DNA of 64,000 nucleotides from Lujinxingiaceae bacterium (GTDB lineage Bacteria; Myxococcota_A; Bradymonadia; Bradymonadales; Bradymonadaceae), in the NCBI GenBank assembly GCA_013697635.1, contig JACCWM010000038.1, positions 1 through 64,000 on the forward strand, read 5' to 3'. A program made the position numbers and the translations under genes. The notes below the pieces were generated by a model. That model saw only the letters and a program-made list of their open reading frames with translations, was not told the origin of the DNA and did no database searches. Position 1 is the stretch's first letter, and each line of letters begins with the position of its first letter. Positions 1 through 64,000 of the stretch are shown piece by piece.

Positions 1-156
1 GCCGATGCACAATAATCAAGATTACAGCCGTTATGGCCTCCCGTTGTAATTGCCTACTTCCACCTGAATTTTATTGTTCGTTACGGCCGACTCAGCAGTC
101 TCGCGAACGCCTTTTACGACAGCCTCTGGCAGCCTGCGCCCCTTGACCCCCCGACC

Positions 157-3100
157 TCACGCCAGCAGCGCGGCGATTTCGTCGGCGCGGGCCTGGTCGC
201 CGAGGGCGGTCCACTGGGCGTGGGCGAGGCGGTAGGCGCGCTGGGCCAGGGTGCGTTGGAGTGCGTGGGTTGCGAGCTGGGCGGCGCGTTGGAGTAGCTC
301 GGCCTGGTCGCGGTCGACGATGCCGTCGGCGTGGTAGGCCTCGGCGCCGGTGAGGTGGTGGTCGAGTTGGGTCCAGTTGGCGGTGTTGGCGTAGCAGGCG
401 ACCATGCCGGCGTGGCCAAGGCCGATGAAGCTGTGCTGGTTCATCGCGATGAAGATGTCGAGCGATTGGAGCATGAGTTCGGTGGCCTGGCGGTGCTGGT
501 TTTGGGCGAGCAGGACGATGCTCAGATTGAACATGGCCAGGGCCTGCTCGGAGGAGAGCGGGGAGGTCGAGCGCAAGACGCGCTCGTAGCAGGCCGCCGC
601 CTGGCCCAGGTTGTTCTCGAAGCGGTGGAGCTCGCCCAGGGCGTTGAGGGCCTGGCTGGTGCCGGCGGCGTCGCCGATGCGCTCGAAGACGACGATGACT
701 TGCTCGACGAGGGCGCGGGCGCGGTCGTATTGGCGAAGCGATGCGCAGACCATGGCGAGTTGCAGGCGTGAGTGGGCGAGCAGGCGCTGGTCGCCGAGGG
801 TGCCAAAGAGGATGACGGCGGCTTCGTGGTTCTTGCGGGCGAGCTCGAACTCGCCGCGGTGGTGGTGCAGGGCGCCGAGCACGGTGAGGCTGCGGGCCTG
901 GCCTTCGGTGAGGTTCAGGCGCTGGAACAAGGCGTGGGCCTGGGTGATGCAGTCGACGGCGGCGGCGAGCTCGGCGTTGAAGTGCATGAGGTCGGCGCGG
1001 CGAAAGAGGATCTCGGCGACCAGAGCGTCGTGCTGGTGGGCGCGGGCGGGGGGCTCGGCCAGATCGAGGTAGATGGCGGCCTCGTCGAGGCGCTCCTCGT
1101 GGGAGAGCGCGTGGCTGCGGGCGATCCAGCCTTGAATCCTGCGTCGGTCGTCTGGGGCGACGGCCAGGCGCTCGAGGGTGTGCTCGTAGCGATCGAGCAG
1201 GGCGTGGGTGGGGGCGAAGTCGCAGGCGACGCGGTGGTGCTCGGCGCCGGCCAAAAGGGGCGCCAGGGCTTCGTCAAAGGCCTCGGCCTCGAGCAGATGG
1301 CGGGCGATGCGGGGGGCTACGATGCTCGGGGAGGTGCCGTACATGGTGCGCAGCATCATGCCGCAGCCAAAGTGGTGGGCCTTGCGACGGCCGCCCTCGA
1401 GGGCGACGCGCTCGAGGGCTTCGCGAAGCGCGCCGTGCATGAAGCTCCAGCCATGGGCGTGGGTTTTGGCCAGGCTGCGGTTGGCCATGGCCTCGAGCAG
1501 GGCGGGGTTTGGGCGAAGGCCCTGCAGACGGCATAGCGCCTGCCATTCGCGGTGATCGATGTCCTGGCCCAGGGCGGCGGCAAGCTCGAGGGCGAGCAGC
1601 GCAGCGTTGGCGGGGTCTTCGAGCGATTGGCCGACCAGGCCCTCGATGCGCCGGCGCAAGAGAAAGTGGATGTTGTCGGGCAGCGGCGCCTGCTCGCCAT
1701 CTTTGATGCGAAAGCCGGTTGGGCCGACCTCGAGGATGCGCCGGCTGATCCAGTCGCCGACGAGCTGCACGGCAAAGAGCGGGTTGCCGGCCGTGCGCTC
1801 GGCGAGCTGGCGGGCGAGCTCGGGTTCGAGGCCGAGCATCTGTTCGACGAGCGCGCCGTGGGCTGCACTGTCGAGCGGCGCGATCGGCAAGTCGTGGGCG
1901 CCTTGGAGTGCGACGACCCCGTCGAGCTGGAGCTGCGCCAGCCGGGAGTCGTCCAGCGCCTCCTCGCGCAGGGTCATGAGGAGCAGCACGGGCAGCCTGG
2001 TGCGCGCGCCCTCGCTCAACAAATAATGGGCAAAGGCCAGCGTGTCGCTGCCCCATTGCACGTCGTCCAAGGCGAGCAGCACGGGGCGATCTTCGGCCAG
2101 GCGTTGGAGCAGACGCAACAAGACGCGGTGGCGCTCGGCGGGGTTGGCAAAGCGCACCCGCGCGTTGGCCTCGTCGTAGTCGGGATCGGCCGAGGGCGCG
2201 ATCAGCTCGGTGAGCGCGAGCCACTCGTAGAGCTGCTCGCTGTCGACCTCGCCTGTGGCCGGCATCAACTCCTGGATGCGTGAGAGGATCGCGGTTCGGG
2301 GCAGCCCGGTGCAGCGCAGGTGGTTGGCGATCATGCGCGCCACGCCATTGGTCGGGCCGCTGATCGGGCTGTGCGAAGCGCGAAGCACGTGGGCTGCGCC
2401 GAGCTCGTGGGCACGCTCGGCCATCCAGTGTGCGAGGCGCGTCTTGCCGGAGCCGGCGTGGCCGCGCAGCAGCAGCGCAACCGGCGTGTTTGCGCCGGCC
2501 ACGTGGCGAAGGGCGCGCCAGATGCGGTCGCGCTCGTCGAAGCGCGCGACCAGCGGGATCTGGCGAAGCCAGAACAGCCCGAGGCCCACGCCGACGAGGC
2601 TGAGCGCGCGCTCGGCCCGCTCGTTGGTGCGCCAGGTGTCGGGGATGGGCGCAACGCGCCGCTCGGGCAAGCCGCGCGCTGGGCCGTCGGTGGTGGGCCA
2701 GCGGCCCAGCGCGTGTCCGTGGTCGACGATGAGCGAGCCAATCGGCGCGTCGATAATCGGCGCGTCGACCATTGTGGCGTCGTCGGCGTCGGCGACGTTG
2801 ACCAGGGAGCGGCGCGCGATGAACGCGCCGCTCGGTTCACCGAGATCGACGAGCTCGAAGGCGGCGTCGGCCGCGCGCGCATAGCGCTCCGAGGTTTTCT
2901 TGGCGAGCAGGTGGTTGACCCAGCGCGTAAAGCCCTCGGGCACGGCGATCAGGCTGTCGAGCGGGGGTAGCTCTTCGAGCAGGTGGCCGGCGAGGATTTT
3001 TTCGGTGTCGCCGCTAAAAAAGGGCGGCTGGCCGGTGGTCAGCCAGTAGGCCAGACAGCCCACGGCGTAGAGGTCGGTCCAGGGGCCCTGGTCGCGCCAA

Positions 3101-3711
3101 CGACCGCGGATCTGCTCGGGCGCCATGTAGCGCGGCGTGCCCGAGACTTGATGCTCGAAGCTGCCTGTCTGCTCGCTGCCTTCGTGGTGCAGGGCGTGGG
3201 CCAGGCCGAAGTCCGAGAGCTTGAGGCGAAGCCCATCGGGGCCGCGCACCATGAGCACATTGGCCGGCTTGAGATCGCGGTGAATGACGCCGCGGGCGTG
3301 CGAGTAGGCCAGCGCGTCGAGCACAGCGAGCAGAATCGCGCGCACGCCGGGCCACTGCAGGTTGCGAAAGTCCATGTCGCGAAGCGTGTGGCTGGCAAGT
3401 TCCATGGCCAGATAGGAGCTGCCCATCAACAGCTCGCCGCCGCTCCAGCGCTCGACGCTCGCGTCGACGACGCCGCAATCGAAGACCATGACGACGCCGG
3501 GGTGATCGAGGCTTGCAACGGCGCGCACCTCGTCGCGAAAGGCCGCCTGAAAGTGGGGCTCGCGGGCGCGCTCGGCGCTCATCAGCTTGATCGCCACCTC
3601 CACGCCTTGCACCGCGTGCACGGCGCGCCAGACCACGCCCATGCCACCTTTGCCGATAGGCTCGATCAGATCGAAGCCGTCCAGACGCAGCGCTTTTGTG
3701 TTCGTCACCAT
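157..3711 (-). CDS. Ser/Thr protein kinase fused to STAND/AAA ATPase and TPR-like C-terminus
   Basis: Cytoplasmic signalling protein of about 1184 aa. An N-terminal eukaryotic-type kinase domain (about residues 12-280) has a Gly loop GKGGMGVVW, Lys42 in VAIK, HRDLKPAN (His144-Asp146) and DFG at 167-169, followed by MAPEQI. A central ATPase (about 400-720) has Walker A GHAGSGKT and a Walker B-like LLALDDVQW, as in AfsR/MalT-type STAND ATPases. The C-terminal 400 residues are helical TPR-like repeats (for example LTVLGALHHHRGEFELARKN). An in-frame start lies 10 codons upstream, but ATG 3711 overlaps the TGA of the upstream outer-membrane gene (TGATG), so translational coupling favours 3711. All catalytic kinase residues seem intact. 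The substrate is unknown; the coupled membrane protein suggests a shared job, which is inference. Confidence 0.93.
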   Translation of the reverse strand: MVTNTKALRLDGFDLIEPIGKGGMGVVWRAVHAVQGVEVAIKLMSAERAREPHFQAAFRDEVRAVASLDHPGVVMVFDCGVVDASVERWSGGELLMGSSYLAMELASHTLRDMDFRNLQWPGVRAILLAVLDALAYSHARGVIHRDLKPANVLMVRGPDGLRLKLSDFGLAHALHHEGSEQTGSFEHQVSGTPRYMAPEQIRGRWRDQGPWTDLYAVGCLAYWLTTGQPPFFSGDTEKILAGHLLEELPPLDSLIAVPEGFTRWVNHLLAKKTSERYARAADAAFELVDLGEPSGAFIARRSLVNVADADDATMVDAPIIDAPIGSLIVDHGHALGRWPTTDGPARGLPERRVAPIPDTWRTNERAERALSLVGVGLGLFWLRQIPLVARFDERDRIWRALRHVAGANTPVALLLRGHAGSGKTRLAHWMAERAHELGAAHVLRASHSPISGPTNGVARMIANHLRCTGLPRTAILSRIQELMPATGEVDSEQLYEWLALTELIAPSADPDYDEANARVRFANPAERHRVLLRLLQRLAEDRPVLLALDDVQWGSDTLAFAHYLLSEGARTRLPVLLLMTLREEALDDSRLAQLQLDGVVALQGAHDLPIAPLDSAAHGALVEQMLGLEPELARQLAERTAGNPLFAVQLVGDWISRRILEVGPTGFRIKDGEQAPLPDNIHFLLRRRIEGLVGQSLEDPANAALLALELAAALGQDIDHREWQALCRLQGLRPNPALLEAMANRSLAKTHAHGWSFMHGALREALERVALEGGRRKAHHFGCGMMLRTMYGTSPSIVAPRIARHLLEAEAFDEALAPLLAGAEHHRVACDFAPTHALLDRYEHTLERLAVAPDDRRRIQGWIARSHALSHEERLDEAAIYLDLAEPPARAHQHDALVAEILFRRADLMHFNAELAAAVDCITQAHALFQRLNLTEGQARSLTVLGALHHHRGEFELARKNHEAAVILFGTLGDQRLLAHSRLQLAMVCASLRQYDRARALVEQVIVVFERIGDAAGTSQALNALGELHRFENNLGQAAACYERVLRSTSPLSSEQALAMFNLSIVLLAQNQHRQATELMLQSLDIFIAMNQHSFIGLGHAGMVACYANTANWTQLDHHLTGAEAYHADGIVDRDQAELLQRAAQLATHALQRTLAQRAYRLAHAQWTALGDQARADEIAALLA

Positions 3712-6700
3712 CAGTAGCCTCCGCCAAAGAGCAGGTACCACTCGGCGATGCCCTCGTCGTCGATGCCGCGGGCATGGCCAAGGCGAAGGGTATTGAAGAT
3801 GTGGTAGCCAAGCAAGGCGTCGAGCTGAATCTCGGCGCCGAAGCTTCGCCGAAAGCTCGCGTCGGCAAAGAAGCCGTTGTAGGCGGCGCCGGCGTCGGCA
3901 AAGAGCGAGCCCTTGAGCTGGCGAAAAAATAGCGGCAGCGTGGAGAAGCCCTGGTCGATGTCGATCAGCGGAAAGCGGTACTCGAGCTTGAGCACCTGGT
4001 ACTGGCTGCCGCGCATCACCGCCGGCGGATAGCCGCGAAGCGCAAAGCCCAGGCGCGGCTCCTGAAAGATGATGCTCGAGAGCACATCCTGGGGTGTCTG
4101 GCCGCCGATCGTGAACTGGCGCGAGGCTCCAACCCCGGAGCCTGTGATCGCGCCGCGAAGCTGCAGGGCGAACACGTGGCGCTCAACCAAGGGATTGGAG
4201 TGGTAGGCGTCAAAGCCGTAGATCAACGTGGTCAGATCCTGGAGGCTGCCGAGTGTGGTGTTCTGAAAGCTCAACGAGGCACTGGCGGCAACACCTTTTT
4301 CGGTGGTCACCGAGAGCGGGTAGCGGTCGGTGTGCCCGTAGCTGAGGCCAAAGGAGACCTCGTTGTACCAGCCTTTTTGAGGCTCCTGGGGCCGAATGTC
4401 GCCCGGCTCGTGCTCGACCAGCGGGCGCTCGTGCATGCTGGTGTGCTCGAGCTTGAGGCTGGTGTTGAACGAGAAGTTGTGTGAGACGAAGCGCAGCGGA
4501 TAGCTCAGCGTGGCGCGGCCCAGATACTGGCGCTCGGCGTAGGGAACATGGCGACTCTCGGCGATGAGCCCGCGGGTTCGGGGCAGGTTGGCCATCCGTG
4601 CGGTCAAGCCCAGGTTGAACGGCCAGCCGCCGAAGCGATAGCTTGCGCCCAGATTCGCTTGCCGGTCGGTGAACTCGGGCCCGCTCGTCCAGCCCGCGCC
4701 GATCGAGTAGCTGTGGTTGCCGACCGGATCTTCGCCCGTGATCGTGGCCGAGGCGCCCACGCCGCTTGCCAGCAGGCCGAAATCGGGCATGAAGCTCAGC
4801 GGCAGCAGCCATCGCCAGGGCTGATAAGGCCCGGCCTCGAGATCGAGCGAGGGGTCGGCCGGCGGATAGACGATGCGCGAGGGGGCCTCGCGGTTGAGCG
4901 TGACCTTGTGGCGAAGGCGCGTGGGCCGGCGAAAGCGCGCGATCTCAAAGCCGTCGGCCGTGTAGCTCGTCACCCAGAGCCAGTGGCCGTCCTCGCTCAG
5001 GCGTGGGGTGAAGACGCCGTTGATCACGTTGCTCACCTGCCAGACGTCCTCGCTCTCGAGGTCCATGGCGTAGATGTTGAAGATGCCGCTGTGATCGGAG
5101 CTGAAGTAGAGCATGCCGTCAGGGCCAAAAGCGGGGTCCATCTCGTGGGAGGCGCCGCTGGTGAGGCGGCGAAGGCGCTGGTCACCTTCGCCCTCGAGCG
5201 TGATCATCCACAGGTCGCGCTGGCGTGCGTCGAGGCGCCACCAGCTAAAGACCAGCGCGCTGCCATCGGGCGAAAAGGTCGGCATCGAGATCTGCTGCCA
5301 GTGGGCGTCGTCGCTGCCCGGGTGCTCGGTGCCGCTGATGAGCACGTGGGCCACGCCCAGATCGTCGAAGGCGCGCCAGACCAGCTCCATGGTGCCGTTG
5401 AGGTTTCGCACATAGGCGAGCTTTGTGCCGTCTGGCGAGACGGCCGGCTCGCGGGCGCGCTCGGCGCTGGTGAGCTGGCGCGTGGCGTTGGTGGGCGCGT
5501 GCCAGGCGAACAGATCCTGGTAGGCGTAGACTCCGCGCGTGATCGTTGCCTGCGTGTAGATCAAGGTGTCGCCATCGGGCGTCCAGGCCGCGGGCCCGGC
5601 GGCGCTGTCGATGTCGAAGAGTTCTTCGACGCGCTGGCCTGTGCTCGAGGCGGCCACGTAGGCCTCTTTGGAGACCTGATCGGCGCGGTAAAAGCTCACC
5701 TGGTTTCGCCCGGGCCGCACCACGGGGTTGCCCTGGCGGCCGCCCTTGTGCGTGATATGGTCGAGCGATGTCTCGCCGGCCGCCTTGACCGCGATGCGCT
5801 GGGCCTGGGCGATGGCGAGCGCCTCGGCCGTCCACTCCTGCCAAAGCTCGTCGAAGCTCTGGCCGCTGATCTGGCGCGCGCTCTGGTTGAGACTAAAGGG
5901 GATGATCCGCGAGCCATAGATGTGGTTGAAATCGCGAATGAAATCCTCGCCGTGGCGCCGGGCGACATAATCCATGAAGAAGCCGCCGTAGAGATAGGCG
6001 GCGCTTCCCGACGGCCATTGAATCGGCAGGCCCGAGGACTGGCCGAGCGTAAAGAGGCGGTCTTCGAGGGCGGCCGTGCGTACCCACATCTGAAACAGCG
6101 CGCTGTTGATGCGCCCCGTGCCGGTTCGCGCCGACTCGTAGAAGGTGGCGATGCCCTCGGTGTACCAGCGCGGCAAGACCTGGTTGGGGTGCATCTGCTT
6201 GCCGATGAACAGGTTGATAAACTGCGACAAGCCCGGATTGGTGTCCAGGTGCAGGATGTGCACGTACTCGTGGTAGACGAGGATGCGCAGCCAGTCGTCG
6301 TAGTTGCCGAGCACGCTGTCCGGCGGTGGAGCCATACCGTAGATCGTGATCTTGTTGCGCATGAACACGCCCGCCGAGCCGTTGGCCGTATCGAGCTTAT
6401 CGGTCACGTTGATGTGGGTGCGGTTGACCGGCTTCCAGTCCATCAGCGGCGAGAGGATCGCGTGGGCCTCCTCGGCGGCGATGGCCGTGCGCTTGGCCAG
6501 CTCCTCGAGCCCGCTGTAATAATGAACGTAGAAGTGGGGCGTGGTCAGCGTGAAGTAGTCGAGCGCCGGATCGTCGATGGCAAGGGCGTCGGCTGGCGCC
6601 CAGAGCATCGCCCAAAACATCGCCCAGATAAGCGTCGCAAAGAGCGCCAATCTGCCGAGTGGTCCGTGGAGCCATCGGCGACAGTGATTTGAGGATGATG

Positions 6701-6719
6701 AGGGTCGCCACAACTTCAT
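3711..6719 (-). CDS. Outer-membrane protein: gluzincin peptidase domain, TolB/PD40 propeller, surface-antigen barrel
   Basis: 1002 aa. A signal peptide (about 1-47, ending ADALA) directs export. An N-terminal peptidase-MA-like domain holds HEYVH (150-154) and a downstream WYTEGIA whose Glu188 is the expected third zinc ligand. Residues about 310-600 contain PD40/TolB-like strands (AWTPDGDTLIYT, AVSPDGTKLAYV, TFSPDGSALVFS, AFGPDGMLYFSS). The last 350 residues look like a surface-antigen (D15/BamA-type) barrel, with alternating hydrophobic strands and a terminal aromatic residue (FGGGY). Domain order peptidase-propeller-barrel is known in predicted outer-membrane proteins of Myxococcota; the substrate is not known. 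A GAGGAG lies just upstream of ATG 6719. The stop codon overlaps the start of the downstream kinase gene. Confidence 0.9.
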   Translation of the reverse strand: MKLWRPSSSSNHCRRWLHGPLGRLALFATLIWAMFWAMLWAPADALAIDDPALDYFTLTTPHFYVHYYSGLEELAKRTAIAAEEAHAILSPLMDWKPVNRTHINVTDKLDTANGSAGVFMRNKITIYGMAPPPDSVLGNYDDWLRILVYHEYVHILHLDTNPGLSQFINLFIGKQMHPNQVLPRWYTEGIATFYESARTGTGRINSALFQMWVRTAALEDRLFTLGQSSGLPIQWPSGSAAYLYGGFFMDYVARRHGEDFIRDFNHIYGSRIIPFSLNQSARQISGQSFDELWQEWTAEALAIAQAQRIAVKAAGETSLDHITHKGGRQGNPVVRPGRNQVSFYRADQVSKEAYVAASSTGQRVEELFDIDSAAGPAAWTPDGDTLIYTQATITRGVYAYQDLFAWHAPTNATRQLTSAERAREPAVSPDGTKLAYVRNLNGTMELVWRAFDDLGVAHVLISGTEHPGSDDAHWQQISMPTFSPDGSALVFSWWRLDARQRDLWMITLEGEGDQRLRRLTSGASHEMDPAFGPDGMLYFSSDHSGIFNIYAMDLESEDVWQVSNVINGVFTPRLSEDGHWLWVTSYTADGFEIARFRRPTRLRHKVTLNREAPSRIVYPPADPSLDLEAGPYQPWRWLLPLSFMPDFGLLASGVGASATITGEDPVGNHSYSIGAGWTSGPEFTDRQANLGASYRFGGWPFNLGLTARMANLPRTRGLIAESRHVPYAERQYLGRATLSYPLRFVSHNFSFNTSLKLEHTSMHERPLVEHEPGDIRPQEPQKGWYNEVSFGLSYGHTDRYPLSVTTEKGVAASASLSFQNTTLGSLQDLTTLIYGFDAYHSNPLVERHVFALQLRGAITGSGVGASRQFTIGGQTPQDVLSSIIFQEPRLGFALRGYPPAVMRGSQYQVLKLEYRFPLIDIDQGFSTLPLFFRQLKGSLFADAGAAYNGFFADASFRRSFGAEIQLDALLGYHIFNTLRLGHARGIDDEGIAEWYLLFGGGY

Positions 6720-6776
6720 GGCTCCTCAATACCACCGCCGCACAAACTCAGCAATCACCAGAGATATCAGCCGATA

Positions 6777-7841
6777 TCAGCTCTGTGGGCCGGCCGGTGG
6801 CTGAAAGGTCACGAAGAAGCGGCTCGTGAAGCTCTCGGCGACCGTCGGCGGCAAGCTCACCCGCCAGGTAGCCAGGCTCTGGCGCACGCACTCGACGAGC
6901 TCTGGCGAGGGCATGAGCGTGGAGCTCTCGTTGGTCAGCGTGATGTCGACCTCCGATGCCCGGTAGACCGTGCCATAGCGCTCAAAGCTCATCTCGACGT
7001 CGGCGACCACCAGGTCGCCGGGCAGCTCCTCGAGCGCGATCGCATGGCAGGCGCGCGTGTTCTGGGCCTGGTTGACCAGCGAGCTGGTCAGCTCCGCTCG
7101 TGAGACGCCCTGATCGTCGACGCGCACACGCTCGACGATCAGGTTGGGCCCGCCCCCATCGAGTGGGCTGGTGAACTCGCGCTCGGCCGCAAAGAAGACC
7201 CGGTACTGCACGAGCGCGGTCTCCTCGTTGGTCGGCGGCGCCGAAAACGCGTAATCCCAGGCCTGGCCCATGATGCAGCGTGCCTGAGCGGGCGCGATGC
7301 CATCGCTGTCACCGCGAATGCCCCGCGTCAGTCCGGTCGGCCCGACATAGAGATTGACGAGCATTTCGCCGTCGGCCCGGTAGTCACGCGGCTCGAAGCA
7401 ATCGAGCAGCGCCTCGGACCGCGCCCCCAGCAGCGACTGAGCCTGGGCCACGCTGATGAACTCCGTGGTCTGCACCACCTCGACACCCGCGACAAAGCGC
7501 CACTGCGCCCCCGTCACGTTGATCCCCTGTCCCCGAGCGCCCGGAGCCGGCGCCTCAAGGCGCGGTGGCTGCTGCTGCTGTTGTTGCTGCTGCTGGGTGG
7601 GAGCCTGGCGCTGGGCCACGGTCTGGTCCGACGCCGCTTCGATGCGTAGGCCATCTCGCGAGGCCGCGAGCCCATCTGGGCCACTGCAATAGCGCTCACC
7701 GACCTGCAGGCCCCGCGCTTCGCAGTCCGTCTCACAGGTCTCACATTTGAGTGGGTTTGCCTCAGTCGGCTCGGCCGAGGCGAAGGCAGGCAGCACCAAA
7801 AGGGCCGCGGCGACAAGGGCGGGCAGGATGCGCTGAAACAT
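6777..7841 (-). CDS. AgmX/TonB-tail-like exported protein with poly-Gln tract
   Basis: 354 aa. The ATG at 7841 is preferred because GAGG sits 6 nt upstream and the product then begins with a clear signal peptide (MFQRILPALVAAALLVLPAF...). A longer in-frame reading upstream lacks such support. The mature N-terminus has clustered Cys (KCETCETDC), then a run of nine Gln encoded by CAG/CAA at about 7570-7600, then Pro-rich sequence. Two tandem domains follow (about 130-240 and 245-354), each with an internal Cys and a W or hydrophobic C-terminal strand. They resemble the C-terminal domain shared by AgmX/PglI-type gliding proteins and TonB-like proteins of myxobacteria. Likely periplasmic or envelope; function unknown. 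Confidence 0.72.
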   Translation of the reverse strand: MFQRILPALVAAALLVLPAFASAEPTEANPLKCETCETDCEARGLQVGERYCSGPDGLAASRDGLRIEAASDQTVAQRQAPTQQQQQQQQQPPRLEAPAPGARGQGINVTGAQWRFVAGVEVVQTTEFISVAQAQSLLGARSEALLDCFEPRDYRADGEMLVNLYVGPTGLTRGIRGDSDGIAPAQARCIMGQAWDYAFSAPPTNEETALVQYRVFFAAEREFTSPLDGGGPNLIVERVRVDDQGVSRAELTSSLVNQAQNTRACHAIALEELPGDLVVADVEMSFERYGTVYRASEVDITLTNESSTLMPSPELVECVRQSLATWRVSLPPTVAESFTSRFFVTFQPPAGPQS

Positions 7842-8012
7842 GAAGAACCTCAACCTTTTAAGTAGCCGGCTCTGGTGCATCAACATCGGGCCTTCACAAA
7901 GCCGGCGTTGGGCAAACAACTGGACTTACAGGGGAGGAACGGGTGGGGGGAATTGCCTATTCCTATTATTCACGGTTTTAAGGCCAAGGCACGTCCGCCG
8001 CAGGCTCCGCGA

Positions 8013-8220
8013 GCTCGGCGGCTCCGCCACCTCGAACCGCTTCACCTACGACTACCGAAGAAACAAACCACCTCCCTATCGGGAGGCTCGTGCGTCTTTG
8101 CATGATTTGGCGGCTGGGCACCACCCGGCGGCTGGGCACCACGAGCCGCGCGGAGCGCGGTGGTTTGTTTACCTGGTAGCCGTAGGTGAAGCCGATCGAG
8201 GCGGCGCCAGCCGACGAGGA
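8013..8220. repeat. Long imperfect inverted repeat with internal 16-bp direct repeats
   Basis: The best arms are 8040-8072 and 8159-8191. Each is 33 bp, starts CTTCACCTACG and ends AAACAAACCACC when read inward, with few mismatches. Weaker complementarity extends outward to about 8013 and 8220. The loop contains two copies of GGCGGCTGGGCACCAC (8109-8124 and 8127-8142). The element fills most of the roughly 430-bp gap (7842-8273) between the ABC permease stop and the AgmX-like gene; apart from this, the 9-bp array beside it and the region just upstream of ATG 7841, I see nothing in that gap. It could be a mobile-element remnant or a structured RNA at the 3' end of the ABC operon. Confidence 0.75.
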
Positions 8221-8233
8221 GGCGAAGCCTACG

Positions 8234-8269
8234 GCGATCGTGGCGATTGTCGCGATCGTCGCGATCGCG
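8234..8269. repeat. 9-bp tandem repeat (GCGATCGTC-like), four units
   Basis: Four adjacent units read GCGATCGTG, GCGATTGTC, GCGATCGTC and GCGATCGCG. They lie immediately downstream of the permease stop codon and beside the long inverted repeat. No function is evident. Confidence 0.7.
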
Positions 8270-8273
8270 TCGG

Positions 8274-9998
8274 CTACAGCCGGCTTCGCAGCGAAGCGGC
8301 GCCCATGCGGATGGTGGCCGTGGCCACGAGGAAGGGCAGGGCGAGGCCGGTGAGGGTGACGAGGATGTGCTTGGCATAGATCGGTCGCGCGGAGGCGCCG
8401 ACGTAGATGTGGCCCAGGTAGGTGCTGACGTGGAAGGTGCTCATGATCACGGCCAGGACGACGAACATGCCCAGGATCATGTAGATTACGGCGCCAAAGC
8501 TCGAGGCGATCTTGGCGGCGTTGGGGTTGTGGAACTGGGGGTAGACCGCGCCAAAGCCTACGGCCATGGCGGCGACGCCGACGGTGTTGACCAGCGTGAT
8601 CAGGCTTGCCATCAGGCAGTTGGCCAGGCTCTGGCCGACGAGCAGGTTGGATGACCAGATGATGAACTGGCCGATGATCACGATCGGGCCCATCATGCCG
8701 AGCCACTTGCCGACCAAGAAGCGCTCGAGCGAGATCGGCGCCTGCAAGATCATCCAGAAGCTGCGGCCCTCGACGCTGACGGCGGGAAACAAGAAGCGCC
8801 CGGAGAGGGCGACGACGACAAAGCCGCAGGCCGCCAGGTTAAAGGAGAAGAGGCCGACGTCGCCGAGCAGATTCTCGTTGGCCGCGATCTCGAAGTATTT
8901 GAAGTTGACCAGGTAGATCACCATGATCGCGACGACGACCAGGAGCTGTGACCACTGGCTGGCGTCGCGCAAGAAGACCGAGAGGTCCTTTCGCACGAGC
9001 TGTCCCAGGGTGCTGATCGAGCGCTCGCCATGGGCGGCGATCTGGGCCAGATTCTTGTCCATCGAGCCGCGCACGGTGGTCGTGCGCTTGAACAGCCAGT
9101 CGCGAAAGGCCGTCAAGACGCTGCGGCCGTGGCGGCCTTCCTGGGCCTTGGAGTAGCCGCGCATGTAGTAGCCGCGGTGCAGCCAGGCCGAGACGAAGAA
9201 CAGCGCCAACGGCGTGAGAAACAACAGGGCTATCGACCACTTGTCGACCGCGCCCGAGGAAAACAGCGCCGGGATCACGACGTTGATCGCCCAGTCGCTG
9301 GGCAAATAGGCCGTGGTCGGCGCCGAGAGCATGCGCAACATCTCGCCGATCGAGTCGAAGCTGTCCGGGTTGAGCAGGCGCTCGGGTTGCAGGGCGCGCA
9401 CGACCACAAAGAGCACGGAGAAGGCCACCAGACCAAAGAAGAGCGCGGCGTCACGGGTGCGATCGGCGGCCAAGATGTTAGTCACAAAGAGCGCAAGCAG
9501 GGTGGCGATGCCGGTGGGGATCGCCACAAAGGGGATCATCACCGCGATCAGCAAGACATAAAACCAGGGCGGAGCGCCGACGCCTACGCCGGCGGCGACA
9601 AAAATCGGCATGCCAAAGAGCAGCACCACCCAGGAGGACTGCAGCAGCGACTCGACAAAGCGCGAGGTGAACAGGGCGTCTTTGGGGATCGGGCGCGTGA
9701 CCAGAAACTCCATGTCGTCGGCTAGATAAAAGGTGCTAAAGGCGGTGACGATGTTGGAGAAGACCAGCAGGCCCAAGAAGACCAGGAAGGTTATCGAGAG
9801 CAGCTTTTGCACGAGCAGCTCGCCGACCGGGTCGAGCTTCATCGCTTCTTCGACCACGCGAAGGCTCGCCCGGTAGAGCAGAAACCAGAAGAGCAGGCTC
9901 AGGCCGGCGAAGGCGGGCGCGCGGTGGCGGCCTTCCTCGCTCGAGCGCAGGCTGCCCTTGAGCATGAGAAGCTTGATGCCGAGCAATCGTAGCGTCAC
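8274..9998 (-). CDS. ABC-type transporter permease, ABC-2-like
   Basis: 574 aa integral membrane protein with many hydrophobic segments (for example SITFLVFLGLLVFSNIV, VLLIAVMIPFVAIPTGI, LVVVAIMVIYLVNF, MILGMFVVLAVIMS). It starts with GTG at 9998, which shares GTGA with the stop of the ATPase gene, so the two are translationally coupled. Together they form an ABC transporter in the inner membrane. The large size and loops resemble ABC-2 exporter permeases; the substrate cannot be told. The transglutaminase-like protein encoded upstream is probably part of the same transcript. Confidence 0.88.
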   Translation of the reverse strand: MTLRLLGIKLLMLKGSLRSSEEGRHRAPAFAGLSLLFWFLLYRASLRVVEEAMKLDPVGELLVQKLLSITFLVFLGLLVFSNIVTAFSTFYLADDMEFLVTRPIPKDALFTSRFVESLLQSSWVVLLFGMPIFVAAGVGVGAPPWFYVLLIAVMIPFVAIPTGIATLLALFVTNILAADRTRDAALFFGLVAFSVLFVVVRALQPERLLNPDSFDSIGEMLRMLSAPTTAYLPSDWAINVVIPALFSSGAVDKWSIALLFLTPLALFFVSAWLHRGYYMRGYSKAQEGRHGRSVLTAFRDWLFKRTTTVRGSMDKNLAQIAAHGERSISTLGQLVRKDLSVFLRDASQWSQLLVVVAIMVIYLVNFKYFEIAANENLLGDVGLFSFNLAACGFVVVALSGRFLFPAVSVEGRSFWMILQAPISLERFLVGKWLGMMGPIVIIGQFIIWSSNLLVGQSLANCLMASLITLVNTVGVAAMAVGFGAVYPQFHNPNAAKIASSFGAVIYMILGMFVVLAVIMSTFHVSTYLGHIYVGASARPIYAKHILVTLTGLALPFLVATATIRMGAASLRSRL

Positions 9999-10849
9999 AC
10001 CTGACCCCCGGTGTCCGTGGGCGGCGCTTCTTCAAAGATCGAAGGGCCGTCGCCCTGGCCGAAGCGCTCGGCAACCGCGGCGCGGCGCTCGTCGACGTTC
10101 TCCTCGGTCAGACGCAAGAAGACGGCCTCGAGCGAGCCATTGCCCTCGCCAGACTCGATGCGCAGCTCGTTGAGCGTGCCGCGGGCGATGATGCGCCCGT
10201 GGTTGATGATGATCAGCTGGTCGCAGATGTCCTCGGCCACCTCCAGGGTGTGCGTCGAGAGCAGGATCGTCATGTCGTGCTCGTCGGCCAGGCGGCGAAA
10301 CAGCGCCTTGATCAGGCGGTGGCCCTTGGGGTCGAGGCCGACCATCGGCTCGTCGACGACGAGCAGCTTGGGCTTTGGCAACAAGGCCCCGGCAAAGACC
10401 AGGCGCTGCTTCATGCCGTGCGAGAAGCTCTCGATCAGGCTGTCGCCCCACTCGCTGAGCTCGAAGGTGGCGAGCAGCTCGGGGATGCGCTCGGCGGCCT
10501 CCTTGCCGGGGATCTGGTAGAGCCCGCTGACAAAGCGCAGATACTCAAAAGCCGTGAGCTTGTCGTAGACGTAGGGCCTGTCGGGGATAAAGCCGGTCAG
10601 GCGCTTGGCGGCCACGTCGTCTTTGGCCAGATCGTGGCCGTCGATGATGATCGAGCCCGCCGTGGGGCGCAAAAGCCCGGTGATCATGCGCAGGGTCGTG
10701 GTCTTGCCGGCGCCGTTTGGGCCGAGCACGCCAAAGACCATGCCGTAGGGCACTTCGAGGCTGATCTTGTCGACGGCGGTGAACTTGCCGTACTTCTTCT
10801 CGAGATTGTCGAGAACGACGATCGAGCGTGGTTTTTCTGCGTGGGTCAT
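9995..10849 (-). CDS. ABC transporter ATP-binding protein
   Basis: 284 aa. It has Walker A GPNGAGKTT, the Q-loop region, the signature SFSHGMKQRL (LSGGQ variant), Walker B LLVVDEPMVGLDP and the H-loop STHTLEVAED. This is the organisation of ABC-2-type exporter ATPases. ATG 10849 (MTHAEKPR) is preferred to the in-frame TTG two codons upstream. The 3' end overlaps the permease start by 4 bp. The gene begins 26 bp after the transglutaminase-like gene ends, so the three form an operon. The last 40 residues extend beyond the usual domain and are acidic. Confidence 0.95.
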   Translation of the reverse strand: MTHAEKPRSIVVLDNLEKKYGKFTAVDKISLEVPYGMVFGVLGPNGAGKTTTLRMITGLLRPTAGSIIIDGHDLAKDDVAAKRLTGFIPDRPYVYDKLTAFEYLRFVSGLYQIPGKEAAERIPELLATFELSEWGDSLIESFSHGMKQRLVFAGALLPKPKLLVVDEPMVGLDPKGHRLIKALFRRLADEHDMTILLSTHTLEVAEDICDQLIIINHGRIIARGTLNELRIESGEGNGSLEAVFLRLTEENVDERRAAVAERFGQGDGPSIFEEAPPTDTGGQV

Positions 10850-10875
10850 CGCCAACTCATGGGTGTCATGCGTGG

Positions 10876-12384
10876 TTATTCGATTTTGAGCCGACCGAGA
10901 ACGTGCACAAAGCTTGGGTGCTCGGGCTCGGCGGAGGTGAAGAACTGAATGTGCTTTCGACTCACGCTCAGATCCGCACGGGTGGCGTCGAGGTCGACAA
11001 ATTGTTTGCCATCAAAGTACTGGACCCACTGATGGGGCGTCATGCGATCGCCTTCGTCGATCACGCCGTGCACAAAGCGCGTGGCGATGCCCAGGCTGCG
11101 CAGCGCGGCGACGGTGATCAGGGCATACTCGGTGCAATCGCCGCTGCCCAGTTCGAGGGCCTGGGATGCCGCCAAAACGGCGATGTTTGGCGCCGGCTTC
11201 AGGGCCCCGCGTACGGCCTTGGCCGCGGCCTTGGCGCGCTCGCTGGGAGTGTCCTCGGCGTCGATGCCCTCGAGCAAGGCGGTGATGTTGCTGGCATCGC
11301 CGTCGACGCGCGCCGTCATGGCCACAAGCTCGGGATCGGGGATGACATCGGGTGCAAAGGCGTCGGCCTCGGGCATCATCGTGATCACGGCTCGCTCGCC
11401 ATCGCGGCTGACCAGGCGCTGGCGCCCACTCTCGAGCACCAGACCCATGGCGTCGTCGATGCCGCTGATCACGTACTGGCCGACGACCTTGGGTGGCGCC
11501 TCGCTCTCCGAGCCGCGCGTGGTGTTGGCCAAAAGGTTGAGCGCGGCGTCGAGGCTAAAATCGACGCCTTTGGCCTCGCCGCCCTTTTTCTGGTCACGCT
11601 CTTTGGCCTGGCGGCGCATGCTCATGGCCTGGGCACGGCCGAGCTCGGCCGGTACGCGCGAGCCGACGATGCCAAGCGGAAAGGCCTGAATCAGCACGTT
11701 GCCTTGATCGTCGGTGACGACGTTGAGGCTGGTGCCGGCCACGCGCTGGCGAAACTGGTGGGCCGAGTAGGCCTGATCGTAGACCGTGGTCTCGGTTGGG
11801 CCGACGTACTCGATGGTCATCTCGGTCATGCCCATCGACGAGGGGTCGAAGAACTCCTGGCGGATGATCGCGCCCGGCTTGAGATCGGGGCTGGCCAGCA
11901 CCTGGTTGAGCGCGCTGGCCGCAAGCCTGGGCGGCTCCTTGAGCTCGATGCGCTTTTTGGACGAGCTGCCGGCGGCGTAGGTCGTCAGGTTGATGTGCGT
12001 GTCGCTGGCCTCACCGAGCGCGCGAAAGGTCTGGCCCATGGCGCCAATCTCGGCGCTGAAGGTGCGCAAGATCGCGTCGTTGTTCACCGAGGCCTTGATC
12101 GTCGTCTCGATGCGCTGGTCGAGGCCCATCATCGCGATGTTCATCAGCATCTGGTACTCGAGCAGCCAGCCGTCGGCCAACTGCGTGCGCACCTCGTGGA
12201 TGAAGCCCACGGCCGTGTCGTCGCGCCGAAGCACCATCCACGACTCGCCCTCGGTCATCAGCACCTGTGAGCTCAAGTTGTGCGTCGAGGCCGATCCGCC
12301 GCCCAGGCGCTCGTGAGCGTAGAGGCCCACGACCGTGAGCCACGCTGCGACGGACAAGACCCCGATGACATCAAATAGACGCAC
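10876..12384 (-). CDS. Transglutaminase-like (papain-fold) membrane-anchored protein
   Basis: About 502 aa. The start is a GTG at 12384: a perfect GGAGGA lies 7 nt upstream (12391-12396), and the product begins with a membrane segment (RLFDVIGVLSVAAWLTVVGLY). An ATG 20 codons upstream lacks such a site. The C-terminal third holds a transglutaminase core: Cys in LGSGDCTEYA, His in TPHQWVQYFDG and Asp in FVDLDATRAD. The long N-terminal half is beta-rich and unrecognised. Anchored in the inner membrane with the core outside, it may act as a protease, amidase or binding protein. It is first in an operon with an ABC exporter ATPase and permease. Confidence 0.85.
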   Translation of the reverse strand: MRLFDVIGVLSVAAWLTVVGLYAHERLGGGSASTHNLSSQVLMTEGESWMVLRRDDTAVGFIHEVRTQLADGWLLEYQMLMNIAMMGLDQRIETTIKASVNNDAILRTFSAEIGAMGQTFRALGEASDTHINLTTYAAGSSSKKRIELKEPPRLAASALNQVLASPDLKPGAIIRQEFFDPSSMGMTEMTIEYVGPTETTVYDQAYSAHQFRQRVAGTSLNVVTDDQGNVLIQAFPLGIVGSRVPAELGRAQAMSMRRQAKERDQKKGGEAKGVDFSLDAALNLLANTTRGSESEAPPKVVGQYVISGIDDAMGLVLESGRQRLVSRDGERAVITMMPEADAFAPDVIPDPELVAMTARVDGDASNITALLEGIDAEDTPSERAKAAAKAVRGALKPAPNIAVLAASQALELGSGDCTEYALITVAALRSLGIATRFVHGVIDEGDRMTPHQWVQYFDGKQFVDLDATRADLSVSRKHIQFFTSAEPEHPSFVHVLGRLKIE

Positions 12385-12546
12385 GCCAAATCCTCCAACT
12401 CGATTGATGCCTGCTTCAGCCCGGCCGATTGTAGTGCAATTCACTCAGCAACCAAAGCTGTAAAGCGATGTTTCCCCTTGATGGCCGGGGGCAGGGCAGG
12501 CAAGATGAGAGCGTCTAAACGCGCACCACACTTGGAGCTTTTGGCC

Positions 12547-12990
12547 ATGGCCGAGGAAGAAGATTTCACGCACTTTCAGTTCGACTTTGGAGGCATCTCT
12601 CTGGAGCTCTCCGGTGAGCGCGCTTTTGTCGAACAGATGTACCGCCAGATCATGAACGATGTCGAACTCGTGCGCACCGGACGCCACCGCGCCCCCGAAA
12701 CCGTACCAGTTGGCGCCGCCACGGTGGCGCGCGCACCCGAGCCTCAGGTGCTCTGGATCCACCGCTGCAGCGAGATGATGCGCAAGATCTACATGGCCAC
12801 CACCGACGACATCGACGAGACCTTTTTGGCCAAGGTGCTCAACAGCGCCCACATCGGTGTGCTCTACATCGACAAGGGCATCATGCACAACACCTTGTCC
12901 AACCTCGAGAAGGGCAACACGCTCTGGGCCGAGTTCACCGAAGCTGGCCGCCAGAAGCTCGCTGAAGTCTCCAAGGCCAACCGCAGATAG
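12547..12990 (+). CDS. Conserved-looking small protein, unknown function
   Basis: 147 aa, soluble, no signal peptide. ATG 12547 is chosen because GGAG lies 9 nt upstream and the sequence before it (from 12478) reads like noncoding. The N-terminal part (FDFGGISLELSGERAFVEQM) has the form beta-beta-Gly-x-x-x-FV-helix seen in small archaeal and bacterial domains. The C-terminal 60 residues look like a winged helix (DDIDETFLAKVLNSAHIGVL ... GNTLWAEFTEAGRQKL). It is divergent from the transglutaminase operon across 160 bp and converges on tatD. A DNA-binding or adaptor role is possible, not shown. Confidence 0.75.
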   Translation: MAEEEDFTHFQFDFGGISLELSGERAFVEQMYRQIMNDVELVRTGRHRAPETVPVGAATVARAPEPQVLWIHRCSEMMRKIYMATTDDIDETFLAKVLNSAHIGVLYIDKGIMHNTLSNLEKGNTLWAEFTEAGRQKLAEVSKANRR

Positions 12991-12993
12991 GCC

Positions 12994-13767
12994 TCAGGGC
13001 CAGCCAAAGACGCGCGCCGCGTTCTCCCAGACCTGCTCGGCGAACACCTCGAGCTCGACGCCGCGCGCCGTCGCGATTTTTTCGGCCGTGTGGCGCACGT
13101 AGGCCGGCTGGTTGGTTCTGCCGCGAAACGGAATCGGGGCCAAATAGGGCGAGTCGGTCTCGACCAAAATGCGATCGGCCGGCACGCTCGCGGCGATCGC
13201 GAGCAGCTCGGCGCCGCTGTTAAACGTCACGATCCCCGAAAACGAGATGTAGAAGTCGAGCTCGAGGGCCTGCTCGGCGAGCTTCTGGCTGCCGGTGAAG
13301 CAGTGCAAGATGCCGCCGCGCACCTGCTCCTCGTGCAGCAAGCGAATCGTGTCTTCCTCGGCCTCGCGGCTGTGGATGATGATCGGCTTGTCGTGGCGCT
13401 TGGCCATCTGCAAAAAGCGTCGAAACACCGCCTGCTGCACGTCTTTGGGTGCATAATCGTAGTGATAGTCGAGCCCAGCCTCGCCAATGGCGACGACCTC
13501 GTCGAGTCCGGCAAACTCGTCTTCGATGATCGCCACGATCTCGTCGGTGGCCATCGAGGCATCATGCGGGTGGATGCCGGCCGTGCACCGAATATTGGCG
13601 TGCGCGCGCGCGATCGCCAGCGCCCGGTAATTGCTCTCGAGGCCGCGGCTTGCGCCGATGGTCACGATGCGCTCGACGCCGGCCTCGCGCGCGGCCAAGA
13701 GCGTGGCCTCGATGTCCTCGCTGAGCTTGGGAAAGTCGAGGTGGGCGTGGGTGTCGATCAATCGCAT
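12994..13767 (-). CDS. tatD: TatD family metal-dependent hydrolase (DNase)
   Basis: 257 aa, normal length for the family. TIM-barrel metal ligands are visible: DTHAHLDF at residues 5-12, AIGEAGLDYHYD, IIHSREAEEDT, HCFTGS, and ETDSPYLAP near residue 206. Family members are Mg-dependent 3'-5' deoxyribonucleases acting in DNA quality control. The start overlaps the end of the HEAT-repeat gene by 10 bp. Clustering of tatD with metG, ricT and holB is also found in other bacteria such as Bacillus (yabD near metS, ricT and holB), which supports the call. Confidence 0.95.
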   Translation of the reverse strand: MRLIDTHAHLDFPKLSEDIEATLLAAREAGVERIVTIGASRGLESNYRALAIARAHANIRCTAGIHPHDASMATDEIVAIIEDEFAGLDEVVAIGEAGLDYHYDYAPKDVQQAVFRRFLQMAKRHDKPIIIHSREAEEDTIRLLHEEQVRGGILHCFTGSQKLAEQALELDFYISFSGIVTFNSGAELLAIAASVPADRILVETDSPYLAPIPFRGRTNQPAYVRHTAEKIATARGVELEVFAEQVWENAARVFGWP

Positions 13768-14900
13768 GGGTTTTTCACCGATTCATGGGAGCCGCGTGCG
13801 GCCAGGCGCAGTTGGGCGAGCTCGCGGACGTCGTCGTGAGGGTGGTTTTGGGCAATCTCGGCCACGGTGGCCAAGGCCTGCTCGCTTCCAAAGTCGAGCA
13901 GCGCGAGCACGGCCGTGTCGGCGTGATAGTCGTCGCTGAGGGCAACCTCGATCAGATAGGGCAAATGCTCTTCGAGGCGAAGGTGTGCGACCAGGCGCAT
14001 GGCGTAGCCGCGCGCGTCTTTGCGCCGGCTCGTCAACGCGTCGGCCAGATAAGCCTTGCCGCGGGCGTTGCCAAGCTCCACGAGCGCGGCAGCGGCGCCA
14101 ACGCGCAAGATCGGGTGGCTAAACCAGCGGTCGAGCACTTTGACGAGCGCGTCGATCGCCTGCGTCGCGCCCATGAATGCCAGGGCGCGGGTGGCGGCGT
14201 CGAGCGTGCGCTCGTCCTCGAGCGCGCCGATGAACTCGGCGATCAGCTCGTCGACCAGGGATTTGTCGACGCGCTCGCGACCGCCGGGCGTGTGGGCGAT
14301 CAGCTCGGCTAAAGCCAGCGAGAGGGTGAAGCGCAACTCGGCGCCGACGCGGCCTCGGGCGGCCTCGAGCGCTTCGAGCAGCTCGCCCCAGCCTCGGGCG
14401 GCGGCGATCTGGGCGGCGATCACGACGATCTCCATGTCGGCGTCTTTGAGACGCTCGCCCACCAGCGTCACGAGCGCATGCTCATCGGTGAAGTCGAGGG
14501 CGTTGAGGGCGACGAGCGCGTGGTAGCGAAGGTCGGCGTCGTCTGCGCGGGCGGCCTCAAAGAGCACGGCGGCCGTTTCGGGCGCAGTCGAGCCCTGCAG
14601 GGCCACGCAGGTCGCGCTTCGCACCGCGCTCGACGGCTCGGGTATGTGGGGCGCGAGCGATTCAGCGAGCGCCTGGGGGACGGCCTCGCCCTGCACAAGA
14701 TGGTGCAGGGCGCGCAGCACGGCCTCGCTGAGTCGCGTGCTGAGCGCCTCGCCGGCGTAGCGGCGGATCGGAGGGTAGGGATCGTCGAGCGCATCGAAGA
14801 GCAGCGCGACGGCCTCGGGCGCCGTGCGCACGCTGAGCTGGTGATCGAGCTCGGCCATGCGCGCCTCGGAGTTGAGGATATGGGAGAGCTGACGAGTCAC
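13758..14900 (-). CDS. HEAT-repeat protein
   Basis: 380 aa made almost wholly of paired helices of about 30 residues (for example DDPYPPIRRYAGEALSTRL, ADDADLRYHALVALNAL, HPILRVGAAAALVELGNA, HPHDDVRELAQLRLAARG). This matches HEAT/PBS-lyase-type repeats, which act as protein-interaction scaffolds. It starts at GTG 14900, overlapping the metG stop (GTGA), and overlaps tatD at the other end, so it is cotranslated with housekeeping genes. No catalytic residues are seen. Confidence 0.88.
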   Translation of the reverse strand: MTRQLSHILNSEARMAELDHQLSVRTAPEAVALLFDALDDPYPPIRRYAGEALSTRLSEAVLRALHHLVQGEAVPQALAESLAPHIPEPSSAVRSATCVALQGSTAPETAAVLFEAARADDADLRYHALVALNALDFTDEHALVTLVGERLKDADMEIVVIAAQIAAARGWGELLEALEAARGRVGAELRFTLSLALAELIAHTPGGRERVDKSLVDELIAEFIGALEDERTLDAATRALAFMGATQAIDALVKVLDRWFSHPILRVGAAAALVELGNARGKAYLADALTSRRKDARGYAMRLVAHLRLEEHLPYLIEVALSDDYHADTAVLALLDFGSEQALATVAEIAQNHPHDDVRELAQLRLAARGSHESVKNPCD

Positions 14901-16846
14901 TTGATGCGCGTCCCGGCTTTGACGTTATCGGAGTATTGGGCGAGCTCGAGCTTGCCGTCTTCGGTCTCGGCAGCGAGGATCATGGCCTGGCTGAGGATGC
15001 CAAACAGCTTGGCCGGCTTGAGGTTGGTGGCCATGGCCACGCGCCGGCCCTCGAGATCTTCGGGGGCAAAGCTCTTGGCGATTCCGGCCACGATCGTGCG
15101 CAACTCGGCCTCGCCCAAATCGGCGCTGAGCTTGAGCAGCTTGTCGGCGCCTTCGACGCGCTCGGCCTTGACGATCAGCCCCACGCGAAGCTCGACCTTG
15201 CCGAAGAGATCGAAGTCGATCAGGCCGGCCTTGTCGTTGTTGTCGCTCTTGGCCTCAGGCTTGTTCTCAGCCTTGGGCTTTGCGGCCTTGTCGGCCTTGG
15301 GCAAAGCGTCCTCTTTGGGCTTGGTCTCGTACTTGGCGAAGAGCACCTCGGGTTGGCTCAGGCGAGTGCCGGCTGCCAGTTTTCCGAACTGCGCGACCGT
15401 GCTCAACAAGAGGTCTTCGGGGGCGTTGAGCCCAAAGCCCGTGAGGATTTTCTTGGAGGCGTCGGGCAAGAATGCCGAGCCGAGCACGGCGATGAAGCGA
15501 ATGCCCTCGAGCACGTGGTAGAGCGCGGCGGCTAGGCGCTCGGTATCGCCATCCTTGGACAACTTCCAGGGCTGGGTCTGCTGCACGTACAAGTTGAGCT
15601 CGCCGGAAAAGCCGAGCAGGCGCTCGACGGCGCGGTGCGTCTCGCAGTCGTTCATGAAGCGGTCGACGTCGGCGGCCGTGGCGCGCGCGCTCTCGCGAAT
15701 GCCCTGATCGAGCGCGTCGTCGGTCGCGACATAGCCACCAAGCTCGCCGTCCAAAAAGCGCTGGGTCATGGCGAAGCTGCGGTTGACCAGGTTGCCCAGG
15801 TTGTCGGCCAACTCGCTGTTGTTGCGCTCGACGAGGCGCTCTTTGCTGAAATTGCCGTCGTTGCCAAGGGGCACTTCGCGAAGCAGGTAGTAGCGCAGCA
15901 CGTCGAGATCGTAGGCGTCGGCCAACTCAAAAGCGTCGATGAAGTTGCCGCGCGACTTGCTCATCTTCTCGCCCTCGTTGGTCCACCAGCCGTGGGCAAA
16001 GATCTGGCCGGGCAGGGCGAGCCCGGCGCTCATCAAGAATGCCGGCCAGTAGACGGCATGGAAGCGCAAGATGTCCTTGCCGATCAAGTGCACGTCGGCC
16101 GGCCAAAGTTTGTCGAACTGCTGCTCGTCCTCAAAGGCGCCCACGGCGCTGATGTAGTTGGTCAGCGCGTCGACCCACACGTAGAGCACGTGCTTGGGGT
16201 CGCCGGGCATCGCCACGCCCCAGGAGAAGGTCGTGCGGCTGATCGAGAGGTCGCGAAGCCCGCCCTCGACAAAGGAGATCACCTCGTTTCGGCGCCCCGC
16301 AGGCGCGATGCAGTTGGGTTTTTCGTTGTACCAGGCCAAAAGCGGCTGGGCGTACTTGCTCAGCTTGAAGAAGTAGCTCTCTTCTTCGACCCACTCGACG
16401 GCCGACTTGCTCGCGATCGCCACGCCGTCGGCGATCTCCGAGGCGTCATAGTACGCCTCGTCGGCGGCCGAGTACCAGCCCTCGTACTTGTCGAGGTAGA
16501 TGTCGCCGGCAGCGAGCATGCGCTGAACCATCGCGGTGACCGCGCGCTTGTGGTCCTCCTCGGTGGTGCGAATGAAGCGGTCGTGGGTGATGCCGAGCTT
16601 CTCGAAGAGCTCTTTGAACTTGGCCGAGTTGGTCTCGGCCAGCTGCTGGGGCGAAATACCCTGCTTTTCGGCCTCGCGTTGGACCTTGAGGCCGTGCTCG
16701 TCGGTGCCCGTGAGCAAGAACACTTCTTCGCCGCGCTGGCGGTGATAGCGGGCGAGCGCGTCGGCGACGATCGTCGTGTAGGCGTGGCCGATGTGCGGGG
16801 CGCCGTTGACGTAATAAATCGGGGTCGTGACGTAGTATTTGGACAT
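14897..16846 (-). CDS. metG: Methionyl-tRNA synthetase with C-terminal tRNA-binding domain
   Basis: 649 aa. Class I signatures HIGH (18-21) and KMSKS (294-298) are present with the Met-tRNA synthetase catalytic core (TPIYYVNGAPHIGHAYTT, FLLTGTDEHG, YVWVDALTNY). The connective insert (YEGWYSAADEAYYDASEI) lacks the Cys pairs of zinc-binding forms, so this is a zinc-free type. A Lys/Ala-rich linker (about 505-540) leads to a Trbp111-like OB-fold (IDFDLFGKVELRVGLIVKAE to the end), which binds tRNA and promotes dimerisation. It lies in the holB-ricT-metG-HEAT-tatD cluster. Confidence 0.97.
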   Translation of the reverse strand: MSKYYVTTPIYYVNGAPHIGHAYTTIVADALARYHRQRGEEVFLLTGTDEHGLKVQREAEKQGISPQQLAETNSAKFKELFEKLGITHDRFIRTTEEDHKRAVTAMVQRMLAAGDIYLDKYEGWYSAADEAYYDASEIADGVAIASKSAVEWVEEESYFFKLSKYAQPLLAWYNEKPNCIAPAGRRNEVISFVEGGLRDLSISRTTFSWGVAMPGDPKHVLYVWVDALTNYISAVGAFEDEQQFDKLWPADVHLIGKDILRFHAVYWPAFLMSAGLALPGQIFAHGWWTNEGEKMSKSRGNFIDAFELADAYDLDVLRYYLLREVPLGNDGNFSKERLVERNNSELADNLGNLVNRSFAMTQRFLDGELGGYVATDDALDQGIRESARATAADVDRFMNDCETHRAVERLLGFSGELNLYVQQTQPWKLSKDGDTERLAAALYHVLEGIRFIAVLGSAFLPDASKKILTGFGLNAPEDLLLSTVAQFGKLAAGTRLSQPEVLFAKYETKPKEDALPKADKAAKPKAENKPEAKSDNNDKAGLIDFDLFGKVELRVGLIVKAERVEGADKLLKLSADLGEAELRTIVAGIAKSFAPEDLEGRRVAMATNLKPAKLFGILSQAMILAAETEDGKLELAQYSDNVKAGTRIK

Positions 16847-17044
16847 GATTCAGCGCTCTCAGACGGTCGGATGGGTGATTGGGCGTGACCGTCTAAAGGC
16901 GCAACGCGCGGGCAAGGGCGCGCATTTCTGGCGAGCTCCCAAAGTGGAGCGGCGCATCGAAGGTCACTTCAGGCACGACAACAACCAAATATCGGGCGTT
17001 TTTGCAAGGCTGTTGCAGGCTTTCGGTGCGCCGCGCACCACAAA

Positions 17045-18451
17045 TCAGGTGTCCTTTTTGCCCTCGCCCGAGGGCGTAGACGGCTTGTCGCCCGATCCCT
17101 CGGGCTTTTTGCCGCGCCGCGAGCGCCGCCGCCGGCCCTTCGAGGACTTGTCGCTCTTGGCCTCGCCAGTCGCTGCGCCGGCTGCGGGTTGGCCGTCGGG
17201 CTTCTCGGCGTTGCTGGCAGGCGGCGGTGCGGGTTTGTCACCCCGTGGGGGCCTGTCGCCTCGTGGGGGCCTGTCGCCTCGCGGGGGCCTGTCGCCTCGC
17301 GGGGGCCTGTCGCCACGCGGTGGGCGCTCGCCACGCGCTGGTCTGTCGCCGCTTGCTGCGGTCTTGGGCTGCTCGCCACTGGCAGCAGCAGGTGCTGGCG
17401 GTTTGTCGGAGCCACCCTGGCCGCCGCGGCGCCGGCTCGATGAGGAGCGGCGCTGGTTCGTGTTGCCTTCACGCGCCGCGCCGCCGCTGCCCTTGCGCCG
17501 GCGGCTGGCGCCGTCGGGCAGCACGTCGTCCCAGATGTAATCGACATCGTCCTTGGCATCGGCGTCGACGGTGTCTTGAACTGCGTTGGGGTCGATCACG
17601 GCAACTTCGTCGACCGCGAAGCTGCGCCGGTTGTTGTCCTCGAGGCGCACGGTGACGCGACGATTGATGACGTCGACGTCGAGGATCTCGCCCTTGCCGG
17701 CGTCGGTCTTGACCTTCTGGCCGGCGCGGGGCAAGCGTGTGCGCATGCGCTTATAAACCTGTTGTTCGTAGACCAGGCAGCACATCAGTCGCCCGCACAT
17801 GCCTGAGACCTTCTTGGGATTGAGCGTCAGGCCCTGGTCCTTGGCCATGCGAATCGAGACGGGCTCAAAATTGTCCAGAAACGTGCTGCAGCAGAGCTCG
17901 CGCCCGCAGGGGCCGATGCCGCCGAGCATGCGCGCGCCGTCGCGAACACCGATCTGGTGCATCTCGATGCGGGTGCGAAAGCGATGCGCCAGATCCTTGA
18001 CCAGGTCGCGAAAGTCGATGCGGCCCTCGGCGCTGAAGTAAAAGACGATCTTCGAGCCGTCATGGATGAACTGGGCGCGAATGAGCTTCATGGGCAGCTT
18101 GCGCGTGCGAATGCGCTCGATCCCAAAGCGGTAGGCGTCGCGCTCGAGCGCGTCGTTCTTGTCGGCCTGGCGGCTGTCGGCTTCGGTGGCCTTTCGCAAG
18201 ACCCTGGGCAGGCTGTCGACGGCGACCACCTTGCGGTGGACCTGACCGGTGACGATCGCCACGGCCGGGCCGCGCGCCATCTCCACGACCACCTCCTCGC
18301 CCACGCGCAGTTGCAGCTCGCGGGCATCGGCGTCGTGCTTGATCGCGTCGATGCGGTATTGGACGGAGACGATGTTGTAGAGCTTCATCTTGCCGCCAAA
18401 GGGCTGGGCGGTTGAGAGAATCGTGTCCGAGTCCGTGCTAACACTAGTCAT
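17045..18451 (-). CDS. ricT: PSP1/RicT family protein with repetitive basic C-terminal tail
   Basis: 468 aa. The first 270 residues are a PSP1 domain with the diagnostic Cys sets GRELCCSTFLDNF and GMCGRLMCCLVYEQ and the segment KDQGLTLNPKKVSG. In Bacillus RicT (YaaT) acts with RicA and RicF as an Fe-S complex affecting RNase Y and phosphorelay; the equivalent here is inferred. The remaining 190 residues are Pro/Arg/Gly/Asp-rich and contain about six units of GDRPPR, then a Lys/Arg-rich end. That tail is absent from short RicT proteins. A second possible start is MKLYN (18388). It follows holB by 42 bp. Confidence 0.88.
   Translation of the reverse strand: MTSVSTDSDTILSTAQPFGGKMKLYNIVSVQYRIDAIKHDADARELQLRVGEEVVVEMARGPAVAIVTGQVHRKVVAVDSLPRVLRKATEADSRQADKNDALERDAYRFGIERIRTRKLPMKLIRAQFIHDGSKIVFYFSAEGRIDFRDLVKDLAHRFRTRIEMHQIGVRDGARMLGGIGPCGRELCCSTFLDNFEPVSIRMAKDQGLTLNPKKVSGMCGRLMCCLVYEQQVYKRMRTRLPRAGQKVKTDAGKGEILDVDVINRRVTVRLEDNNRRSFAVDEVAVIDPNAVQDTVDADAKDDVDYIWDDVLPDGASRRRKGSGGAAREGNTNQRRSSSSRRRGGQGGSDKPPAPAAASGEQPKTAASGDRPARGERPPRGDRPPRGDRPPRGDRPPRGDRPPRGDKPAPPPASNAEKPDGQPAAGAATGEAKSDKSSKGRRRRSRRGKKPEGSGDKPSTPSGEGKKDT
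17236..17330. repeat. 18-bp tandem repeat inside ricT
   Basis: Five to six direct units of GGGGCCTGTCGCCTCGTG type (plus-strand reading) code for the GDRPPR repeat of the RicT tail. Middle units are nearly identical and outer ones diverge, the pattern of slippage expansion. The boundaries are approximate. Confidence 0.8.
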
Positions 18452-18493
18452 ATATATACAGCCTGGGGGAGCATTTTAGGATGGAGCGCCGGC

Positions 18494-19546
18494 TCAGGCC
18501 GACACACGCGTCTTACCAGAATTGCCAGAATAGTTGAACCTTGCAAACTCGCGCAGCAACTCTTCGAGTATGAGCTGCGCGTTGACGTTGCGCGTCAACA
18601 GATCCTGGGCCCGGCAGACGTGCGCGATCATCTCGAGCACGTCGTCAATTGTGGCCGGCATTGCGCAGCGCTCGACGAGCTCGAGCAGGTCGTGGTTGAC
18701 CACGCGGCGTTCTCCGCTGGTCTTGAACAACATGACGTCGCGCAAGAATAATTTCAAAACGTCGAGTCGCTCACCCATCGCCTCGCCGGCCTTGCTCCAC
18801 GACTCGGCCAGCGCAAGCAGCGCGCGCGGCTGGCCCGGGCCGATGCCCAGCACCTCGCCGAGAAACTCCCGGCGGCCCTCGAGCATCCCCGAGCGCACAA
18901 TCGCCAGCGAGCGCCCCAGACTGCCCTCCCCGTAGCCGGCGGCCACCGCGACGAGCTCTTTGGAGACCGCCTCGCCATCTTTAGCCAGCAGCAGCTCGAG
19001 CCTGGAGACCACCACGGCCTGGTCGAGCGCCCCAAAACGAATGGCCTGGCAGCGCGAGATGATCGTATCGAGCAGCCGATGGGGCTGGTCGGTCACCAGA
19101 ATCAGGCGCATGCGCATCGAGGGCTCCTCGAGCGTCTTCAAGAGCGCGTTGGAGGCCTCTTCAGTCATCTGGTGGGCGTCGTTGAGGATCACCACCCGAA
19201 TGCGCGCCTCGTAAGGCGCGCTCACTGCGGATTTCTGAATCTCGCGGATCTGGGCGATCTTGATATTCTTGACGATGTTGCCGTCAGGCTCGATGAACAA
19301 AATGTCCGGATGCTGTTTATTACCGATCTTGCGACAGCTCGTGCAAACCCCGCACAGGTCGGCAAACTGCCCCTCGGCGCGCGCCAGACAATTGACCACC
19401 GCCGCCATCGCATGCGCGACCTGAAACTTGCCCACACCCGGCGGCCCGGTAAACAAGTAGGCGTGATGGACGTGATCGGTCGTGATCGCCCGCTCCAACA
19501 CCGCCAGCGCCCGCTGCTGTCCATCGATCTCGGCCCAGGTTAACAT
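18494..19546 (-). CDS. holB: DNA polymerase III delta' subunit
   Basis: 350 aa AAA+ clamp-loader subunit. It has TWAEIDGQQRALAVLERAI at the N-terminus, a Walker A-like GPPGVGKFQ in which the usual Thr/Ser after GK is Phe, a Cys-rich zinc module (CGVCTSCRKIG), ALLKTLEEPS and a sensor-like LVTDQPHRLLDTIISRCQ. The altered P-loop suggests no ATP hydrolysis, as in other delta' subunits. The adjacent ricT and nearby metG and tatD match a known conserved neighbourhood. Confidence 0.94.
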   Translation of the reverse strand: MLTWAEIDGQQRALAVLERAITTDHVHHAYLFTGPPGVGKFQVAHAMAAVVNCLARAEGQFADLCGVCTSCRKIGNKQHPDILFIEPDGNIVKNIKIAQIREIQKSAVSAPYEARIRVVILNDAHQMTEEASNALLKTLEEPSMRMRLILVTDQPHRLLDTIISRCQAIRFGALDQAVVVSRLELLLAKDGEAVSKELVAVAAGYGEGSLGRSLAIVRSGMLEGRREFLGEVLGIGPGQPRALLALAESWSKAGEAMGERLDVLKLFLRDVMLFKTSGERRVVNHDLLELVERCAMPATIDDVLEMIAHVCRAQDLLTRNVNAQLILEELLREFARFNYSGNSGKTRVSA

Positions 19547-19706
19547 GGCAAGAACTCTCGATTATCGCGCAGATTGCCCGCACCGACGGCGCATCTTAGT
19601 GAGCCGCGCTGTCTAGTGTCAAACCCCAAACGTCGCCCCGGCCTTCCCGTACCGTGGGCATCCTGCCCATGCCGCGTCCTGAAATGACTGACGTCCACAG
19701 AATTCG

Positions 19707-19754
19707 CATAGTCGGGTGGCCTGGCACCCCGACTTCGGCGTCGTTGCTTGACGA
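19707..19754. repeat. 48-bp hairpin repeat, copy 1
   Basis: Begins CATAGTCGGGTGGCCTGG and ends CGTCGTTGCTTGACGA. The left half can form a stem between AGTCGGG and CCCGACT around a short loop. Identical or near-identical copies lie at 19863-19910 and 20242-20289, with a diverged one at 19916-19962. It directly abuts the 12-bp tandem array. Confidence 0.85.
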
Positions 19755-19848
19755 TCACGTTCTCGATCACGTTCTCGATCACGTTCTCGATCACGTTCTC
19801 GATCACGTTCTCGATCACGTTCTCGATCACGTTCTCGATCACGGACTC
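19753..19848. repeat. 12-bp tandem array (GATCACGTTCTC), seven exact units plus one degenerate
   Basis: Seven perfect units of GATCACGTTCTC run from 19753 to 19836, followed by GATCACGGACTC at 19837-19848. The array starts inside the last bases of hairpin repeat copy 1. The perfect identity implies recent slippage expansion. It lies upstream of holB and no gene is evident in it. Confidence 0.95.
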
Positions 19849-19862
19849 AACTACGGACGCCC

Positions 19863-19910
19863 CATAGTCGGGTGGCCTGGTACCCCGATTTCGGCGTCGT
19901 TGCTTGACGA
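19863..19910. repeat. 48-bp hairpin repeat, copy 2
   Basis: Same unit as at 19707-19754 with two substitutions (GTACCCCGATT instead of GCACCCCGACT). The stem-forming AGTCGGG/CCCGA core is retained. Confidence 0.85.
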
Positions 19911-19915
19911 TCCGG

Positions 19916-19962
19916 CATAGTCGGGTCCCCTAAGGCCCGACCTTTGGCGTCGCTGCTTGACG
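19916..19962. repeat. Diverged hairpin repeat, copy 3
   Basis: Starts CATAGTCGGG and ends GCTGCTTGACGG, but the middle reads TCCCCTAAGGCCCGACCT. The stem GTCGGG/CCCGAC is kept while the loop differs, so the structure seems conserved rather than the exact sequence. Confidence 0.7.
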
Positions 19963-20286
19963 GCATGGCTGTTTACCCCTCGGGCGTATGCGAAGCAGGT
20001 TTGTACCACGGCCGAGGAGGCCAGACGGCTTGGGACCCTTGCGACGAAGGGTCTGGGCTACGAGGGGCAACGCACAATCGCTACCAAAGCTGAGGTCGAG
20101 CTCAAACTGTGCATAGACCAACTCGGTGAGCGGCGCATCATGTGCGCCGCGCTCGAGTTCGAGCGCGATCAGATGCACGTCCGGATGTTCACGCTCAAGC
20201 GCGAACTCGCCGACTGCTGGTCACCGCTCACATGGGCGGCGCATAGTCGGGTGGCCTGGCACCCCGACTTCGGCGTCGTTGCTTGA
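19957..20286 (+). pseudogene. Orphan coding-like fragment between repeats
   Basis: A 109-codon open frame with a plausible hydrophilic, helical composition in its middle (TTAEEARRLGTLATKG, IATKAEVELKLCIDQLGERR, ALEFERDQMHVRMFTLKREL). It opens on a TTG inside hairpin repeat copy 3 and closes inside copy 4, so both ends are repeat sequence rather than gene-specific. No ribosome-binding site is evident. It may be a remnant of a longer gene caught between repeats. I do not recognise the family. The rest of the 19547-20356 gap holds the repeats and nothing else I can identify. Confidence 0.35.
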
Positions 20287-20289
20287 CGA
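20242..20289. repeat. 48-bp hairpin repeat, copy 4
   Basis: Matches copy 1 exactly over 48 bp, 535 bp further on and in the same orientation. It lies about 70 bp past the 3' end of the HtrA-type gene. Confidence 0.9.
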
Positions 20290-20356
20290 GTCGCACGTCA
20301 AAGGCCCCACCGGCTCTTCGAGCCACCTCCCCTTCGCCTTCGGCGTGAGGAGGGGT

Positions 20357-21826
20357 TTAGCGCTCGAAGGCGATGTAGATGATCCGGCCGCCGCGTACGA
20401 CCTTGAAGCGTACGACGTCGCCCGTGCCGAGGCCGCGGGTGAATTTTTCGAAGTCGTCCTCGGTGCCAATCGTCGACTCGCCGACCTCGGTGATGACGTC
20501 GCGCTGGCGCAGCCCGGAGCGGCGCGCCGGCGAAGTGTCCTCGAGCGAGGTGACGACGACGCCGGCTGCGGAGTGGGCGCCGAGCTGGCGGGCGAGGGTG
20601 GCGGTGAGGGCCTTGACGCGTACGCCGAGCTCGGCGGTGGGGGGGCTGGTGCCGGCGGACAGACGCTTCGTGGCGGGCAGGGTCGGTTGTTTTTGGTTGG
20701 GTTGGTCCTCCATGCGCACGCGCATGGTCTGGGACTTTTTCTCGCGTAGGAGCCTGACGTCGACATCGCGGCCGCCGCCGGCGGTCGAGACGAGCCAGGG
20801 GAGCTGCTCAGTGTTGCGGATGGTTGTGCCGTTGAAGCTCAAGATGATGTCGCCTGCGCGGATGTCGGCCTTGGCTGCGGGGCTGTTGTCGATCACCTCG
20901 GTGACGAGGGCGCCAAGCGAGTTGTCCAGGCCAAAGCTCAAGGCCAGGGTGGGGTGGAGCTCCTGGACGCGAATGCCCAGCCAGCTTCGGATCACGTAGC
21001 CGCGGCTGTGGAGCTGGGGTAGCAGGGTTTTGACCATGTTGATGGGGATTGCAAAGCTGATGCCCTGGCCGTGCTTGTTGATCGCGGTGTTGATGCCGAT
21101 CACCTCGCCGGCCAGGCTGATCAGTGGGCCGCCGGAGTTGCCGGGGTTGATGCTGGCGTCGGTCTGGATGAAATCGGAGTAGAGCTCGCGGCCTTCGACG
21201 GAGAGATTTTTTCGGCCAAGCGCGCTGACAATGCCGGCGGTCACGGTGTGGTTGAGGCCGAGCGGATTGCCGATCGCCACGACGTATTCGCCTACGCGAA
21301 TCGCCTCGCTGTTGCCGAGCACGACGCTGGGCAGCTTTCGGGCCTCGTCAATCTTCATCAGGGCGACGTCGGTCTCGGGGTCGACGCCGACGACGTGGGC
21401 GCTGTACTCGCTGTTGTCGGAGAGGCGCACCTTGATCAGTTTGGCGCCGTCGACGACGTGAAAGTTGGTCAGGATGTAGCCCGAGGGATGGATGATGAAA
21501 CCCGAGCCCTGGGCCTCGCCGGGGCCGCGCGGGTCGGACCACTCGTGGGCCGAGGGCACCTGGCCGTCCTGGGCGCTGCCGGCGTAGGTGACGATGACGT
21601 TGACGACGGCCGGGCCGATGTTGGCGGCGAGCTTGGCAAAGCTTGTATGGCGAAGCGGCGCCTCTTGATCGGAGGGCTTGCTCGTGCGCGTGCTCTCGAC
21701 CCACAGATGGCCCCAGCCGTGATCCTGGGCCTGGGCCGTCGACGGTGGGGTAAGCGTTGCAAAGCCGACCACGGCCAGGGCTATGAGCATGGGGGACAAA
21801 AACGATGGGGCTACGGCTGCTTTCAT
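20357..21826 (-). CDS. HtrA/Deg-type serine protease with two PDZ domains
   Basis: 489 aa periplasmic protease/chaperone. A signal peptide ends near residue 34 (STAQAQ). The trypsin-like catalytic triad is visible: His123 in LTNFHVVDGA, Asp153 in ETDVALMKID, Ser231 in NPGNSGGPL. PDZ1 (about 275-370) includes ALVTEVIDNSPAAKADI and AGDIILSFNGTTI. PDZ2 (about 395-489) includes GVVVTSLEDTSPARRSGL. Length and architecture fit DegP/DegQ-type proteins. It begins 12 bp after the HAD nucleotidase stop, so the two are probably cotranscribed. Confidence 0.95.
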   Translation of the reverse strand: MKAAVAPSFLSPMLIALAVVGFATLTPPSTAQAQDHGWGHLWVESTRTSKPSDQEAPLRHTSFAKLAANIGPAVVNVIVTYAGSAQDGQVPSAHEWSDPRGPGEAQGSGFIIHPSGYILTNFHVVDGAKLIKVRLSDNSEYSAHVVGVDPETDVALMKIDEARKLPSVVLGNSEAIRVGEYVVAIGNPLGLNHTVTAGIVSALGRKNLSVEGRELYSDFIQTDASINPGNSGGPLISLAGEVIGINTAINKHGQGISFAIPINMVKTLLPQLHSRGYVIRSWLGIRVQELHPTLALSFGLDNSLGALVTEVIDNSPAAKADIRAGDIILSFNGTTIRNTEQLPWLVSTAGGGRDVDVRLLREKKSQTMRVRMEDQPNQKQPTLPATKRLSAGTSPPTAELGVRVKALTATLARQLGAHSAAGVVVTSLEDTSPARRSGLRQRDVITEVGESTIGTEDDFEKFTRGLGTGDVVRFKVVRGGRIIYIAFER

Positions 21827-21838
21827 GAGGATCGTACT

Positions 21839-23389
21839 CTAATAGCGCTCGTGGGGCATGGGCTGGCGCGGCGCCCGAAAATAGTGGAGCGGCGAGTAGT
21901 TGAGGAAGTTTGAGACGCGGCTGGTGTACAGACAGGCGTAGTCCTCGACTTGCTCTCCAAAGATACTGTTTTTGTTTCCCATTTTAAACAGCAGGCCCCA
22001 ATAGGGGTTGAAACTGGCCTCGAAGTGCTGCTCGGTCTCGATGAGCTGGTTGATCAGCTCGCGGCGGCGGCGGCGCATGTGGTCGCGTGAGATCTTGAGC
22101 TCGTGGCGAGCGCGGCGCAGGGTCTCGAGGTCGTAGGCCACGCCGTTGACCGCGCTGTCTCCAAGATCATGCTCGCTCAAGAGCGCGTCGACCTTGTAGG
22201 CCAGGCCCTGGTCGAAGGCAATCTCCTCGTTGAGGCGCTTGATCTCCAGGTCGATCTCATCGAGGCGCGAGGTCTCCTCGCGAAGCTGCTCGGAGCGGTT
22301 GAGCTCGATCTCCATCTCCTGGACGATCATCACCGTGCGCCAGGCGCTCGATTTCTTGCTGCGCACGATGTCGCCGTAGATGTGGTCGCCGATGAAGAGC
22401 ACGCGGTCACCGCGAAAGCCGCTCATGCGCTCGAAGTCGATCAGGTTGCCGCCCTGGTAGAGCTGGCCGCGCTCAAAGCCTGCGTACTCCTCGCCAAGCA
22501 CGCGCCCGTCGGTCTCGACCTTGAGAAAGGGCGCGCGGTCGGTGAAGAAGTTGGGCTTGGCCGAGCCGGTGATGATGATGTCGAAGTAGTGGCGCCAGCT
22601 CGGATACTCGGGCAAAACGCCGTCGAGCAAGAAGGCCATCAGGTGGTCGGTGTAGCGTGTGTAGCTGTTGGTCACCACGAAGAGGCGCTTTCCCGACGAG
22701 CGAAACTTGTGCAGGGTCAGCGCCAGATCGGCGCCGCGCTCGACGTAGGTGTCCATGTCGCCCATGATCTCGTCTTTGAGCGAGTTGTCGCGATGGGCCA
22801 GGTCGATGGCGTAGCGGATGTCGTGGTAGAGCTTGGGCCAGTCGTGCTGGGCGTTGGGGCGCGTGGTCTCGAGATAGTCGACCAGCGCGGCGTACAAAAA
22901 GGCTTCGGGCAGGGCAAACAAGGTGTCGAGCAGCGCGTAGCGGTCCGTGGTCATGCGCATCGACTGCGTGCGGTACTCGAACAGACCCTCGCCGCGCACC
23001 TCCTCGAAGCCGTGGTAGACCTTGCCCACCTGGCGGTGGCTGTCGAGCTTGAAGATGTTGCCGCGGTATTTGTCGAGCACCAGCCCGCGAATGGCGAAGT
23101 CCGGGCGCGCCTCGATCGTCAGGATGTCTGCCGGATAGCCACGGTCGCGCACCAGACGCTCGAGCGTCTTTTGCATCGACAAGGTGTCCATCGCGCCCTG
23201 CTTGTAGAGGGCCAGCGTATAGTCCATGTCGAAGCCGATCGCGTCGACGTCGCCCAGATTCAGGTCGCGGTTGCAATAAATCTGGCGCGCGCGCTCGACG
23301 TTGATCATGCCGCTGTGTCGTAGGACTTTCAGCAGGCTCTGGGCGGAATTCTCTTGGCGGTGTTTCGGTGGATCTGCCACGTGTGTCAT
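21839..23389 (-). CDS. HAD-IG family 5'-nucleotidase
   Basis: 516 aa. The HAD motif I DxDxT is IGFDMDYTLALYK near residue 55. Motif II lies around RLFVVTNSYTRYTDHLM and motif III/IV around RVLFIGDHIYGDIVRSKK. This is the layout of the purine 5'-nucleotidase (cN-II/5_nucleotid) family, cytosolic enzymes hydrolysing nucleoside monophosphates. A coiled-coil segment (about 330-420) resembles that of the family. ATG 23389 is preferred to the GTG one codon earlier. It is divergent from the lipoprotein gene at 23613 and leads into the HtrA-type gene. Substrate preference is not determinable here. Confidence 0.88.
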   Translation of the reverse strand: MTHVADPPKHRQENSAQSLLKVLRHSGMINVERARQIYCNRDLNLGDVDAIGFDMDYTLALYKQGAMDTLSMQKTLERLVRDRGYPADILTIEARPDFAIRGLVLDKYRGNIFKLDSHRQVGKVYHGFEEVRGEGLFEYRTQSMRMTTDRYALLDTLFALPEAFLYAALVDYLETTRPNAQHDWPKLYHDIRYAIDLAHRDNSLKDEIMGDMDTYVERGADLALTLHKFRSSGKRLFVVTNSYTRYTDHLMAFLLDGVLPEYPSWRHYFDIIITGSAKPNFFTDRAPFLKVETDGRVLGEEYAGFERGQLYQGGNLIDFERMSGFRGDRVLFIGDHIYGDIVRSKKSSAWRTVMIVQEMEIELNRSEQLREETSRLDEIDLEIKRLNEEIAFDQGLAYKVDALLSEHDLGDSAVNGVAYDLETLRRARHELKISRDHMRRRRRELINQLIETEQHFEASFNPYWGLLFKMGNKNSIFGEQVEDYACLYTSRVSNFLNYSPLHYFRAPRQPMPHERY

Positions 23390-23612
23390 CACCGTGCGGA
23401 TGGTTGGGTTGGGGACTTATAGGAAAGACGGCTACGTCCGTGCGAAAAGTATAAGCCCAGCACGAAGAATACCAAGGCACCCGCTATTGAACAAGGTGTG
23501 CCACGCTGTTGGAAATTGACCGGCAGTTGTGCTACTCGAAACGGGTGAATCGATGCAGTGAATGAGAATTAGCGGTGCTAATGAGCGCCCGACTCAACTG
23601 AAAGGAGTAGCG

Positions 23613-25949
23613 ATGAGAGCACGAATTGCGCTGATGGCGAGCCTGCTGGCCGCACTGATGGTCCTGACCACAGCTTGCGGTGAGCCAGACCAGAATCCGG
23701 TTGGTGACACCGGGGTGGAGAACGACGTTGGCACCGATGCCGAGTCCGATACGAGCGTCGACTGGCCCGAGGTCGATGTCTGGGCCAACGGTCGCAACGG
23801 CACAGCCGGCGCGGCGATGCCCTTTACGCCAGGCCAATCGGTCGGCGGCGCGATTGGCTCGTCGAGCGGCACCATCCACGATGAGCACTACTTTGCGGTC
23901 ACGCTGCAAGCCGGCACGGTATTCGAATTCGAGTTCACCACGATCGGGCCGGGCTTTGACAGCCCCGAAGGCCCCTATGCCATGGCTTTTCTGTCCGACC
24001 AGATCGACAGCATTTCGCGAAATCTCTTCTCCTGGGAGGGGCCCAAGCGCCAGGTCTTCATCCTGGAGACGGGCACCTACTACCTGGGCGTGCTCGACGG
24101 GCGTGCCGGCGAGCAGGCCCACGGCGGCACCCAGAGCTACTATGCGATCGAGACGCGCCTGGTCGAGGTGGCCCCGCAAGCCTTGAGCGCGCCCATCGAG
24201 CTGGCCGATGAGATCAACGATGGCAGCGTGCGCATCTACAGCGTCGTCGCCGACCAGGACGGCGTGCTCGTGGCCGAGACGCTGGCCTGGCGCGAGCCGG
24301 TCGAGAGCGACCTCGACACCGTGCTCATCGGCTGGGATCCGGCCGCCAAAGAGGTCCTGGCCTACAATGACGACATCGACGAGCAAGACGAGAACTACGA
24401 CTCGCTGGTCGTCTTTGAGGTCGAAGCTGGCGAGACCTACTGGCTGGTCATCGACTCCTATGCAAACACGAGCATCGGCGACTACGAGTTCTACGTCGAG
24501 ATGGCCGACGACCATCCCTATGCTCCGCGCACGCTGACGCCTGGCACAAGCTTGCAGGGCGACATCGGCGCTGCTCGAGACGGCGAGCCGGACAGCGATT
24601 ACTTCGTCTTCACCGCACAGCCGGGACAAAACGTGCGCGTCGAGGTGGCAGCCACGGCCGAGATGCAGCCGTCGATCCAGATCTATGACGACTGGGGCGT
24701 CTATCTGGGAAATGCGCGCTCGGTCGATAACCGCGCCGCGCTCGAATTTGCCCACGAGGGCACTGAGGAGGCCGAGTATTTCTTCATCGTCGACGACCAG
24801 CGAAACGCACCGACCGAGCCGACCGGCACCAGCGAGAACGTTGGCGGCGCCAACTTTGGCTACACCATTGGCGTCGAGGCACGCGAGCGCAGCGCCCAGG
24901 CGGCGAGCTTTCCGTTGAGCGAGCAGGGCAGCATCGCCGACGTCGGTGAGATCGCGCGCTTCACGCTCAGCGTCGAGCCCAATCACATCGTGCAGCTCAA
25001 GGTCAGCAGCGAGGCCGCCAACTTTGTGCCGTTTGCCGGCCTGCTCTCATCGATGGGCAAAGCGCCGATCGCCTACATCAACACCGGCGCCGAGGCCAAG
25101 GTGGTGACCTTTGGCGTTCGCGACGAGTTCTATCGCGGCGGCCAAGGCTACGACTTTTCGGCCGAGTTCAACGTCTTCAGCCTCACGGGCATCGATTACA
25201 ACGCGATCGAAGACCCGGCGACCAACACGGCCGTGGCGAGCGCGCAGGCCGTCGATCTGCCAATCGCCATCAGTGGCACGCTCGCTGGCACCACACCAAG
25301 CGCGGTCGGCGCGGACTTCTTCAAGCTCAGCCTCGAGCGCGGCGAGACGCTCATCGTGCACTCGAGCGGCGACGAGTACACCGACATGATCGTTCGCCTC
25401 CTGGCACCCGATGGCACGACCAAGCTCATCGAGAACGACTACTATCTGGGCCAGACCGTCGGCTACTACAGCGCGTTTGTCTTCGACGTCGTCGAGAGCG
25501 GTGACTACACGCTGGTGATCGAGCCCTTTTGCGAAGAGTTGTTTGAGGGCGCGTGTGCTGGAAACGGCGCCTATGTGTTGAGCGCGTTCGCCATCGAGGC
25601 CCCCGAAGAGCAAGAGGCCGACATCGAGCTCGTGGGAAGCTGGGAGAACGAGAACAACGACCTCGTCACGATCACCGCAACCCACTGGGGCCCGGAGGCG
25701 ATCATCTCGCACAGCAACGCTGAGCGCTGGGTGGTCACTCAAAACACGGCCGATTCGGCAGGCGTCGAAGGCCTCTTCAACAAGATCGTCTGGACGCCCG
25801 TGCTCGAGGGCGCCTTTCATTACTGCTGGATCGAGAGCGACCGCCTGGCGCTCGAGGACGCCCAGAACAGCGAGGCCGTCTATGACGCGACCGACCTGGT
25901 GACGGGCTGCCTCGGCGAGGAATGGAAGCGCTTGACCATTTTGGAATAG
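23613..25949 (+). CDS. Large lipoprotein with repeated PPC-like beta-sandwich domains
   Basis: 778 aa. ATG 23613 follows AAGGAG at 5-nt spacing. The signal peptide ends at a lipobox with Cys22 (VLTTAC). An acidic Asp/Thr/Val-rich linker follows (GDTGVENDVGTDAESDT). Then come four or more beta-sandwich units of about 110-150 residues with the pre-peptidase C-terminal (PPC) look: GTIHDEHYFAVTLQAGTVFE, VYSVVADQ-like IYSVVADQDG, EPDSDYFVFTAQPGQNVRVE, ADFFKLSLERGETLIV, each ending in a DYTL or DYEFYV strand. No catalytic domain is seen. Likely an outer-membrane surface or binding protein. It stands alone before the FAH operon (55-bp gap). Confidence 0.82.
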   Translation: MRARIALMASLLAALMVLTTACGEPDQNPVGDTGVENDVGTDAESDTSVDWPEVDVWANGRNGTAGAAMPFTPGQSVGGAIGSSSGTIHDEHYFAVTLQAGTVFEFEFTTIGPGFDSPEGPYAMAFLSDQIDSISRNLFSWEGPKRQVFILETGTYYLGVLDGRAGEQAHGGTQSYYAIETRLVEVAPQALSAPIELADEINDGSVRIYSVVADQDGVLVAETLAWREPVESDLDTVLIGWDPAAKEVLAYNDDIDEQDENYDSLVVFEVEAGETYWLVIDSYANTSIGDYEFYVEMADDHPYAPRTLTPGTSLQGDIGAARDGEPDSDYFVFTAQPGQNVRVEVAATAEMQPSIQIYDDWGVYLGNARSVDNRAALEFAHEGTEEAEYFFIVDDQRNAPTEPTGTSENVGGANFGYTIGVEARERSAQAASFPLSEQGSIADVGEIARFTLSVEPNHIVQLKVSSEAANFVPFAGLLSSMGKAPIAYINTGAEAKVVTFGVRDEFYRGGQGYDFSAEFNVFSLTGIDYNAIEDPATNTAVASAQAVDLPIAISGTLAGTTPSAVGADFFKLSLERGETLIVHSSGDEYTDMIVRLLAPDGTTKLIENDYYLGQTVGYYSAFVFDVVESGDYTLVIEPFCEELFEGACAGNGAYVLSAFAIEAPEEQEADIELVGSWENENNDLVTITATHWGPEAIISHSNAERWVVTQNTADSAGVEGLFNKIVWTPVLEGAFHYCWIESDRLALEDAQNSEAVYDATDLVTGCLGEEWKRLTILE

Positions 25950-26003
25950 CCTGGGGCGCGCCCTGGGAATCGACGCTTTGCTTTGAAGACTTGAGGATAT
26001 GCC

Positions 26004-26990
26004 ATGAAACTTGCGACCTTGCGTGACGGCAGCCGCGATGGAAAGCTCATCGTCGTTCGCCGCGACAACGCTGTTTATGCTCCTGCGGACGCGATCGCGC
26101 CGAGCCTGCAGGCAGCGCTCGACGACTGGGACAACCTGGAGCCGGCGCTCAAAAAGCTCGCCGGCCAGGTCGAAGCTGGCGAGGTCGCGACCTCGCCAGT
26201 CGACATCGGTGCCCTACACTCGCCACTGCCGCGTGCCTACGAGTGGATCGACGGCTCGGCCTACATCAACCACATCGTGCTGGTGCGAAAAGCGCGCGGC
26301 GCCGAGCCGCCCGAGACGCTCGAGACCGATCCGCTGGTTTATCAGGGCGGCAGCGGCGTGCTGCTCGCGCCCACCGACGACATCCCGATCCCCAATCCGG
26401 CCTGGGGCTGCGATTTCGAGTCCGAGGTGGCCATCGTGCTCGGCGATACGCCGCAGGGCACCAGGGCCGACGAGGCGTCGGGGTACGTGCGTCTGGTGAT
26501 GCTGGTCAATGACGTGACGTTTCGAAACCTGATTCCTGCCGAGCTGGCCAAGAGCTTTGGTTTTTTTCAGTCCAAGCCGGCTTCGGCCTTCTCGCCGTTT
26601 GCCGTCACGCCCGACGAGCTCGGCGATGCCTGGCAGGGCGGCCGCCTGCATTTGCCGCTTCGCACCACCTACAACGGCGCGCTCTTTGGCGATCCGCAGG
26701 CTGGCCCGGAGATGCACTTCTCGTTTTTCCAGCTCGTCGAGCACGTCTGCAAGACGCGCGCGTACACGGCCGGCACGATTATTGGCAGCGGCACGGTCTC
26801 CAACCGCGACCGCGCTCGTGGCTCGTCGTGTCTGGCCGAAAAACGCATGATCGAAAAGATCGAGACCGGCGAGTTTACGACGCCTTTCATGTCGGCCGGT
26901 GATACGGTGAGCATCGAGATGCTCGACAAGAGCGGACACAACATTTTTGGAACGATCGCGCAGCGGGCCGTCGAGAGCGGCCGGGCATAG
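26004..26990 (+). CDS. Fumarylacetoacetate hydrolase family protein
   Basis: 328 aa. It matches the short FAH form found beside maiA in other proteobacteria. Metal-site acidic residues occur in WGCDFESEVAIVLGD. Other conserved stretches are LVMLVNDVTFRNLIPAELAK, GFFQSKPASAFSPFAVTPDE and GSGTVSNRDR. FAH hydrolyses fumarylacetoacetate to fumarate and acetoacetate, the last step of tyrosine/homogentisate breakdown. GAGG lies 7 nt upstream of ATG 26004. maiA follows after 18 bp, which strengthens the pathway assignment. Confidence 0.93.
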   Translation: MKLATLRDGSRDGKLIVVRRDNAVYAPADAIAPSLQAALDDWDNLEPALKKLAGQVEAGEVATSPVDIGALHSPLPRAYEWIDGSAYINHIVLVRKARGAEPPETLETDPLVYQGGSGVLLAPTDDIPIPNPAWGCDFESEVAIVLGDTPQGTRADEASGYVRLVMLVNDVTFRNLIPAELAKSFGFFQSKPASAFSPFAVTPDELGDAWQGGRLHLPLRTTYNGALFGDPQAGPEMHFSFFQLVEHVCKTRAYTAGTIIGSGTVSNRDRARGSSCLAEKRMIEKIETGEFTTPFMSAGDTVSIEMLDKSGHNIFGTIAQRAVESGRA

Positions 26991-27008
26991 CAAGGAGGCG
27001 CAAGGACA

Positions 27009-27659
27009 ATGAGACTTTACGGCTATTGGCGCAGCTCCTCGAGCTGGCGCGTGCGGGCAGCGCTCGCGCTCAAGGGTGTCTCCTACGATTACGTGGGGGT
27101 CCACCTGATCGAGGATGGTGGTGAGCAGCACAGCGAGGTCTACCGCGCGCAAAATCCGATGGAGCAGGTGCCCATGCTCGAGGTCGAGCGCGCCGGCCGC
27201 ACGCTGCGTCTGGCCCAGTCGATGGCGATCCTCGAGTTCATCGAGGAGAGCTACCGCGAGCCGGCGCTCTTGCCGAGCGACCTGTTGCTTCGTGGCCGCG
27301 CCCGCCAGTTGGCCGAGATCGTCAACTCGGGCATCCAGCCGCTGCAAAACCTGTCGGTGATCAACATGCTGCGCGACGATCTGGGCGTCGATGCCAAGAG
27401 CTGGTGCCAGCAATGGATCGTGCGCGGCCTGAGCGCCTACGAGGCCCTGGCCGCCGAGACGGCCGGCACGTACTCGGTCGGCGATCGCGTCAGCTTCGCC
27501 GACCTGTGCCTGGTGCCCCAGCTCTACAATGCGCGCCGCTTTGACATCGATCTCAACGAATTTGCGCTGCTCACACGCATTGAGGCAGCCTGCCTGCAGC
27601 TCGATGCTTTTGTGGGCTCGCATCCGGACAAGCAACCGGACGCACCGAAAACTCAGTAA
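27009..27659 (+). CDS. maiA: Maleylacetoacetate isomerase (zeta-class GST)
   Basis: 216 aa. It begins MRLYGYWRSSSSWRVRAALA, with the zeta-class glutathione-site motif SSxSWRVR at residues 9-17. The thioredoxin-like half also has NPMEQVPMLEV and QSMAILEFIEE. The C-terminal helical half carries the conserved motif-like VGDRVSFADLCLVPQLYNARRF. It isomerises maleylacetoacetate to fumarylacetoacetate using glutathione, just before the FAH step encoded upstream. It is the second gene of a three-gene operon. Confidence 0.96.
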   Translation: MRLYGYWRSSSSWRVRAALALKGVSYDYVGVHLIEDGGEQHSEVYRAQNPMEQVPMLEVERAGRTLRLAQSMAILEFIEESYREPALLPSDLLLRGRARQLAEIVNSGIQPLQNLSVINMLRDDLGVDAKSWCQQWIVRGLSAYEALAAETAGTYSVGDRVSFADLCLVPQLYNARRFDIDLNEFALLTRIEAACLQLDAFVGSHPDKQPDAPKTQ

Positions 27660-27668
27660 CCGGGGCAG

Positions 27669-28115
27669 ATGGCCATGCGCGTCGAGATCAAAGATTACGA
27701 GGCTCTAAGCCGCGACGAGCTCTACCGGGCGCTGCACCTTCGCGATCTGGTCTTTGTCGTCGGCCAGAAGATCACGGCCGAGCCCGAGGTCGACGGGCGA
27801 GATCCGCTGTGCGAGCACGCGCTGATGTACGACGAGGACGGCCTGCTCGTGGCTACGGCGCGCATTTTTCATCGCGAAGCGCCGATGATCGTCGGCCGCG
27901 TCGCCGTCCACCCGGATCGTCAGGGACAGGGGCTGGGCACGATCTTGATGGAGCATGTGCAGGCACATCTGGGAGCCGGCGCGGCCGAGCTGCACGCTCA
28001 GGCGCACCTCGAGCGCTGGTATACGCGCCTGGGTTGGCGGCGCTTCGGGGATGTGTTCGAGGAGGCCGAGATCGCCCATGTGATGATGCGCTGGCCGGGC
28101 ATCGACAAGGTCTAG
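27669..28115 (+). CDS. GNAT acetyltransferase, ElaA-like
   Basis: 148 aa. The N-terminus LYRALHLRDLVFVVGQKI is typical of the ElaA subgroup, and the acetyl-CoA loop is GRVAVHPDRQGQGLGTILM (R/Q-x-x-G-x-G/A pattern). The start is ATG 27669 or ATG 27675; both are close to a GGGG. It begins 9 bp after maiA and ends a tight three-gene run, but it has no known step in tyrosine degradation. The substrate is unknown. Confidence 0.88.
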   Translation: MAMRVEIKDYEALSRDELYRALHLRDLVFVVGQKITAEPEVDGRDPLCEHALMYDEDGLLVATARIFHREAPMIVGRVAVHPDRQGQGLGTILMEHVQAHLGAGAAELHAQAHLERWYTRLGWRRFGDVFEEAEIAHVMMRWPGIDKV

Positions 28116-28177
28116 CCTGCATGTTAGATACAGCCTCGTAACCACGACTTTCATACCCCCTCAACCACGGAGAACCC

Positions 28178-28906
28178 ATGGACTTGCAAGGTCTCGAAAT
28201 TACCTGGCTCGGTCATTCGACCTTTCTGCTCAAGACGCCCGAGGGCAAGACGATCCTCGTCGATCCGTGGCTTGGGCAAAACCCGAGCTGCCCGAAGCAA
28301 TTTCACGACGTCTGCGTCGACGCCATTTTGATCACCCACGGCCACAACGACCACATCGGCGATGTGTTCACGGCCGCCACGCGCTGTGCGGGCCCGATCA
28401 TAGGCATCTACGATTTGACGAGCTGGCTTGCGACCAAGGGTGTCGACGACACGCGCCTGATCGGCATGAACAAAGGAGGCACGGTCAAGATCGACGCGCT
28501 CTCGATCAGCGTGACGATGACCACGGCCGTTCACAGCTCCTCCTACCAGGAGGATGACGGCACGATCGTCTACCTGGGAGAGGCTGCCGGCTATGTGGTG
28601 GCCTTCTCCAACGACATCCGCCTCTACATCTCGGGCGACACCTGCCTGTTTGGCGACATGGAATGGATCGGCGATCTCTACGAGCCCAATGTGGCGATCA
28701 TGCCCATTGGCGACCACTACACCATGGACCCGCGCGCGGCCGCGATCGCCTGCGATCTGGTTGGCGTCGACGCGGTCATCCCCTGTCACTGGGGCACGTT
28801 CGATGCGCTGACGGGAACGCCGGCGATGTTGCGCGAGTACGTGCAAAACTACGAGCTCGAGGTTGAGGTGCTCGAGGTCGAGATTGGCAAGCCCTTCAAG
28901 GGTTGA
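28178..28906 (+). CDS. Metal-dependent hydrolase, metallo-beta-lactamase fold (UPF0173-like)
   Basis: 242 aa. It starts LEITWLGHSTFLLKTPEGKT, then has the MBL metal motif THGHNDHIGD (HxHxDH), a further ligand in YISGDTCLFGDM (Asp) and a late His in PCHWGTF. GGAG lies 5 nt upstream of ATG 28178. Family members are cytosolic and of mostly unknown substrate. The gap to the GNAT gene is 62 bp. Confidence 0.92.
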   Translation: MDLQGLEITWLGHSTFLLKTPEGKTILVDPWLGQNPSCPKQFHDVCVDAILITHGHNDHIGDVFTAATRCAGPIIGIYDLTSWLATKGVDDTRLIGMNKGGTVKIDALSISVTMTTAVHSSSYQEDDGTIVYLGEAAGYVVAFSNDIRLYISGDTCLFGDMEWIGDLYEPNVAIMPIGDHYTMDPRAAAIACDLVGVDAVIPCHWGTFDALTGTPAMLREYVQNYELEVEVLEVEIGKPFKG

Positions 28907-28932
28907 ACGCGCACTGCCCAGGAGTTTTTTAA

Positions 28933-30621
28933 ATGAAACGATTGACCGCCGTCCTCTCGATTTTGATGTTTTGCCAGGCATGTGGCACCAACGAGCCCAA
29001 GCCGACCGTAACGCTCGATGTCGGGGCCGGTGACGTCGCCCAGGACGTCTTGCAGGACACAGCCAGCGTTGACACCGGTGACGGGGACACGGCCGAGGTG
29101 ATCGTGCCCGTCGAAAACGTCGACATCGTCTTCGCGGCGATGGGCTCGCGCTCGGCGCCCGCCGGCAAGGGCAGCTTCAGCTTTGGAGCGGCGACGGCGG
29201 CAACGCAAATCGAGGACCTGAACACCAACACCGACTGGTACGTGTGGAGTACGCCCGCACCCGATGGCATGGGCCAGGGCGCTGCGCCCGTGGGTGAGGC
29301 CGTCAAGGGTTACACCAAGGCGCTCGACGATATTGAGCTGATCGCCGCGCTCAACCTCGACGTCTACCGCTTCAGCATCGAGTGGGCACGCGTTGAGCCC
29401 GAGCGCGGCGTCTTCAATGAGGAGGCGCTCGCCCATTACGACGCCTTTATCGACGCGCTGATCGCTCGCGGAATCCGGCCCGTGGTCACCGTCCATCACT
29501 TCTCCAATCCGCTGTGGGTCGACGATCCACGCGACAAGGCCTGCGCCAATGGCCCAAGTGATGCCAACCTTTGCGGCTGGGATCACGCCGAGGGCGGACC
29601 GATGGTCGTCGAGGCGATCGCCAACTACGCGAGCGTGCTGGCGGCGCGCTACGGCGACCGCGTCGACGAGTGGTGCACGGTCAACGAGCCGATCAACTAC
29701 CTGCTGGCGGCCTATGGGGCGGGCTATTTTCCCCCGGGCAAGAACAACTTGATCGGCGCGTCCCACAAATTTCTCAACGCGATTCGCAACTACATCGCCG
29801 GCCACGCTGCGATGTACGACGCGATCAAGGCGGCCGACACCCACGATGCCACCGGTGACGGCCTGGCCGCCTCGGTGGGCTACACGCTGTCGGTGGCCGA
29901 GTTCGTGCCGGCACGCGACAACAAGCCCAGCACGCTCGCTGACGACATCGCCGCCGCCGAGCGCGTGCGCTACGTCTACCATGAGATCTTTACCGAGGCG
30001 CTTCGTCGCGGAGCGTTTGATCCGAGCGTCGACCGCACCTGGAGCGAGGCCCACCCGCAGTGGGAGGGCAAGCTCGATTGGTTGGGCGTACAGTACTATT
30101 TTCGCACCGGTGTGAGCGGCAAGGTGGCGCTCATTCCCTTCGTCAAAGCGATCGTCTGCTTTACGAACTTCGATCTGGGTTCGTGTCTAGCGCCGGCCGA
30201 TCCGACCCACTACGTGCCCTCGATGCACTACGAGTTTTATGCCGAAGGCCTCTACAACGTTCTGGCCGAGTTTGGCCAGCTTTGGCCCGATCTGCCGATG
30301 ACCGTGACCGAGTCAGGCATCGCCACCAACGTCGGGCGTCGGCGCGCCGAGCACGTCGTGCGCAGCCTCGAGCAGATCCAGCGCGCCATCGAAGACGGCG
30401 TCGACGTGCGCGGCTACTATCACTGGAGCCTCACCGACAACTTCGAGTGGGCCGAGGGCTACGAGCCGCGCTTTGGGCTCTACCACGTCGACTTTGCCAC
30501 CTTTGAGCGCACGGCCACCGAGGGCGCCACCGTGCTCGGCCAGATCGCCGGCGCGCGAACGCTCACCAAGGAGCAGCGCGACGCGCTTGGCGGCGTCGGC
30601 GCGATGACCGCCGAGCCATGA
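28933..30621 (+). CDS. Glycoside hydrolase family 1 lipoprotein (beta-glucosidase-like)
   Basis: 562 aa. AGGAG lies 8 nt upstream of ATG 28933. The lipobox Cys is residue 17 (FCQAC). An acidic Asp/Val/Thr linker (about 25-65) precedes the GH1 barrel, which starts FSFGAATAATQIED. The acid/base is Glu252 in CTVNEPINYL and the nucleophile is Glu460 in VTESGIAT, where GH1 usually has TENG. The barrel also has RFSIEWARVEPERG and YYHWSLTDNFEWAEGY. It probably hydrolyses beta-glycosides at the cell surface. Surface-anchored GH1 is less common than cytosolic forms. Confidence 0.94.
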   Translation: MKRLTAVLSILMFCQACGTNEPKPTVTLDVGAGDVAQDVLQDTASVDTGDGDTAEVIVPVENVDIVFAAMGSRSAPAGKGSFSFGAATAATQIEDLNTNTDWYVWSTPAPDGMGQGAAPVGEAVKGYTKALDDIELIAALNLDVYRFSIEWARVEPERGVFNEEALAHYDAFIDALIARGIRPVVTVHHFSNPLWVDDPRDKACANGPSDANLCGWDHAEGGPMVVEAIANYASVLAARYGDRVDEWCTVNEPINYLLAAYGAGYFPPGKNNLIGASHKFLNAIRNYIAGHAAMYDAIKAADTHDATGDGLAASVGYTLSVAEFVPARDNKPSTLADDIAAAERVRYVYHEIFTEALRRGAFDPSVDRTWSEAHPQWEGKLDWLGVQYYFRTGVSGKVALIPFVKAIVCFTNFDLGSCLAPADPTHYVPSMHYEFYAEGLYNVLAEFGQLWPDLPMTVTESGIATNVGRRRAEHVVRSLEQIQRAIEDGVDVRGYYHWSLTDNFEWAEGYEPRFGLYHVDFATFERTATEGATVLGQIAGARTLTKEQRDALGGVGAMTAEP

Positions 30622-30627
30622 GCACAC

Positions 30628-31350
30628 TCAGTCGCCGTCGACGTCGTGCACCGTGCGACAGGTCGATGACATCTCGACCGCGTCGTAGTCCGGCGCGGTG
30701 TTGAGCAAGCGGTCGCCAGCGAGCATCGAGACGCCGAACCAATAATGCTCGTTCTTGAAGTGATGGAGGCGGTGGTTCTTCCACAAACGCTTGTAGAAGC
30801 CCGATTTGGGTCGGTAATTGGTGTGGATCAGATAGTGCGTCCACTCGTAAACCAAGCTCATCGCGACGTAGACCGCGATGCCGCTCAAGAACAACTCAGT
30901 GCTCGGCATCAACAAGAACCAGGCGGCGACGATGGCGGCCAGCGACACGGGCAGCGTGCGCGTGGGGATGAAGACGTGCTCGAGCTTCCAGGGATCTTGA
31001 TGGTGGACGCGATGTTTGTAGGCCGGATACAGATCGATCGTGCGCCCGAAGAGCTTGCGCGGCTTGAAGTGCAGGATGAACACGTGGATCAGCCACTCCT
31101 GCAAGGGCCAAAGCATGGGAATTGCAGCCATGACGGCGAGGTCCCACCAGCCAAAATTGCCCACCCAGAGCCTGGCGCTCCAGGCGACGATCATCACCAG
31201 CGCGATAAAGCGCGGCCCGGGAAATGCCGCAAACAGGCGCACAGCCGCGCCCAGCGTCTTGGTGTCGGCGCGCTCCGGGCGCCCGGAGCGTGTTGCCGTA
31301 GTCGCGCTCTCAGGCGTCGTCTCGGGCAGCTCGGTTGCAATGATGTCCAT
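30628..31350 (-). CDS. Fatty-acid hydroxylase/sterol desaturase family membrane protein
   Basis: 240 aa with several membrane helices. The di-iron His clusters are HVFILHF, HRVHHQDPW, WTHYLIHTNY and HRLHHFKNEHYWFGVS, in the order expected for the superfamily. These enzymes hydroxylate or desaturate lipids in the membrane using O2. GGAG lies 7 nt upstream of ATG 31350. It follows the GntR regulator by 45 bp on the same strand and is probably cotranscribed with it. The exact substrate is unknown. Confidence 0.9.
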   Translation of the reverse strand: MDIIATELPETTPESATTATRSGRPERADTKTLGAAVRLFAAFPGPRFIALVMIVAWSARLWVGNFGWWDLAVMAAIPMLWPLQEWLIHVFILHFKPRKLFGRTIDLYPAYKHRVHHQDPWKLEHVFIPTRTLPVSLAAIVAAWFLLMPSTELFLSGIAVYVAMSLVYEWTHYLIHTNYRPKSGFYKRLWKNHRLHHFKNEHYWFGVSMLAGDRLLNTAPDYDAVEMSSTCRTVHDVDGD

Positions 31351-31395
31351 GGTGCTTCTCCATAAGCTCTGGGCCGCACAAAGCGGCCGACGTTG

Positions 31396-32121
31396 CTACT
31401 CTTTGACCCGGTCCAGCGTGTCGAGCACCCGCACGATCTGCCGCTCGCCAATCTCCATGAGGTCGCGGCTGTAAAACTCGGCGTCCTCGGCCTCGCCGGC
31501 GGCGATCGCCTCGCAAATGGCCTTGTAGTTCTTCAAATCCGTGAGCTCGTCGGCGAGCACGCGCGTGAGCAGGTGGGAGAACCTGGCATAGCTGTCGCGA
31601 AGCGAGTTGAAGGCCAGCTGGTAGGCGACGTTTCCTGAGGCCTCGACGAGCAAACCCCAAAAGCTCAAGCTCAGCGCCTGCAGGGCCACAAGATCCTTGC
31701 GATTGGCCCCCATCTGCTCGACCACCTCAGCCAACGGCCCGGCCACCTCGCGCCCGCGCTTGGCACACAACCTGGCGATGTCCGATGCCAGCGCCGAGCG
31801 CATCTCCATCACGCTTCGGGCGACCTGCGTGTCGAGCTCGCCCTCAGGCGTCACCAGCAGCGTCGACAGCAGATCCGTTCCGGCGGTCTCCCGAAAATTC
31901 AGGACCGTGGTCGAGCCCCCGTGCTGCACGGAGACCAGGCGCGCCTGCTCGAGGCGCTTCAAAGCCTCGCGCACAGCCCCGCGATTGACCTCGAGCATCT
32001 CGCACAACACACGCTCTCCAGGCAGCGTCGAGCCAGGCTCCATGCGCCCGCTGATGATCTCGGCGCGCAATTGTTCGAAGACCGAATCGGAGAGCGACTT
32101 CTTTTGAACGGGCTTCAACAT
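31396..32121 (-). CDS. GntR family transcriptional regulator, FadR/FCD type
   Basis: About 241 aa from ATG 32121; an in-frame TTG at 32139 is the alternative. The N-terminal winged helix is SLSDSVFEQLRAEIISGRME ... LPGERVLCEMLEVNRGAVRE, the classic GntR signature. The C-terminal 150 residues are an all-helical FCD ligand domain with Asp/His-type ligands (EMRSALASDIARL, HLLTRVLADEL). A 17-bp perfect palindrome 70 bp upstream matches operators of this subfamily, so autoregulation and control of the adjacent lipid hydroxylase are likely. Confidence 0.93.
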   Translation of the reverse strand: MLKPVQKKSLSDSVFEQLRAEIISGRMEPGSTLPGERVLCEMLEVNRGAVREALKRLEQARLVSVQHGGSTTVLNFRETAGTDLLSTLLVTPEGELDTQVARSVMEMRSALASDIARLCAKRGREVAGPLAEVVEQMGANRKDLVALQALSLSFWGLLVEASGNVAYQLAFNSLRDSYARFSHLLTRVLADELTDLKNYKAICEAIAAGEAEDAEFYSRDLMEIGERQIVRVLDTLDRVKE

Positions 32122-32190
32122 CAACGGATCCAGTGACAAGCGTGTTTAGGCCGTACGCAAAGAACCATAAGCAAGAATGGTTTGCTGGTC

Positions 32191-32207
32191 AACTGGTATG
32201 ACCAGTT
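32191..32207. promoter_or_regulatory. Palindromic operator for the GntR/FadR-type regulator
   Basis: AACTGGTATGACCAGTT is a perfect palindrome (7 + 3 + 7). Its TGGT-N3-ACCA core is the known recognition form of FadR-subfamily regulators. It sits upstream of the GntR gene and just beyond the 3' end of the first crcB gene. Binding is inferred. Confidence 0.75.
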
Positions 32208-32235
32208 TGATTTCGATAAGAGTAAAAAATCCTGA

Positions 32236-32619
32236 TTACGTGCTGGCCCAAAAACACAGCGCAAACAGCGCAACGCAAGCGATCAGGGTCGCGGCGATAT
32301 AGCCGAGCGCTCGCCAGGGGCCGCCGTCTCGCAGCAGCGCCATCGTTTCGATGTTGAAGGTCGAAAAGGTCGTAAACGCTCCGCAAAAGCCGACGCCCAG
32401 CATCAAGAAGACCGGATCGTGGTGCAGATCCCAAAAAACTTGGGAAAAGCGCAGTCCCATGATCAGGCCGAGCGCGGCCGAGCCGGCGGCGTTGATCAGC
32501 AGCGTCGCCAGGGGAAATCGCGGCGTGGGGTAGCGCGCGGCGATTTTGCGCGTGAGATGAAAGCGCGCCACGGCGCCCAAAGCACCGCCTATGGCAAGAA
32601 GCACAAGTTCGAGGATCAC
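32236..32619 (-). CDS. crcB: Fluoride channel subunit CrcB/FluC
   Basis: 127 aa with four membrane helices. The GTG at 32619 overlaps the upstream crcB stop (GTGA). Family motifs are IGGALGAVARF, LLINAAGSAALG with the conserved Asn, and GFCGAFTTFSTF with both pore Phe positions of the Phe box. FluC proteins export fluoride as dual-topology dimers. With its overlapping partner it probably forms a heterodimer of opposed subunits. This copy has the full Phe box. Confidence 0.92.
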   Translation of the reverse strand: MILELVLLAIGGALGAVARFHLTRKIAARYPTPRFPLATLLINAAGSAALGLIMGLRFSQVFWDLHHDPVFLMLGVGFCGAFTTFSTFNIETMALLRDGGPWRALGYIAATLIACVALFALCFWAST

Positions 32620-33038
32620 GGCTCCGCCTCGGCTCGCGCGGCCACATGGCGGCCGATCTCGTAGCCCACCCAGGCAGCCGCCAGGCCGCCGATGAGCGAA
32701 AGCGCCAGGTAGATCGCGGCTTGCCAGGGGGAGAGAGCAGCGCTGAGCACGACCGCGTCGGCGGCCAGCGTCGACATGGTGGTAAAGCCGCCGCAAAAGC
32801 CCACGCCAAAGCCGTACTGCGCCCACAGCGTGGAGAGCGCGCGGCTGGCGGCCCAGCCGGCAAGCAGGCTGAGCAGCAGGCTGCCGACGATGTTCTCGAG
32901 CAGGGTGCCCAGCGGGTAGGGCGTAAAGAGCGTCGCCAGATTGAAGCCGTGGCGAAGCAGCGTGCCGAGGCTGCCGCCGAGCGCCACGAGCAGGGTAATC
33001 TTGAGCTGCTCGCTCATCGAAAGATCACCTGTGTTCAT
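32616..33038 (-). CDS. crcB: Fluoride channel subunit CrcB/FluC, second copy with altered Phe box
   Basis: About 140 aa, four membrane helices. It starts at ATG 33038 (AGAGG 8 nt upstream) or ATG 33017 (AGGTGA upstream). Family motifs are LGGSLGTLLRHGFN, LLENIVGSLLLS with the Asn, and GFCGGFTTMSTL. In that last motif the two Phe of TTFSTF are Met and Leu, unlike the partner. Such asymmetry is known for heterodimeric FluC channels in which one pore is vestigial. No convincing fluoride riboswitch is visible in its leader. Confidence 0.9.
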   Translation of the reverse strand: MNTGDLSMSEQLKITLLVALGGSLGTLLRHGFNLATLFTPYPLGTLLENIVGSLLLSLLAGWAASRALSTLWAQYGFGVGFCGGFTTMSTLAADAVVLSAALSPWQAAIYLALSLIGGLAAAWVGYEIGRHVAARAEAEP

Positions 33039-33345
33039 CGGAGCAGCCTCTTCAAAGACAAATGCTGGGGACTCGAGGCCACGATGTCGCATTTTGCACC
33101 GCCTTGCAATCCAGGCCTGGGTCGGCCTCAACTGTCAGCCACCTTGACGCCAACGCCTGGGGCGGGCAACATGGCGTCATTCGTAGATGAATGACCTGTG
33201 AAAACTTGGGCCGGCGCCGACAAGAATTGTGGAGTCTCGAGCCGTGGTGATTAACTAGAGTCTTCTGCGAAGTCTCGAACGAATCGTTGGCCCGTGGCGC
33301 TTGACTCCCTTCAAGATCGCCAAGAAAATGCCGGGAAGAGAAGCC

Positions 33346-34902
33346 ATGCAAAACCTCACGACATACACCGAGGAGGGCGATGAGCGCTTTCGCCTGGTGA
33401 TGCAGAACAGCTTTGAAGTTGTCGTCATCATTAATGCCAAGGGCATCATCAAATACCTCTCGCCAGCGATAACGGCGATGCTGGGCTTTGAGCTCGAGGA
33501 GCTCGTCGAGCAGAATTTCTTCGAGTTCTTGCCCGACGAACTGATCCATGGCGTGCGTAACGACTTGACGCGCATCATGCACAAGCTGGGCGCGACGCGG
33601 ATCATCAAACTGAGGATTGCGGACAAGGACGGCGAGCAACGACACCTTGAGATGAAGGCTCAGAATCTACTCGGACAACCCGGTGTCGATGGAATCCTGC
33701 TCAACATTCGCGACGTCAGCGAGCTGGCACAGCGCGAGCAGGATCTTGCCAAGGCGCATGCGCGCGCCGACGAGATGAAGCGGCTTAAGGCCAGCCTGCT
33801 CGCCAACATGAGCCATGAGATTCGCACCCCTTTGACCAGTATTCTTGGCTATGCCGCGCTGATCGGCGAGCTGGTGCCTGGCGAGGCCCGCGCGATGGCC
33901 GAGGCGATCGAGCAGAGCAGCAAGCGACTGGCCGAGACGGTCAGCTCCGTGCTCGCCCTGGCGCAGCTCGAGGGTGAGGGCATCGAGATTTGCACCGTCG
34001 AGGCCAACATCAACGAGGAGGTTGACGGCGTGGTCGCCTCGCTCGCTGAGCTCGCGGCGGCCAAGAAGCTCGCGTTGACGATGCGCGCCCCCGACGAGAG
34101 CATTCGCGCCCGGGTCGATCGCTCCTTTTTGCGTCGAATCTTGGACAACCTCATCGGCAACGCGCTCAAATTCACCGAAAAAGGGGGCGTGATCGTCGAG
34201 CTCGGGGCCTACGAGAAATTCATCGCGATCAACGTGCACGACACCGGCATCGGGATCGACCCGAGCTTCTTGCCCCAAGTCTTCGACGACTTCGAGCAGG
34301 AGTCGACCGGTCTCTCGCGGCTGCACGAGGGCACGGGCCTGGGCCTTGCGATCACCCGACGGCTTGTCGAGGCGTTGAACGGTGAGATCGAGGTTACCAG
34401 CACCAAGGGCCAAGGCACGAGCTTCTGGGTGCGCCTGCCGCGCACGCCGCTCACAGCCGAATTGAGCGCGCTCTCGTGTGCAGACGAACTTTTGCGCTGC
34501 GTTTCAGATGGTGACGCGCCTGCCTTTGACCGAGCCCACGGTCTCTCGATGCTGCTCATCGAGGACAACGAGCCGATTCGCTCCCTGCTCGTGCGCGAGC
34601 TTCGAAAGATCGGGTGCGTCGAGGCCTTCTCGGACGCCGAATCCGCGCTGCTACGCGCTCAAAATGAGGACTTCGACGTAGTCTTGATGGACATCAGCCT
34701 GCCAGGCATGAACGGTCTGGAAGCGCTCGAGCGCTTGCGCTCGACGCGCGGCTACGAGCGCCGCCCGATCGTCGCCGTCACCGCGCACGCGATGCCCGGC
34801 GACGAGGAGCGCTTCTTGAAGGCAGGTTTCTCTCACTACCTGTGCAAGCCCTTCGTGCCCTCGGACTTGCTGAACCTGGTCACGGGCTTGACCGCGGCCT
34901 GA
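33346..34902 (+). CDS. PAS-containing hybrid histidine kinase with receiver domain
   Basis: About 518 aa, no membrane segment. A PAS domain (about 10-130) begins DERFRLVMQNSFEVVVIINA. HisKA has His157 in ANMSHEIRTPLTSILGY. HATPase_c has RILDNLIGNALKFTEKGG (N box), VHDTGIGI (G1), FDDFEQE (F) and GTGLGLAI (G2). The receiver (about 395-515) has LLIEDNE, the phosphoacceptor Asp449 in LMDISLPGMNG, VAVTAHA and LCKPF. ATG 33346 is the likeliest start, with in-frame ATG 33328 and TTG 33301 upstream. It stands alone and converges on an unknown gene; the output partner is not evident. Confidence 0.93.
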   Translation: MQNLTTYTEEGDERFRLVMQNSFEVVVIINAKGIIKYLSPAITAMLGFELEELVEQNFFEFLPDELIHGVRNDLTRIMHKLGATRIIKLRIADKDGEQRHLEMKAQNLLGQPGVDGILLNIRDVSELAQREQDLAKAHARADEMKRLKASLLANMSHEIRTPLTSILGYAALIGELVPGEARAMAEAIEQSSKRLAETVSSVLALAQLEGEGIEICTVEANINEEVDGVVASLAELAAAKKLALTMRAPDESIRARVDRSFLRRILDNLIGNALKFTEKGGVIVELGAYEKFIAINVHDTGIGIDPSFLPQVFDDFEQESTGLSRLHEGTGLGLAITRRLVEALNGEIEVTSTKGQGTSFWVRLPRTPLTAELSALSCADELLRCVSDGDAPAFDRAHGLSMLLIEDNEPIRSLLVRELRKIGCVEAFSDAESALLRAQNEDFDVVLMDISLPGMNGLEALERLRSTRGYERRPIVAVTAHAMPGDEERFLKAGFSHYLCKPFVPSDLLNLVTGLTAA

Positions 34903-34913
34903 AAATCCTTGCG

Positions 34914-35597
34914 CTACTCTTCGCCGTGGCGCGAGGCGACGAGCGCAAAGATCGTGTCGCGCAGGGCGCTGGCTTCGGTGAGCAGATCGTCGTCGCTGGC
35001 AATTTGGGCCAGGGCCTTTTCGACCTCGGAGAGCGCGCGGCGCAGGTGATGCAACGGCTTTTGTACCGGCTCCGGGCGTAGATGCTCGGGCACCGCCTCA
35101 CGAAACTCCTTTCGCAGCGCGCTGACCGTGCGCTCGCCGCGAAGCGCGGCGTCTTTGAGATCGGCGTAGGTGGCAGCCGGCAGGCGCTCCTCTTTGACTT
35201 CGCGATGGGCCTTGGCCAGCACGGCCACTGTGTCCATGTCGGGTGCGGAGTGCGTGAGCCGGGCGCTCCGGGATGCTTCGTCCTCGGGCGGACGATTGGC
35301 CGGCAGATACTGCGGGGCCTGGTTCTCGACCCACTGATAGCCTTCCATCAATTTGCCGGCCACGGTGCGGCTGAGTCGCAGCTCGTTGGTGCAATAGACG
35401 GCAAACGAGCGAAAACCCCACTCGCGAAAGGCCTCCGTGCGATCGACGTTGAAGAGATGCTCGGCGAGCTCGATCCAGGCCGACTGAAAATCGACCGTGC
35501 CCTTGAGCGTCTGGTAGCGCAGATCGCCCTCGTCCAAAATTTCGAGCATGGCTTGAATGCGTTCGTCGAGCGGGCTTTCGGTGGCGTCGTAAGACAT
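34914..35597 (-). CDS. Unknown soluble protein with helix-turn-helix-like segment
   Basis: 227 aa from ATG 35597 (AAAGGA 11 nt upstream; an upstream in-frame ATG lacks support). Mostly helical and acidic. The segment YCTNELRLSRTVAGKLMEGYQWV has an HTH-like look, preceded by FREWGFRSF. Near the C-terminus VSALRKEFREAVPEHLRPEP and LHHLRRALSEVEKALAQI could be a coiled coil. I do not recognise the family. It converges on the hybrid histidine kinase with an 11-bp gap. Confidence 0.7.
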   Translation of the reverse strand: MSYDATESPLDERIQAMLEILDEGDLRYQTLKGTVDFQSAWIELAEHLFNVDRTEAFREWGFRSFAVYCTNELRLSRTVAGKLMEGYQWVENQAPQYLPANRPPEDEASRSARLTHSAPDMDTVAVLAKAHREVKEERLPAATYADLKDAALRGERTVSALRKEFREAVPEHLRPEPVQKPLHHLRRALSEVEKALAQIASDDDLLTEASALRDTIFALVASRHGEE

Positions 35598-35802
35598 AGG
35601 CGCACATATCCTTTCGAAGGTGGGTGACGAGGCCAAAAAAGGGGCGGCCACGGCCGCCGGCATCATAGCCGTAGCGCAGAATTTTTACGAGCACGGCGGT
35701 CAACGAAAACGGCGAATCGGCAAGCTGGTAGGATAGCTCTCAGGCAAGTGAACGGGTTGCGAGCGCCCGAAGAACTGCTCCTCGATGCGGCGCGCATCGG
35801 CG

Positions 35803-36912
35803 CTAAGCGTGGCGCTTGGCGCCTCTTCGCAGCGGCGCTCGAGCTGGCGAGTCATCGTGCGAATCGCCAGCGCGTGGGGGCCGCCGGCGCGCCTGCCGCC
35901 CGAGCACGCCTGAAAGAGCGTCGTGGCCGGGCTTGTGCCCCAGGCGAGGCTTGCCAGATAGGCCGATGTCGCGCGTATTGAAGCCGTCCCAGGGGATGTC
36001 GTTGAAGCGAAAGGTGCTGCCGCAGCTGTGGCGCGCGTGCACGGACTGCACGGCCTCGCGCAGCTCGCGCCGGCCGCTGGCAGCGATCGTCAGGCTCTTG
36101 AACTGAGCCGGGCTGAGCGCAGCCTTAGCCTCGGCGCGAATCGCCTCGCCGAAGGCCGCATCGACCGGGTCTTCGGGCGCCTCGTCGCGCTCCTCGAAGA
36201 GCGGCCAAAGCGTGCTCACGGCAAAATCGAGGATGCGATCGACGACGACCAGCGCCTCTTCGGCGCCGGACTTGGCCACGCCAAGGTAGGATTCGTAGAT
36301 GTTGGTGGTGTCGACACGCTCGACGATGCGAACGCGCACCTCGAGATCGCCCACTAGCACCGGCGCGTTGGCCAACTGGCGGTAGAACTCCGAGACCCAG
36401 ATCACCCGATCCCGGGAGCGAACCAGGCTGCCCTCGATCATGAACGGCTCGCCTAGCGCCTCGACACGTCGATTCCATGCGCGCATCAGCCGCTCGAACT
36501 CCTCGAACTCGATGCCGATATCGCCCGCGTCCAAGATCTCACGCATCTGCTCGAGGATGTCGAGCAGCTCGCCATCCTCGACAGCACCCGTGATGGCTTC
36601 GAAGAGCTCGTCGCGGCGCGCGTGGTCCGCTTCCTGGCCGCGTGAGACGGCGATCAGCCAGTGAGGAAAGAGTTGGGCGTGCACCAGCTCGAGGCCGACT
36701 TGGCTCTCGCGCGCGAGCTGGCGCTCCTGGATGAAGCGGTAGTTGCCAAAGATGTCGGTCGTGCCGCGCAGATAGGAGACCGGCGAGAGGCAGCACATGG
36801 TGATGCTGACCCCGAGAAAGCCCAGCACGATGACCGCGATGCCCGCAGGCGACTGCCACCAGGGCCGAAAGTCTGGGGCGTGGTCGTTGTCGTTAGGTGT
36901 GGTCTTGTGCAT
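35803..36912 (-). CDS. Unknown membrane-anchored protein, probable C-terminal frameshift
   Basis: 369 aa as read. One N-terminal membrane helix (PAGIAVIVLGFLGVSITMCC, residues 21-40) leads to a long helical, acidic extracytoplasmic region (FEEFERLMRAWNRRVEALG, SEFYRQLANAPVLVGDLEVR). The last 50 codons turn into Arg/His/Pro-rich sequence after DGFNTRDIG. In another frame from about 35970 the reading is far more protein-like (YLASLAWGTSPATTLF, ALAIRTMTRQLERRCEEA, ARRIEEQFFGRSQPVHLP) and ends with TGA near 35700. A frameshift near 35965-35975 is therefore likely, real or a sequence error. A 12-bp hairpin sits directly before the start codon. Function unknown. Confidence 0.6.
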   Translation of the reverse strand: MHKTTPNDNDHAPDFRPWWQSPAGIAVIVLGFLGVSITMCCLSPVSYLRGTTDIFGNYRFIQERQLARESQVGLELVHAQLFPHWLIAVSRGQEADHARRDELFEAITGAVEDGELLDILEQMREILDAGDIGIEFEEFERLMRAWNRRVEALGEPFMIEGSLVRSRDRVIWVSEFYRQLANAPVLVGDLEVRVRIVERVDTTNIYESYLGVAKSGAEEALVVVDRILDFAVSTLWPLFEERDEAPEDPVDAAFGEAIRAEAKAALSPAQFKSLTIAASGRRELREAVQSVHARHSCGSTFRFNDIPWDGFNTRDIGLSGKPRLGHKPGHDALSGVLGRQARRRPPRAGDSHDDSPARAPLRRGAKRHA

Positions 36913-36915
36913 CTG

Positions 36916-36948
36916 CGTGGCCCAATCCAGGTTGTCGATTGGGCCACG
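36916..36948 (-). terminator. 12-bp perfect hairpin between two minus-strand genes
   Basis: CGTGGCCCAATC and GATTGGGCCACG pair perfectly around a 9-nt loop. It lies after the stop at 36964 and only 3 nt before ATG 36912 on the minus strand. There is no following T-run, so it is either a weak terminator for the upstream gene or a structure blocking ribosome entry at the next gene. Confidence 0.5.
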
Positions 36949-36963
36949 TTAGCAGACGGCGGC

Positions 36964-38334
36964 CTACATCTCCATCAGGTCTTTGACCGTCGTGACCGCC
37001 TCAAAACCGATGCCGACGCCCGTGGCCGCTGGTCCCGCGGTCAGCCCACCGACCAAACCACCGGAGACCACGTTGGCCGCCGCCAAGACGAGCGCCACAT
37101 CGCGACTGAAGGCAACGTTGTCGACATTTTTGCTGGTTCCAAGTTTCATGGAGTCGGCCGTCTTGGCCAGCTCGAGCTGACCGTGAGCATGGGCCAGGCC
37201 GGGCGCTGCGCCGAGCGCTGTGGCCGTTGCGCTCATGCCCAGCCCAGAGGACAGGCCGATCGGTCCCGTGCCGACAATCGTGATGAGGTTGAGCGCTGTG
37301 ATGACGATGCGCTCTTTTCGCTCACCGGCGCGCGAGTCGGCGGTTGCCTCGTTGATCAGCTTGCCCAGGCTGTTGGGGCCGGTCTTGGAGTCGAGGATCG
37401 CGCCCCGATCGGCGAAGACCTGGTTGCGCGCGAGCTCGAAGTTCGGATCCGTCAGGAAACGGTCGTGCTTGATCTGGTTGCTGCTCAGATCGCGGTCGAG
37501 GCGATCGAGCCCTTTCGTGAGCTTGATGAGCGCCTTGTCCAGATCACGCTCGGCACCGGCGAGCTTTTTCGGATCGCCCTGAACGCCATCGAGGGTCGTC
37601 GCAAGGCTCTTGGCGCTCTTGGAGTCGATGCCGATCTGCTGGAAGACATCGGTCAGTTTGGCGACGTCGCCGCCGCCGTTGGCTGCGAGCGTCGTCAAGA
37701 ATGCACGGCGCGAATCGGGGCTGTCGTTGATCGCGGCGATCATCTCTTTGGCGGCGCCAATCTGGGGCCGCGCCTGGTCGGCGACCGCCTGGCCCAGATC
37801 GGCGACGATCTGGGACTCGATGTTGGCGATGATCTTGTCGGCGGCCTGGGCATTGCCGCCCTCGGCCTTCGATAAGAGTGTGTGCAGCGCTTGTTTGTTG
37901 TCGAGCAGCTCGACCATCGACTTGCGCTCGGAGTGGCCGAGCTTGTCGTAGACATAAGCGTTGAGCGAGCTTTGCAATCCAACGAGGCTCTGGGCGCCGT
38001 TTTGCTCCAAGAAACCCACGAGCTTCTTGGCCACGCTGTGATCGGCCACATCCTTGGGCGCGCCCCTGCTCGCGTCGCTCAACTCCCAGACGCTCTTGGC
38101 CTCAACGGCGCCTTGTGGCGAGCTCTCGAGCCGGTTTTGGGCGCCCTCCATTTGAGGGGCTGGGCACTGATCACTCTGCTCCCAGACGTCGTGGCCTGCG
38201 GGCGTAAAGTCGGCGGGCGGCGCAACCGGCGAGGAGGGCGCGCAAAGGTCGGCTGGTGTGCCGTTAATCGCGGAATCGGTGGCGATGTCGGGCGTCGAGA
38301 CGGGCGGTGAGGAATTGCCGATGCGGTTGCTCAT
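36964..38334 (-). CDS. Unknown protein with hydrophobic C-terminal region
   Basis: 456 aa, no signal peptide. The first 90 residues are Pro/Ser/Ala-rich and disordered. The middle is strongly helical (KKLVGFLEQNGAQSLVGLQS, LDKALIKLTKGLDRLDRDL). The last 120 residues contain Gly/Ala-rich hydrophobic stretches (ALNLITIVGTGPIGLSSGLG, VALVLAAANVVSGGLVGGLT). The layout of disordered head, helical bundle and hydrophobic glycine-rich tail recalls secreted translocator- or toxin-like proteins, but I recognise no family. It has its own divergent promoter region facing the UbiB-type gene. Confidence 0.65.
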   Translation of the reverse strand: MSNRIGNSSPPVSTPDIATDSAINGTPADLCAPSSPVAPPADFTPAGHDVWEQSDQCPAPQMEGAQNRLESSPQGAVEAKSVWELSDASRGAPKDVADHSVAKKLVGFLEQNGAQSLVGLQSSLNAYVYDKLGHSERKSMVELLDNKQALHTLLSKAEGGNAQAADKIIANIESQIVADLGQAVADQARPQIGAAKEMIAAINDSPDSRRAFLTTLAANGGGDVAKLTDVFQQIGIDSKSAKSLATTLDGVQGDPKKLAGAERDLDKALIKLTKGLDRLDRDLSSNQIKHDRFLTDPNFELARNQVFADRGAILDSKTGPNSLGKLINEATADSRAGERKERIVITALNLITIVGTGPIGLSSGLGMSATATALGAAPGLAHAHGQLELAKTADSMKLGTSKNVDNVAFSRDVALVLAAANVVSGGLVGGLTAGPAATGVGIGFEAVTTVKDLMEM

Positions 38335-38551
38335 GAAGTTTTTCTCCCTGGGCTTTTGGTGAGGTTGATCATTGCGCCTGATCTGTTATCGAGAGAAATG
38401 GTCGATCTGTTGCGTGCTGGGATGCATTTTCTCGAAAAAAGTTTTGACCGGGCCGAGGTGCGCGAGCCTTTTGGGGCGCGGAATCGCAGCCACATGGCGA
38501 CGGTTTGATCCATGGCTGCATAATGCGGTCCCCCACATTTGGAAGCGGGCG

Positions 38552-39919
38552 ATGAGCGAAGATTGGGACAAGCTGGCTGGCGAGCAGGGCGAGGAGATTG
38601 CGACCAGCCACTTCAAGCGCGCCTTCGCGCTGGGTTCGATGGGTGCGCGCGTATCGGCCTCGGCCCTGGCCGGCAAGCTCGGCAGCATGGTCATGCCCGC
38701 CTCCAAGGAGAAGCGCGACGCCTATCTGGAGGCCGCCTATACCAAGAATGCGCACCGCGTCGTGGAGGCCCTCGGCAAGCTCAAGGGCGCCTCGATGAAG
38801 GTCGGCCAGATGCTCTCGGTCGATCCGGAGCTCTTGCCTCCGGAGTTTGCCAGCGTGATGAGCTCGCTGCAGAGCCAGGCGCCGCCGATGACCTATGCAA
38901 CGGTCAAGGCCCAGATCGAGCGCGCCTTCGATCTGCCGATCGAGGACGTCTTCTCGTACTTCGACCCGTCGCCAGTTGGCGCCGCGAGCATCGGCCAGGT
39001 GCATCGCGCTCGCCTGATCAGCGGCGAGGATGTCGCCGTCAAGGTGCAGTATCCCAAGGTGGCCGAGTCGCTCGAGAGCGATCTGAAGAGTCTGCGCTCG
39101 CTCTTGAGCTACGGGCGCGCGGTGTTCGAGAAGCAGCGCCTCGACGCCTACCTGAGCGAGGTGCGCGAGGTGATCATCCAGGAGGCCGACTACCTGGCCG
39201 AGGCCCGAAACCTCGAAGGATTTGGCGAGGTGGTGCGCGCCCGAGAGGGGCTGAGCGCGCCGCGCCCCTACATGCAGTGGACGCGCCCATGCGTGCTCGT
39301 CATGGAGTTCATGGAAGGCCGCCCGCTCGAAGAAGCGCTTCGCGAGATGGGCCCTGGCCAGCGCCGCGACCAGCTTCTGGTGCGCTGGGTCGACACCTAC
39401 GCCTGGATGTTCCACGTCTGCCACGAGCTGCACGCCGACCCGCACCCGGGCAACTTTTTGCTCGACGCCCAGGACAACCTCGTCTTGCTCGACTTTGGCT
39501 GCATCAAGAGCTTCGATCCAGCGCTCACCGATGGTTTCCTCGACGTGCTCGACGCCTGCTGGCAAAACGAGCCTGCGCGCGCGATCGCCAGCTACGCGCG
39601 CATGGGTTTTGGCACCGGCTCGACCAAAGAGAGCCGCCTCGAGCCCGAGTTGCTGCTCGAGTACCACCGGATCATCCTCGCGCCCTTTCTCGAGGACGCG
39701 CCCTTTGACTTCGCCAGCTGGAGTCCCACCCGCGAGGGCAAGCTCTTCGTCTTGCGCCACCCCAGTCTGCTCGCGCTCGCGCCGCCGCCGCAGGTGCTCT
39801 CGTTTTTTCGCGTCTTGAGCGGGATCAAGGGCCTGCTCTCCAAGATGGACGCGCGCCTCAACGTCTACCAGATGGCCCGCGAGATGGCCCGCGAGCGCGG
39901 CCGGCTGACCCTGACTTGA
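38552..39919 (+). CDS. ABC1/AarF/UbiB family atypical kinase
   Basis: 455 aa. ATG 38552 follows GGAAG at 6-nt spacing; the long open frame upstream is not protein-like. Family hallmarks are KxGQ in SMKVGQMLS, the Ala-rich loop PVGAASIGQVHRARL, the Lys in AVKVQYP, LHADPHPGNFLLD (catalytic loop) and LVLLDFGCIK (metal DFG). These ATPase-like proteins support ubiquinone biosynthesis or other lipid metabolism. It lacks the C-terminal membrane helices of E. coli UbiB. The next gene begins 67 bp later. Confidence 0.93.
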   Translation: MSEDWDKLAGEQGEEIATSHFKRAFALGSMGARVSASALAGKLGSMVMPASKEKRDAYLEAAYTKNAHRVVEALGKLKGASMKVGQMLSVDPELLPPEFASVMSSLQSQAPPMTYATVKAQIERAFDLPIEDVFSYFDPSPVGAASIGQVHRARLISGEDVAVKVQYPKVAESLESDLKSLRSLLSYGRAVFEKQRLDAYLSEVREVIIQEADYLAEARNLEGFGEVVRAREGLSAPRPYMQWTRPCVLVMEFMEGRPLEEALREMGPGQRRDQLLVRWVDTYAWMFHVCHELHADPHPGNFLLDAQDNLVLLDFGCIKSFDPALTDGFLDVLDACWQNEPARAIASYARMGFGTGSTKESRLEPELLLEYHRIILAPFLEDAPFDFASWSPTREGKLFVLRHPSLLALAPPPQVLSFFRVLSGIKGLLSKMDARLNVYQMAREMARERGRLTLT

Positions 39920-39986
39920 TTGCCTGCGATTGGTAGGTAAGATTCAGGTCGCCGCCCCTCAAGGTTGAAGACACGCGAGATCTGCC

Positions 39987-40481
39987 ATGTCCTCCAAAAT
40001 GTTGCGCCACCGTCTGGCGTTTGCCATCGTCGGGTTGTGGCTCGCCGGCTTTGCCTGCCACAATCATGACGATCACGACCACGACGATCATGACCATCAT
40101 CACGAGAACAATCTTCACCATCACCACGATGTGCCCGAGCCCTATCGTAACATGACGAATCCGCTGGCCGGCGATGCGCCGGCCGCTTTGCTTGGCGAGG
40201 CGCTGTTCGAGCAAAACTGCGCGCGCTGCCACGGCGCAAGCGGGCAGGGCGACGGACCCGAAGCCAGCACCAACACCGGCGGTGTCGTCTCCGATCTCAC
40301 CGATGCCACGCACGGGGCCCTCGATGACGACTACCTGAATTGGCGCATTCACGAGGGCGGCGCGCATGCGCCCTTCAACTCGCTGATGCCAGCCTTCAAG
40401 GAGACACTCTCCGACGAGCAAGCCTGGCAGATCATCACCTACCTTCGCCACCTCGTCGCCGAGCGTGCTTTAGGGCAGTGA
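39987..40481 (+). CDS. His-rich cytochrome c lipoprotein
   Basis: 164 aa. The signal peptide ends at a lipobox with Cys24 (LAGFAC). It is followed at once by a His/Asp stretch of about 24 residues (HNHDDHDHDDHDHHHEN, then HHHH), a likely metal-binding segment. A class I cytochrome c domain follows with heme motif CARCHG near residue 78 and a Met ligand in NSLMPAFKE, ending AWQIITYLRHLV. An electron carrier anchored to the envelope is likely. The His tail may bind Zn, Ni or Cu; which metal is not known. Confidence 0.88.
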   Translation: MSSKMLRHRLAFAIVGLWLAGFACHNHDDHDHDDHDHHHENNLHHHHDVPEPYRNMTNPLAGDAPAALLGEALFEQNCARCHGASGQGDGPEASTNTGGVVSDLTDATHGALDDDYLNWRIHEGGAHAPFNSLMPAFKETLSDEQAWQIITYLRHLVAERALGQ

Positions 40482-40507
40482 CCCAGGCCAGTGACTCAGG
40501 CCCCTGA

Positions 40508-40528
40508 CCCAGCGCAGCGATCGCTGGG
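40508..40528. other. Short inverted repeat after the cytochrome gene
   Basis: CCCAGCG and CGCTGGG pair with a 7-nt loop, 27 bp after the stop at 40481. No T-run follows, so it is not a classical terminator; a Rho-independent role is unproven. Confidence 0.35.
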
Positions 40529-40585
40529 CTTGTGCGCGACCGTGGCTAGTTTTGTCTTTGATCCCAATGGTTTAAAGGCTTCCAA

Positions 40586-41680
40586 ATGACTGGTCGACGA
40601 GGCGTCTCCCTCTTTTTCGCGCTGTTCGTGCTTGTCTTGCTGAGCGCGGTGGGCTGTCGCACGATCACCTCGGATCTGGCCGAGGCTGCCGTCGATCCAG
40701 CCGTTGGGGCGGCCGTTACGAGCGCGCTCGAGGCGCTCGCCGAGCCCGAGAATCAGGGGCTGATCAACGAGTTGCTCGCGCTCGAGGGCATCGAGCTTGC
40801 TAGCGAGCGCGCCGGCCGTGGGCTGCTTCGCGGCATGCTCAGCTTGCTGGTCATGGACGCGAGCGGCGGCGGCCCAAAGGCCAACGACGCGATGAGCGAG
40901 CGCTTTCGGCAAATGGGCGAGCAGATGGGCCAGGATCTCTCGCCGGTGGTCGTGGCGATCGTCACCGACATGGTCGACGCGATCATGCGTGAGATTTTCA
41001 GCCCCGCCAGCCGGCGCGAGGCCGCAGCTTTTGCCGGGGCCGTGGCCCGCGAGGCGACGGCCGCCTCGATGGAGGCCCTGGCCCAAGGGCTGGTCGAGCA
41101 CGTCGGCCCGGCCCTGGCACAGATCATCGAGCGCGACATGGGCCCGGCGCTCACCCGCTTGCTCAACGAGGACTTCAATCAGGCGCTCGGCCGAACGGCC
41201 AACCTCGTCTCCGAGCAGGTCGTGCTCGGCTCGGCGGCCGCCGTACGCGCCCTCGAATCGGACGCGCCGCCGCGCGCGCCCTCGGTCTTCGATCGCTTCG
41301 ACAGCATCTTGGAATCCGTCGATCGCTCCACGGGTGCCCTCTTCTGGGTGCTGCTCGCGATCGTCGCCCTATTGCTTGCCACGATCGTCGGCGTGTTCTT
41401 CTGGGGCCGCAAGAATCGCTCCCAGGCGCGCACCCTGGAGCACGAAAACGCGCTTCGCGAGCAGACCGTCGTCGGCCTGGCCCGCGCCGTTCACGCCAGC
41501 CGCGACCAACCCTGGGCCGACGAGCTGCTCGACAACATCAACTACGAGTTTCGCGACACCGAGCACGGCGGCTACCTGCGTAGCCTGCTTCGGCGCGAGA
41601 ACTTGCGCGTTCGCTCCGGGCGCGCCAATGGCCGCGATACACCCTCACAACACGAGTCCGGCGCCCACGACCCGCACTGA
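40586..41680 (+). CDS. Lipoprotein with internal membrane segment, unknown function
   Basis: 364 aa. AAAGG lies 7 nt upstream of ATG 40586. The N-terminus (SLFFALFVLVLLSAVGC) ends in a lipobox with Cys24. Residues 30-240 are helical and Ala/Glu-rich (VTSALEALAEPENQGLINEL, REATAASMEALAQGLVEHV). A membrane helix lies near 250-272 (LFWVLLAIVALLLATIVGVFF), followed by a basic cytoplasmic-type tail of about 90 residues. Lipid anchor plus internal helix is unusual. I do not recognise the family. Confidence 0.75.
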   Translation: MTGRRGVSLFFALFVLVLLSAVGCRTITSDLAEAAVDPAVGAAVTSALEALAEPENQGLINELLALEGIELASERAGRGLLRGMLSLLVMDASGGGPKANDAMSERFRQMGEQMGQDLSPVVVAIVTDMVDAIMREIFSPASRREAAAFAGAVAREATAASMEALAQGLVEHVGPALAQIIERDMGPALTRLLNEDFNQALGRTANLVSEQVVLGSAAAVRALESDAPPRAPSVFDRFDSILESVDRSTGALFWVLLAIVALLLATIVGVFFWGRKNRSQARTLEHENALREQTVVGLARAVHASRDQPWADELLDNINYEFRDTEHGGYLRSLLRRENLRVRSGRANGRDTPSQHESGAHDPH

Positions 41681-41756
41681 ACGACTCACCTCGGCGCCCA
41701 TATCGGGCAATAGGTGGTCTGGTGTATTGGGGTTGGAACTTGGCTTGGTCACTGCA

Positions 41757-41830
41757 TGACCCCGGCGCGGTTCGAACGCGCGACCCTCAGATTAGGAATC
41801 TGATGCTCTATCCAGCTGAGCTACGGAGTC
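41757..41830 (-). tRNA. tRNA-Arg (CCT anticodon)
   Basis: The minus strand folds as a full cloverleaf of 74 nt: acceptor GACTCCG/CGGGGTC with discriminator A, D-arm GCTC...GAGC, anticodon stem TCAGA/TCTGA with loop TTCCTAA (anticodon CCT), and T-arm GCGCG-TTCGAAC-CGCGC. CCA is not encoded. It reads AGG codons. Confidence 0.96.
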
Positions 41831-41963
41831 GGGTGTGCTTTTTGGTGCTTTGGGGCGCTCGCAGTCGGCAGGCTGCGAGCAAATTGACTTATCAGCCATC
41901 GGCAAAGAGATCAACGCGTGTGGCGAGGAGAAGAGTTCGCCAAAGGTGCTGCTCCGGGCCGGT

Positions 41964-42407
41964 TTAGTCCTGCAAGGAGAGCACGGCCGTTTCCAGTTGT
42001 TCGGGGGTGGCGCCGAGGGGGTTTTCGATCAAGGTGACGATGCGGTATTCGCCGGCGGGCAGGGCCTCGGCCATGGCGATGACGTAGTCGGCGCGCTGGC
42101 CGGCTTCGAGGCGGCGAGCGGCTTGATCGCAGAAGTCGGGGAAGTTCTCGGCGGCGTGCCAGGCGCCTTCGATGCGCATGTCGATGCGGGTGTAGCAGAG
42201 GTTGTAGCCGACGTCATGTGCGGTGTGGTTGACCAGGTTGACGTTGATCTTCTCGTTTCGCACGTAGGCGCTGCGCGTCGTGGTGAAGGCGACGCCGGAG
42301 GCAGGAATGGCCGCGGCTGGCGAGGCGTCGGATGCTGGCGAGGCGTTTTGGGTGGCGCAGGCCGCGCTGGCGAGCAGGAGCATGGTGAGCAGCAGCAGAT
42401 GCTTCAT
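41964..42407 (-). CDS. Small lipoprotein, paralog of the upstream neighbour
   Basis: 147 aa. ATG 42407 has GAGGT 8 nt upstream. The lipobox is SAAC (Cys17). The mature part is one Ig-like beta domain: SGVAFTTTRSAYVRNEKINV, NHTAHDVGYNLCYTRIDMR, WHAAENFPDFCDQAARRLEA, PAGEYRIVTLIENPLG. Two conserved Cys (CYT and DFC) may form a disulfide. The form resembles bacterial immunoglobulin-like domains (BIg-type) that stabilise envelope proteins. It duplicates the gene at 42520-42969. Confidence 0.85.
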   Translation of the reverse strand: MKHLLLLTMLLLASAACATQNASPASDASPAAAIPASGVAFTTTRSAYVRNEKINVNLVNHTAHDVGYNLCYTRIDMRIEGAWHAAENFPDFCDQAARRLEAGQRADYVIAMAEALPAGEYRIVTLIENPLGATPEQLETAVLSLQD

Positions 42408-42519
42408 GGGCTGGTACCTCTTCCAAGTGGCCAACGTAAACGCGCGGTCGCCGGCAAGAGCCTGCGACCGCGCGTGTGCTGGTCCGTCATTTGAATTCGC
42501 TTGCGCGAAGGTGAAACGC

Positions 42520-42969
42520 TCAGTCCTTGAGCGAGAAAACAGCGGTCTCGACCTGTTGGCGGTCCGAGCCGAGCGGGTTCTCGATGTAGGTTACGACGCG
42601 GTACTCACCTGCCGGCATGGTCTCGGCCATCGAGAGGTTGTGCTCGACGTTGGTGCCGCCTTCGAGGCGAAGGGTGTCGCCCTCGCAGAAGTCCGGGAAG
42701 TTCTGGCTGGCCTGCCAGGTGCCCTCGACGTGCCTGTCGATGCGGAGGAAGCAAAGGTTGTAGCCCACTTCGTGGGTGGTGTTGTTGGTGATGGACAGGT
42801 TGACCGTCTCGGTGCGCACGTACGCGTTGGTCTCGGTGTTGAAGGTGACGCCCGAGGCAGGAGCTTCCATGGCCGGGATGGTCGTGACGTCAGATTCCGC
42901 AGGCGGAGGCGTCGTGGCACATGCGGTCGTGGCGAGAAGGATCGTAGCAAGGATAATGTAACGTTTCAT
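42520..42969 (-). CDS. Small lipoprotein, paralog of the downstream neighbour
   Basis: 149 aa. ATG 42969 opens a clear signal peptide with lipobox TTAC (MKRYIILATILLATTAC). The mature domain aligns with the neighbour throughout: SGVTFNTETNAYVRTETVNL, NNTTHEVGYNLCFLRIDRH, FPDFCEGDTLRLEG, PAGEYRVVTYIENPLGSD. The frame stays open upstream to 43620, but that part overlaps the next gene and reads as noncoding. The pair is a tandem duplication of about half-identical proteins. Function unknown. Confidence 0.85.
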   Translation of the reverse strand: MKRYIILATILLATTACATTPPPAESDVTTIPAMEAPASGVTFNTETNAYVRTETVNLSITNNTTHEVGYNLCFLRIDRHVEGTWQASQNFPDFCEGDTLRLEGGTNVEHNLSMAETMPAGEYRVVTYIENPLGSDRQQVETAVFSLKD

Positions 42970-43075
42970 AGCCGTCTTGAGCTTGAGGGGAAAACAAAAA
43001 GTGACTCTGTGATGGTGCGCGCGCAGCATAACCGGAAGCTGCGCGATAAGGAAGCAAAATTTGTTCAGTGCCAAC

Positions 43076-44050
43076 TCAGGGGGTAAGGCCGAGCGCTTCG
43101 AGGTGGCTCTCATCGCCAGGTTTGTTGAGCTGCCAGTAGGGAAGGCGCGTGGTGCGTAGCAGGCGAAAGCGGGTGCCGTCGGAGTGCTCCCAGCCGAGCA
43201 GGCGGCGCGGGGCCTCCTTTTCGATATAGTAAGTCTCGGTGTGCTCGCCATAGCGAAGCACAAAGCGCGTGGCGGCGAGGCCGTCGAGGCTGTCGTTGTC
43301 GCGCACGATCGTGGCCTCGACAGGCTGCAGGGGCTTGTGGGCAACGCGGTGGTGCCAGAGCGTGGGAACGAGCGTGCCGCTCCAGTTGGCGCCGCCGGCA
43401 AAGGGGGCGTCGAGCTCGCGCAGCTGAATGGGCAGCGCGTCCTGGTAGAGGGCTTTGGGGGCCACCTCGAGCACGTCTTCGGCGTCGCCCTCGGAGGCAA
43501 AATAGGAGGTGATCCGGCTGAGCAGGCGAGCCGGCCCGGGCCAGATCGCGTGGAAGACGTGGCCGCACCACTCTTGGACGCTGAGATCGACCTTGACCGG
43601 CTGGAAGCGCTCGTGGCCAAAGTCGTCGACCGGGCTAAAGACGCTGGTCATCACGCTGTAGGGGTAGAGGCCGGTGGAGAACTTGGTCGTGCGGTTGAGC
43701 TTGAGCACGCTGACGCGATCGGGCGCCTGGGTGGCTTCGTCCTTGACCCAGGTGCGCCGGTCCATCGCCTCGGTGACGTAGATCAGCACGGCCGTGGCCT
43801 CGCGCGGCTCGCCGTAGCGGGCGATCACGCCGGTGTAGCTTGTCAGCTCGGCCTGGCCGTCGCCCCAATGCTGCCAAAACGGCGAGCTGGCATTTTGGCG
43901 CGGTGTGTTCGAGAGCTCGGCCAACTCGCCAATCGCGGGCACGCCCTTGCCAGCTCCGGGATCCTCGGCGCCCGAGGGGCCGGATACACAGGCGGCGACA
44001 ATGAGCACGAGCAAGGTGGAGAGGATGCGGCGCGTCGATGGGCTGTTCAT
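43076..44050 (-). CDS. Lipoprotein of unknown function
   Basis: 324 aa. ATG 44050 (GAGG 5 nt upstream) opens a signal peptide with lipobox VAAC (Cys near 21). The mature protein has FWQHWGDGQAELTSYTGVI, YGEPREATAVLIYVTEAMDR, VLKLNRTTKFSTGLYPYSVM and VDLSVQEWCGHVFH, a conserved-looking set with a Trp-Cys-Gly-His motif. Similar proteins are found in Bacteroidetes and Myxococcota, often with uninformative names. It is probably envelope-located. No enzyme motif is certain. The 44051-44427 gap upstream (about 380 bp) holds no gene I can support. Confidence 0.78.
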   Translation of the reverse strand: MNSPSTRRILSTLLVLIVAACVSGPSGAEDPGAGKGVPAIGELAELSNTPRQNASSPFWQHWGDGQAELTSYTGVIARYGEPREATAVLIYVTEAMDRRTWVKDEATQAPDRVSVLKLNRTTKFSTGLYPYSVMTSVFSPVDDFGHERFQPVKVDLSVQEWCGHVFHAIWPGPARLLSRITSYFASEGDAEDVLEVAPKALYQDALPIQLRELDAPFAGGANWSGTLVPTLWHHRVAHKPLQPVEATIVRDNDSLDGLAATRFVLRYGEHTETYYIEKEAPRRLLGWEHSDGTRFRLLRTTRLPYWQLNKPGDESHLEALGLTP

Positions 44051-44427
44051 TAGAGCCTCGGGCAAAAGGTCTGAGCGCCGCGATTTGTAAGCTCGTGTGT
44101 CGGCTCATTATCGAGCGTTGGTTGCCGTAGTCCGCCAAGTGGTCAACTTCAGGTTGTATTACAAACATTAACAGCGGCTTTGGGCCAGTGATCGGGCCAG
44201 ATGCGCCCCTATTGCGGGCTGCATGGCCTTGATCGACATGACAACACGAGGACGCTCGTCTATAGTTCGTCGCGTTGTGTTAAGTAGTTGCTCGGCTGCG
44301 CTTGAGCAATGGGGAATGAACGACAAAAGTAGCCGGTTTGTACCCGAAAGCTTAAGGGATCTGGCGTTTTCGCCAGCTGAAAGAAGCGTTGATGAATCAC
44401 ACGCACGACTTCGCTCGAGGATCGGTG

Positions 44428-44967
44428 ATGACAGATGGCGACACGCCCGCTAAGGCGGACAATCTGGTGCAGGCTGTAGGGAAAGAGCCGACCGTTTTAC
44501 TTGTCGAAGACGACGACAATGTGCGCGAGTTGTTGGCGGCTGTTTTGAGGGCCAGCGGATATGACGTGATTGAGCTCGGCGATGGGATCGAGGCGCTCAA
44601 TTATCTGGCGGCCTCGTCGGTCTACCACGATGCGCTGCCCCGGCCGGATCTGATCATCTCCGACATCCAGATGCCCACCTTTACCGGCCTCGATTTGTTG
44701 GCCGGCATGCGTGAGAGCCGGCCGCGCCCGCCGATCATCTTGTTCACGGGCCACAATGATCCGGAGCTTCATGCCGAGGCCTATCGCCTGGGCGCGGATC
44801 GTGTGCTGCGCAAGCCACTCTCGCCGGAGGTGCTGGTCCAGGTCGTGCGCGAGGTATTGGTCGCTCGCGCCCATGAGTTCAGCGCGTCGCAGGACAGCGA
44901 GGAACCGGCGTTGATGATCGCCTTTGAGGCGGCAAACTTGCCGCCAGCGGGCAATCCCAACACCTGA
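44428..44967 (+). CDS. Single-domain response regulator
   Basis: 179 aa. ATG 44428 follows GAGG at 7-nt spacing; the in-frame ATG at 44392 has a poorer site. The receiver has acidic pocket LLVEDDDNVRELLA, phosphoacceptor Asp79 in LIISDIQMPTFTGLD, ILFTGHN (Thr) and Lys129 in VLRKPLSPEVL. A 40-residue tail has no output domain, so it acts by protein contact, CheY/DivK-like. No kinase lies next to it. It converges on the 1159-aa surface protein gene with an 8-bp gap. Confidence 0.93.
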   Translation: MTDGDTPAKADNLVQAVGKEPTVLLVEDDDNVRELLAAVLRASGYDVIELGDGIEALNYLAASSVYHDALPRPDLIISDIQMPTFTGLDLLAGMRESRPRPPIILFTGHNDPELHAEAYRLGADRVLRKPLSPEVLVQVVREVLVARAHEFSASQDSEEPALMIAFEAANLPPAGNPNT

Positions 44968-44975
44968 CGGCCGCG

Positions 44976-47900
44976 CTAATTTTCCATCAGCGCCGACGAG
45001 CAGTGGCATGAGCTCGGCCCATCCGGGCAGCTGCAGGCGTTTCGATATTCACACTCTTGAGGACCACAGCTCGCCTGCCCATCTGGGCACAGGGGCGCGG
45101 CCAGGCCGTCGACGACGCCGTCGCAATTGGTGTCGGCGCCGCTGCATACCTCGACGGCTCCCGGTTTGACGTTAGGATCGTTGTCATCGCAATCTCGGCC
45201 CGTCGGGCAGGTGATCGGATGGTGGCCATCGAAGGTGTCGCCGTCGAGATCGCGACAGCCCTCGCAGCTCGCGGCGGTGGGCACGGGGCAGACCGTCACG
45301 CCGCCGGCCTGGCAGACGTATTGGGTTGTGCGACAGCCATCGGTTGTTGCCGTGGTGGACAGACACATCGAGTTGGAGGCCGTGACGTGTTCGATGCGCA
45401 CGCCAAGCTTGGCGCCTGAGTCAAGCACATGAAGATCGGAGTAGGGCGTATAGAGGCGCCACTTGTTGATCGAGCCGGGAAAGTTCATGTCAATATCGTA
45501 GCGCAGCGGTTGCAGACTGCCGCCGTGAGTCCAGACGTGCTGGATGATCGCCGAGTCCGACTCGCGCTGGGGCACGGCGGCGGCGCCGACCCAGTTGCGC
45601 ACGTTCCACTCAAGCTTGTATTCGTCGTACTTGACCGTCTTGGGCACGCTGTCGCGCACGGTGGTCACGCTCGTGGGTGCCCAGTCGTCGTACCAGGAGA
45701 CGAACATCAGATCGGAGTTGTTGTTGTCGAACTCGAACTGCGCCTCGATCTTGGCGCTGCCCGGTGCTCCGGCGACCTCGACACCGCTCGTGCGGGCGCT
45801 GTGCAGCATGGGCATCGAGATCACGCCGCGTCGCAGGTCGCGATGAAACAAGAGCAGGCTGTGGTCGTGAATTTGCAGTGACTGGGCCGGGTCTTCGAGA
45901 CGCTTGGCGTCGGTGCTGCCCTCCCAGGGCTCACCGGCGTGCGGGGTGTACTGGATGAAGGCCGCCGCGCTCTGGTTCTGATCGACGGTCGGCCAGGTTC
46001 GCCAGACAGCCTCGCCCGAGGAGCGCAGGTGGACCATCGGAAAGCGCATCGCGCTGGCCTCGTCGACGCGGCCATCACAGTTGTTGTCCTTGTTGTCACA
46101 GACCTCGTAGCTCCACGGGAAAACGGTCTGATCGCAGATCAGATAGCCATTCTTGCAGTTGGTGATCGAGCCTCTGGAGCAGATGCCGAAGCGTCCGGCG
46201 CCGCGCCCGGACGGCTGACAGCTCGCCACACCGAGCTCTCGGGCGATCGTGATGTCCAGGCCGATGGGAGCGTTTCGCAACATGAGCTCCTCGCTCATGT
46301 CGAGCTCGAGCCAACGGTTGGTCTCTGCCGAGTAGATCTCCCAGCGCGTGATATCGCCGCGAAAGGCGGCATTGAGGTAGATGTCCCAGCCCGAGCTCGC
46401 AGGCATCGAGACCAGGGACACGCCGCCGATCTTGCCCAGGGCGGCGCTGGTTTCGATCTGGACCTGGTGATGATTGAAGTCGCCCGTCGTCAGCACCTGT
46501 GTGACGGTGCCCTGGGTACGCACGGTAGGCGCGCTGGTGCCCTGGCTGTAGCGTATTGAATAGGTCGCGCCGGCGGCGCCTTGATCACTGCTGTCCTTGC
46601 CGTGAATGAGCACGATGGCGTAGCGGGCATTGGCCGGGCCGGTTCCGCGGTGGGCGAACAAAATGACACGAGCGCGGCCCTTGGGGAGCGAGGGGATTAT
46701 GCTCGCCAGGCGAGCCTGGATCGTGGCCGACATATCCGCCAGGGAGCCGTCCAACTCGATCGGGCGAGGTATCAGCCAGGGTGACGATCGCTGAGCGGCG
46801 GAAAGCCAGCGCCCGCCCATGGCGCGGTAGAGGTGGTTTTCGTTGTGGTCGTCAAGCTTGGCCGCGCAGGAGTTCGGCGCACAGCGCTCGTCGAAGCAAG
46901 CGTTGGGCTGGACGCAGTCTCGATCGTTAGCACACGAGGTAAAACAGGTGCCCTGATGGCAGACCTCGCCGGCGGCGCAGACGATCTGGGTTGGCGAGGT
47001 GCAGGAGTCCTGCGTGCAAAGGCCGAGGAAACAATGGTGGTTGGGATTGCAGTTCGCGTCTTCGGTGCAGGAGAGAATGCAGTTGCCCTGGTGACATTGT
47101 TCGTCGCCCGCACATTGAATTCCGGCGCAAGGATTGCGCGTGCAGCGGCTGTCATAGCAGGTCTCTGGCGGCGTGCAGGGGCCATCGTCCGAGCAGCTGA
47201 CAAAGCACGTACCCCCGTGACAGGCTTCCTGGCTCGAGCACTGGACCCCGTCGCAGGCGCTCTCGGCGCAGCGGCCGTTGTAGCAGACGCTGGGGGGGGT
47301 GCAGTCGCCGTTGTCGGAGCAGGTATCAAAGCAGCTTCCGCCGTAGCAAACGTCGTCGACCGGGCACTGTACGAAGGCGCAGGGCTGATCAGCGCAGCGA
47401 CCGTCAAAGCAGGCATTGGGTGGGGTACAGTCGCCGTCGTCTCCACAGCTGTCAAAGCAGCTTCCGCCGTAGCAGAGTTGGGCGCCGCAGCTAACCCCGT
47501 TGCAAGGCTCTTCGTTGACCACGCACCGGTTGTATTCGGGATCACCGGCGAAACCAAAGCAGGTTTCAGGACAATCCGGGTTGGTCGTGCACTTGTCAAA
47601 GCAGCTCTCACCCCAGCATAACTCACCGCCACCGCAGTTCGGCGTACATTGCTGGGTTGGACACGGGTTGTCTGCAAGATCACAGCTGCCGCCCAGACAA
47701 AGGCCGGTGCTCTCTTCACAGCCGCCGGTACAAAGCGAAGAGCATTGATCGCTGCGCATGGGAACAGGATCCTTTGTGAGCTTGTAACAGCGCCAGCCAC
47801 CACAATCGACACGAAAGTCGAGCGGGTCATCCAGGCAGGCACCGCATACCGCATCGGTGTAGGTCCACAGGTCGTAATTGAGGCACGTGCAGGAGGCGTC

Positions 47901-48455
47901 GCGGTCGCAGCAGGCGAAGCCAGGAAGCAGCGGGTAGACGCCACCGGATGGCGCGGAGGCGTCGCCGACATAGGTATTGCAGCGATCATCGGGGCGATCG
48001 CAGGCCGGATCGTTCCAAAACTCGACTTGGCGACCGATCGGACAATAACTTTCGGTGATCTGCGCGATACAGCCTTCATCGGCGCACTCTCGCATGCGCG
48101 ATCCGCGCGTGGCGCAGCCGTCGGCATAATTGCATGCGCTCCACGGTGTACAGCCCGTACAGGCAATGCAGCTCTCTTCCACGACGCTCCACAGGGGCTC
48201 GCAAACCGAGTTGATACAGCGGCCCATGCCGCTTTCATCACATGTACAGAGTTGGGACTTGTTGGTGACTGACGGGCTGGATGTAGGATCGCCCGGGTTG
48301 GCGCAGCAGTCGACAGGAGCTTCTATCGGGTAGATACATTCGGCGTCGACCAGGCATGCGTATGCCGAGCGCGGCGTAGCGACGACCAAAACCGCGAGGG
48401 CCACAAGGGCCAGACACAGCCATGGATTGGTTGATGCTTGCAAGCGCGTAGGCAT
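44976..48455 (-). CDS. Secreted Cys-rich surface protein 1 (no C-terminal anchor)
   Basis: 1159 aa. A signal peptide (about 1-33, TPRSAYA) opens it. Residues about 35-190 are Cys-rich with thrombospondin-like WSACNYADGCATRGSRMREC. Then come six Cys-rich repeats of about 40 residues with core CxGGSCFxxCxxDxDCTPP (about 46860-47640). The C-terminal module (about 620 aa) includes SPWLIPRPIELDGSLADM, FNHHQVQIETSAALGKIGGV, a MopE-type CDNKDNNCDGRVDEASAM, SDLMFVSWYDDWAP and a second EVCSGADTNCDGVVDGLAA. It stops at CSSALMEN, exactly where both paralogs continue into an anchor tail. Probably released or held by partners. Function unknown. Confidence 0.9.
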   Translation of the reverse strand: MPTRLQASTNPWLCLALVALAVLVVATPRSAYACLVDAECIYPIEAPVDCCANPGDPTSSPSVTNKSQLCTCDESGMGRCINSVCEPLWSVVEESCIACTGCTPWSACNYADGCATRGSRMRECADEGCIAQITESYCPIGRQVEFWNDPACDRPDDRCNTYVGDASAPSGGVYPLLPGFACCDRDASCTCLNYDLWTYTDAVCGACLDDPLDFRVDCGGWRCYKLTKDPVPMRSDQCSSLCTGGCEESTGLCLGGSCDLADNPCPTQQCTPNCGGGELCWGESCFDKCTTNPDCPETCFGFAGDPEYNRCVVNEEPCNGVSCGAQLCYGGSCFDSCGDDGDCTPPNACFDGRCADQPCAFVQCPVDDVCYGGSCFDTCSDNGDCTPPSVCYNGRCAESACDGVQCSSQEACHGGTCFVSCSDDGPCTPPETCYDSRCTRNPCAGIQCAGDEQCHQGNCILSCTEDANCNPNHHCFLGLCTQDSCTSPTQIVCAAGEVCHQGTCFTSCANDRDCVQPNACFDERCAPNSCAAKLDDHNENHLYRAMGGRWLSAAQRSSPWLIPRPIELDGSLADMSATIQARLASIIPSLPKGRARVILFAHRGTGPANARYAIVLIHGKDSSDQGAAGATYSIRYSQGTSAPTVRTQGTVTQVLTTGDFNHHQVQIETSAALGKIGGVSLVSMPASSGWDIYLNAAFRGDITRWEIYSAETNRWLELDMSEELMLRNAPIGLDITIARELGVASCQPSGRGAGRFGICSRGSITNCKNGYLICDQTVFPWSYEVCDNKDNNCDGRVDEASAMRFPMVHLRSSGEAVWRTWPTVDQNQSAAAFIQYTPHAGEPWEGSTDAKRLEDPAQSLQIHDHSLLLFHRDLRRGVISMPMLHSARTSGVEVAGAPGSAKIEAQFEFDNNNSDLMFVSWYDDWAPTSVTTVRDSVPKTVKYDEYKLEWNVRNWVGAAAVPQRESDSAIIQHVWTHGGSLQPLRYDIDMNFPGSINKWRLYTPYSDLHVLDSGAKLGVRIEHVTASNSMCLSTTATTDGCRTTQYVCQAGGVTVCPVPTAASCEGCRDLDGDTFDGHHPITCPTGRDCDDNDPNVKPGAVEVCSGADTNCDGVVDGLAAPLCPDGQASCGPQECEYRNACSCPDGPSSCHCSSALMEN

Positions 48456-48582
48456 GGGGGTCGGCCGGGATTAGCCCGCTACGCTCGAGGGGCGTAGCCT
48501 GGCTGATTGTCGGAATTGTTCTCAGCATCACGGTAGCGAAAGGCACATGAATAGGCAATGACGGCGATTGCCCACCACGCTC

Positions 48583-51500
48583 TTAGCGCACGCGCCGCCT
48601 GCGGCCAATCAACGCACCCACGCATGCGGCGACAAGCGCGATCCAGGGCAAACCGCTCGGATTGGTGTCGGTGAGCCCACCGGCCGTTGCACAGGCGGCG
48701 CCTGGAGCTGTGGCCGAGGGCTCGTGAGCAAGCGGATCGAGCAGCTGCTCGCTTGCCGGAGCCGACGCCGCGGGAAGATGCGTCGATGGGTCGTTCGTGG
48801 CGCTCTCATCGTCGTCCAGCGCCGACGAGCAGAAGCACGAGCCTGGACCGGTGGGGCAAGTGCAGGCACTTCGGTACTCGCACATCTCAGGCCCGCATGT
48901 TGCCTGACCGTTGGGACAAGCGGGCGCCGCAAGGCCGTCGACGACGCCGTCGCAATTCTTGTCGGTGCCGTCGCACACCTCGATGGCGCCTGGATTGACC
49001 GCCGCGTCGGTATCATCGCAGTCGTCGCCGTCGGGGCATAGGTCCTTGTGGAAGCCCGGATAGCCGTCGCCGTCGTGATCACGACAGCCGCCACAGGTCT
49101 CGTCGGTCGGCGTCGGGCAGAATGCCACGCCGCCGGCGCGGCAGACGTAGTTCGTGGCGCGACAGCCCTCGAAGTCCGTGTTCGACATGCACAGGGTCTC
49201 GGCAGCTGGGACCTGTTCGATGCGCACCTCGAGCTTCTTGCTCGCGTCCATGCCGCGCAGCACCCAGTAGGGTGCATAGATGCGCCAATCGCCCACGTCG
49301 GCCGCCAGATTGATGTCCAGATCGAAGCGCAACGGGCGCAAGCTGCCGCCGTGCGGCCAGGTGATCTGCATGACCCCCGAGTCCGACTCGCGCTGTGTTT
49401 CTCCGCCGCTGGTCCAGCTGCGCACGCTCCATTCGAGCTTGTATTCGTCGTATTTGGCGGTTTTGGGCACGGGATCGCGCTTGAGCGTCTCGCTTGCCGG
49501 CGCCCAGTCGTCGTACCAGGAGACAAACATCAAATCGGAGAAGTCGTAGTAGGCGTCGAGCTCGCCTTGAAACTCGAACTGCGCCTCGACCTTGGACGTC
49601 GCGATCGCGGGCGCACCGCTGGTACGGGCGCCGTGGATCATCGGCATCGAGACGATGCCGCGTGCCAGGTCACGATGAAAGAAGAGCAGGCTGCGATTGG
49701 CGGCCTGCAGGCCAACGCTGCCATCTTCGAGGCGCATAGCCGCCGTGCTTCCTTCCCAGGCGTCGGTGTTGTGGGGGGTGTAGTTGAGGAAAGTCGGCGC
49801 CGCCGTGCTCTGGTCGATCGTCGGCCACGGCTGCCAGTTGGCGTTTCCGGAGTGGCGCAGCTGCACCATGGGAAAGCGCATGGCGCTGGCCTCGTCGACC
49901 TGGCCGTCGCAGTTGTTGTCGCGGTTGTCGCAGGCCTCGAAGTCCCAGGGCGAAACGGTTTGATCGCAGACCAAGAGGCCGCTCTTGCAGTTGGTGACCG
50001 TGCCTCGCGAGCAGATGCCGTGGCGTCCGGCACCGCTCTCTGCCGCCAAGCACGCCGCCACACCGACCTCGCGTGAGAGCACGACGTCAGGCGTGATGTT
50101 GACATTCTTGATCGTGAGTTCCTCGCTCATGTCGAGCTCGAACCAGCGATTCGCCTCCGCCGAATAGATCTCCCAGCGGCTGACGTCTCCACGAAACGCG
50201 GCGTTGATGTAGAGATTCCAGGGCTTGTCCGCCGGCAACGAGATCAGAGCGACGCCGCCGACATTACCCAGGCTGTCGTTGGTCTCGATTTGAACCTGGT
50301 GGTGCTGGAAGTCGTCGTTGGTCAGAATCTGGGTGACCGCGCCATAGGTGCGCAACAAGGGGGCCGTGGTGTCCTCACCGTAGCGAATCGAGTAGCTGGC
50401 ACCGGCCGGCCCCTGATCGCCGCTGTTCTTGCCGTGCATGAGCACCACGGCATAGCGACCCGACTCGGGGTGTGCAAAGAGGATCACGCGCCCGCGACCC
50501 TTGGCAAGCGGAGGAATCAGCGCCGAGATATGGCCCTCGATCGCGCTGGCCAAGTTGGCCAGCGTGCCGCCCAAAATGACCGGGCGAGGGCGCATCCAGG
50601 GCGTCGAGCGCTGAAAGGCCGTCGGGTAGTGGCCACTCATCTGGCGGTAGACATGCTCGCTGTCGTAGTCCTCGAGCTTGGCGGCACACGAATTTGCCGC
50701 ACACCGGCCCTCGAAGCAGAGCAAGGGCTCCTTGCAGGGTTCGGCGCCGAGGCACTGGTCAAAGCAGCTGCCCTGGTGACAGACCTGGCCGGGGTGGCAG
50801 GCCACTTTGTTGGGCGTGTCGCACTCATCCTGGGTGCAAAACCCCAGGAAGCAGTGGTGGTCTGGCTTGCACTTGTCGTCTTCGCCGCAGACCTCGAAGC
50901 ACTGGCCCTCGTGGCAGACCTCTTGGCCGGCGCATTGCATGCCGTCGCAAGGGCTAAGTGAGCAGCGCATGTTGAAGCATTTGAGCGGGTCGGCGCAATC
51001 GTCATCATCTTCACAGGTTTCGAAGCAGCTGCCTCCGTAGCACTCGGTTCCGTTGCCGCAGCGCACGTCTTCACAGGCATTTGGGGCGCAGCGCCCGGAG
51101 TAGCAGAAGTGGTCCTCCTCGCAGTCGACGTCGTCCACGCAGGTGCCAAAGCAGGTGCCCTGGTAACACTCGGAGCCAGCGCTGCACTCCAAAAACTCAC
51201 AGGCGTCGAGCACGCAGCGCTCTTCGAAGCAGTAGTGGTTCGGATCGCAGTCTGGATCTTCGCTGCAGGTCCCAAAGCACGTGCCTTCGTAGCATTGCGC
51301 GCCGAGTTGGCACTGGACGCCCTCGCAGACGCTGGTCGCGCAGCGCCCGGAGTAGCAGAAGTGGTCCGGGTCGCAGTCGACGTCGGTGCTGCAGTTGCCA
51401 AAGCAGGTGCCCTCATAACACTCCAAACCACTCTGGCACTGTACGCCGGAGCAGGCCGTGGGCGCGCAGCGGCTCGCGTCGTAGCAATTGTCGCCAATGA

Positions 51501-54500
51501 TGCAGTTTGTGTCATCCGCACAGACATCGTAGCAGCTACCCAAATAGCATGACGTTGTGCCCTGGCAATTCACGTCCCGGCAGGCGTCCACGGCGCAGCG
51601 GCCGTCAAAGCAGATCTGGGGGTCGTCGCAGTCGTCGTCTTCATCGCAGGTCGGGAAACAGCTGCCCTCCCAGCAGGCCTCCATGGCCGGGCAAAGCGCC
51701 GGGCATGTGCCGCAGACATCCACGCTGGTGCACGTGCCGGGCGCACCATGCCACTCCCAGGTGTCTAAGAAGTCACTACCAAAGGTGCCGCCAAAGAGCA
51801 CGGTGACTCCGCGTTTTTCATCATAAGCCATGGCCGAGGCGTGGCGACCAGCGGGCGCGATCGGCGTCTCGATTTGCAGCCAGTGGGTGCCGTCCCACTG
51901 CCAGGTATCTTGCGGCGGGTTGGCTGATCCGGTGTTTCCGCTGAACACCATGGTCACCTTGCGTGCGCTATCATATGCCATGGCATTGGTTCGACGAGGT
52001 GCCGGGTTTAGGTCGCTTAGGGCGTTTGTAGAGGTGATCGGGCCAGTCCACGTTGTTCCATCCCATTCCCACATTTCATCGACTGCGGTGGAGCCGTCGG
52101 TTGTGCCGCCTAAGAGCACCGTGACGCCTCGCTCGGCGTCATAGGCCATGGTGTGCGTCTGCAGTTTTTTGGGCCCTGAGACCGCCCTCTGGGTCCAAAT
52201 CGCTCCGTTCCACTCCCAGGTCTCATCGGAGGCGCCATCATCGGTGCTGCCGCCGTAGAGTACGACGCGTTTGCGCGCAGAGTCGTAGGCCATGGCGTGC
52301 AGATAACGTTTGGAGGGTCCTGTCTCAGAAACCTTAGCCCAACTTGTCCCGTCCCACTCATGGGTGTCGCCGAGCCGTACTGCGCCGTTTCTGCCGCCAA
52401 AGAGTACAATGCGCTGGCGGGCTGAGTCGTAGACCATCGCCGTTTCGGTGCGAAGATCGAGGCCGGAGCCGGTGACCGGCGACCAAAGTGCTCCACTCCA
52501 TTGCCACAAGCGATTGTCCGTCCCACCAAAGAGTAACATCTGGCTACGGGCCGCATCATAGGCCATGGCAGGGAAGAGCCGTGCCCCCATGGTAGTCGTC
52601 ATGGAAACCCTGTCCCAGCCTTTGGCGCAGAACGTGTCGGTGCACTCGTCGGTGTCGGTACAATCGCTGTTGATCGGACATTGGGCGGCGTGGCCCTGGC
52701 CAAGGGTGTTGGTTCCCCAACAAACGATCGTCTCGTTGGTGGCCACCGCGCAGGTGTGTCCGTCGCCAGCGCTGACATAGCGGTAGGTGCCTGAGGTCGG
52801 CGTGTCGTTGATGCTGTCATCGCTGTTGTTGATGCCCCAACACTCGATCAAGTCGTCGTCTTTGATGGCGCAAGAATGAAAGTTGCCAAGGCCGCCGCTG
52901 ATGCGCGTGTAGTTGAAACCAGTGGGGGGTACGGCCACCGCATGGGGCGGAAATCCTGGAATGGATCCGCCCCAGCAAGAGATCGAGCCGTCGGTTCGCA
53001 GCCCGCAGGAGTGAATCTGCCCGGCGCTCACCTGCTTGAATGGGCCAGCCACCAGAGGCGGCGCCTGGCCGTTTGTGGTGAGACCCCAGCAGTGGACGTC
53101 ACCGTCAAAATCGATCGCGCACGTGTGTTGGGCGCCGGCGCTCACCTGGAAGAAGTTTTGCGAGGAGGCGAACGCGGCAGAACCCCAGCACTGAACGATG
53201 TTGTTGCTCGTAACGGCACAGGCGTGGTTGCCTCCGACGCTGATCTGACGGTATCCAAGGCCCGGCGGTGCCGCTGCGGGGAGAATGCCCCAGCACTCGA
53301 TAGCCCCGCCACCGGTGAGCGCGCAGCTCGCGTTCCTGCCAGCGCTGACCTGACGATAGCCGCTGGCCGTCGGGCGGTTGGAGACCTTACCTGGGAGGCC
53401 GCTGTCATCGAAATCATTGCCCCAACACTGGATCTTGCCATCGGTGTCCAACATGCAGTTGTGGTCAAAGCCCGCGCTCAACTGGATGCCGCCGCAGTCG
53501 TAGTTGAGCGGGAAGTGGCAGGTGCCAGCGTTGCAGACGTTGGCAGTGCAGGGGTCGGCGTCGGAGCAGTCGCTGTTGGCGAGACAGCCGACACAACCGC
53601 TCGCATCATAGGTGCACTCGCCATTCAGACAGCTCAACTGGATGCAGGGCTCAGCAGGAGTGGGGCAGTCCATCATGACCGTGGCATTGGTGCATGGAGA
53701 GCACACCAGGTTGGGTGCCGAAACACATGTGCCATCGTCGCATGAATCGTCGGTGCATGGGTTACCGTCGTTGCAATCGGTATTGACGTCGCATTCTGGT
53801 AGCAGGCATTGACAGCCGGAGGCAGCCGGAAGGAGTGCGGCCAGGTTGACGGCCCGGGAGTTGTCGACACCAATGAAATCGCCGCCAACGACGACATGCT
53901 CTGGGAAGGCGGCTATCGCCCGAATCGCACCCGTGCCGTCAACGGACGGCGCCCAGGAGTCCAGCGCGTAGGGTGCTGGGGGAATCGTGACGGCGGCTAG
54001 CTGTTCTCGTGGCTGCGCACTGATGGAGGAGAACTTCCCACCGATATAGAGGCGAGTGCTGTCGCTGGCCAGGCTGAAGACCTCTGCATTAGTGTTAAAA
54101 ATGAAGGCAGGATCGGGGAATGAATAGCCGGTAAAAAACGCCAGATTCATGCGAGGCTGGTTGCCCAGAGAATTGAACTTGCCGCCAGCGTAGAGGCGGC
54201 CATTGCTGACATGTAGTGCATTGACGCGATCAGAGACATCAGAGCAATTCATGAAGTTGCTTAACGGAGTGCCTGCCAAATCATTTGAGTTGATAAAAAA
54301 GGCTGCGAGGCAACGCCGAGTCCAGGATGAGGCAAGCAAGTTGAACTCGCCGCCCACGAAGAGATTGTCGTTCATGACAGCGAGCGCGAGGGGTGCAGCA
54401 GCGAGTTGATGGCTTGGATTCCATCCTTCGAGAGCAAAGGGATTCGAACTAATATTGAACGAGGCCAAGCCGGCTCTGGAAAGAGCGCCTACAGATGTGA

Positions 54501-56232
54501 ATGCCCCACCGATGAAGAGGCGCAGGCCTGGAATTGTCGCCAGAGCGGAGACGGGCTGATTGGGCTGGGCGGTAGCCGGTGGGGTACCCAATATTTTAGT
54601 CGTCACCGAGCTCAACGGTGAGGTCACATCATAGGCGACGAGATATTGATTGGCCGTGGTGCCTTCGGCCTGCCCGAAATCTCCACCGACAAAGAGCGTA
54701 TTGTTGTCGAAAATCAGCGCACGAACTGAGCTACTGATGCCATCGATGTTAGGCCTCCATGAGCTGATCTTGCCCGTGGCCTTCTCAATTGCCGCGAGCT
54801 TGTTGCGGTATGCGATGTTGGCGAACTCGAAGCTGCCGCCGACGAAGAGCTTGCTGGAGACGGCCAACAAGGTGAAGACCGTGCCTGAGGCCGTGGTGTC
54901 GAACTCACCGCCGACGTTTCCTTCCCAGCCCTCGACCAATTTGGTGCCAACATTGATGGCCACGACCTTTCCGCGACGGTGGATTTGGTTGGAGTCCGTC
55001 GCCTGCGTGAAGTTACCACCGACGTATAATAGATTATTGCTCACGCTCATGGTGTGAATCACGCCGTTGAACGTCACGTTCAGCGAGTCTTCGTCGTCGG
55101 GATTGGCCGAGCTTAGATCGTAGAAAACCACCTTCAGCATTTCACCGCCGACATACAGCCTGGAACCGCCAACCGCTAAGCTCATGACAGCATCGCCCGG
55201 GGAAGCAGCCCAGCTATCCAGTGCCCCCGTGACCAGATCAAAGCGGGCTAGATTTGCGTGACTGGAGTTGCTATCAACAGCATCGAACACACCACCGAGG
55301 TAGAGGTGGTTGCCTTCGACGAGCAAGACATGCGCATTGGCAAGACCGCCGGCCATCGTGATTGGCGGTGGCGAAAATACCGTGTTCACTGCTCCCTCGG
55401 GGAGATCAAGGGCGGCGAGCTTCGAGCGTGTTTCAATGCCGATTTCGGTAAAATCACCGCCGACATAGAGGAGGTCGTTGGCCACGGCCAGCGCCCTAAC
55501 CTTGTCATTGGGCTGGGGTTTGAAAAGCGGGTTTCGGGTACCGTCCGCGGTATTAAAAGCGACCAGATTCGTAAAACCATCGAAAGCAAACTCGCCGCCA
55601 ACATAGAGCCAGCCATTATGAATGACCAGGCTCGAGACCTTGCCGGCGCCGAGCCCACCGGCCGGCACCCATGGGCTCAGCGCACCGTTCGCGTCGATGC
55701 GGGCGAGGCCGGCGCGATTCTGGCCGCCGATCTCGGTGAAATCACCGCCGACGAACAGGCCGCCGGCGCCGTCGGAGATGGCGACGCGTACTTCGTTGTT
55801 GGCGACGTCGGGCCAGTTGAAGTCGATGCTCGAATCGTCGGTGTTGTAGGCGACCAGCCCGCGCACGTTGTAGCCGACGCGCGCGAAATCGCCACCGAGG
55901 AAGACGTGATCGTTGTTTTGCGCGATCGCACGCACAATTTCTCGCACCATCGGAAAGCGTCGGTTGAGATAACCGTCGTACTGCGCGCAGCCCGAGCAGC
56001 TCGCAAAGGCTTCGCGCGCCGATCGTGAGGGGAGCGCGACGTTGAGCAGCGGCGGTGGCGTATCAATTGTGCCAGCGTCGAGATCGACCCCGGCGTCCAT
56101 CGTGTCCGTGTCGGCCCCGTTGAGCTCCGAACCAAAGGGCGCAAGGCAGGAGTTCAGCGCCAAGAGCACGAACAAAAGCAAAGCAAGTGAGCCAAGCCGG
56201 CGCATCGGCAACTTCAACCAATTCTCAAACAT
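48583..56232 (-). CDS. Giant mosaic surface lipoprotein 2 (beta-propeller, RCC1-like, kelch-like, Cys repeats)
   Basis: 2549 aa. ATG 56232 (AGAGG 7 nt upstream) opens a signal with lipobox LALNSC (Cys29) and a Thr/Asp linker. Domains in order: about 800 residues of LYVGGDF-type propeller repeats; Cys-rich CNDGNPCTDDSCDDGTC units; six to seven RCC1-like repeats (YRQVSAGRNASCAL...IECWG); six kelch-like repeats (MAYDSARQRIVLFGGRNG); eight Cys-rich repeats (CYEGTCFGNC); then the same C-terminal module as its two paralogs (CDNRDNNCDGQVDEASAMRF, SDLMFVSWYDDWAP). It ends PGAACATAGG, a membrane helix and RRRRVR, a MYXO-CTERM-like anchor. It has both a lipid-type N-terminus and a C-terminal anchor. 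Confidence 0.92.
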   Translation of the reverse strand: MFENWLKLPMRRLGSLALLLFVLLALNSCLAPFGSELNGADTDTMDAGVDLDAGTIDTPPPLLNVALPSRSAREAFASCSGCAQYDGYLNRRFPMVREIVRAIAQNNDHVFLGGDFARVGYNVRGLVAYNTDDSSIDFNWPDVANNEVRVAISDGAGGLFVGGDFTEIGGQNRAGLARIDANGALSPWVPAGGLGAGKVSSLVIHNGWLYVGGEFAFDGFTNLVAFNTADGTRNPLFKPQPNDKVRALAVANDLLYVGGDFTEIGIETRSKLAALDLPEGAVNTVFSPPPITMAGGLANAHVLLVEGNHLYLGGVFDAVDSNSSHANLARFDLVTGALDSWAASPGDAVMSLAVGGSRLYVGGEMLKVVFYDLSSANPDDEDSLNVTFNGVIHTMSVSNNLLYVGGNFTQATDSNQIHRRGKVVAINVGTKLVEGWEGNVGGEFDTTASGTVFTLLAVSSKLFVGGSFEFANIAYRNKLAAIEKATGKISSWRPNIDGISSSVRALIFDNNTLFVGGDFGQAEGTTANQYLVAYDVTSPLSSVTTKILGTPPATAQPNQPVSALATIPGLRLFIGGAFTSVGALSRAGLASFNISSNPFALEGWNPSHQLAAAPLALAVMNDNLFVGGEFNLLASSWTRRCLAAFFINSNDLAGTPLSNFMNCSDVSDRVNALHVSNGRLYAGGKFNSLGNQPRMNLAFFTGYSFPDPAFIFNTNAEVFSLASDSTRLYIGGKFSSISAQPREQLAAVTIPPAPYALDSWAPSVDGTGAIRAIAAFPEHVVVGGDFIGVDNSRAVNLAALLPAASGCQCLLPECDVNTDCNDGNPCTDDSCDDGTCVSAPNLVCSPCTNATVMMDCPTPAEPCIQLSCLNGECTYDASGCVGCLANSDCSDADPCTANVCNAGTCHFPLNYDCGGIQLSAGFDHNCMLDTDGKIQCWGNDFDDSGLPGKVSNRPTASGYRQVSAGRNASCALTGGGAIECWGILPAAAPPGLGYRQISVGGNHACAVTSNNIVQCWGSAAFASSQNFFQVSAGAQHTCAIDFDGDVHCWGLTTNGQAPPLVAGPFKQVSAGQIHSCGLRTDGSISCWGGSIPGFPPHAVAVPPTGFNYTRISGGLGNFHSCAIKDDDLIECWGINNSDDSINDTPTSGTYRYVSAGDGHTCAVATNETIVCWGTNTLGQGHAAQCPINSDCTDTDECTDTFCAKGWDRVSMTTTMGARLFPAMAYDAARSQMLLFGGTDNRLWQWSGALWSPVTGSGLDLRTETAMVYDSARQRIVLFGGRNGAVRLGDTHEWDGTSWAKVSETGPSKRYLHAMAYDSARKRVVLYGGSTDDGASDETWEWNGAIWTQRAVSGPKKLQTHTMAYDAERGVTVLLGGTTDGSTAVDEMWEWDGTTWTGPITSTNALSDLNPAPRRTNAMAYDSARKVTMVFSGNTGSANPPQDTWQWDGTHWLQIETPIAPAGRHASAMAYDEKRGVTVLFGGTFGSDFLDTWEWHGAPGTCTSVDVCGTCPALCPAMEACWEGSCFPTCDEDDDCDDPQICFDGRCAVDACRDVNCQGTTSCYLGSCYDVCADDTNCIIGDNCYDASRCAPTACSGVQCQSGLECYEGTCFGNCSTDVDCDPDHFCYSGRCATSVCEGVQCQLGAQCYEGTCFGTCSEDPDCDPNHYCFEERCVLDACEFLECSAGSECYQGTCFGTCVDDVDCEEDHFCYSGRCAPNACEDVRCGNGTECYGGSCFETCEDDDDCADPLKCFNMRCSLSPCDGMQCAGQEVCHEGQCFEVCGEDDKCKPDHHCFLGFCTQDECDTPNKVACHPGQVCHQGSCFDQCLGAEPCKEPLLCFEGRCAANSCAAKLEDYDSEHVYRQMSGHYPTAFQRSTPWMRPRPVILGGTLANLASAIEGHISALIPPLAKGRGRVILFAHPESGRYAVVLMHGKNSGDQGPAGASYSIRYGEDTTAPLLRTYGAVTQILTNDDFQHHQVQIETNDSLGNVGGVALISLPADKPWNLYINAAFRGDVSRWEIYSAEANRWFELDMSEELTIKNVNITPDVVLSREVGVAACLAAESGAGRHGICSRGTVTNCKSGLLVCDQTVSPWDFEACDNRDNNCDGQVDEASAMRFPMVQLRHSGNANWQPWPTIDQSTAAPTFLNYTPHNTDAWEGSTAAMRLEDGSVGLQAANRSLLFFHRDLARGIVSMPMIHGARTSGAPAIATSKVEAQFEFQGELDAYYDFSDLMFVSWYDDWAPASETLKRDPVPKTAKYDEYKLEWSVRSWTSGGETQRESDSGVMQITWPHGGSLRPLRFDLDINLAADVGDWRIYAPYWVLRGMDASKKLEVRIEQVPAAETLCMSNTDFEGCRATNYVCRAGGVAFCPTPTDETCGGCRDHDGDGYPGFHKDLCPDGDDCDDTDAAVNPGAIEVCDGTDKNCDGVVDGLAAPACPNGQATCGPEMCEYRSACTCPTGPGSCFCSSALDDDESATNDPSTHLPAASAPASEQLLDPLAHEPSATAPGAACATAGGLTDTNPSGLPWIALVAACVGALIGRRRRVR

Positions 56233-56336
56233 TTATGTGCCTCTTCGGCCGTCTAACACATGCCTGGGCCAGACTAAAAATAGACGAATTGTCTTAAGGT
56301 GTGACATGTTACGCTGCTTATCGCATGGACCCGTGG

Positions 56337-56367
56337 TAAAGGTGTCCTGGGTGCGAAAGCACCTTTA
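56337..56367. promoter_or_regulatory. Alternative hairpins in the divergent intergenic region
   Basis: TAAAGGTG (56337-56344) can pair with CACCTTTA (56360-56367), or GGTGC (56350-56354) with GCACC (56359-56363) around a GAAA tetraloop; the two exclude each other. The region 56233-56544 between the giant gene and the kinase operon is AT-richer than its surroundings and holds no gene. A TATAGT hexamer near 56397 could be a -10 box, without a clear -35. Confidence 0.35.
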
Positions 56368-56544
56368 TAAGAAATGCGAAATCAACGTGAGATGGACTAT
56401 AGTGTACTAGCCTACGGAAAGCAAAGCTCACGGCATATCGAGATGGGCCCGATTCGCTTGAATTATTGCAGTTGAGCGTGTTCAAAAAGCGGGCGTGAGT
56501 GTATCGTTGGCAACCTTGTCAATCGATCCGAGAACAGAAGGTCG

Positions 56545-58383
56545 GTGGTGTCGATACGAATCAATGATCTACAGCTTGACGAAGGGGTGATCGTCGAGGA
56601 GCGCTACAAGATCCTTCGCAAGATTGGCGCTGGCGGCTTTGCGAAAGTGTTCGCAGCGCGTGACTCCAATGTGGAGCGCGACGTCGCGATCAAATTTCTC
56701 GATGTGCACACCGGCCAGCGCAGCCCCGATCAGATCGCCAATTTGCTCGCGCGCTTCAAGCGTGAGGCAACGGTCGCCGCCCAACTCAGCCATCCCAACG
56801 TGGTCAATGTCTTTGATTTCGGCATCATCGATGCCGGCGGTCCGGTGCCCTACATTGTCATGGAGCTCTTGAACGGCCAGGATCTCGACGAGTATCTGCA
56901 GCGCGAGGGCGCGCTCGATGTGCGCCGGGCGATCCGCCTCTTCATCCCCTGTTTGGAAGGGCTGGGCGAAGCCCATCGCCTGGGCGTGGTGCACAAGGAT
57001 CTCAAGCCGGCCAACCTGTTCTTGTCGCAGCCGGGCAAGCGCTCGGAGATGTTGCGTCTGGTCGATTTCGGCATCGCTCACTTCGATCACGACGCCAGCG
57101 GCGAGCGCTTGACGGCCTCTGGCGAGATTTTGGGCACCCCGCAGTATTTGCCCCCGGAGTATATCAAGCAGCAGTTGGTCAGCCCGGCCTTTGACATCTA
57201 TCAGATGGGCCTGATTTTGGCCGAGGCGCTCAGCGGCGTGACCGTGGTCAACGAGACCAATCCCTTTCGCTGCATCATGCGCCACAGCCAGGGTGACATC
57301 GAGGTGCCGGCCCCCTGGGCCGATACGGTGCTCGGCCCGGTGATCAAGCGCGCGGTGGCGATGGATCACACCCGCCGCTATGTTGATGGCTACGCCATGG
57401 CCGATGCCCTGGCCGCGATCGATCTCAAGGCGCTGCCGACCCCCGAGCAGCTCAAGGACTGGCATGCCGGCCGACGCTCGGGCGGGAGCAAGACGCGCAG
57501 CTCGGCGGAGCTCGTCGGCGGCGTCGCCTCGACCGACTCGATGGGTTGGCGTGAGCCCATGGCTTTTGATGCGACGGTCGAGGCGCCGTCCGCCGTGATC
57601 GCCAAGGCGGTCGCACGCGATTTGCCGGTCCAGTCTACGCAGCGCGGCGGCCAAGGCGCGCAGGCCTCGGCGATTGCCGCCTCGCAAAAGCCGCAGCCCG
57701 TGCACCACTCTGGAGCTGCAGCCGCCCCGATAGCCCTGCCCCAAACCCAACCCCCAGCACAATCCGTGAGCGAGATCGGCCCGGCTGCGCAACCCGCCGA
57801 CGCATTGCAGAGTCAGCGATGGATGCTGTTGGTCATCGCGCTTTGCGTTGTCGTAGCGCTCGGGTTCGTGATCTTGCTGGTCATGACCGATGACCCAAAG
57901 GTCGAGCCCGCCTTGGCTTTGTCCGCCGAGCTCGAAGTTGCCGCGCCAAAGATCGAAGACTTGCCAGAGCTGGCCAAGGTCGTCGAGCCCGTCGTGCCCG
58001 CAAAGCTGGAGCCCGCCGTCGAGGTCATCGAAAAACCGGTCGAGCCCATCGACGTGCGAATCGAGGTTACGCCTTCTTTTGCCCACGTCATCGTCAACGA
58101 AAATAGCCTCGGCCCGGTGCCTTCTGTTCGCTTCGATGGTCCCAAAGCCGGGCGCGTCACCGTCGTGGCGAGCGCGCCCGGCTTTGAGCCCGTGACATTT
58201 TCGCTGAGCCCGTCCGATGCGCCGGTGTTGCGCCTGGCATTGAAAGCGCTGCCGGCCAAGCCCGTAGCCGAGAAGACCGCTGTTCGCCCGCCTCGAGAGA
58301 CCAAAACCTCGACCACGCCACCGCGCGAAGATCCACCCGAGGTCAAAAAGACGGCACCACAAGAGTTCTTGATCGCGCCGTGA
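56545..58383 (+). CDS. Membrane Ser/Thr protein kinase with PEGA-like extracytoplasmic domain
   Basis: 612 aa from GTG 56545 (or GTG 56548; AAGG just upstream). The kinase domain (about 20-285) has Gly loop IGAGGFAKVF, Lys50 in VAIK, VVHKDLKPANLF (His150; HKD in place of HRD) and LVDFGIAHF. The missing Arg makes it a non-RD kinase, so activation-loop control may differ. A Pro/Ala/Gln-rich linker reaches a membrane helix near 426-446 (LLVIALCVVVALGFVILLV). The outer part has a PEGA-like sandwich (VRIEVTPSFAHVIVNENSLG ... VVASAPGFEPVTF). First gene of a three-gene overlapping operon. Confidence 0.93.
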   Translation: MVSIRINDLQLDEGVIVEERYKILRKIGAGGFAKVFAARDSNVERDVAIKFLDVHTGQRSPDQIANLLARFKREATVAAQLSHPNVVNVFDFGIIDAGGPVPYIVMELLNGQDLDEYLQREGALDVRRAIRLFIPCLEGLGEAHRLGVVHKDLKPANLFLSQPGKRSEMLRLVDFGIAHFDHDASGERLTASGEILGTPQYLPPEYIKQQLVSPAFDIYQMGLILAEALSGVTVVNETNPFRCIMRHSQGDIEVPAPWADTVLGPVIKRAVAMDHTRRYVDGYAMADALAAIDLKALPTPEQLKDWHAGRRSGGSKTRSSAELVGGVASTDSMGWREPMAFDATVEAPSAVIAKAVARDLPVQSTQRGGQGAQASAIAASQKPQPVHHSGAAAAPIALPQTQPPAQSVSEIGPAAQPADALQSQRWMLLVIALCVVVALGFVILLVMTDDPKVEPALALSAELEVAAPKIEDLPELAKVVEPVVPAKLEPAVEVIEKPVEPIDVRIEVTPSFAHVIVNENSLGPVPSVRFDGPKAGRVTVVASAPGFEPVTFSLSPSDAPVLRLALKALPAKPVAEKTAVRPPRETKTSTTPPREDPPEVKKTAPQEFLIAP

Positions 58384-59264
58384 AGCACAGACCATTGAAG
58401 CAGGGAAGATTGGCGAGTATGGAACCAATGATGTTCAAAGTACGGCAGATGGGTTGGCTCGTTTGCGCAGTCGTTTTGTCGTGGTCGCTCGAGGCCCGCG
58501 CACAGGAATCGGCCAAGGAGACTCCGGCTCAACACGATCTAAACCGCGCTGGCGTCGAGGCGGTCATCGCCAAAGACTATGATCGGGCGATCGGTTTGTT
58601 TAATTCGTCGATCGCGCTGGGTGATCTCAACATCACCCGGCTCAATCTGGGACGCGCCCATCAGCGCGCCGGCCATTGCAAGGATTCGGCGAAATCTTAC
58701 AACGCCGTCTTTGATGCGCCGCGCGTGGCGGCTCCCTCACCGCGCGAGATCGAAGCCCTGGCGCGCCAATACCTCACCGAGCTCGAGCGCGATTGCCCCG
58801 GCGAGATCGTCGTCGTCTGTGATCCCGACACGATCAAGCTCTATCTGAACACGCGCGGCCCCTTGCCCTGCGGCAATGAGCCGGTCGAGGTCGCAGGCGG
58901 CGAGCTCGTGGTCAAAGGTGTGCTCGGAGCCGTCGAAAAGGAGGTCGTCGTCCAGGTCAAAGGTCTGCAGCGTCAGTTCATCGATATGACGATCGTGGGA
59001 GCTGGTGGCCCGAAAGACCCGATCGTCGAGATCCCCGTGCCAGCGCAGCCGACACCGCGCGGCTGGGCGCGAAACGGGCCGATCTGGCTTGCCGGCGGCG
59101 CCGTCCTGCTCGCTGGCGGCATCTATCTCGACTACGACAATTACACCAATGGCCTGGGCAGCAACGGCGAGATCGATGGTCGCGATCTGGTACCGCTGCC
59201 CTTTTATTTCGTGGGTAGCGCGGCTGTGGTCTGGGCCGTCACGCAGATTTGGTCCCAACTATGA
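58380..59264 (+). CDS. Exported TPR-like protein with membrane segments, kinase operon
   Basis: Up to 294 aa. GTG 58380 overlaps the kinase stop (GTGA); ATG 58419, 58428 or 58431 are alternative starts nearer the signal peptide (MGWLVCAVVLSWSLEARAQ). Residues about 55-135 resemble TPR units (LNRAGVEAVIAKDYDRAIGL, TRLNLGRAHQRAGHCKDSAK). A beta-rich PEGA-like part follows with two Cys (VVVCDPDTIKLYLN, LPCGNEPVEV). Two hydrophobic segments end it (IWLAGGAVLLAGGIYL, YFVGSAAVVWAVTQIW). TPR-plus-PEGA proteins next to kinases are frequent in Myxococcota. Function unknown; translational coupling ties it to the kinase. Confidence 0.8.
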   Translation: MKHRPLKQGRLASMEPMMFKVRQMGWLVCAVVLSWSLEARAQESAKETPAQHDLNRAGVEAVIAKDYDRAIGLFNSSIALGDLNITRLNLGRAHQRAGHCKDSAKSYNAVFDAPRVAAPSPREIEALARQYLTELERDCPGEIVVVCDPDTIKLYLNTRGPLPCGNEPVEVAGGELVVKGVLGAVEKEVVVQVKGLQRQFIDMTIVGAGGPKDPIVEIPVPAQPTPRGWARNGPIWLAGGAVLLAGGIYLDYDNYTNGLGSNGEIDGRDLVPLPFYFVGSAAVVWAVTQIWSQL

Positions 59265-60418
59265 AACTCTCGAGGGTCTGCGTGCCTGCGATCGCTGATA
59301 TGCGCTTTCTTTTCGTAATGGTCCTGGCCCTGGCGCTCGCCGCCTCGGGCTGCTCGTTGATGGACGGACTGTTCAACGATCCGGCGGCGGCGATCGCGGA
59401 TGTCGCGTCGGATGTCGCGTCCGATATCGCGTCCGATATCGCGTCCGATATCGTGTCCGATATAGCGGCCGACACCGTATCGGATGCAAAACAAGACACC
59501 AGCAGGCCCGACATTGTTTCAGACGACGCTGGCGCCGACCCAGACGTGGATGCCGGCCCATGCACGCCAAATTGTACGGGCAAGTGCTCTGGCGACGATG
59601 GCTGTGGCGTTGCATGTCCTCCCGTCGATTGCCAGATTCCGCAGACCTGCGGCGGCGGCGAGGTTGAGAACGTCTGTGGTTGCACACCGGATTGCGAGGG
59701 CACGTGCGGCGGCGATGGCTGTGGCGGTAAGTGTCCGGGACCGGATTGGGGACAAGAATTACGTGGTGATTGTGATCTCGTCAGTCAATCCGGCTGCACT
59801 GGCAATCAAAGATGCGAAATTCAGATCGATGCCGGTGAACGAGTCAGGAAATGCGGAACCATAGGGTCAAATTTAGTAGAACCGGGCGGTTCTTGTAACA
59901 CAAGCGGAAGCCCAAAGTGCGCCGTGGGAAGTGTCTGCAGGGGGGGGCCCCCGCCTGCACTGCCCGGCCCCATCTGCTCGCGCTTTTGCGATTTGAATAC
60001 CAATCAAGGCTGCACAGACGATGAGTTCTGTGTGCGCACGTCAGGTTGGGACTTTGGCGTGGTGGGACTATGTGTGCGGCGCTGTAATCCCTATGCCGAG
60101 TGTATATCGTGTCCGGAGGGTCAGATGTGTGCGGCCGCTTTCGAATACGTCGCGGATCCCAAGGCGACCTGTAGGCCTAAGTTTCGCTACGTTCTAAACG
60201 AGCCAAACCCGGGAAGCGAGTATTTGAAGATTTGCAATTTGCTCCAGACCGATTTGGAGGGCAGTGGCTGCGCGCCGGGTTTGACCTGCTATCCGACGGC
60301 CGACATGCAGCGATGCGTCAAGCCCTGCCAGGACGACGAAGGCTGTGTTGCTCTGCCCGGCCCCGCTCGCACCTGCGGTCAGCCCGTGGGCGAGTGGGGA
60401 CTGCGCTATTGCGAATGA
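59261..60418 (+). CDS. Cys-rich lipoprotein, third gene of the kinase operon
   Basis: 385 aa. ATG 59261 overlaps the previous stop (ATGA). The signal ends in lipobox LAASGC. The linker holds a repeated ASDI/ASDV stretch coded by 12-bp tandem units. Two units of C-x-P-x-C-x-G-K/T-C-G-x-D-G-C-G-G follow (CTPNCTGKCSGDDGCG and CTPDCEGTCGGDGCGG). The rest is disulfide-type Cys-rich sequence with WDFGVVGLCVRRCNPYAEC and CVKPCQDDEGC. Probably anchored on the outer membrane. The operon with a kinase and a TPR-like protein suggests it is a sensor or target; that is inference. Confidence 0.85.
   Translation: MKLSRVCVPAIADMRFLFVMVLALALAASGCSLMDGLFNDPAAAIADVASDVASDIASDIASDIVSDIAADTVSDAKQDTSRPDIVSDDAGADPDVDAGPCTPNCTGKCSGDDGCGVACPPVDCQIPQTCGGGEVENVCGCTPDCEGTCGGDGCGGKCPGPDWGQELRGDCDLVSQSGCTGNQRCEIQIDAGERVRKCGTIGSNLVEPGGSCNTSGSPKCAVGSVCRGGPPPALPGPICSRFCDLNTNQGCTDDEFCVRTSGWDFGVVGLCVRRCNPYAECISCPEGQMCAAAFEYVADPKATCRPKFRYVLNEPNPGSEYLKICNLLQTDLEGSGCAPGLTCYPTADMQRCVKPCQDDEGCVALPGPARTCGQPVGEWGLRYCE
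59405..59476. repeat. 12-bp in-frame tandem repeat (GCGTCCGATATC)
   Basis: About six units, three of them identical in the middle and diverging outward, code for ASDI/ASDV in the lipoprotein linker. In-frame 12-bp units allow length change without frameshift. Confidence 0.85.
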
Positions 60419-60433
60419 AGTGACGCCTGGGTC

Positions 60434-63400
60434 TCACCCATCTCGGCGTCGCCACACCATCCATCCAACCAGCATCATAAGCAGCGAAGCGGGGACGCCG
60501 ACCGGCATGCTGCCCGAGCTGCTCGTCGCGCAGGCCGCCCCCGGCGTCGTTGAGGACGCCTCGGCTGGCGCCGGGGGCTCGCTCGACTGTGAGGTCGTGG
60601 CACCGGGCGCGGCCTCCTCGACGCTTTGCTCGGCGCTGGTATCCTCGAAGAGTGCTGAGGAGCAAAAACACGAGCCCGGTCCGCTCGGGCAGCTGCAGGC
60701 GTTTCGGTACTCGCACATCGCTGGCCCACAGTTGGCTTGGCCGCCCGGGCAGTGGATGGCAGCGAGGCCGTCGACGACGCCGTCGCAGTTGCGGTCGGTG
60801 CCATCGCACACCTCGGTGGCACCCGGGTTGATCAGGGCGTCGTTGTCGTTGCAGTCGTCGCCCTCCGGGCAGGTCTCGGAGATGCCGTCATAGCCGTCGC
60901 CGTCGACGTCGCGACAGCCCGAGCAGGTCTCATCGGTGGGCGTCGGACAATGGGTGATGCCGCCGGCCTGGCAAATGTAGTGCGTGGCGCGACAGCCCTC
61001 GAATTCGGTGTTCGACATGCACAGGCTGTCGACTGCCGCGACGTGTTCAATGCGCACCTCGAGCTTCTTGCTCGGGTCCATGCCGCGAAGCGTCCAGTAG
61101 GGCGCATACAGGCGCCAGTCGCCAAGCGTCGAGGTGGGCAGGTTGATGTCCAGATCGAAGCGCAGCGGGCGCAGGTTGCCGCCCTGCAGCCAGACGAACT
61201 GCAAGATCGCCGAGTCCGACTCGCGCTGGGTGAGGCTGTCCGCAGGCCAGTTGCGCACGTTCCACTCGAGCTTGTACTCGTCGTACTTGACCGTCTTGGG
61301 CACAAAGTCGCGCGTGGGGCCTGCGGGCGCCCAGTCGTCGTACCAGGAGACGAACATCAAATCCGAGCTGTCGAAGTTGGCTGTCAGTTCGTTGTCGAAC
61401 TCGAATTGCGCCTCGACCCTGACGCTATCCGGTGATCCAGCGGCCTCGGGGCCGCTCATGCGCGCGCCGTGGAGCATCGGCATCGAGATGATGCCGTTTC
61501 GCAGATCGCGATGAAAGAAGAGCAGGCTGCGGTTGACGGCCTGAAGCGCCACGCTGGGATCTTCGAGGCGCATGGCCGCCGTGCTGCCCTCCCAGACGTC
61601 GGCGCCGTGTGGGCTGTAGTTGATGAAGTTCGCCGTACGCGCGCTCTGGTCGACGGTGGGCCAGCGCTGCCAGGTGGCGTTGTCGGAGTGGCGCACGTTG
61701 ACCATCGGAAAGCGCATGGCGCTGGCCTCGTCGACCTGGCCATTGCAGTTGTTGTCGCGGTTGTCGCAGACCTCGTAGCCCCAGGCGGCGACGGTCTGGT
61801 CGCAGATCAGGCGCCCGCCCTTGCAGTTGGTGACCGTGCCCCGCGCGCAGATGCCGTGTGCCCCGGCGCCGCTCGTGGCCGGCTGGCAGCTGCCGATGCC
61901 TACCTCTTCAGAGAGCTTGACGATGTTCAGGTTGTTACCGACGTCGTAGTAGTCCAGGGGTACGTTTCGAATCAAAACCTCCTCGCGCATATCGAGCGTA
62001 TGCCAGTCTTCACCCTCGGCGGAGTAGACCTCGAAGCGGTTGATGTCGCCGCGAAAGGCGGCGTTGAGGTAGACGTCCCAGTCCTGCGTGGAGGGCAGTG
62101 AAACCAGCGCGACGCCGGCCACCTTGCCCAGCGCGTCGCTGGTCTCGATCTGGATCTGGTGGTGATCGAAGTCGCCGCTGGTCAGGGTGCGCGTGACCGC
62201 GCCCTGGGAAAAGACGGTGGGCGTGGGGGTGCTCTCGCCGTAGCGAATCGAGTAGGTCGCGCCCGCGTCACCTTGATCGGCGCTGTTCTTGCCGTGCAGA
62301 AGGGCGATGGCGTAGCGCGCCGGGGTGCCCGAGCTGCCCGGGTGGGCAAAGAGCACGATGCGCGCGCCCCCCTTGGGAGTTGAGCCAATGAGCGTGAGCA
62401 GGCGCGCCTGGATGTTGATCGCCATATCCGCCACAGGGCCGGTCAGCTCGATCGGGCGCGGGCGCAACCACGGGCTGGAGCGCTGCACGATCGTCGGCCA
62501 GCGGTTGCCCATCCTTCGGTAAAGGTGATCCTCATCGTAGTCGATCTTGGCCGCACAGGAGTTGGGCGCACAGTAGAGGCCGTTAAAACAGATGTTGGGC
62601 GGGCTGCATTTGCCATCGGCGTCGCACTTGGTGAAGCAGCTTCCGTCGTGGCAGACCTCGCCGGCGTGACAGGCGACCGGGTTGGGGGTATCGCAGGAGT
62701 CCTGGGTGCAAAAGCCCAGAAAGCAGTGGTGGTTGGGGTTGCACTGGTCGTCCTCGTCGCAGCTGAGCACGCACTGGCCCTCATGGCAAGCCTCGAACTC
62801 GGCGCAAATGACGCCCTGGCAGGGATGATCCGAGCAGCGCTTGTTGAAGCAGCGCTGGGGCAGGGGGCATTCGATATCGGACTCGCAGGAGTCAAAGCAG
62901 TCGCCGCCAAAGCAGGCCTTCTCGCCCGGACAGAGCACACCCTCGCAGGCCGTTTCGGCGCAGTGGTGGCTGTCAAAGCAGACCGAGGGAGGGGTGCAGT
63001 CGCCGCTGGCCGCACACTTGGGAAAACAGCTGCCGCCAAAGCAGACCTCAAGCGAGGAGCAGCTTACGCCAGCGCAGGCCGCGTCGGCGCAGTGGTGGCT
63101 GTCAAAGCAGACCGTAGGCGGTGTACAGTCGCCGTCGGAATCACACTTGGGAAAACAGCTGCCACCGTGGCAGACCTCGAACTCGGAGCAGGCCACGCCT
63201 GAGCAGGCATCTTCGGTGCAGCGCCCGTCAAAGCAGGCGGTGGGCGGTGTGCAGTCGCCATCGGTGTCGCACGTGTCAAAGCAGCTTCCACCCCAGCAGA
63301 CGCTGTCGCCGATCGGACAAAAGACGAAGGCGCAGGGATCGTCGGTGCAGCGGTCCTCAAAGCAGGCATAGGGCGGTGTGCATTCGCCGTCGGAGGCGCA

Positions 63401-64000
63401 GGGGTCAAAGCAGCTTCCGCCGTGGCATAACTGTCCGCCGGCGCAACTCACCAGGGCGCAGGGGTCATCGCCGACGACGCAGTGGTTGTAGCTGGGATCA
63501 GCATCGATGCCAAAGCAGAAGGTGGGGCATTCAGGGTGGGTGTTGCAGGTGTCAAAGCAGCTGCCGCCCCAGCAAAGCTCGGCGCCTCCACAAACAGGCG
63601 AGCAGGGCACGGTCGAGCAGCCGGTCGTGCGAATGCAGGTCTCCTCTTCGGGCACGACGTTGATGTTGCAGGTGCCGCCACCGCAGATGCCCCCGGTGCA
63701 GTCGCGCTCGCGAAGCCCCTCCGTGGCGCAAAGGTCGGCATAGACGCAGGTGCTCCAGGGATCGCAGACGGAGGTCGCGCATTCCTCGCCGGTGGGGTCG
63801 CCAAAGCAGGCCTGGGATTCAGGTGCAGGCTCGGCCGCGCAGACCGAGACCAGGCATTTGGCCTCGTAGCACACCCGCTCTTCGGTGCCGGTCTCGCTGC
63901 AGATGTCGGGAAACTCGCACGTGCCCCAGGGGTCACAGCCTTCGACGATAATATCGACGCAGGTGCTGCAACTCGAATAGAGCGTGTCGGTCATGATCAC
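60434..64000 (-). CDS. Secreted Cys-rich surface protein 3, N-terminus outside the window
   Basis: At least 1188 aa; the coding frame is open to the window edge, so the start and signal peptide lie beyond 64000. Its visible N-terminus has two or more thrombospondin-like units (CDPWGTCEFPDICSETGTEE, CDPWSTCVYADLCATEG). Eight Cys-rich repeats follow (about 62560-63590; CHGGSCFPKC, DGDCTPPTVCF). The shared C-terminal module has SPWLRPRPIELTGPVADM, FDHHQIQIETSDALGKVAGV, CDNRDNNCNGQVDEASAM, SDLMFVSWYDDWAP and EVCDGTDRNCDGVVDGLAA. It ends PGAACATSSS, a membrane helix and WRRRDG, a MYXO-CTERM-like anchor. Paralog of the proteins at 44976 and 48583. Confidence 0.9.
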   Translation of the reverse strand: MIMTDTLYSSCSTCVDIIVEGCDPWGTCEFPDICSETGTEERVCYEAKCLVSVCAAEPAPESQACFGDPTGEECATSVCDPWSTCVYADLCATEGLRERDCTGGICGGGTCNINVVPEEETCIRTTGCSTVPCSPVCGGAELCWGGSCFDTCNTHPECPTFCFGIDADPSYNHCVVGDDPCALVSCAGGQLCHGGSCFDPCASDGECTPPYACFEDRCTDDPCAFVFCPIGDSVCWGGSCFDTCDTDGDCTPPTACFDGRCTEDACSGVACSEFEVCHGGSCFPKCDSDGDCTPPTVCFDSHHCADAACAGVSCSSLEVCFGGSCFPKCAASGDCTPPSVCFDSHHCAETACEGVLCPGEKACFGGDCFDSCESDIECPLPQRCFNKRCSDHPCQGVICAEFEACHEGQCVLSCDEDDQCNPNHHCFLGFCTQDSCDTPNPVACHAGEVCHDGSCFTKCDADGKCSPPNICFNGLYCAPNSCAAKIDYDEDHLYRRMGNRWPTIVQRSSPWLRPRPIELTGPVADMAINIQARLLTLIGSTPKGGARIVLFAHPGSSGTPARYAIALLHGKNSADQGDAGATYSIRYGESTPTPTVFSQGAVTRTLTSGDFDHHQIQIETSDALGKVAGVALVSLPSTQDWDVYLNAAFRGDINRFEVYSAEGEDWHTLDMREEVLIRNVPLDYYDVGNNLNIVKLSEEVGIGSCQPATSGAGAHGICARGTVTNCKGGRLICDQTVAAWGYEVCDNRDNNCNGQVDEASAMRFPMVNVRHSDNATWQRWPTVDQSARTANFINYSPHGADVWEGSTAAMRLEDPSVALQAVNRSLLFFHRDLRNGIISMPMLHGARMSGPEAAGSPDSVRVEAQFEFDNELTANFDSSDLMFVSWYDDWAPAGPTRDFVPKTVKYDEYKLEWNVRNWPADSLTQRESDSAILQFVWLQGGNLRPLRFDLDINLPTSTLGDWRLYAPYWTLRGMDPSKKLEVRIEHVAAVDSLCMSNTEFEGCRATHYICQAGGITHCPTPTDETCSGCRDVDGDGYDGISETCPEGDDCNDNDALINPGATEVCDGTDRNCDGVVDGLAAIHCPGGQANCGPAMCEYRNACSCPSGPGSCFCSSALFEDTSAEQSVEEAAPGATTSQSSEPPAPAEASSTTPGAACATSSSGSMPVGVPASLLMMLVGWMVWRRRDG

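Follow-up and report, generated by a model that had tools for sequence, protein, structure and literature searches.

TolB itself, the propeller protein of the Tol–Pal system, is a free periplasmic protein. A survey of the Omp85/TpsB superfamily published in 2014 recognises a WD40-Omp85 subfamily, which its text proposes to be reminiscent of a BamA–BamB fusion (PMC4104836). Overlapping gene pairs of the ATGA or TGATG type are described as common in prokaryotes (PMC6728339). In E. coli, complex subunits are reported to be encoded by 30.4% of close gene pairs as against 6.8% of distant pairs and short overlaps to be enriched for them, with 69.6% of close pairs encoding no complex (PMC10666635).

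The stretch of DNA analysed here, referred to as the window, comprises 64,000 nucleotides from a Lujinxingiaceae bacterium (contig JACCWM010000038.1 of assembly GCA_013697635.1). On its minus strand a gene for an outer-membrane protein with a peptidase, a propeller and a barrel (the barrel gene) is followed by, and overlaps, a gene for a protein kinase. The titles and abstracts searched yielded no description of a peptidase–propeller–Omp85 protein, nor did the literature searched turn up a tested function for the barrel protein. The account we favour, with a probability of roughly 0.8, is one of local gene order: a conserved protein of the WD40-Omp85 kind stands before an unrelated kinase, and no functional partnership between the two is needed. 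A striking stop/start overlap between genes whose products belong to different compartments can, as here, reflect local gene order and not a machine.

The outer-membrane protein and its family

The original prediction had read the two genes as encoding an outer-membrane peptidase–propeller–barrel protein and a kinase with a STAND ATPase and a TPR tail. This domain reading is correct for both proteins, with the ATPase best called STAND-like, as borne out by Pfam matches and motifs (Table 1). The HEYVH...E site that had been called intact is indeed so: H150, E151, H154 and E188 are invariant across the 38 homologous sequences of alignment A1, for which 9 of 46 loci (L033–L078) were omitted because they were partial or repeated another locus exactly or nearly so (L033, L034, L037, L043, L046 and L055–L058). 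E188 is presumed to be the third zinc ligand. The conserved HExxH motif with its distal Glu, together with the fold, is that of the gluzincins of clan MA; none of the Pfam peptidase families reaches its own cut-off for this protein.

Table 1. Features of the barrel gene, the kinase gene and the genes upstream of them in the window
Feature	Position in window	Strand	Evidence or remarks
Ser/Thr kinase–AAA_16 ATPase–TPR protein, 1184 aa	157..3711	(-)	Pfam
Walker A GHAGSGKT of AAA_16/STAND-like ATPase	2440..2463	(-)	motif intact
Protein kinase domain, residues 13-278	2878..3675	(-)	catalytic motifs intact
TGATG stop/start overlap	3709..3713	(-)	1-base overlap, barrel gene / kinase gene
Outer-membrane protein, 1002 aa: signal peptide, gluzincin-type peptidase, TolB-like propeller, Omp85-type barrel	3711..6719	(-)	
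Omp85-type beta-barrel, ~residues 648-1002	3714..4778	(-)	PF01103 3.1e-6; BamA 8xnb 5e-5; 5 strands after RGY loop in low-confidence model
GGAGG, Shine-Dalgarno-like site	3718..3722	(-)	within last codons of barrel gene; 6 nt before kinase ATG
LRGY, residues 894-897	4029..4040	(-)	R895 nearly invariant, G896 invariant (38 sequences)
TolB-like beta-propeller, ~residues 330-606	4902..5732	(-)	PD40 1.1e-20; TolB chains 2.5e-29 (profile A1); Foldseek top = TolB
WYTEGIA, residues 185-191 (WYTEG = 185-189)	6147..6167	(-)	E188, G189, A191 invariant, 38 sequences
HEYVH zinc-site motif, residues 150-154	6258..6272	(-)	H150, E151, H154 invariant, 38 sequences
Predicted Sec signal peptide, residues 1-47, ending ADALA	6579..6719	(-)	hydrophobicity peak residues 21-43; cleavage site inferred by eye
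380-aa protein, weak AgmX/PglI-type C-terminal match	6777..7919	(-)	upstream of barrel gene; homologue near it in 7/20 family relatives
ABC transporter permease (PF16949)	8274..9998	(-)	homologue near barrel gene in 9 of the 12 family relatives having 6 kb or more on either side
ABC transporter ATPase	9995..10855	(-)	Pfam and neighbourhoods
Transglutaminase-like protein, member of ABC permease/ATPase cluster	10876..12444	(-)	Pfam and neighbourhoods

Assignment of the C-terminal part to the Omp85 superfamily follows from the barrel-domain match and the LRGY sequence, which we take to resemble the loop-6 RGF/RGY motif of Omp85 proteins. The Pfam match of the family to this barrel is weak. For the window protein it scores 27.4 bits in PF01103 against a cut-off of 24, the lowest of seven Omp85 matches above cut-off in the genome, and across the family it is found at E<=0.01 in 22 of 38 members, PD40 being found in all 38. 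Pfam detected no POTRA domain in the barrel protein; a WD40-type propeller takes the place of such domains, which is the defining trait of the WD40-Omp85 subfamily.

A structure model built from 6 sequences (pLDDT 61.5, pTM 0.48) gave its best fold matches to TolB. This low-confidence model has 15 barrel strands, 5 of them past the loop, as against the 16-stranded barrel by which the superfamily is defined. A model of the peptidase part only (pLDDT 64.1, pTM 0.65) placed M1 aminopeptidases and the peptidase domains of M9 collagenases at the top of its fold matches, with TMq of about 0.5 and E-values of 1e-4 to 1e-3. The confidence of both models being low to medium, the family assignment leans mainly on motifs and profiles. 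Judged from its domains, the zinc peptidase and propeller most likely lie in the periplasm, and the whole protein may act in outer-membrane quality control.

The family to which this protein belongs is old and widespread, with relatives in most of the genomes searched across the phylum. Matches at E<=0.001 were obtained in 89 of 95 genomes, the present one included; the weakest could be due to nothing more than the propeller. Every one of the 20 relatives from the same family of bacteria was matched at E 8e-125 or better, one relative locus (L034) is from Lujinxingia vulgaris, and two loci from Bacteroidota (L037 and L038) carry the barrel family. A distant second peptidase–propeller–barrel paralogue was also observed (locus L134, positions 2676-5780, G000:C7), with HEAVH, FWEGLA and LRGY motifs and, close to the beginning of the protein, a lipobox-like LGAC; weak second matches of this kind occur in several family relatives.

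The kinase–ATPase–TPR protein

The second protein has the features of a Hanks-type Ser/Thr kinase. Its glycine loop (GKGGMG) and its HRDLKP, DFG and APE motifs are intact, and Pfam matches were obtained to Pkinase (PF00069, 2.3e-39), AAA_16 (1.9e-12, over the cut-off) and TPR_12 (1e-12). The reading of its ATPase part as a STAND domain draws on the AAA_16 match and the Walker A motif; nSTAND_NTPase5 falls below its cut-off and the best PDB sequence match reaches only E 0.46.

This kinase belongs to a large, lineage-expanded paralogous set, and its nearest kin are found elsewhere. The genome contains 118 kinase matches, 116 of them above cut-off, and the kinase query finds matches in all 57 genomes, the present one included. 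The protein closest to it, at 49% identity, is a paralogue encoded on a different contig (C189) of the same genome, whilst sequences from relatives in the kinase tree set share 36–47%. The exact position of the window kinase in this tree lacks firm support (values near it, 92/91 and 83/52), and the location of its kin is instead drawn from gene neighbourhoods, several of which are short contigs with little flank. The 26 loci around kinases and paralogues (L079–L104) yielded nothing closely homologous to the barrel protein. Two distant barrel matches do occur there, in loci of the present genome (L079 and L082) that were fetched because of those matches.

Two further ideas about the kinase were set aside. 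A recent foreign origin is not supported, the base composition of the gene being similar to that of its neighbours. Nor is the kinase regarded as part of a defence system: the PADLOC matches that came up extend over its kinase domain and no further.

The junction, its neighbourhood and the origin of the pairing

At the junction the minus strand reads GGCGGAGGCTACTGATGGTG, and a single A serves both as the last base of the barrel gene's TGA and as the first of the kinase gene's ATG; the shared base and both open reading frames are as had been predicted. Alternative starts for the kinase are possible, at a GTG 3 nt past the ATG or at an upstream GTG at 3741. Overlapping starts are allowed at 6 of the 25 same-strand junctions in the window, as delimited by a rough ORF picker. 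Amongst kinase–ATPase genes of this genome the tight placing is unusual. Of the 12 that were examined, only the window kinase has a start that overlaps the preceding gene, a count to be read with the fact that five of the 12 have no same-strand upstream gene within reach, partly because of contig ends. No RNA structure above chance was detected at the junction (z -0.08), and a promoter scan, with 1 found and 1.1 expected, was uninformative.

A short overlap with a site for reinitiation, here TGATG and GGAGG, is one mark of a translationally coupled pair. The presence of the overlap together with a good Shine–Dalgarno-like site makes it plausible that the barrel and kinase genes are translationally coupled. 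Such an overlap raises the chance of a functional link without making such a link likely.

Gene order in relatives was sampled at 40 loci (L039–L078), 20 from the same family and 20 from more distant relatives, none being of the same genus. Loci were considered testable if 1.5 kb or more of DNA followed the barrel gene, as was so for 34 of the 40 (18 of 20 family and 16 of 20 more distant loci), the six falling below this length being L053, L058, L069, L073, L075 and L078. By the yardstick that the original prediction itself named, adjacency in relatives, its interpretation fails: 0 of the 34 testable loci have a kinase following the barrel gene on the same strand. A conserved kinase–barrel unit is rejected on this ground, and the pairing seems to be accidental and local and not a conserved machine. 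Kinases do occur beside the barrel gene elsewhere. In three order-level relatives (G021, G022 and G025; loci L061, L073 and L074) a different kinase lies divergently, 190–300 bp upstream; in two of these it has a membrane helix and a PEGA-like tail, named by eye, the third being cut off. At locus L068, two kinases lie downstream on the opposite strand. In four loci from distant relatives (L063, L064, L065 and L069) a lipoprotein-like gene on the same strand was observed at most 12 nt after the barrel gene, overlapping it as TGATG in L064.

The usual family neighbours of the barrel gene are instead an ABC exporter (permease and ATPase) and a transglutaminase. The count of neighbours draws on the 12 family loci flanked on either side by 6 kb or more, and in seven of the nine relatives with the permease nearby it lies upstream on the same strand. 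An imperfect inverted repeat at 7985-8290 of the window, with 53-nt arms, 81% complementary and 76 nt apart, lies between the permease and the 380-aa gene. It belongs to an interspersed family with 38 matching stretches in this genome, a figure that includes the copy in the window and counts palindromic copies on both strands. Rfam matches the window once, at a tRNA gene on the minus strand (41757-41830).

If the pairing is a matter of local gene order, the life of the two proteins may be pictured as follows. The outer-membrane protein would be exported by Sec and then inserted as an Omp85-type barrel, with peptidase and propeller in the periplasm probably clipping or checking substrates near the outer membrane. 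The kinase would be translated off the barrel-gene message by termination and reinitiation at TGATG, aided by GGAGG, a step which the sequence makes plausible. It would then act independently in the cytoplasm, where, to judge from the domain types, the TPR/ATPase part would do the sensing and the kinase would deliver the output. The overlap would be a trait of this lineage. The original prediction had described coupling across compartments as odd, yet an operon with products in different compartments needs no special explanation. Whilst its domain reading stands, the functional link it implied between barrel protein and kinase is not supported, given the adjacency count of 0/34 and the membership of the kinase in a large paralogous set.

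A more detailed form of the local-gene-order explanation is that recombination placed the kinase gene between the barrel gene and the convergent gene that usually lies downstream, and that the kinase now uses the expression signals of the barrel gene without any functional link. Most of the family relatives checked have a convergent gene directly after the barrel gene, and in several a hydrolase-like gene comes next. The homologues in this genome of the convergent and hydrolase-like genes of one such relative (L039) lie at the end of contig C158, which terminates about 340 nt beyond the convergent gene; the window contig terminates 156 nt beyond the kinase. The two ends could be neighbours between which the kinase was inserted. 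However, they share no sequence, and the base composition of the kinase gene gives no sign of recent foreign origin. We regard the insertion as a tentative proposal, with odds somewhat short of even.

Another reading overlaps with local gene order in treating the kinase as irrelevant, and takes the barrel protein to be a single-chain assembly or quality-control machine in which protease, propeller and barrel are combined and which is the interesting part of the locus. The invariant zinc-site residues and conserved loop motif in 38 sequences argue for it, as do the TolB-like and M1/M9-like folds and the likening of WD40-Omp85 proteins to a BamA–BamB fusion (PMC4104836). The function is read wholly from domains, however, and both the weak Omp85 match and the low to medium confidence of the models weigh against it. 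Such a machine is accordingly thought rather doubtful.

It is considerably less probable that the pair forms a lineage-specific envelope-signalling unit, in which co-translation would set the ratio of protease to kinase and the kinase would report export or assembly of the barrel protein in the cytoplasm. The overlap with its GGAGG site, the placing of only 1 of 12 examined kinase–ATPase genes in this way and the published enrichment of short overlaps for interacting products (PMC10666635) are what such a unit would have in its favour. Against this, the adjacency is not conserved, and the products, which lie in different compartments, have no shared domain and no known contact. A bolder version is highly improbable: that a single-chain, protease-armed Omp85 machine has, in this lineage, used translational coupling to capture a dedicated kinase–ATPase, whereby every synthesis of the outer-membrane protein would also make a cytoplasmic reporter of its export or assembly.

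Comparison with described systems

The kinase, with its kinase domain, AAA_16 ATPase and TPR tail in a single chain, resembles PknK-like and other Hanks-type kinases with STAND/TPR tails, alongside which we presumptively name it. It differs from the PknK-like kinases in reaching no NCBIfam cut-off and in belonging to a large paralogous set.

The peptidase domain shares HExxH, a distal Glu and a TMq of about 0.5 with the peptidase domains of M1 aminopeptidases and M9 collagenase, although identity is low (11–16%) and these matches come without a Pfam peptidase family above cut-off. We name it M1/M9-like, on the assumption that these are gluzincins of clan MA. The propeller finds its best PDB match in TolB by both sequence and fold; unlike TolB, it is fused between a peptidase and a barrel. 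An analogy, and only an analogy, can be drawn with BepA, the outer-membrane quality-control protease of E. coli, which published accounts describe as a zinc metallopeptidase at the barrel-assembly machine. BepA differs in being of family M48 and separate from any barrel.

The closest likeness is to the WD40-Omp85 subfamily as published, which the outer-membrane protein fits, having a POTRA-less Omp85-type barrel behind a TolB-like propeller (PMC4104836). It differs in its N-terminal gluzincin-type zinc peptidase, which goes unmentioned in the main text of the survey, where the term 'peptidase' occurs 0 times (PMC4104836). The conserved peptidase domain is a modest addition to the published description. 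It is this outer-membrane protein that merits attention, its Omp85-type barrel being preceded by a TolB-like propeller and, ahead of that, by a conserved zinc peptidase.
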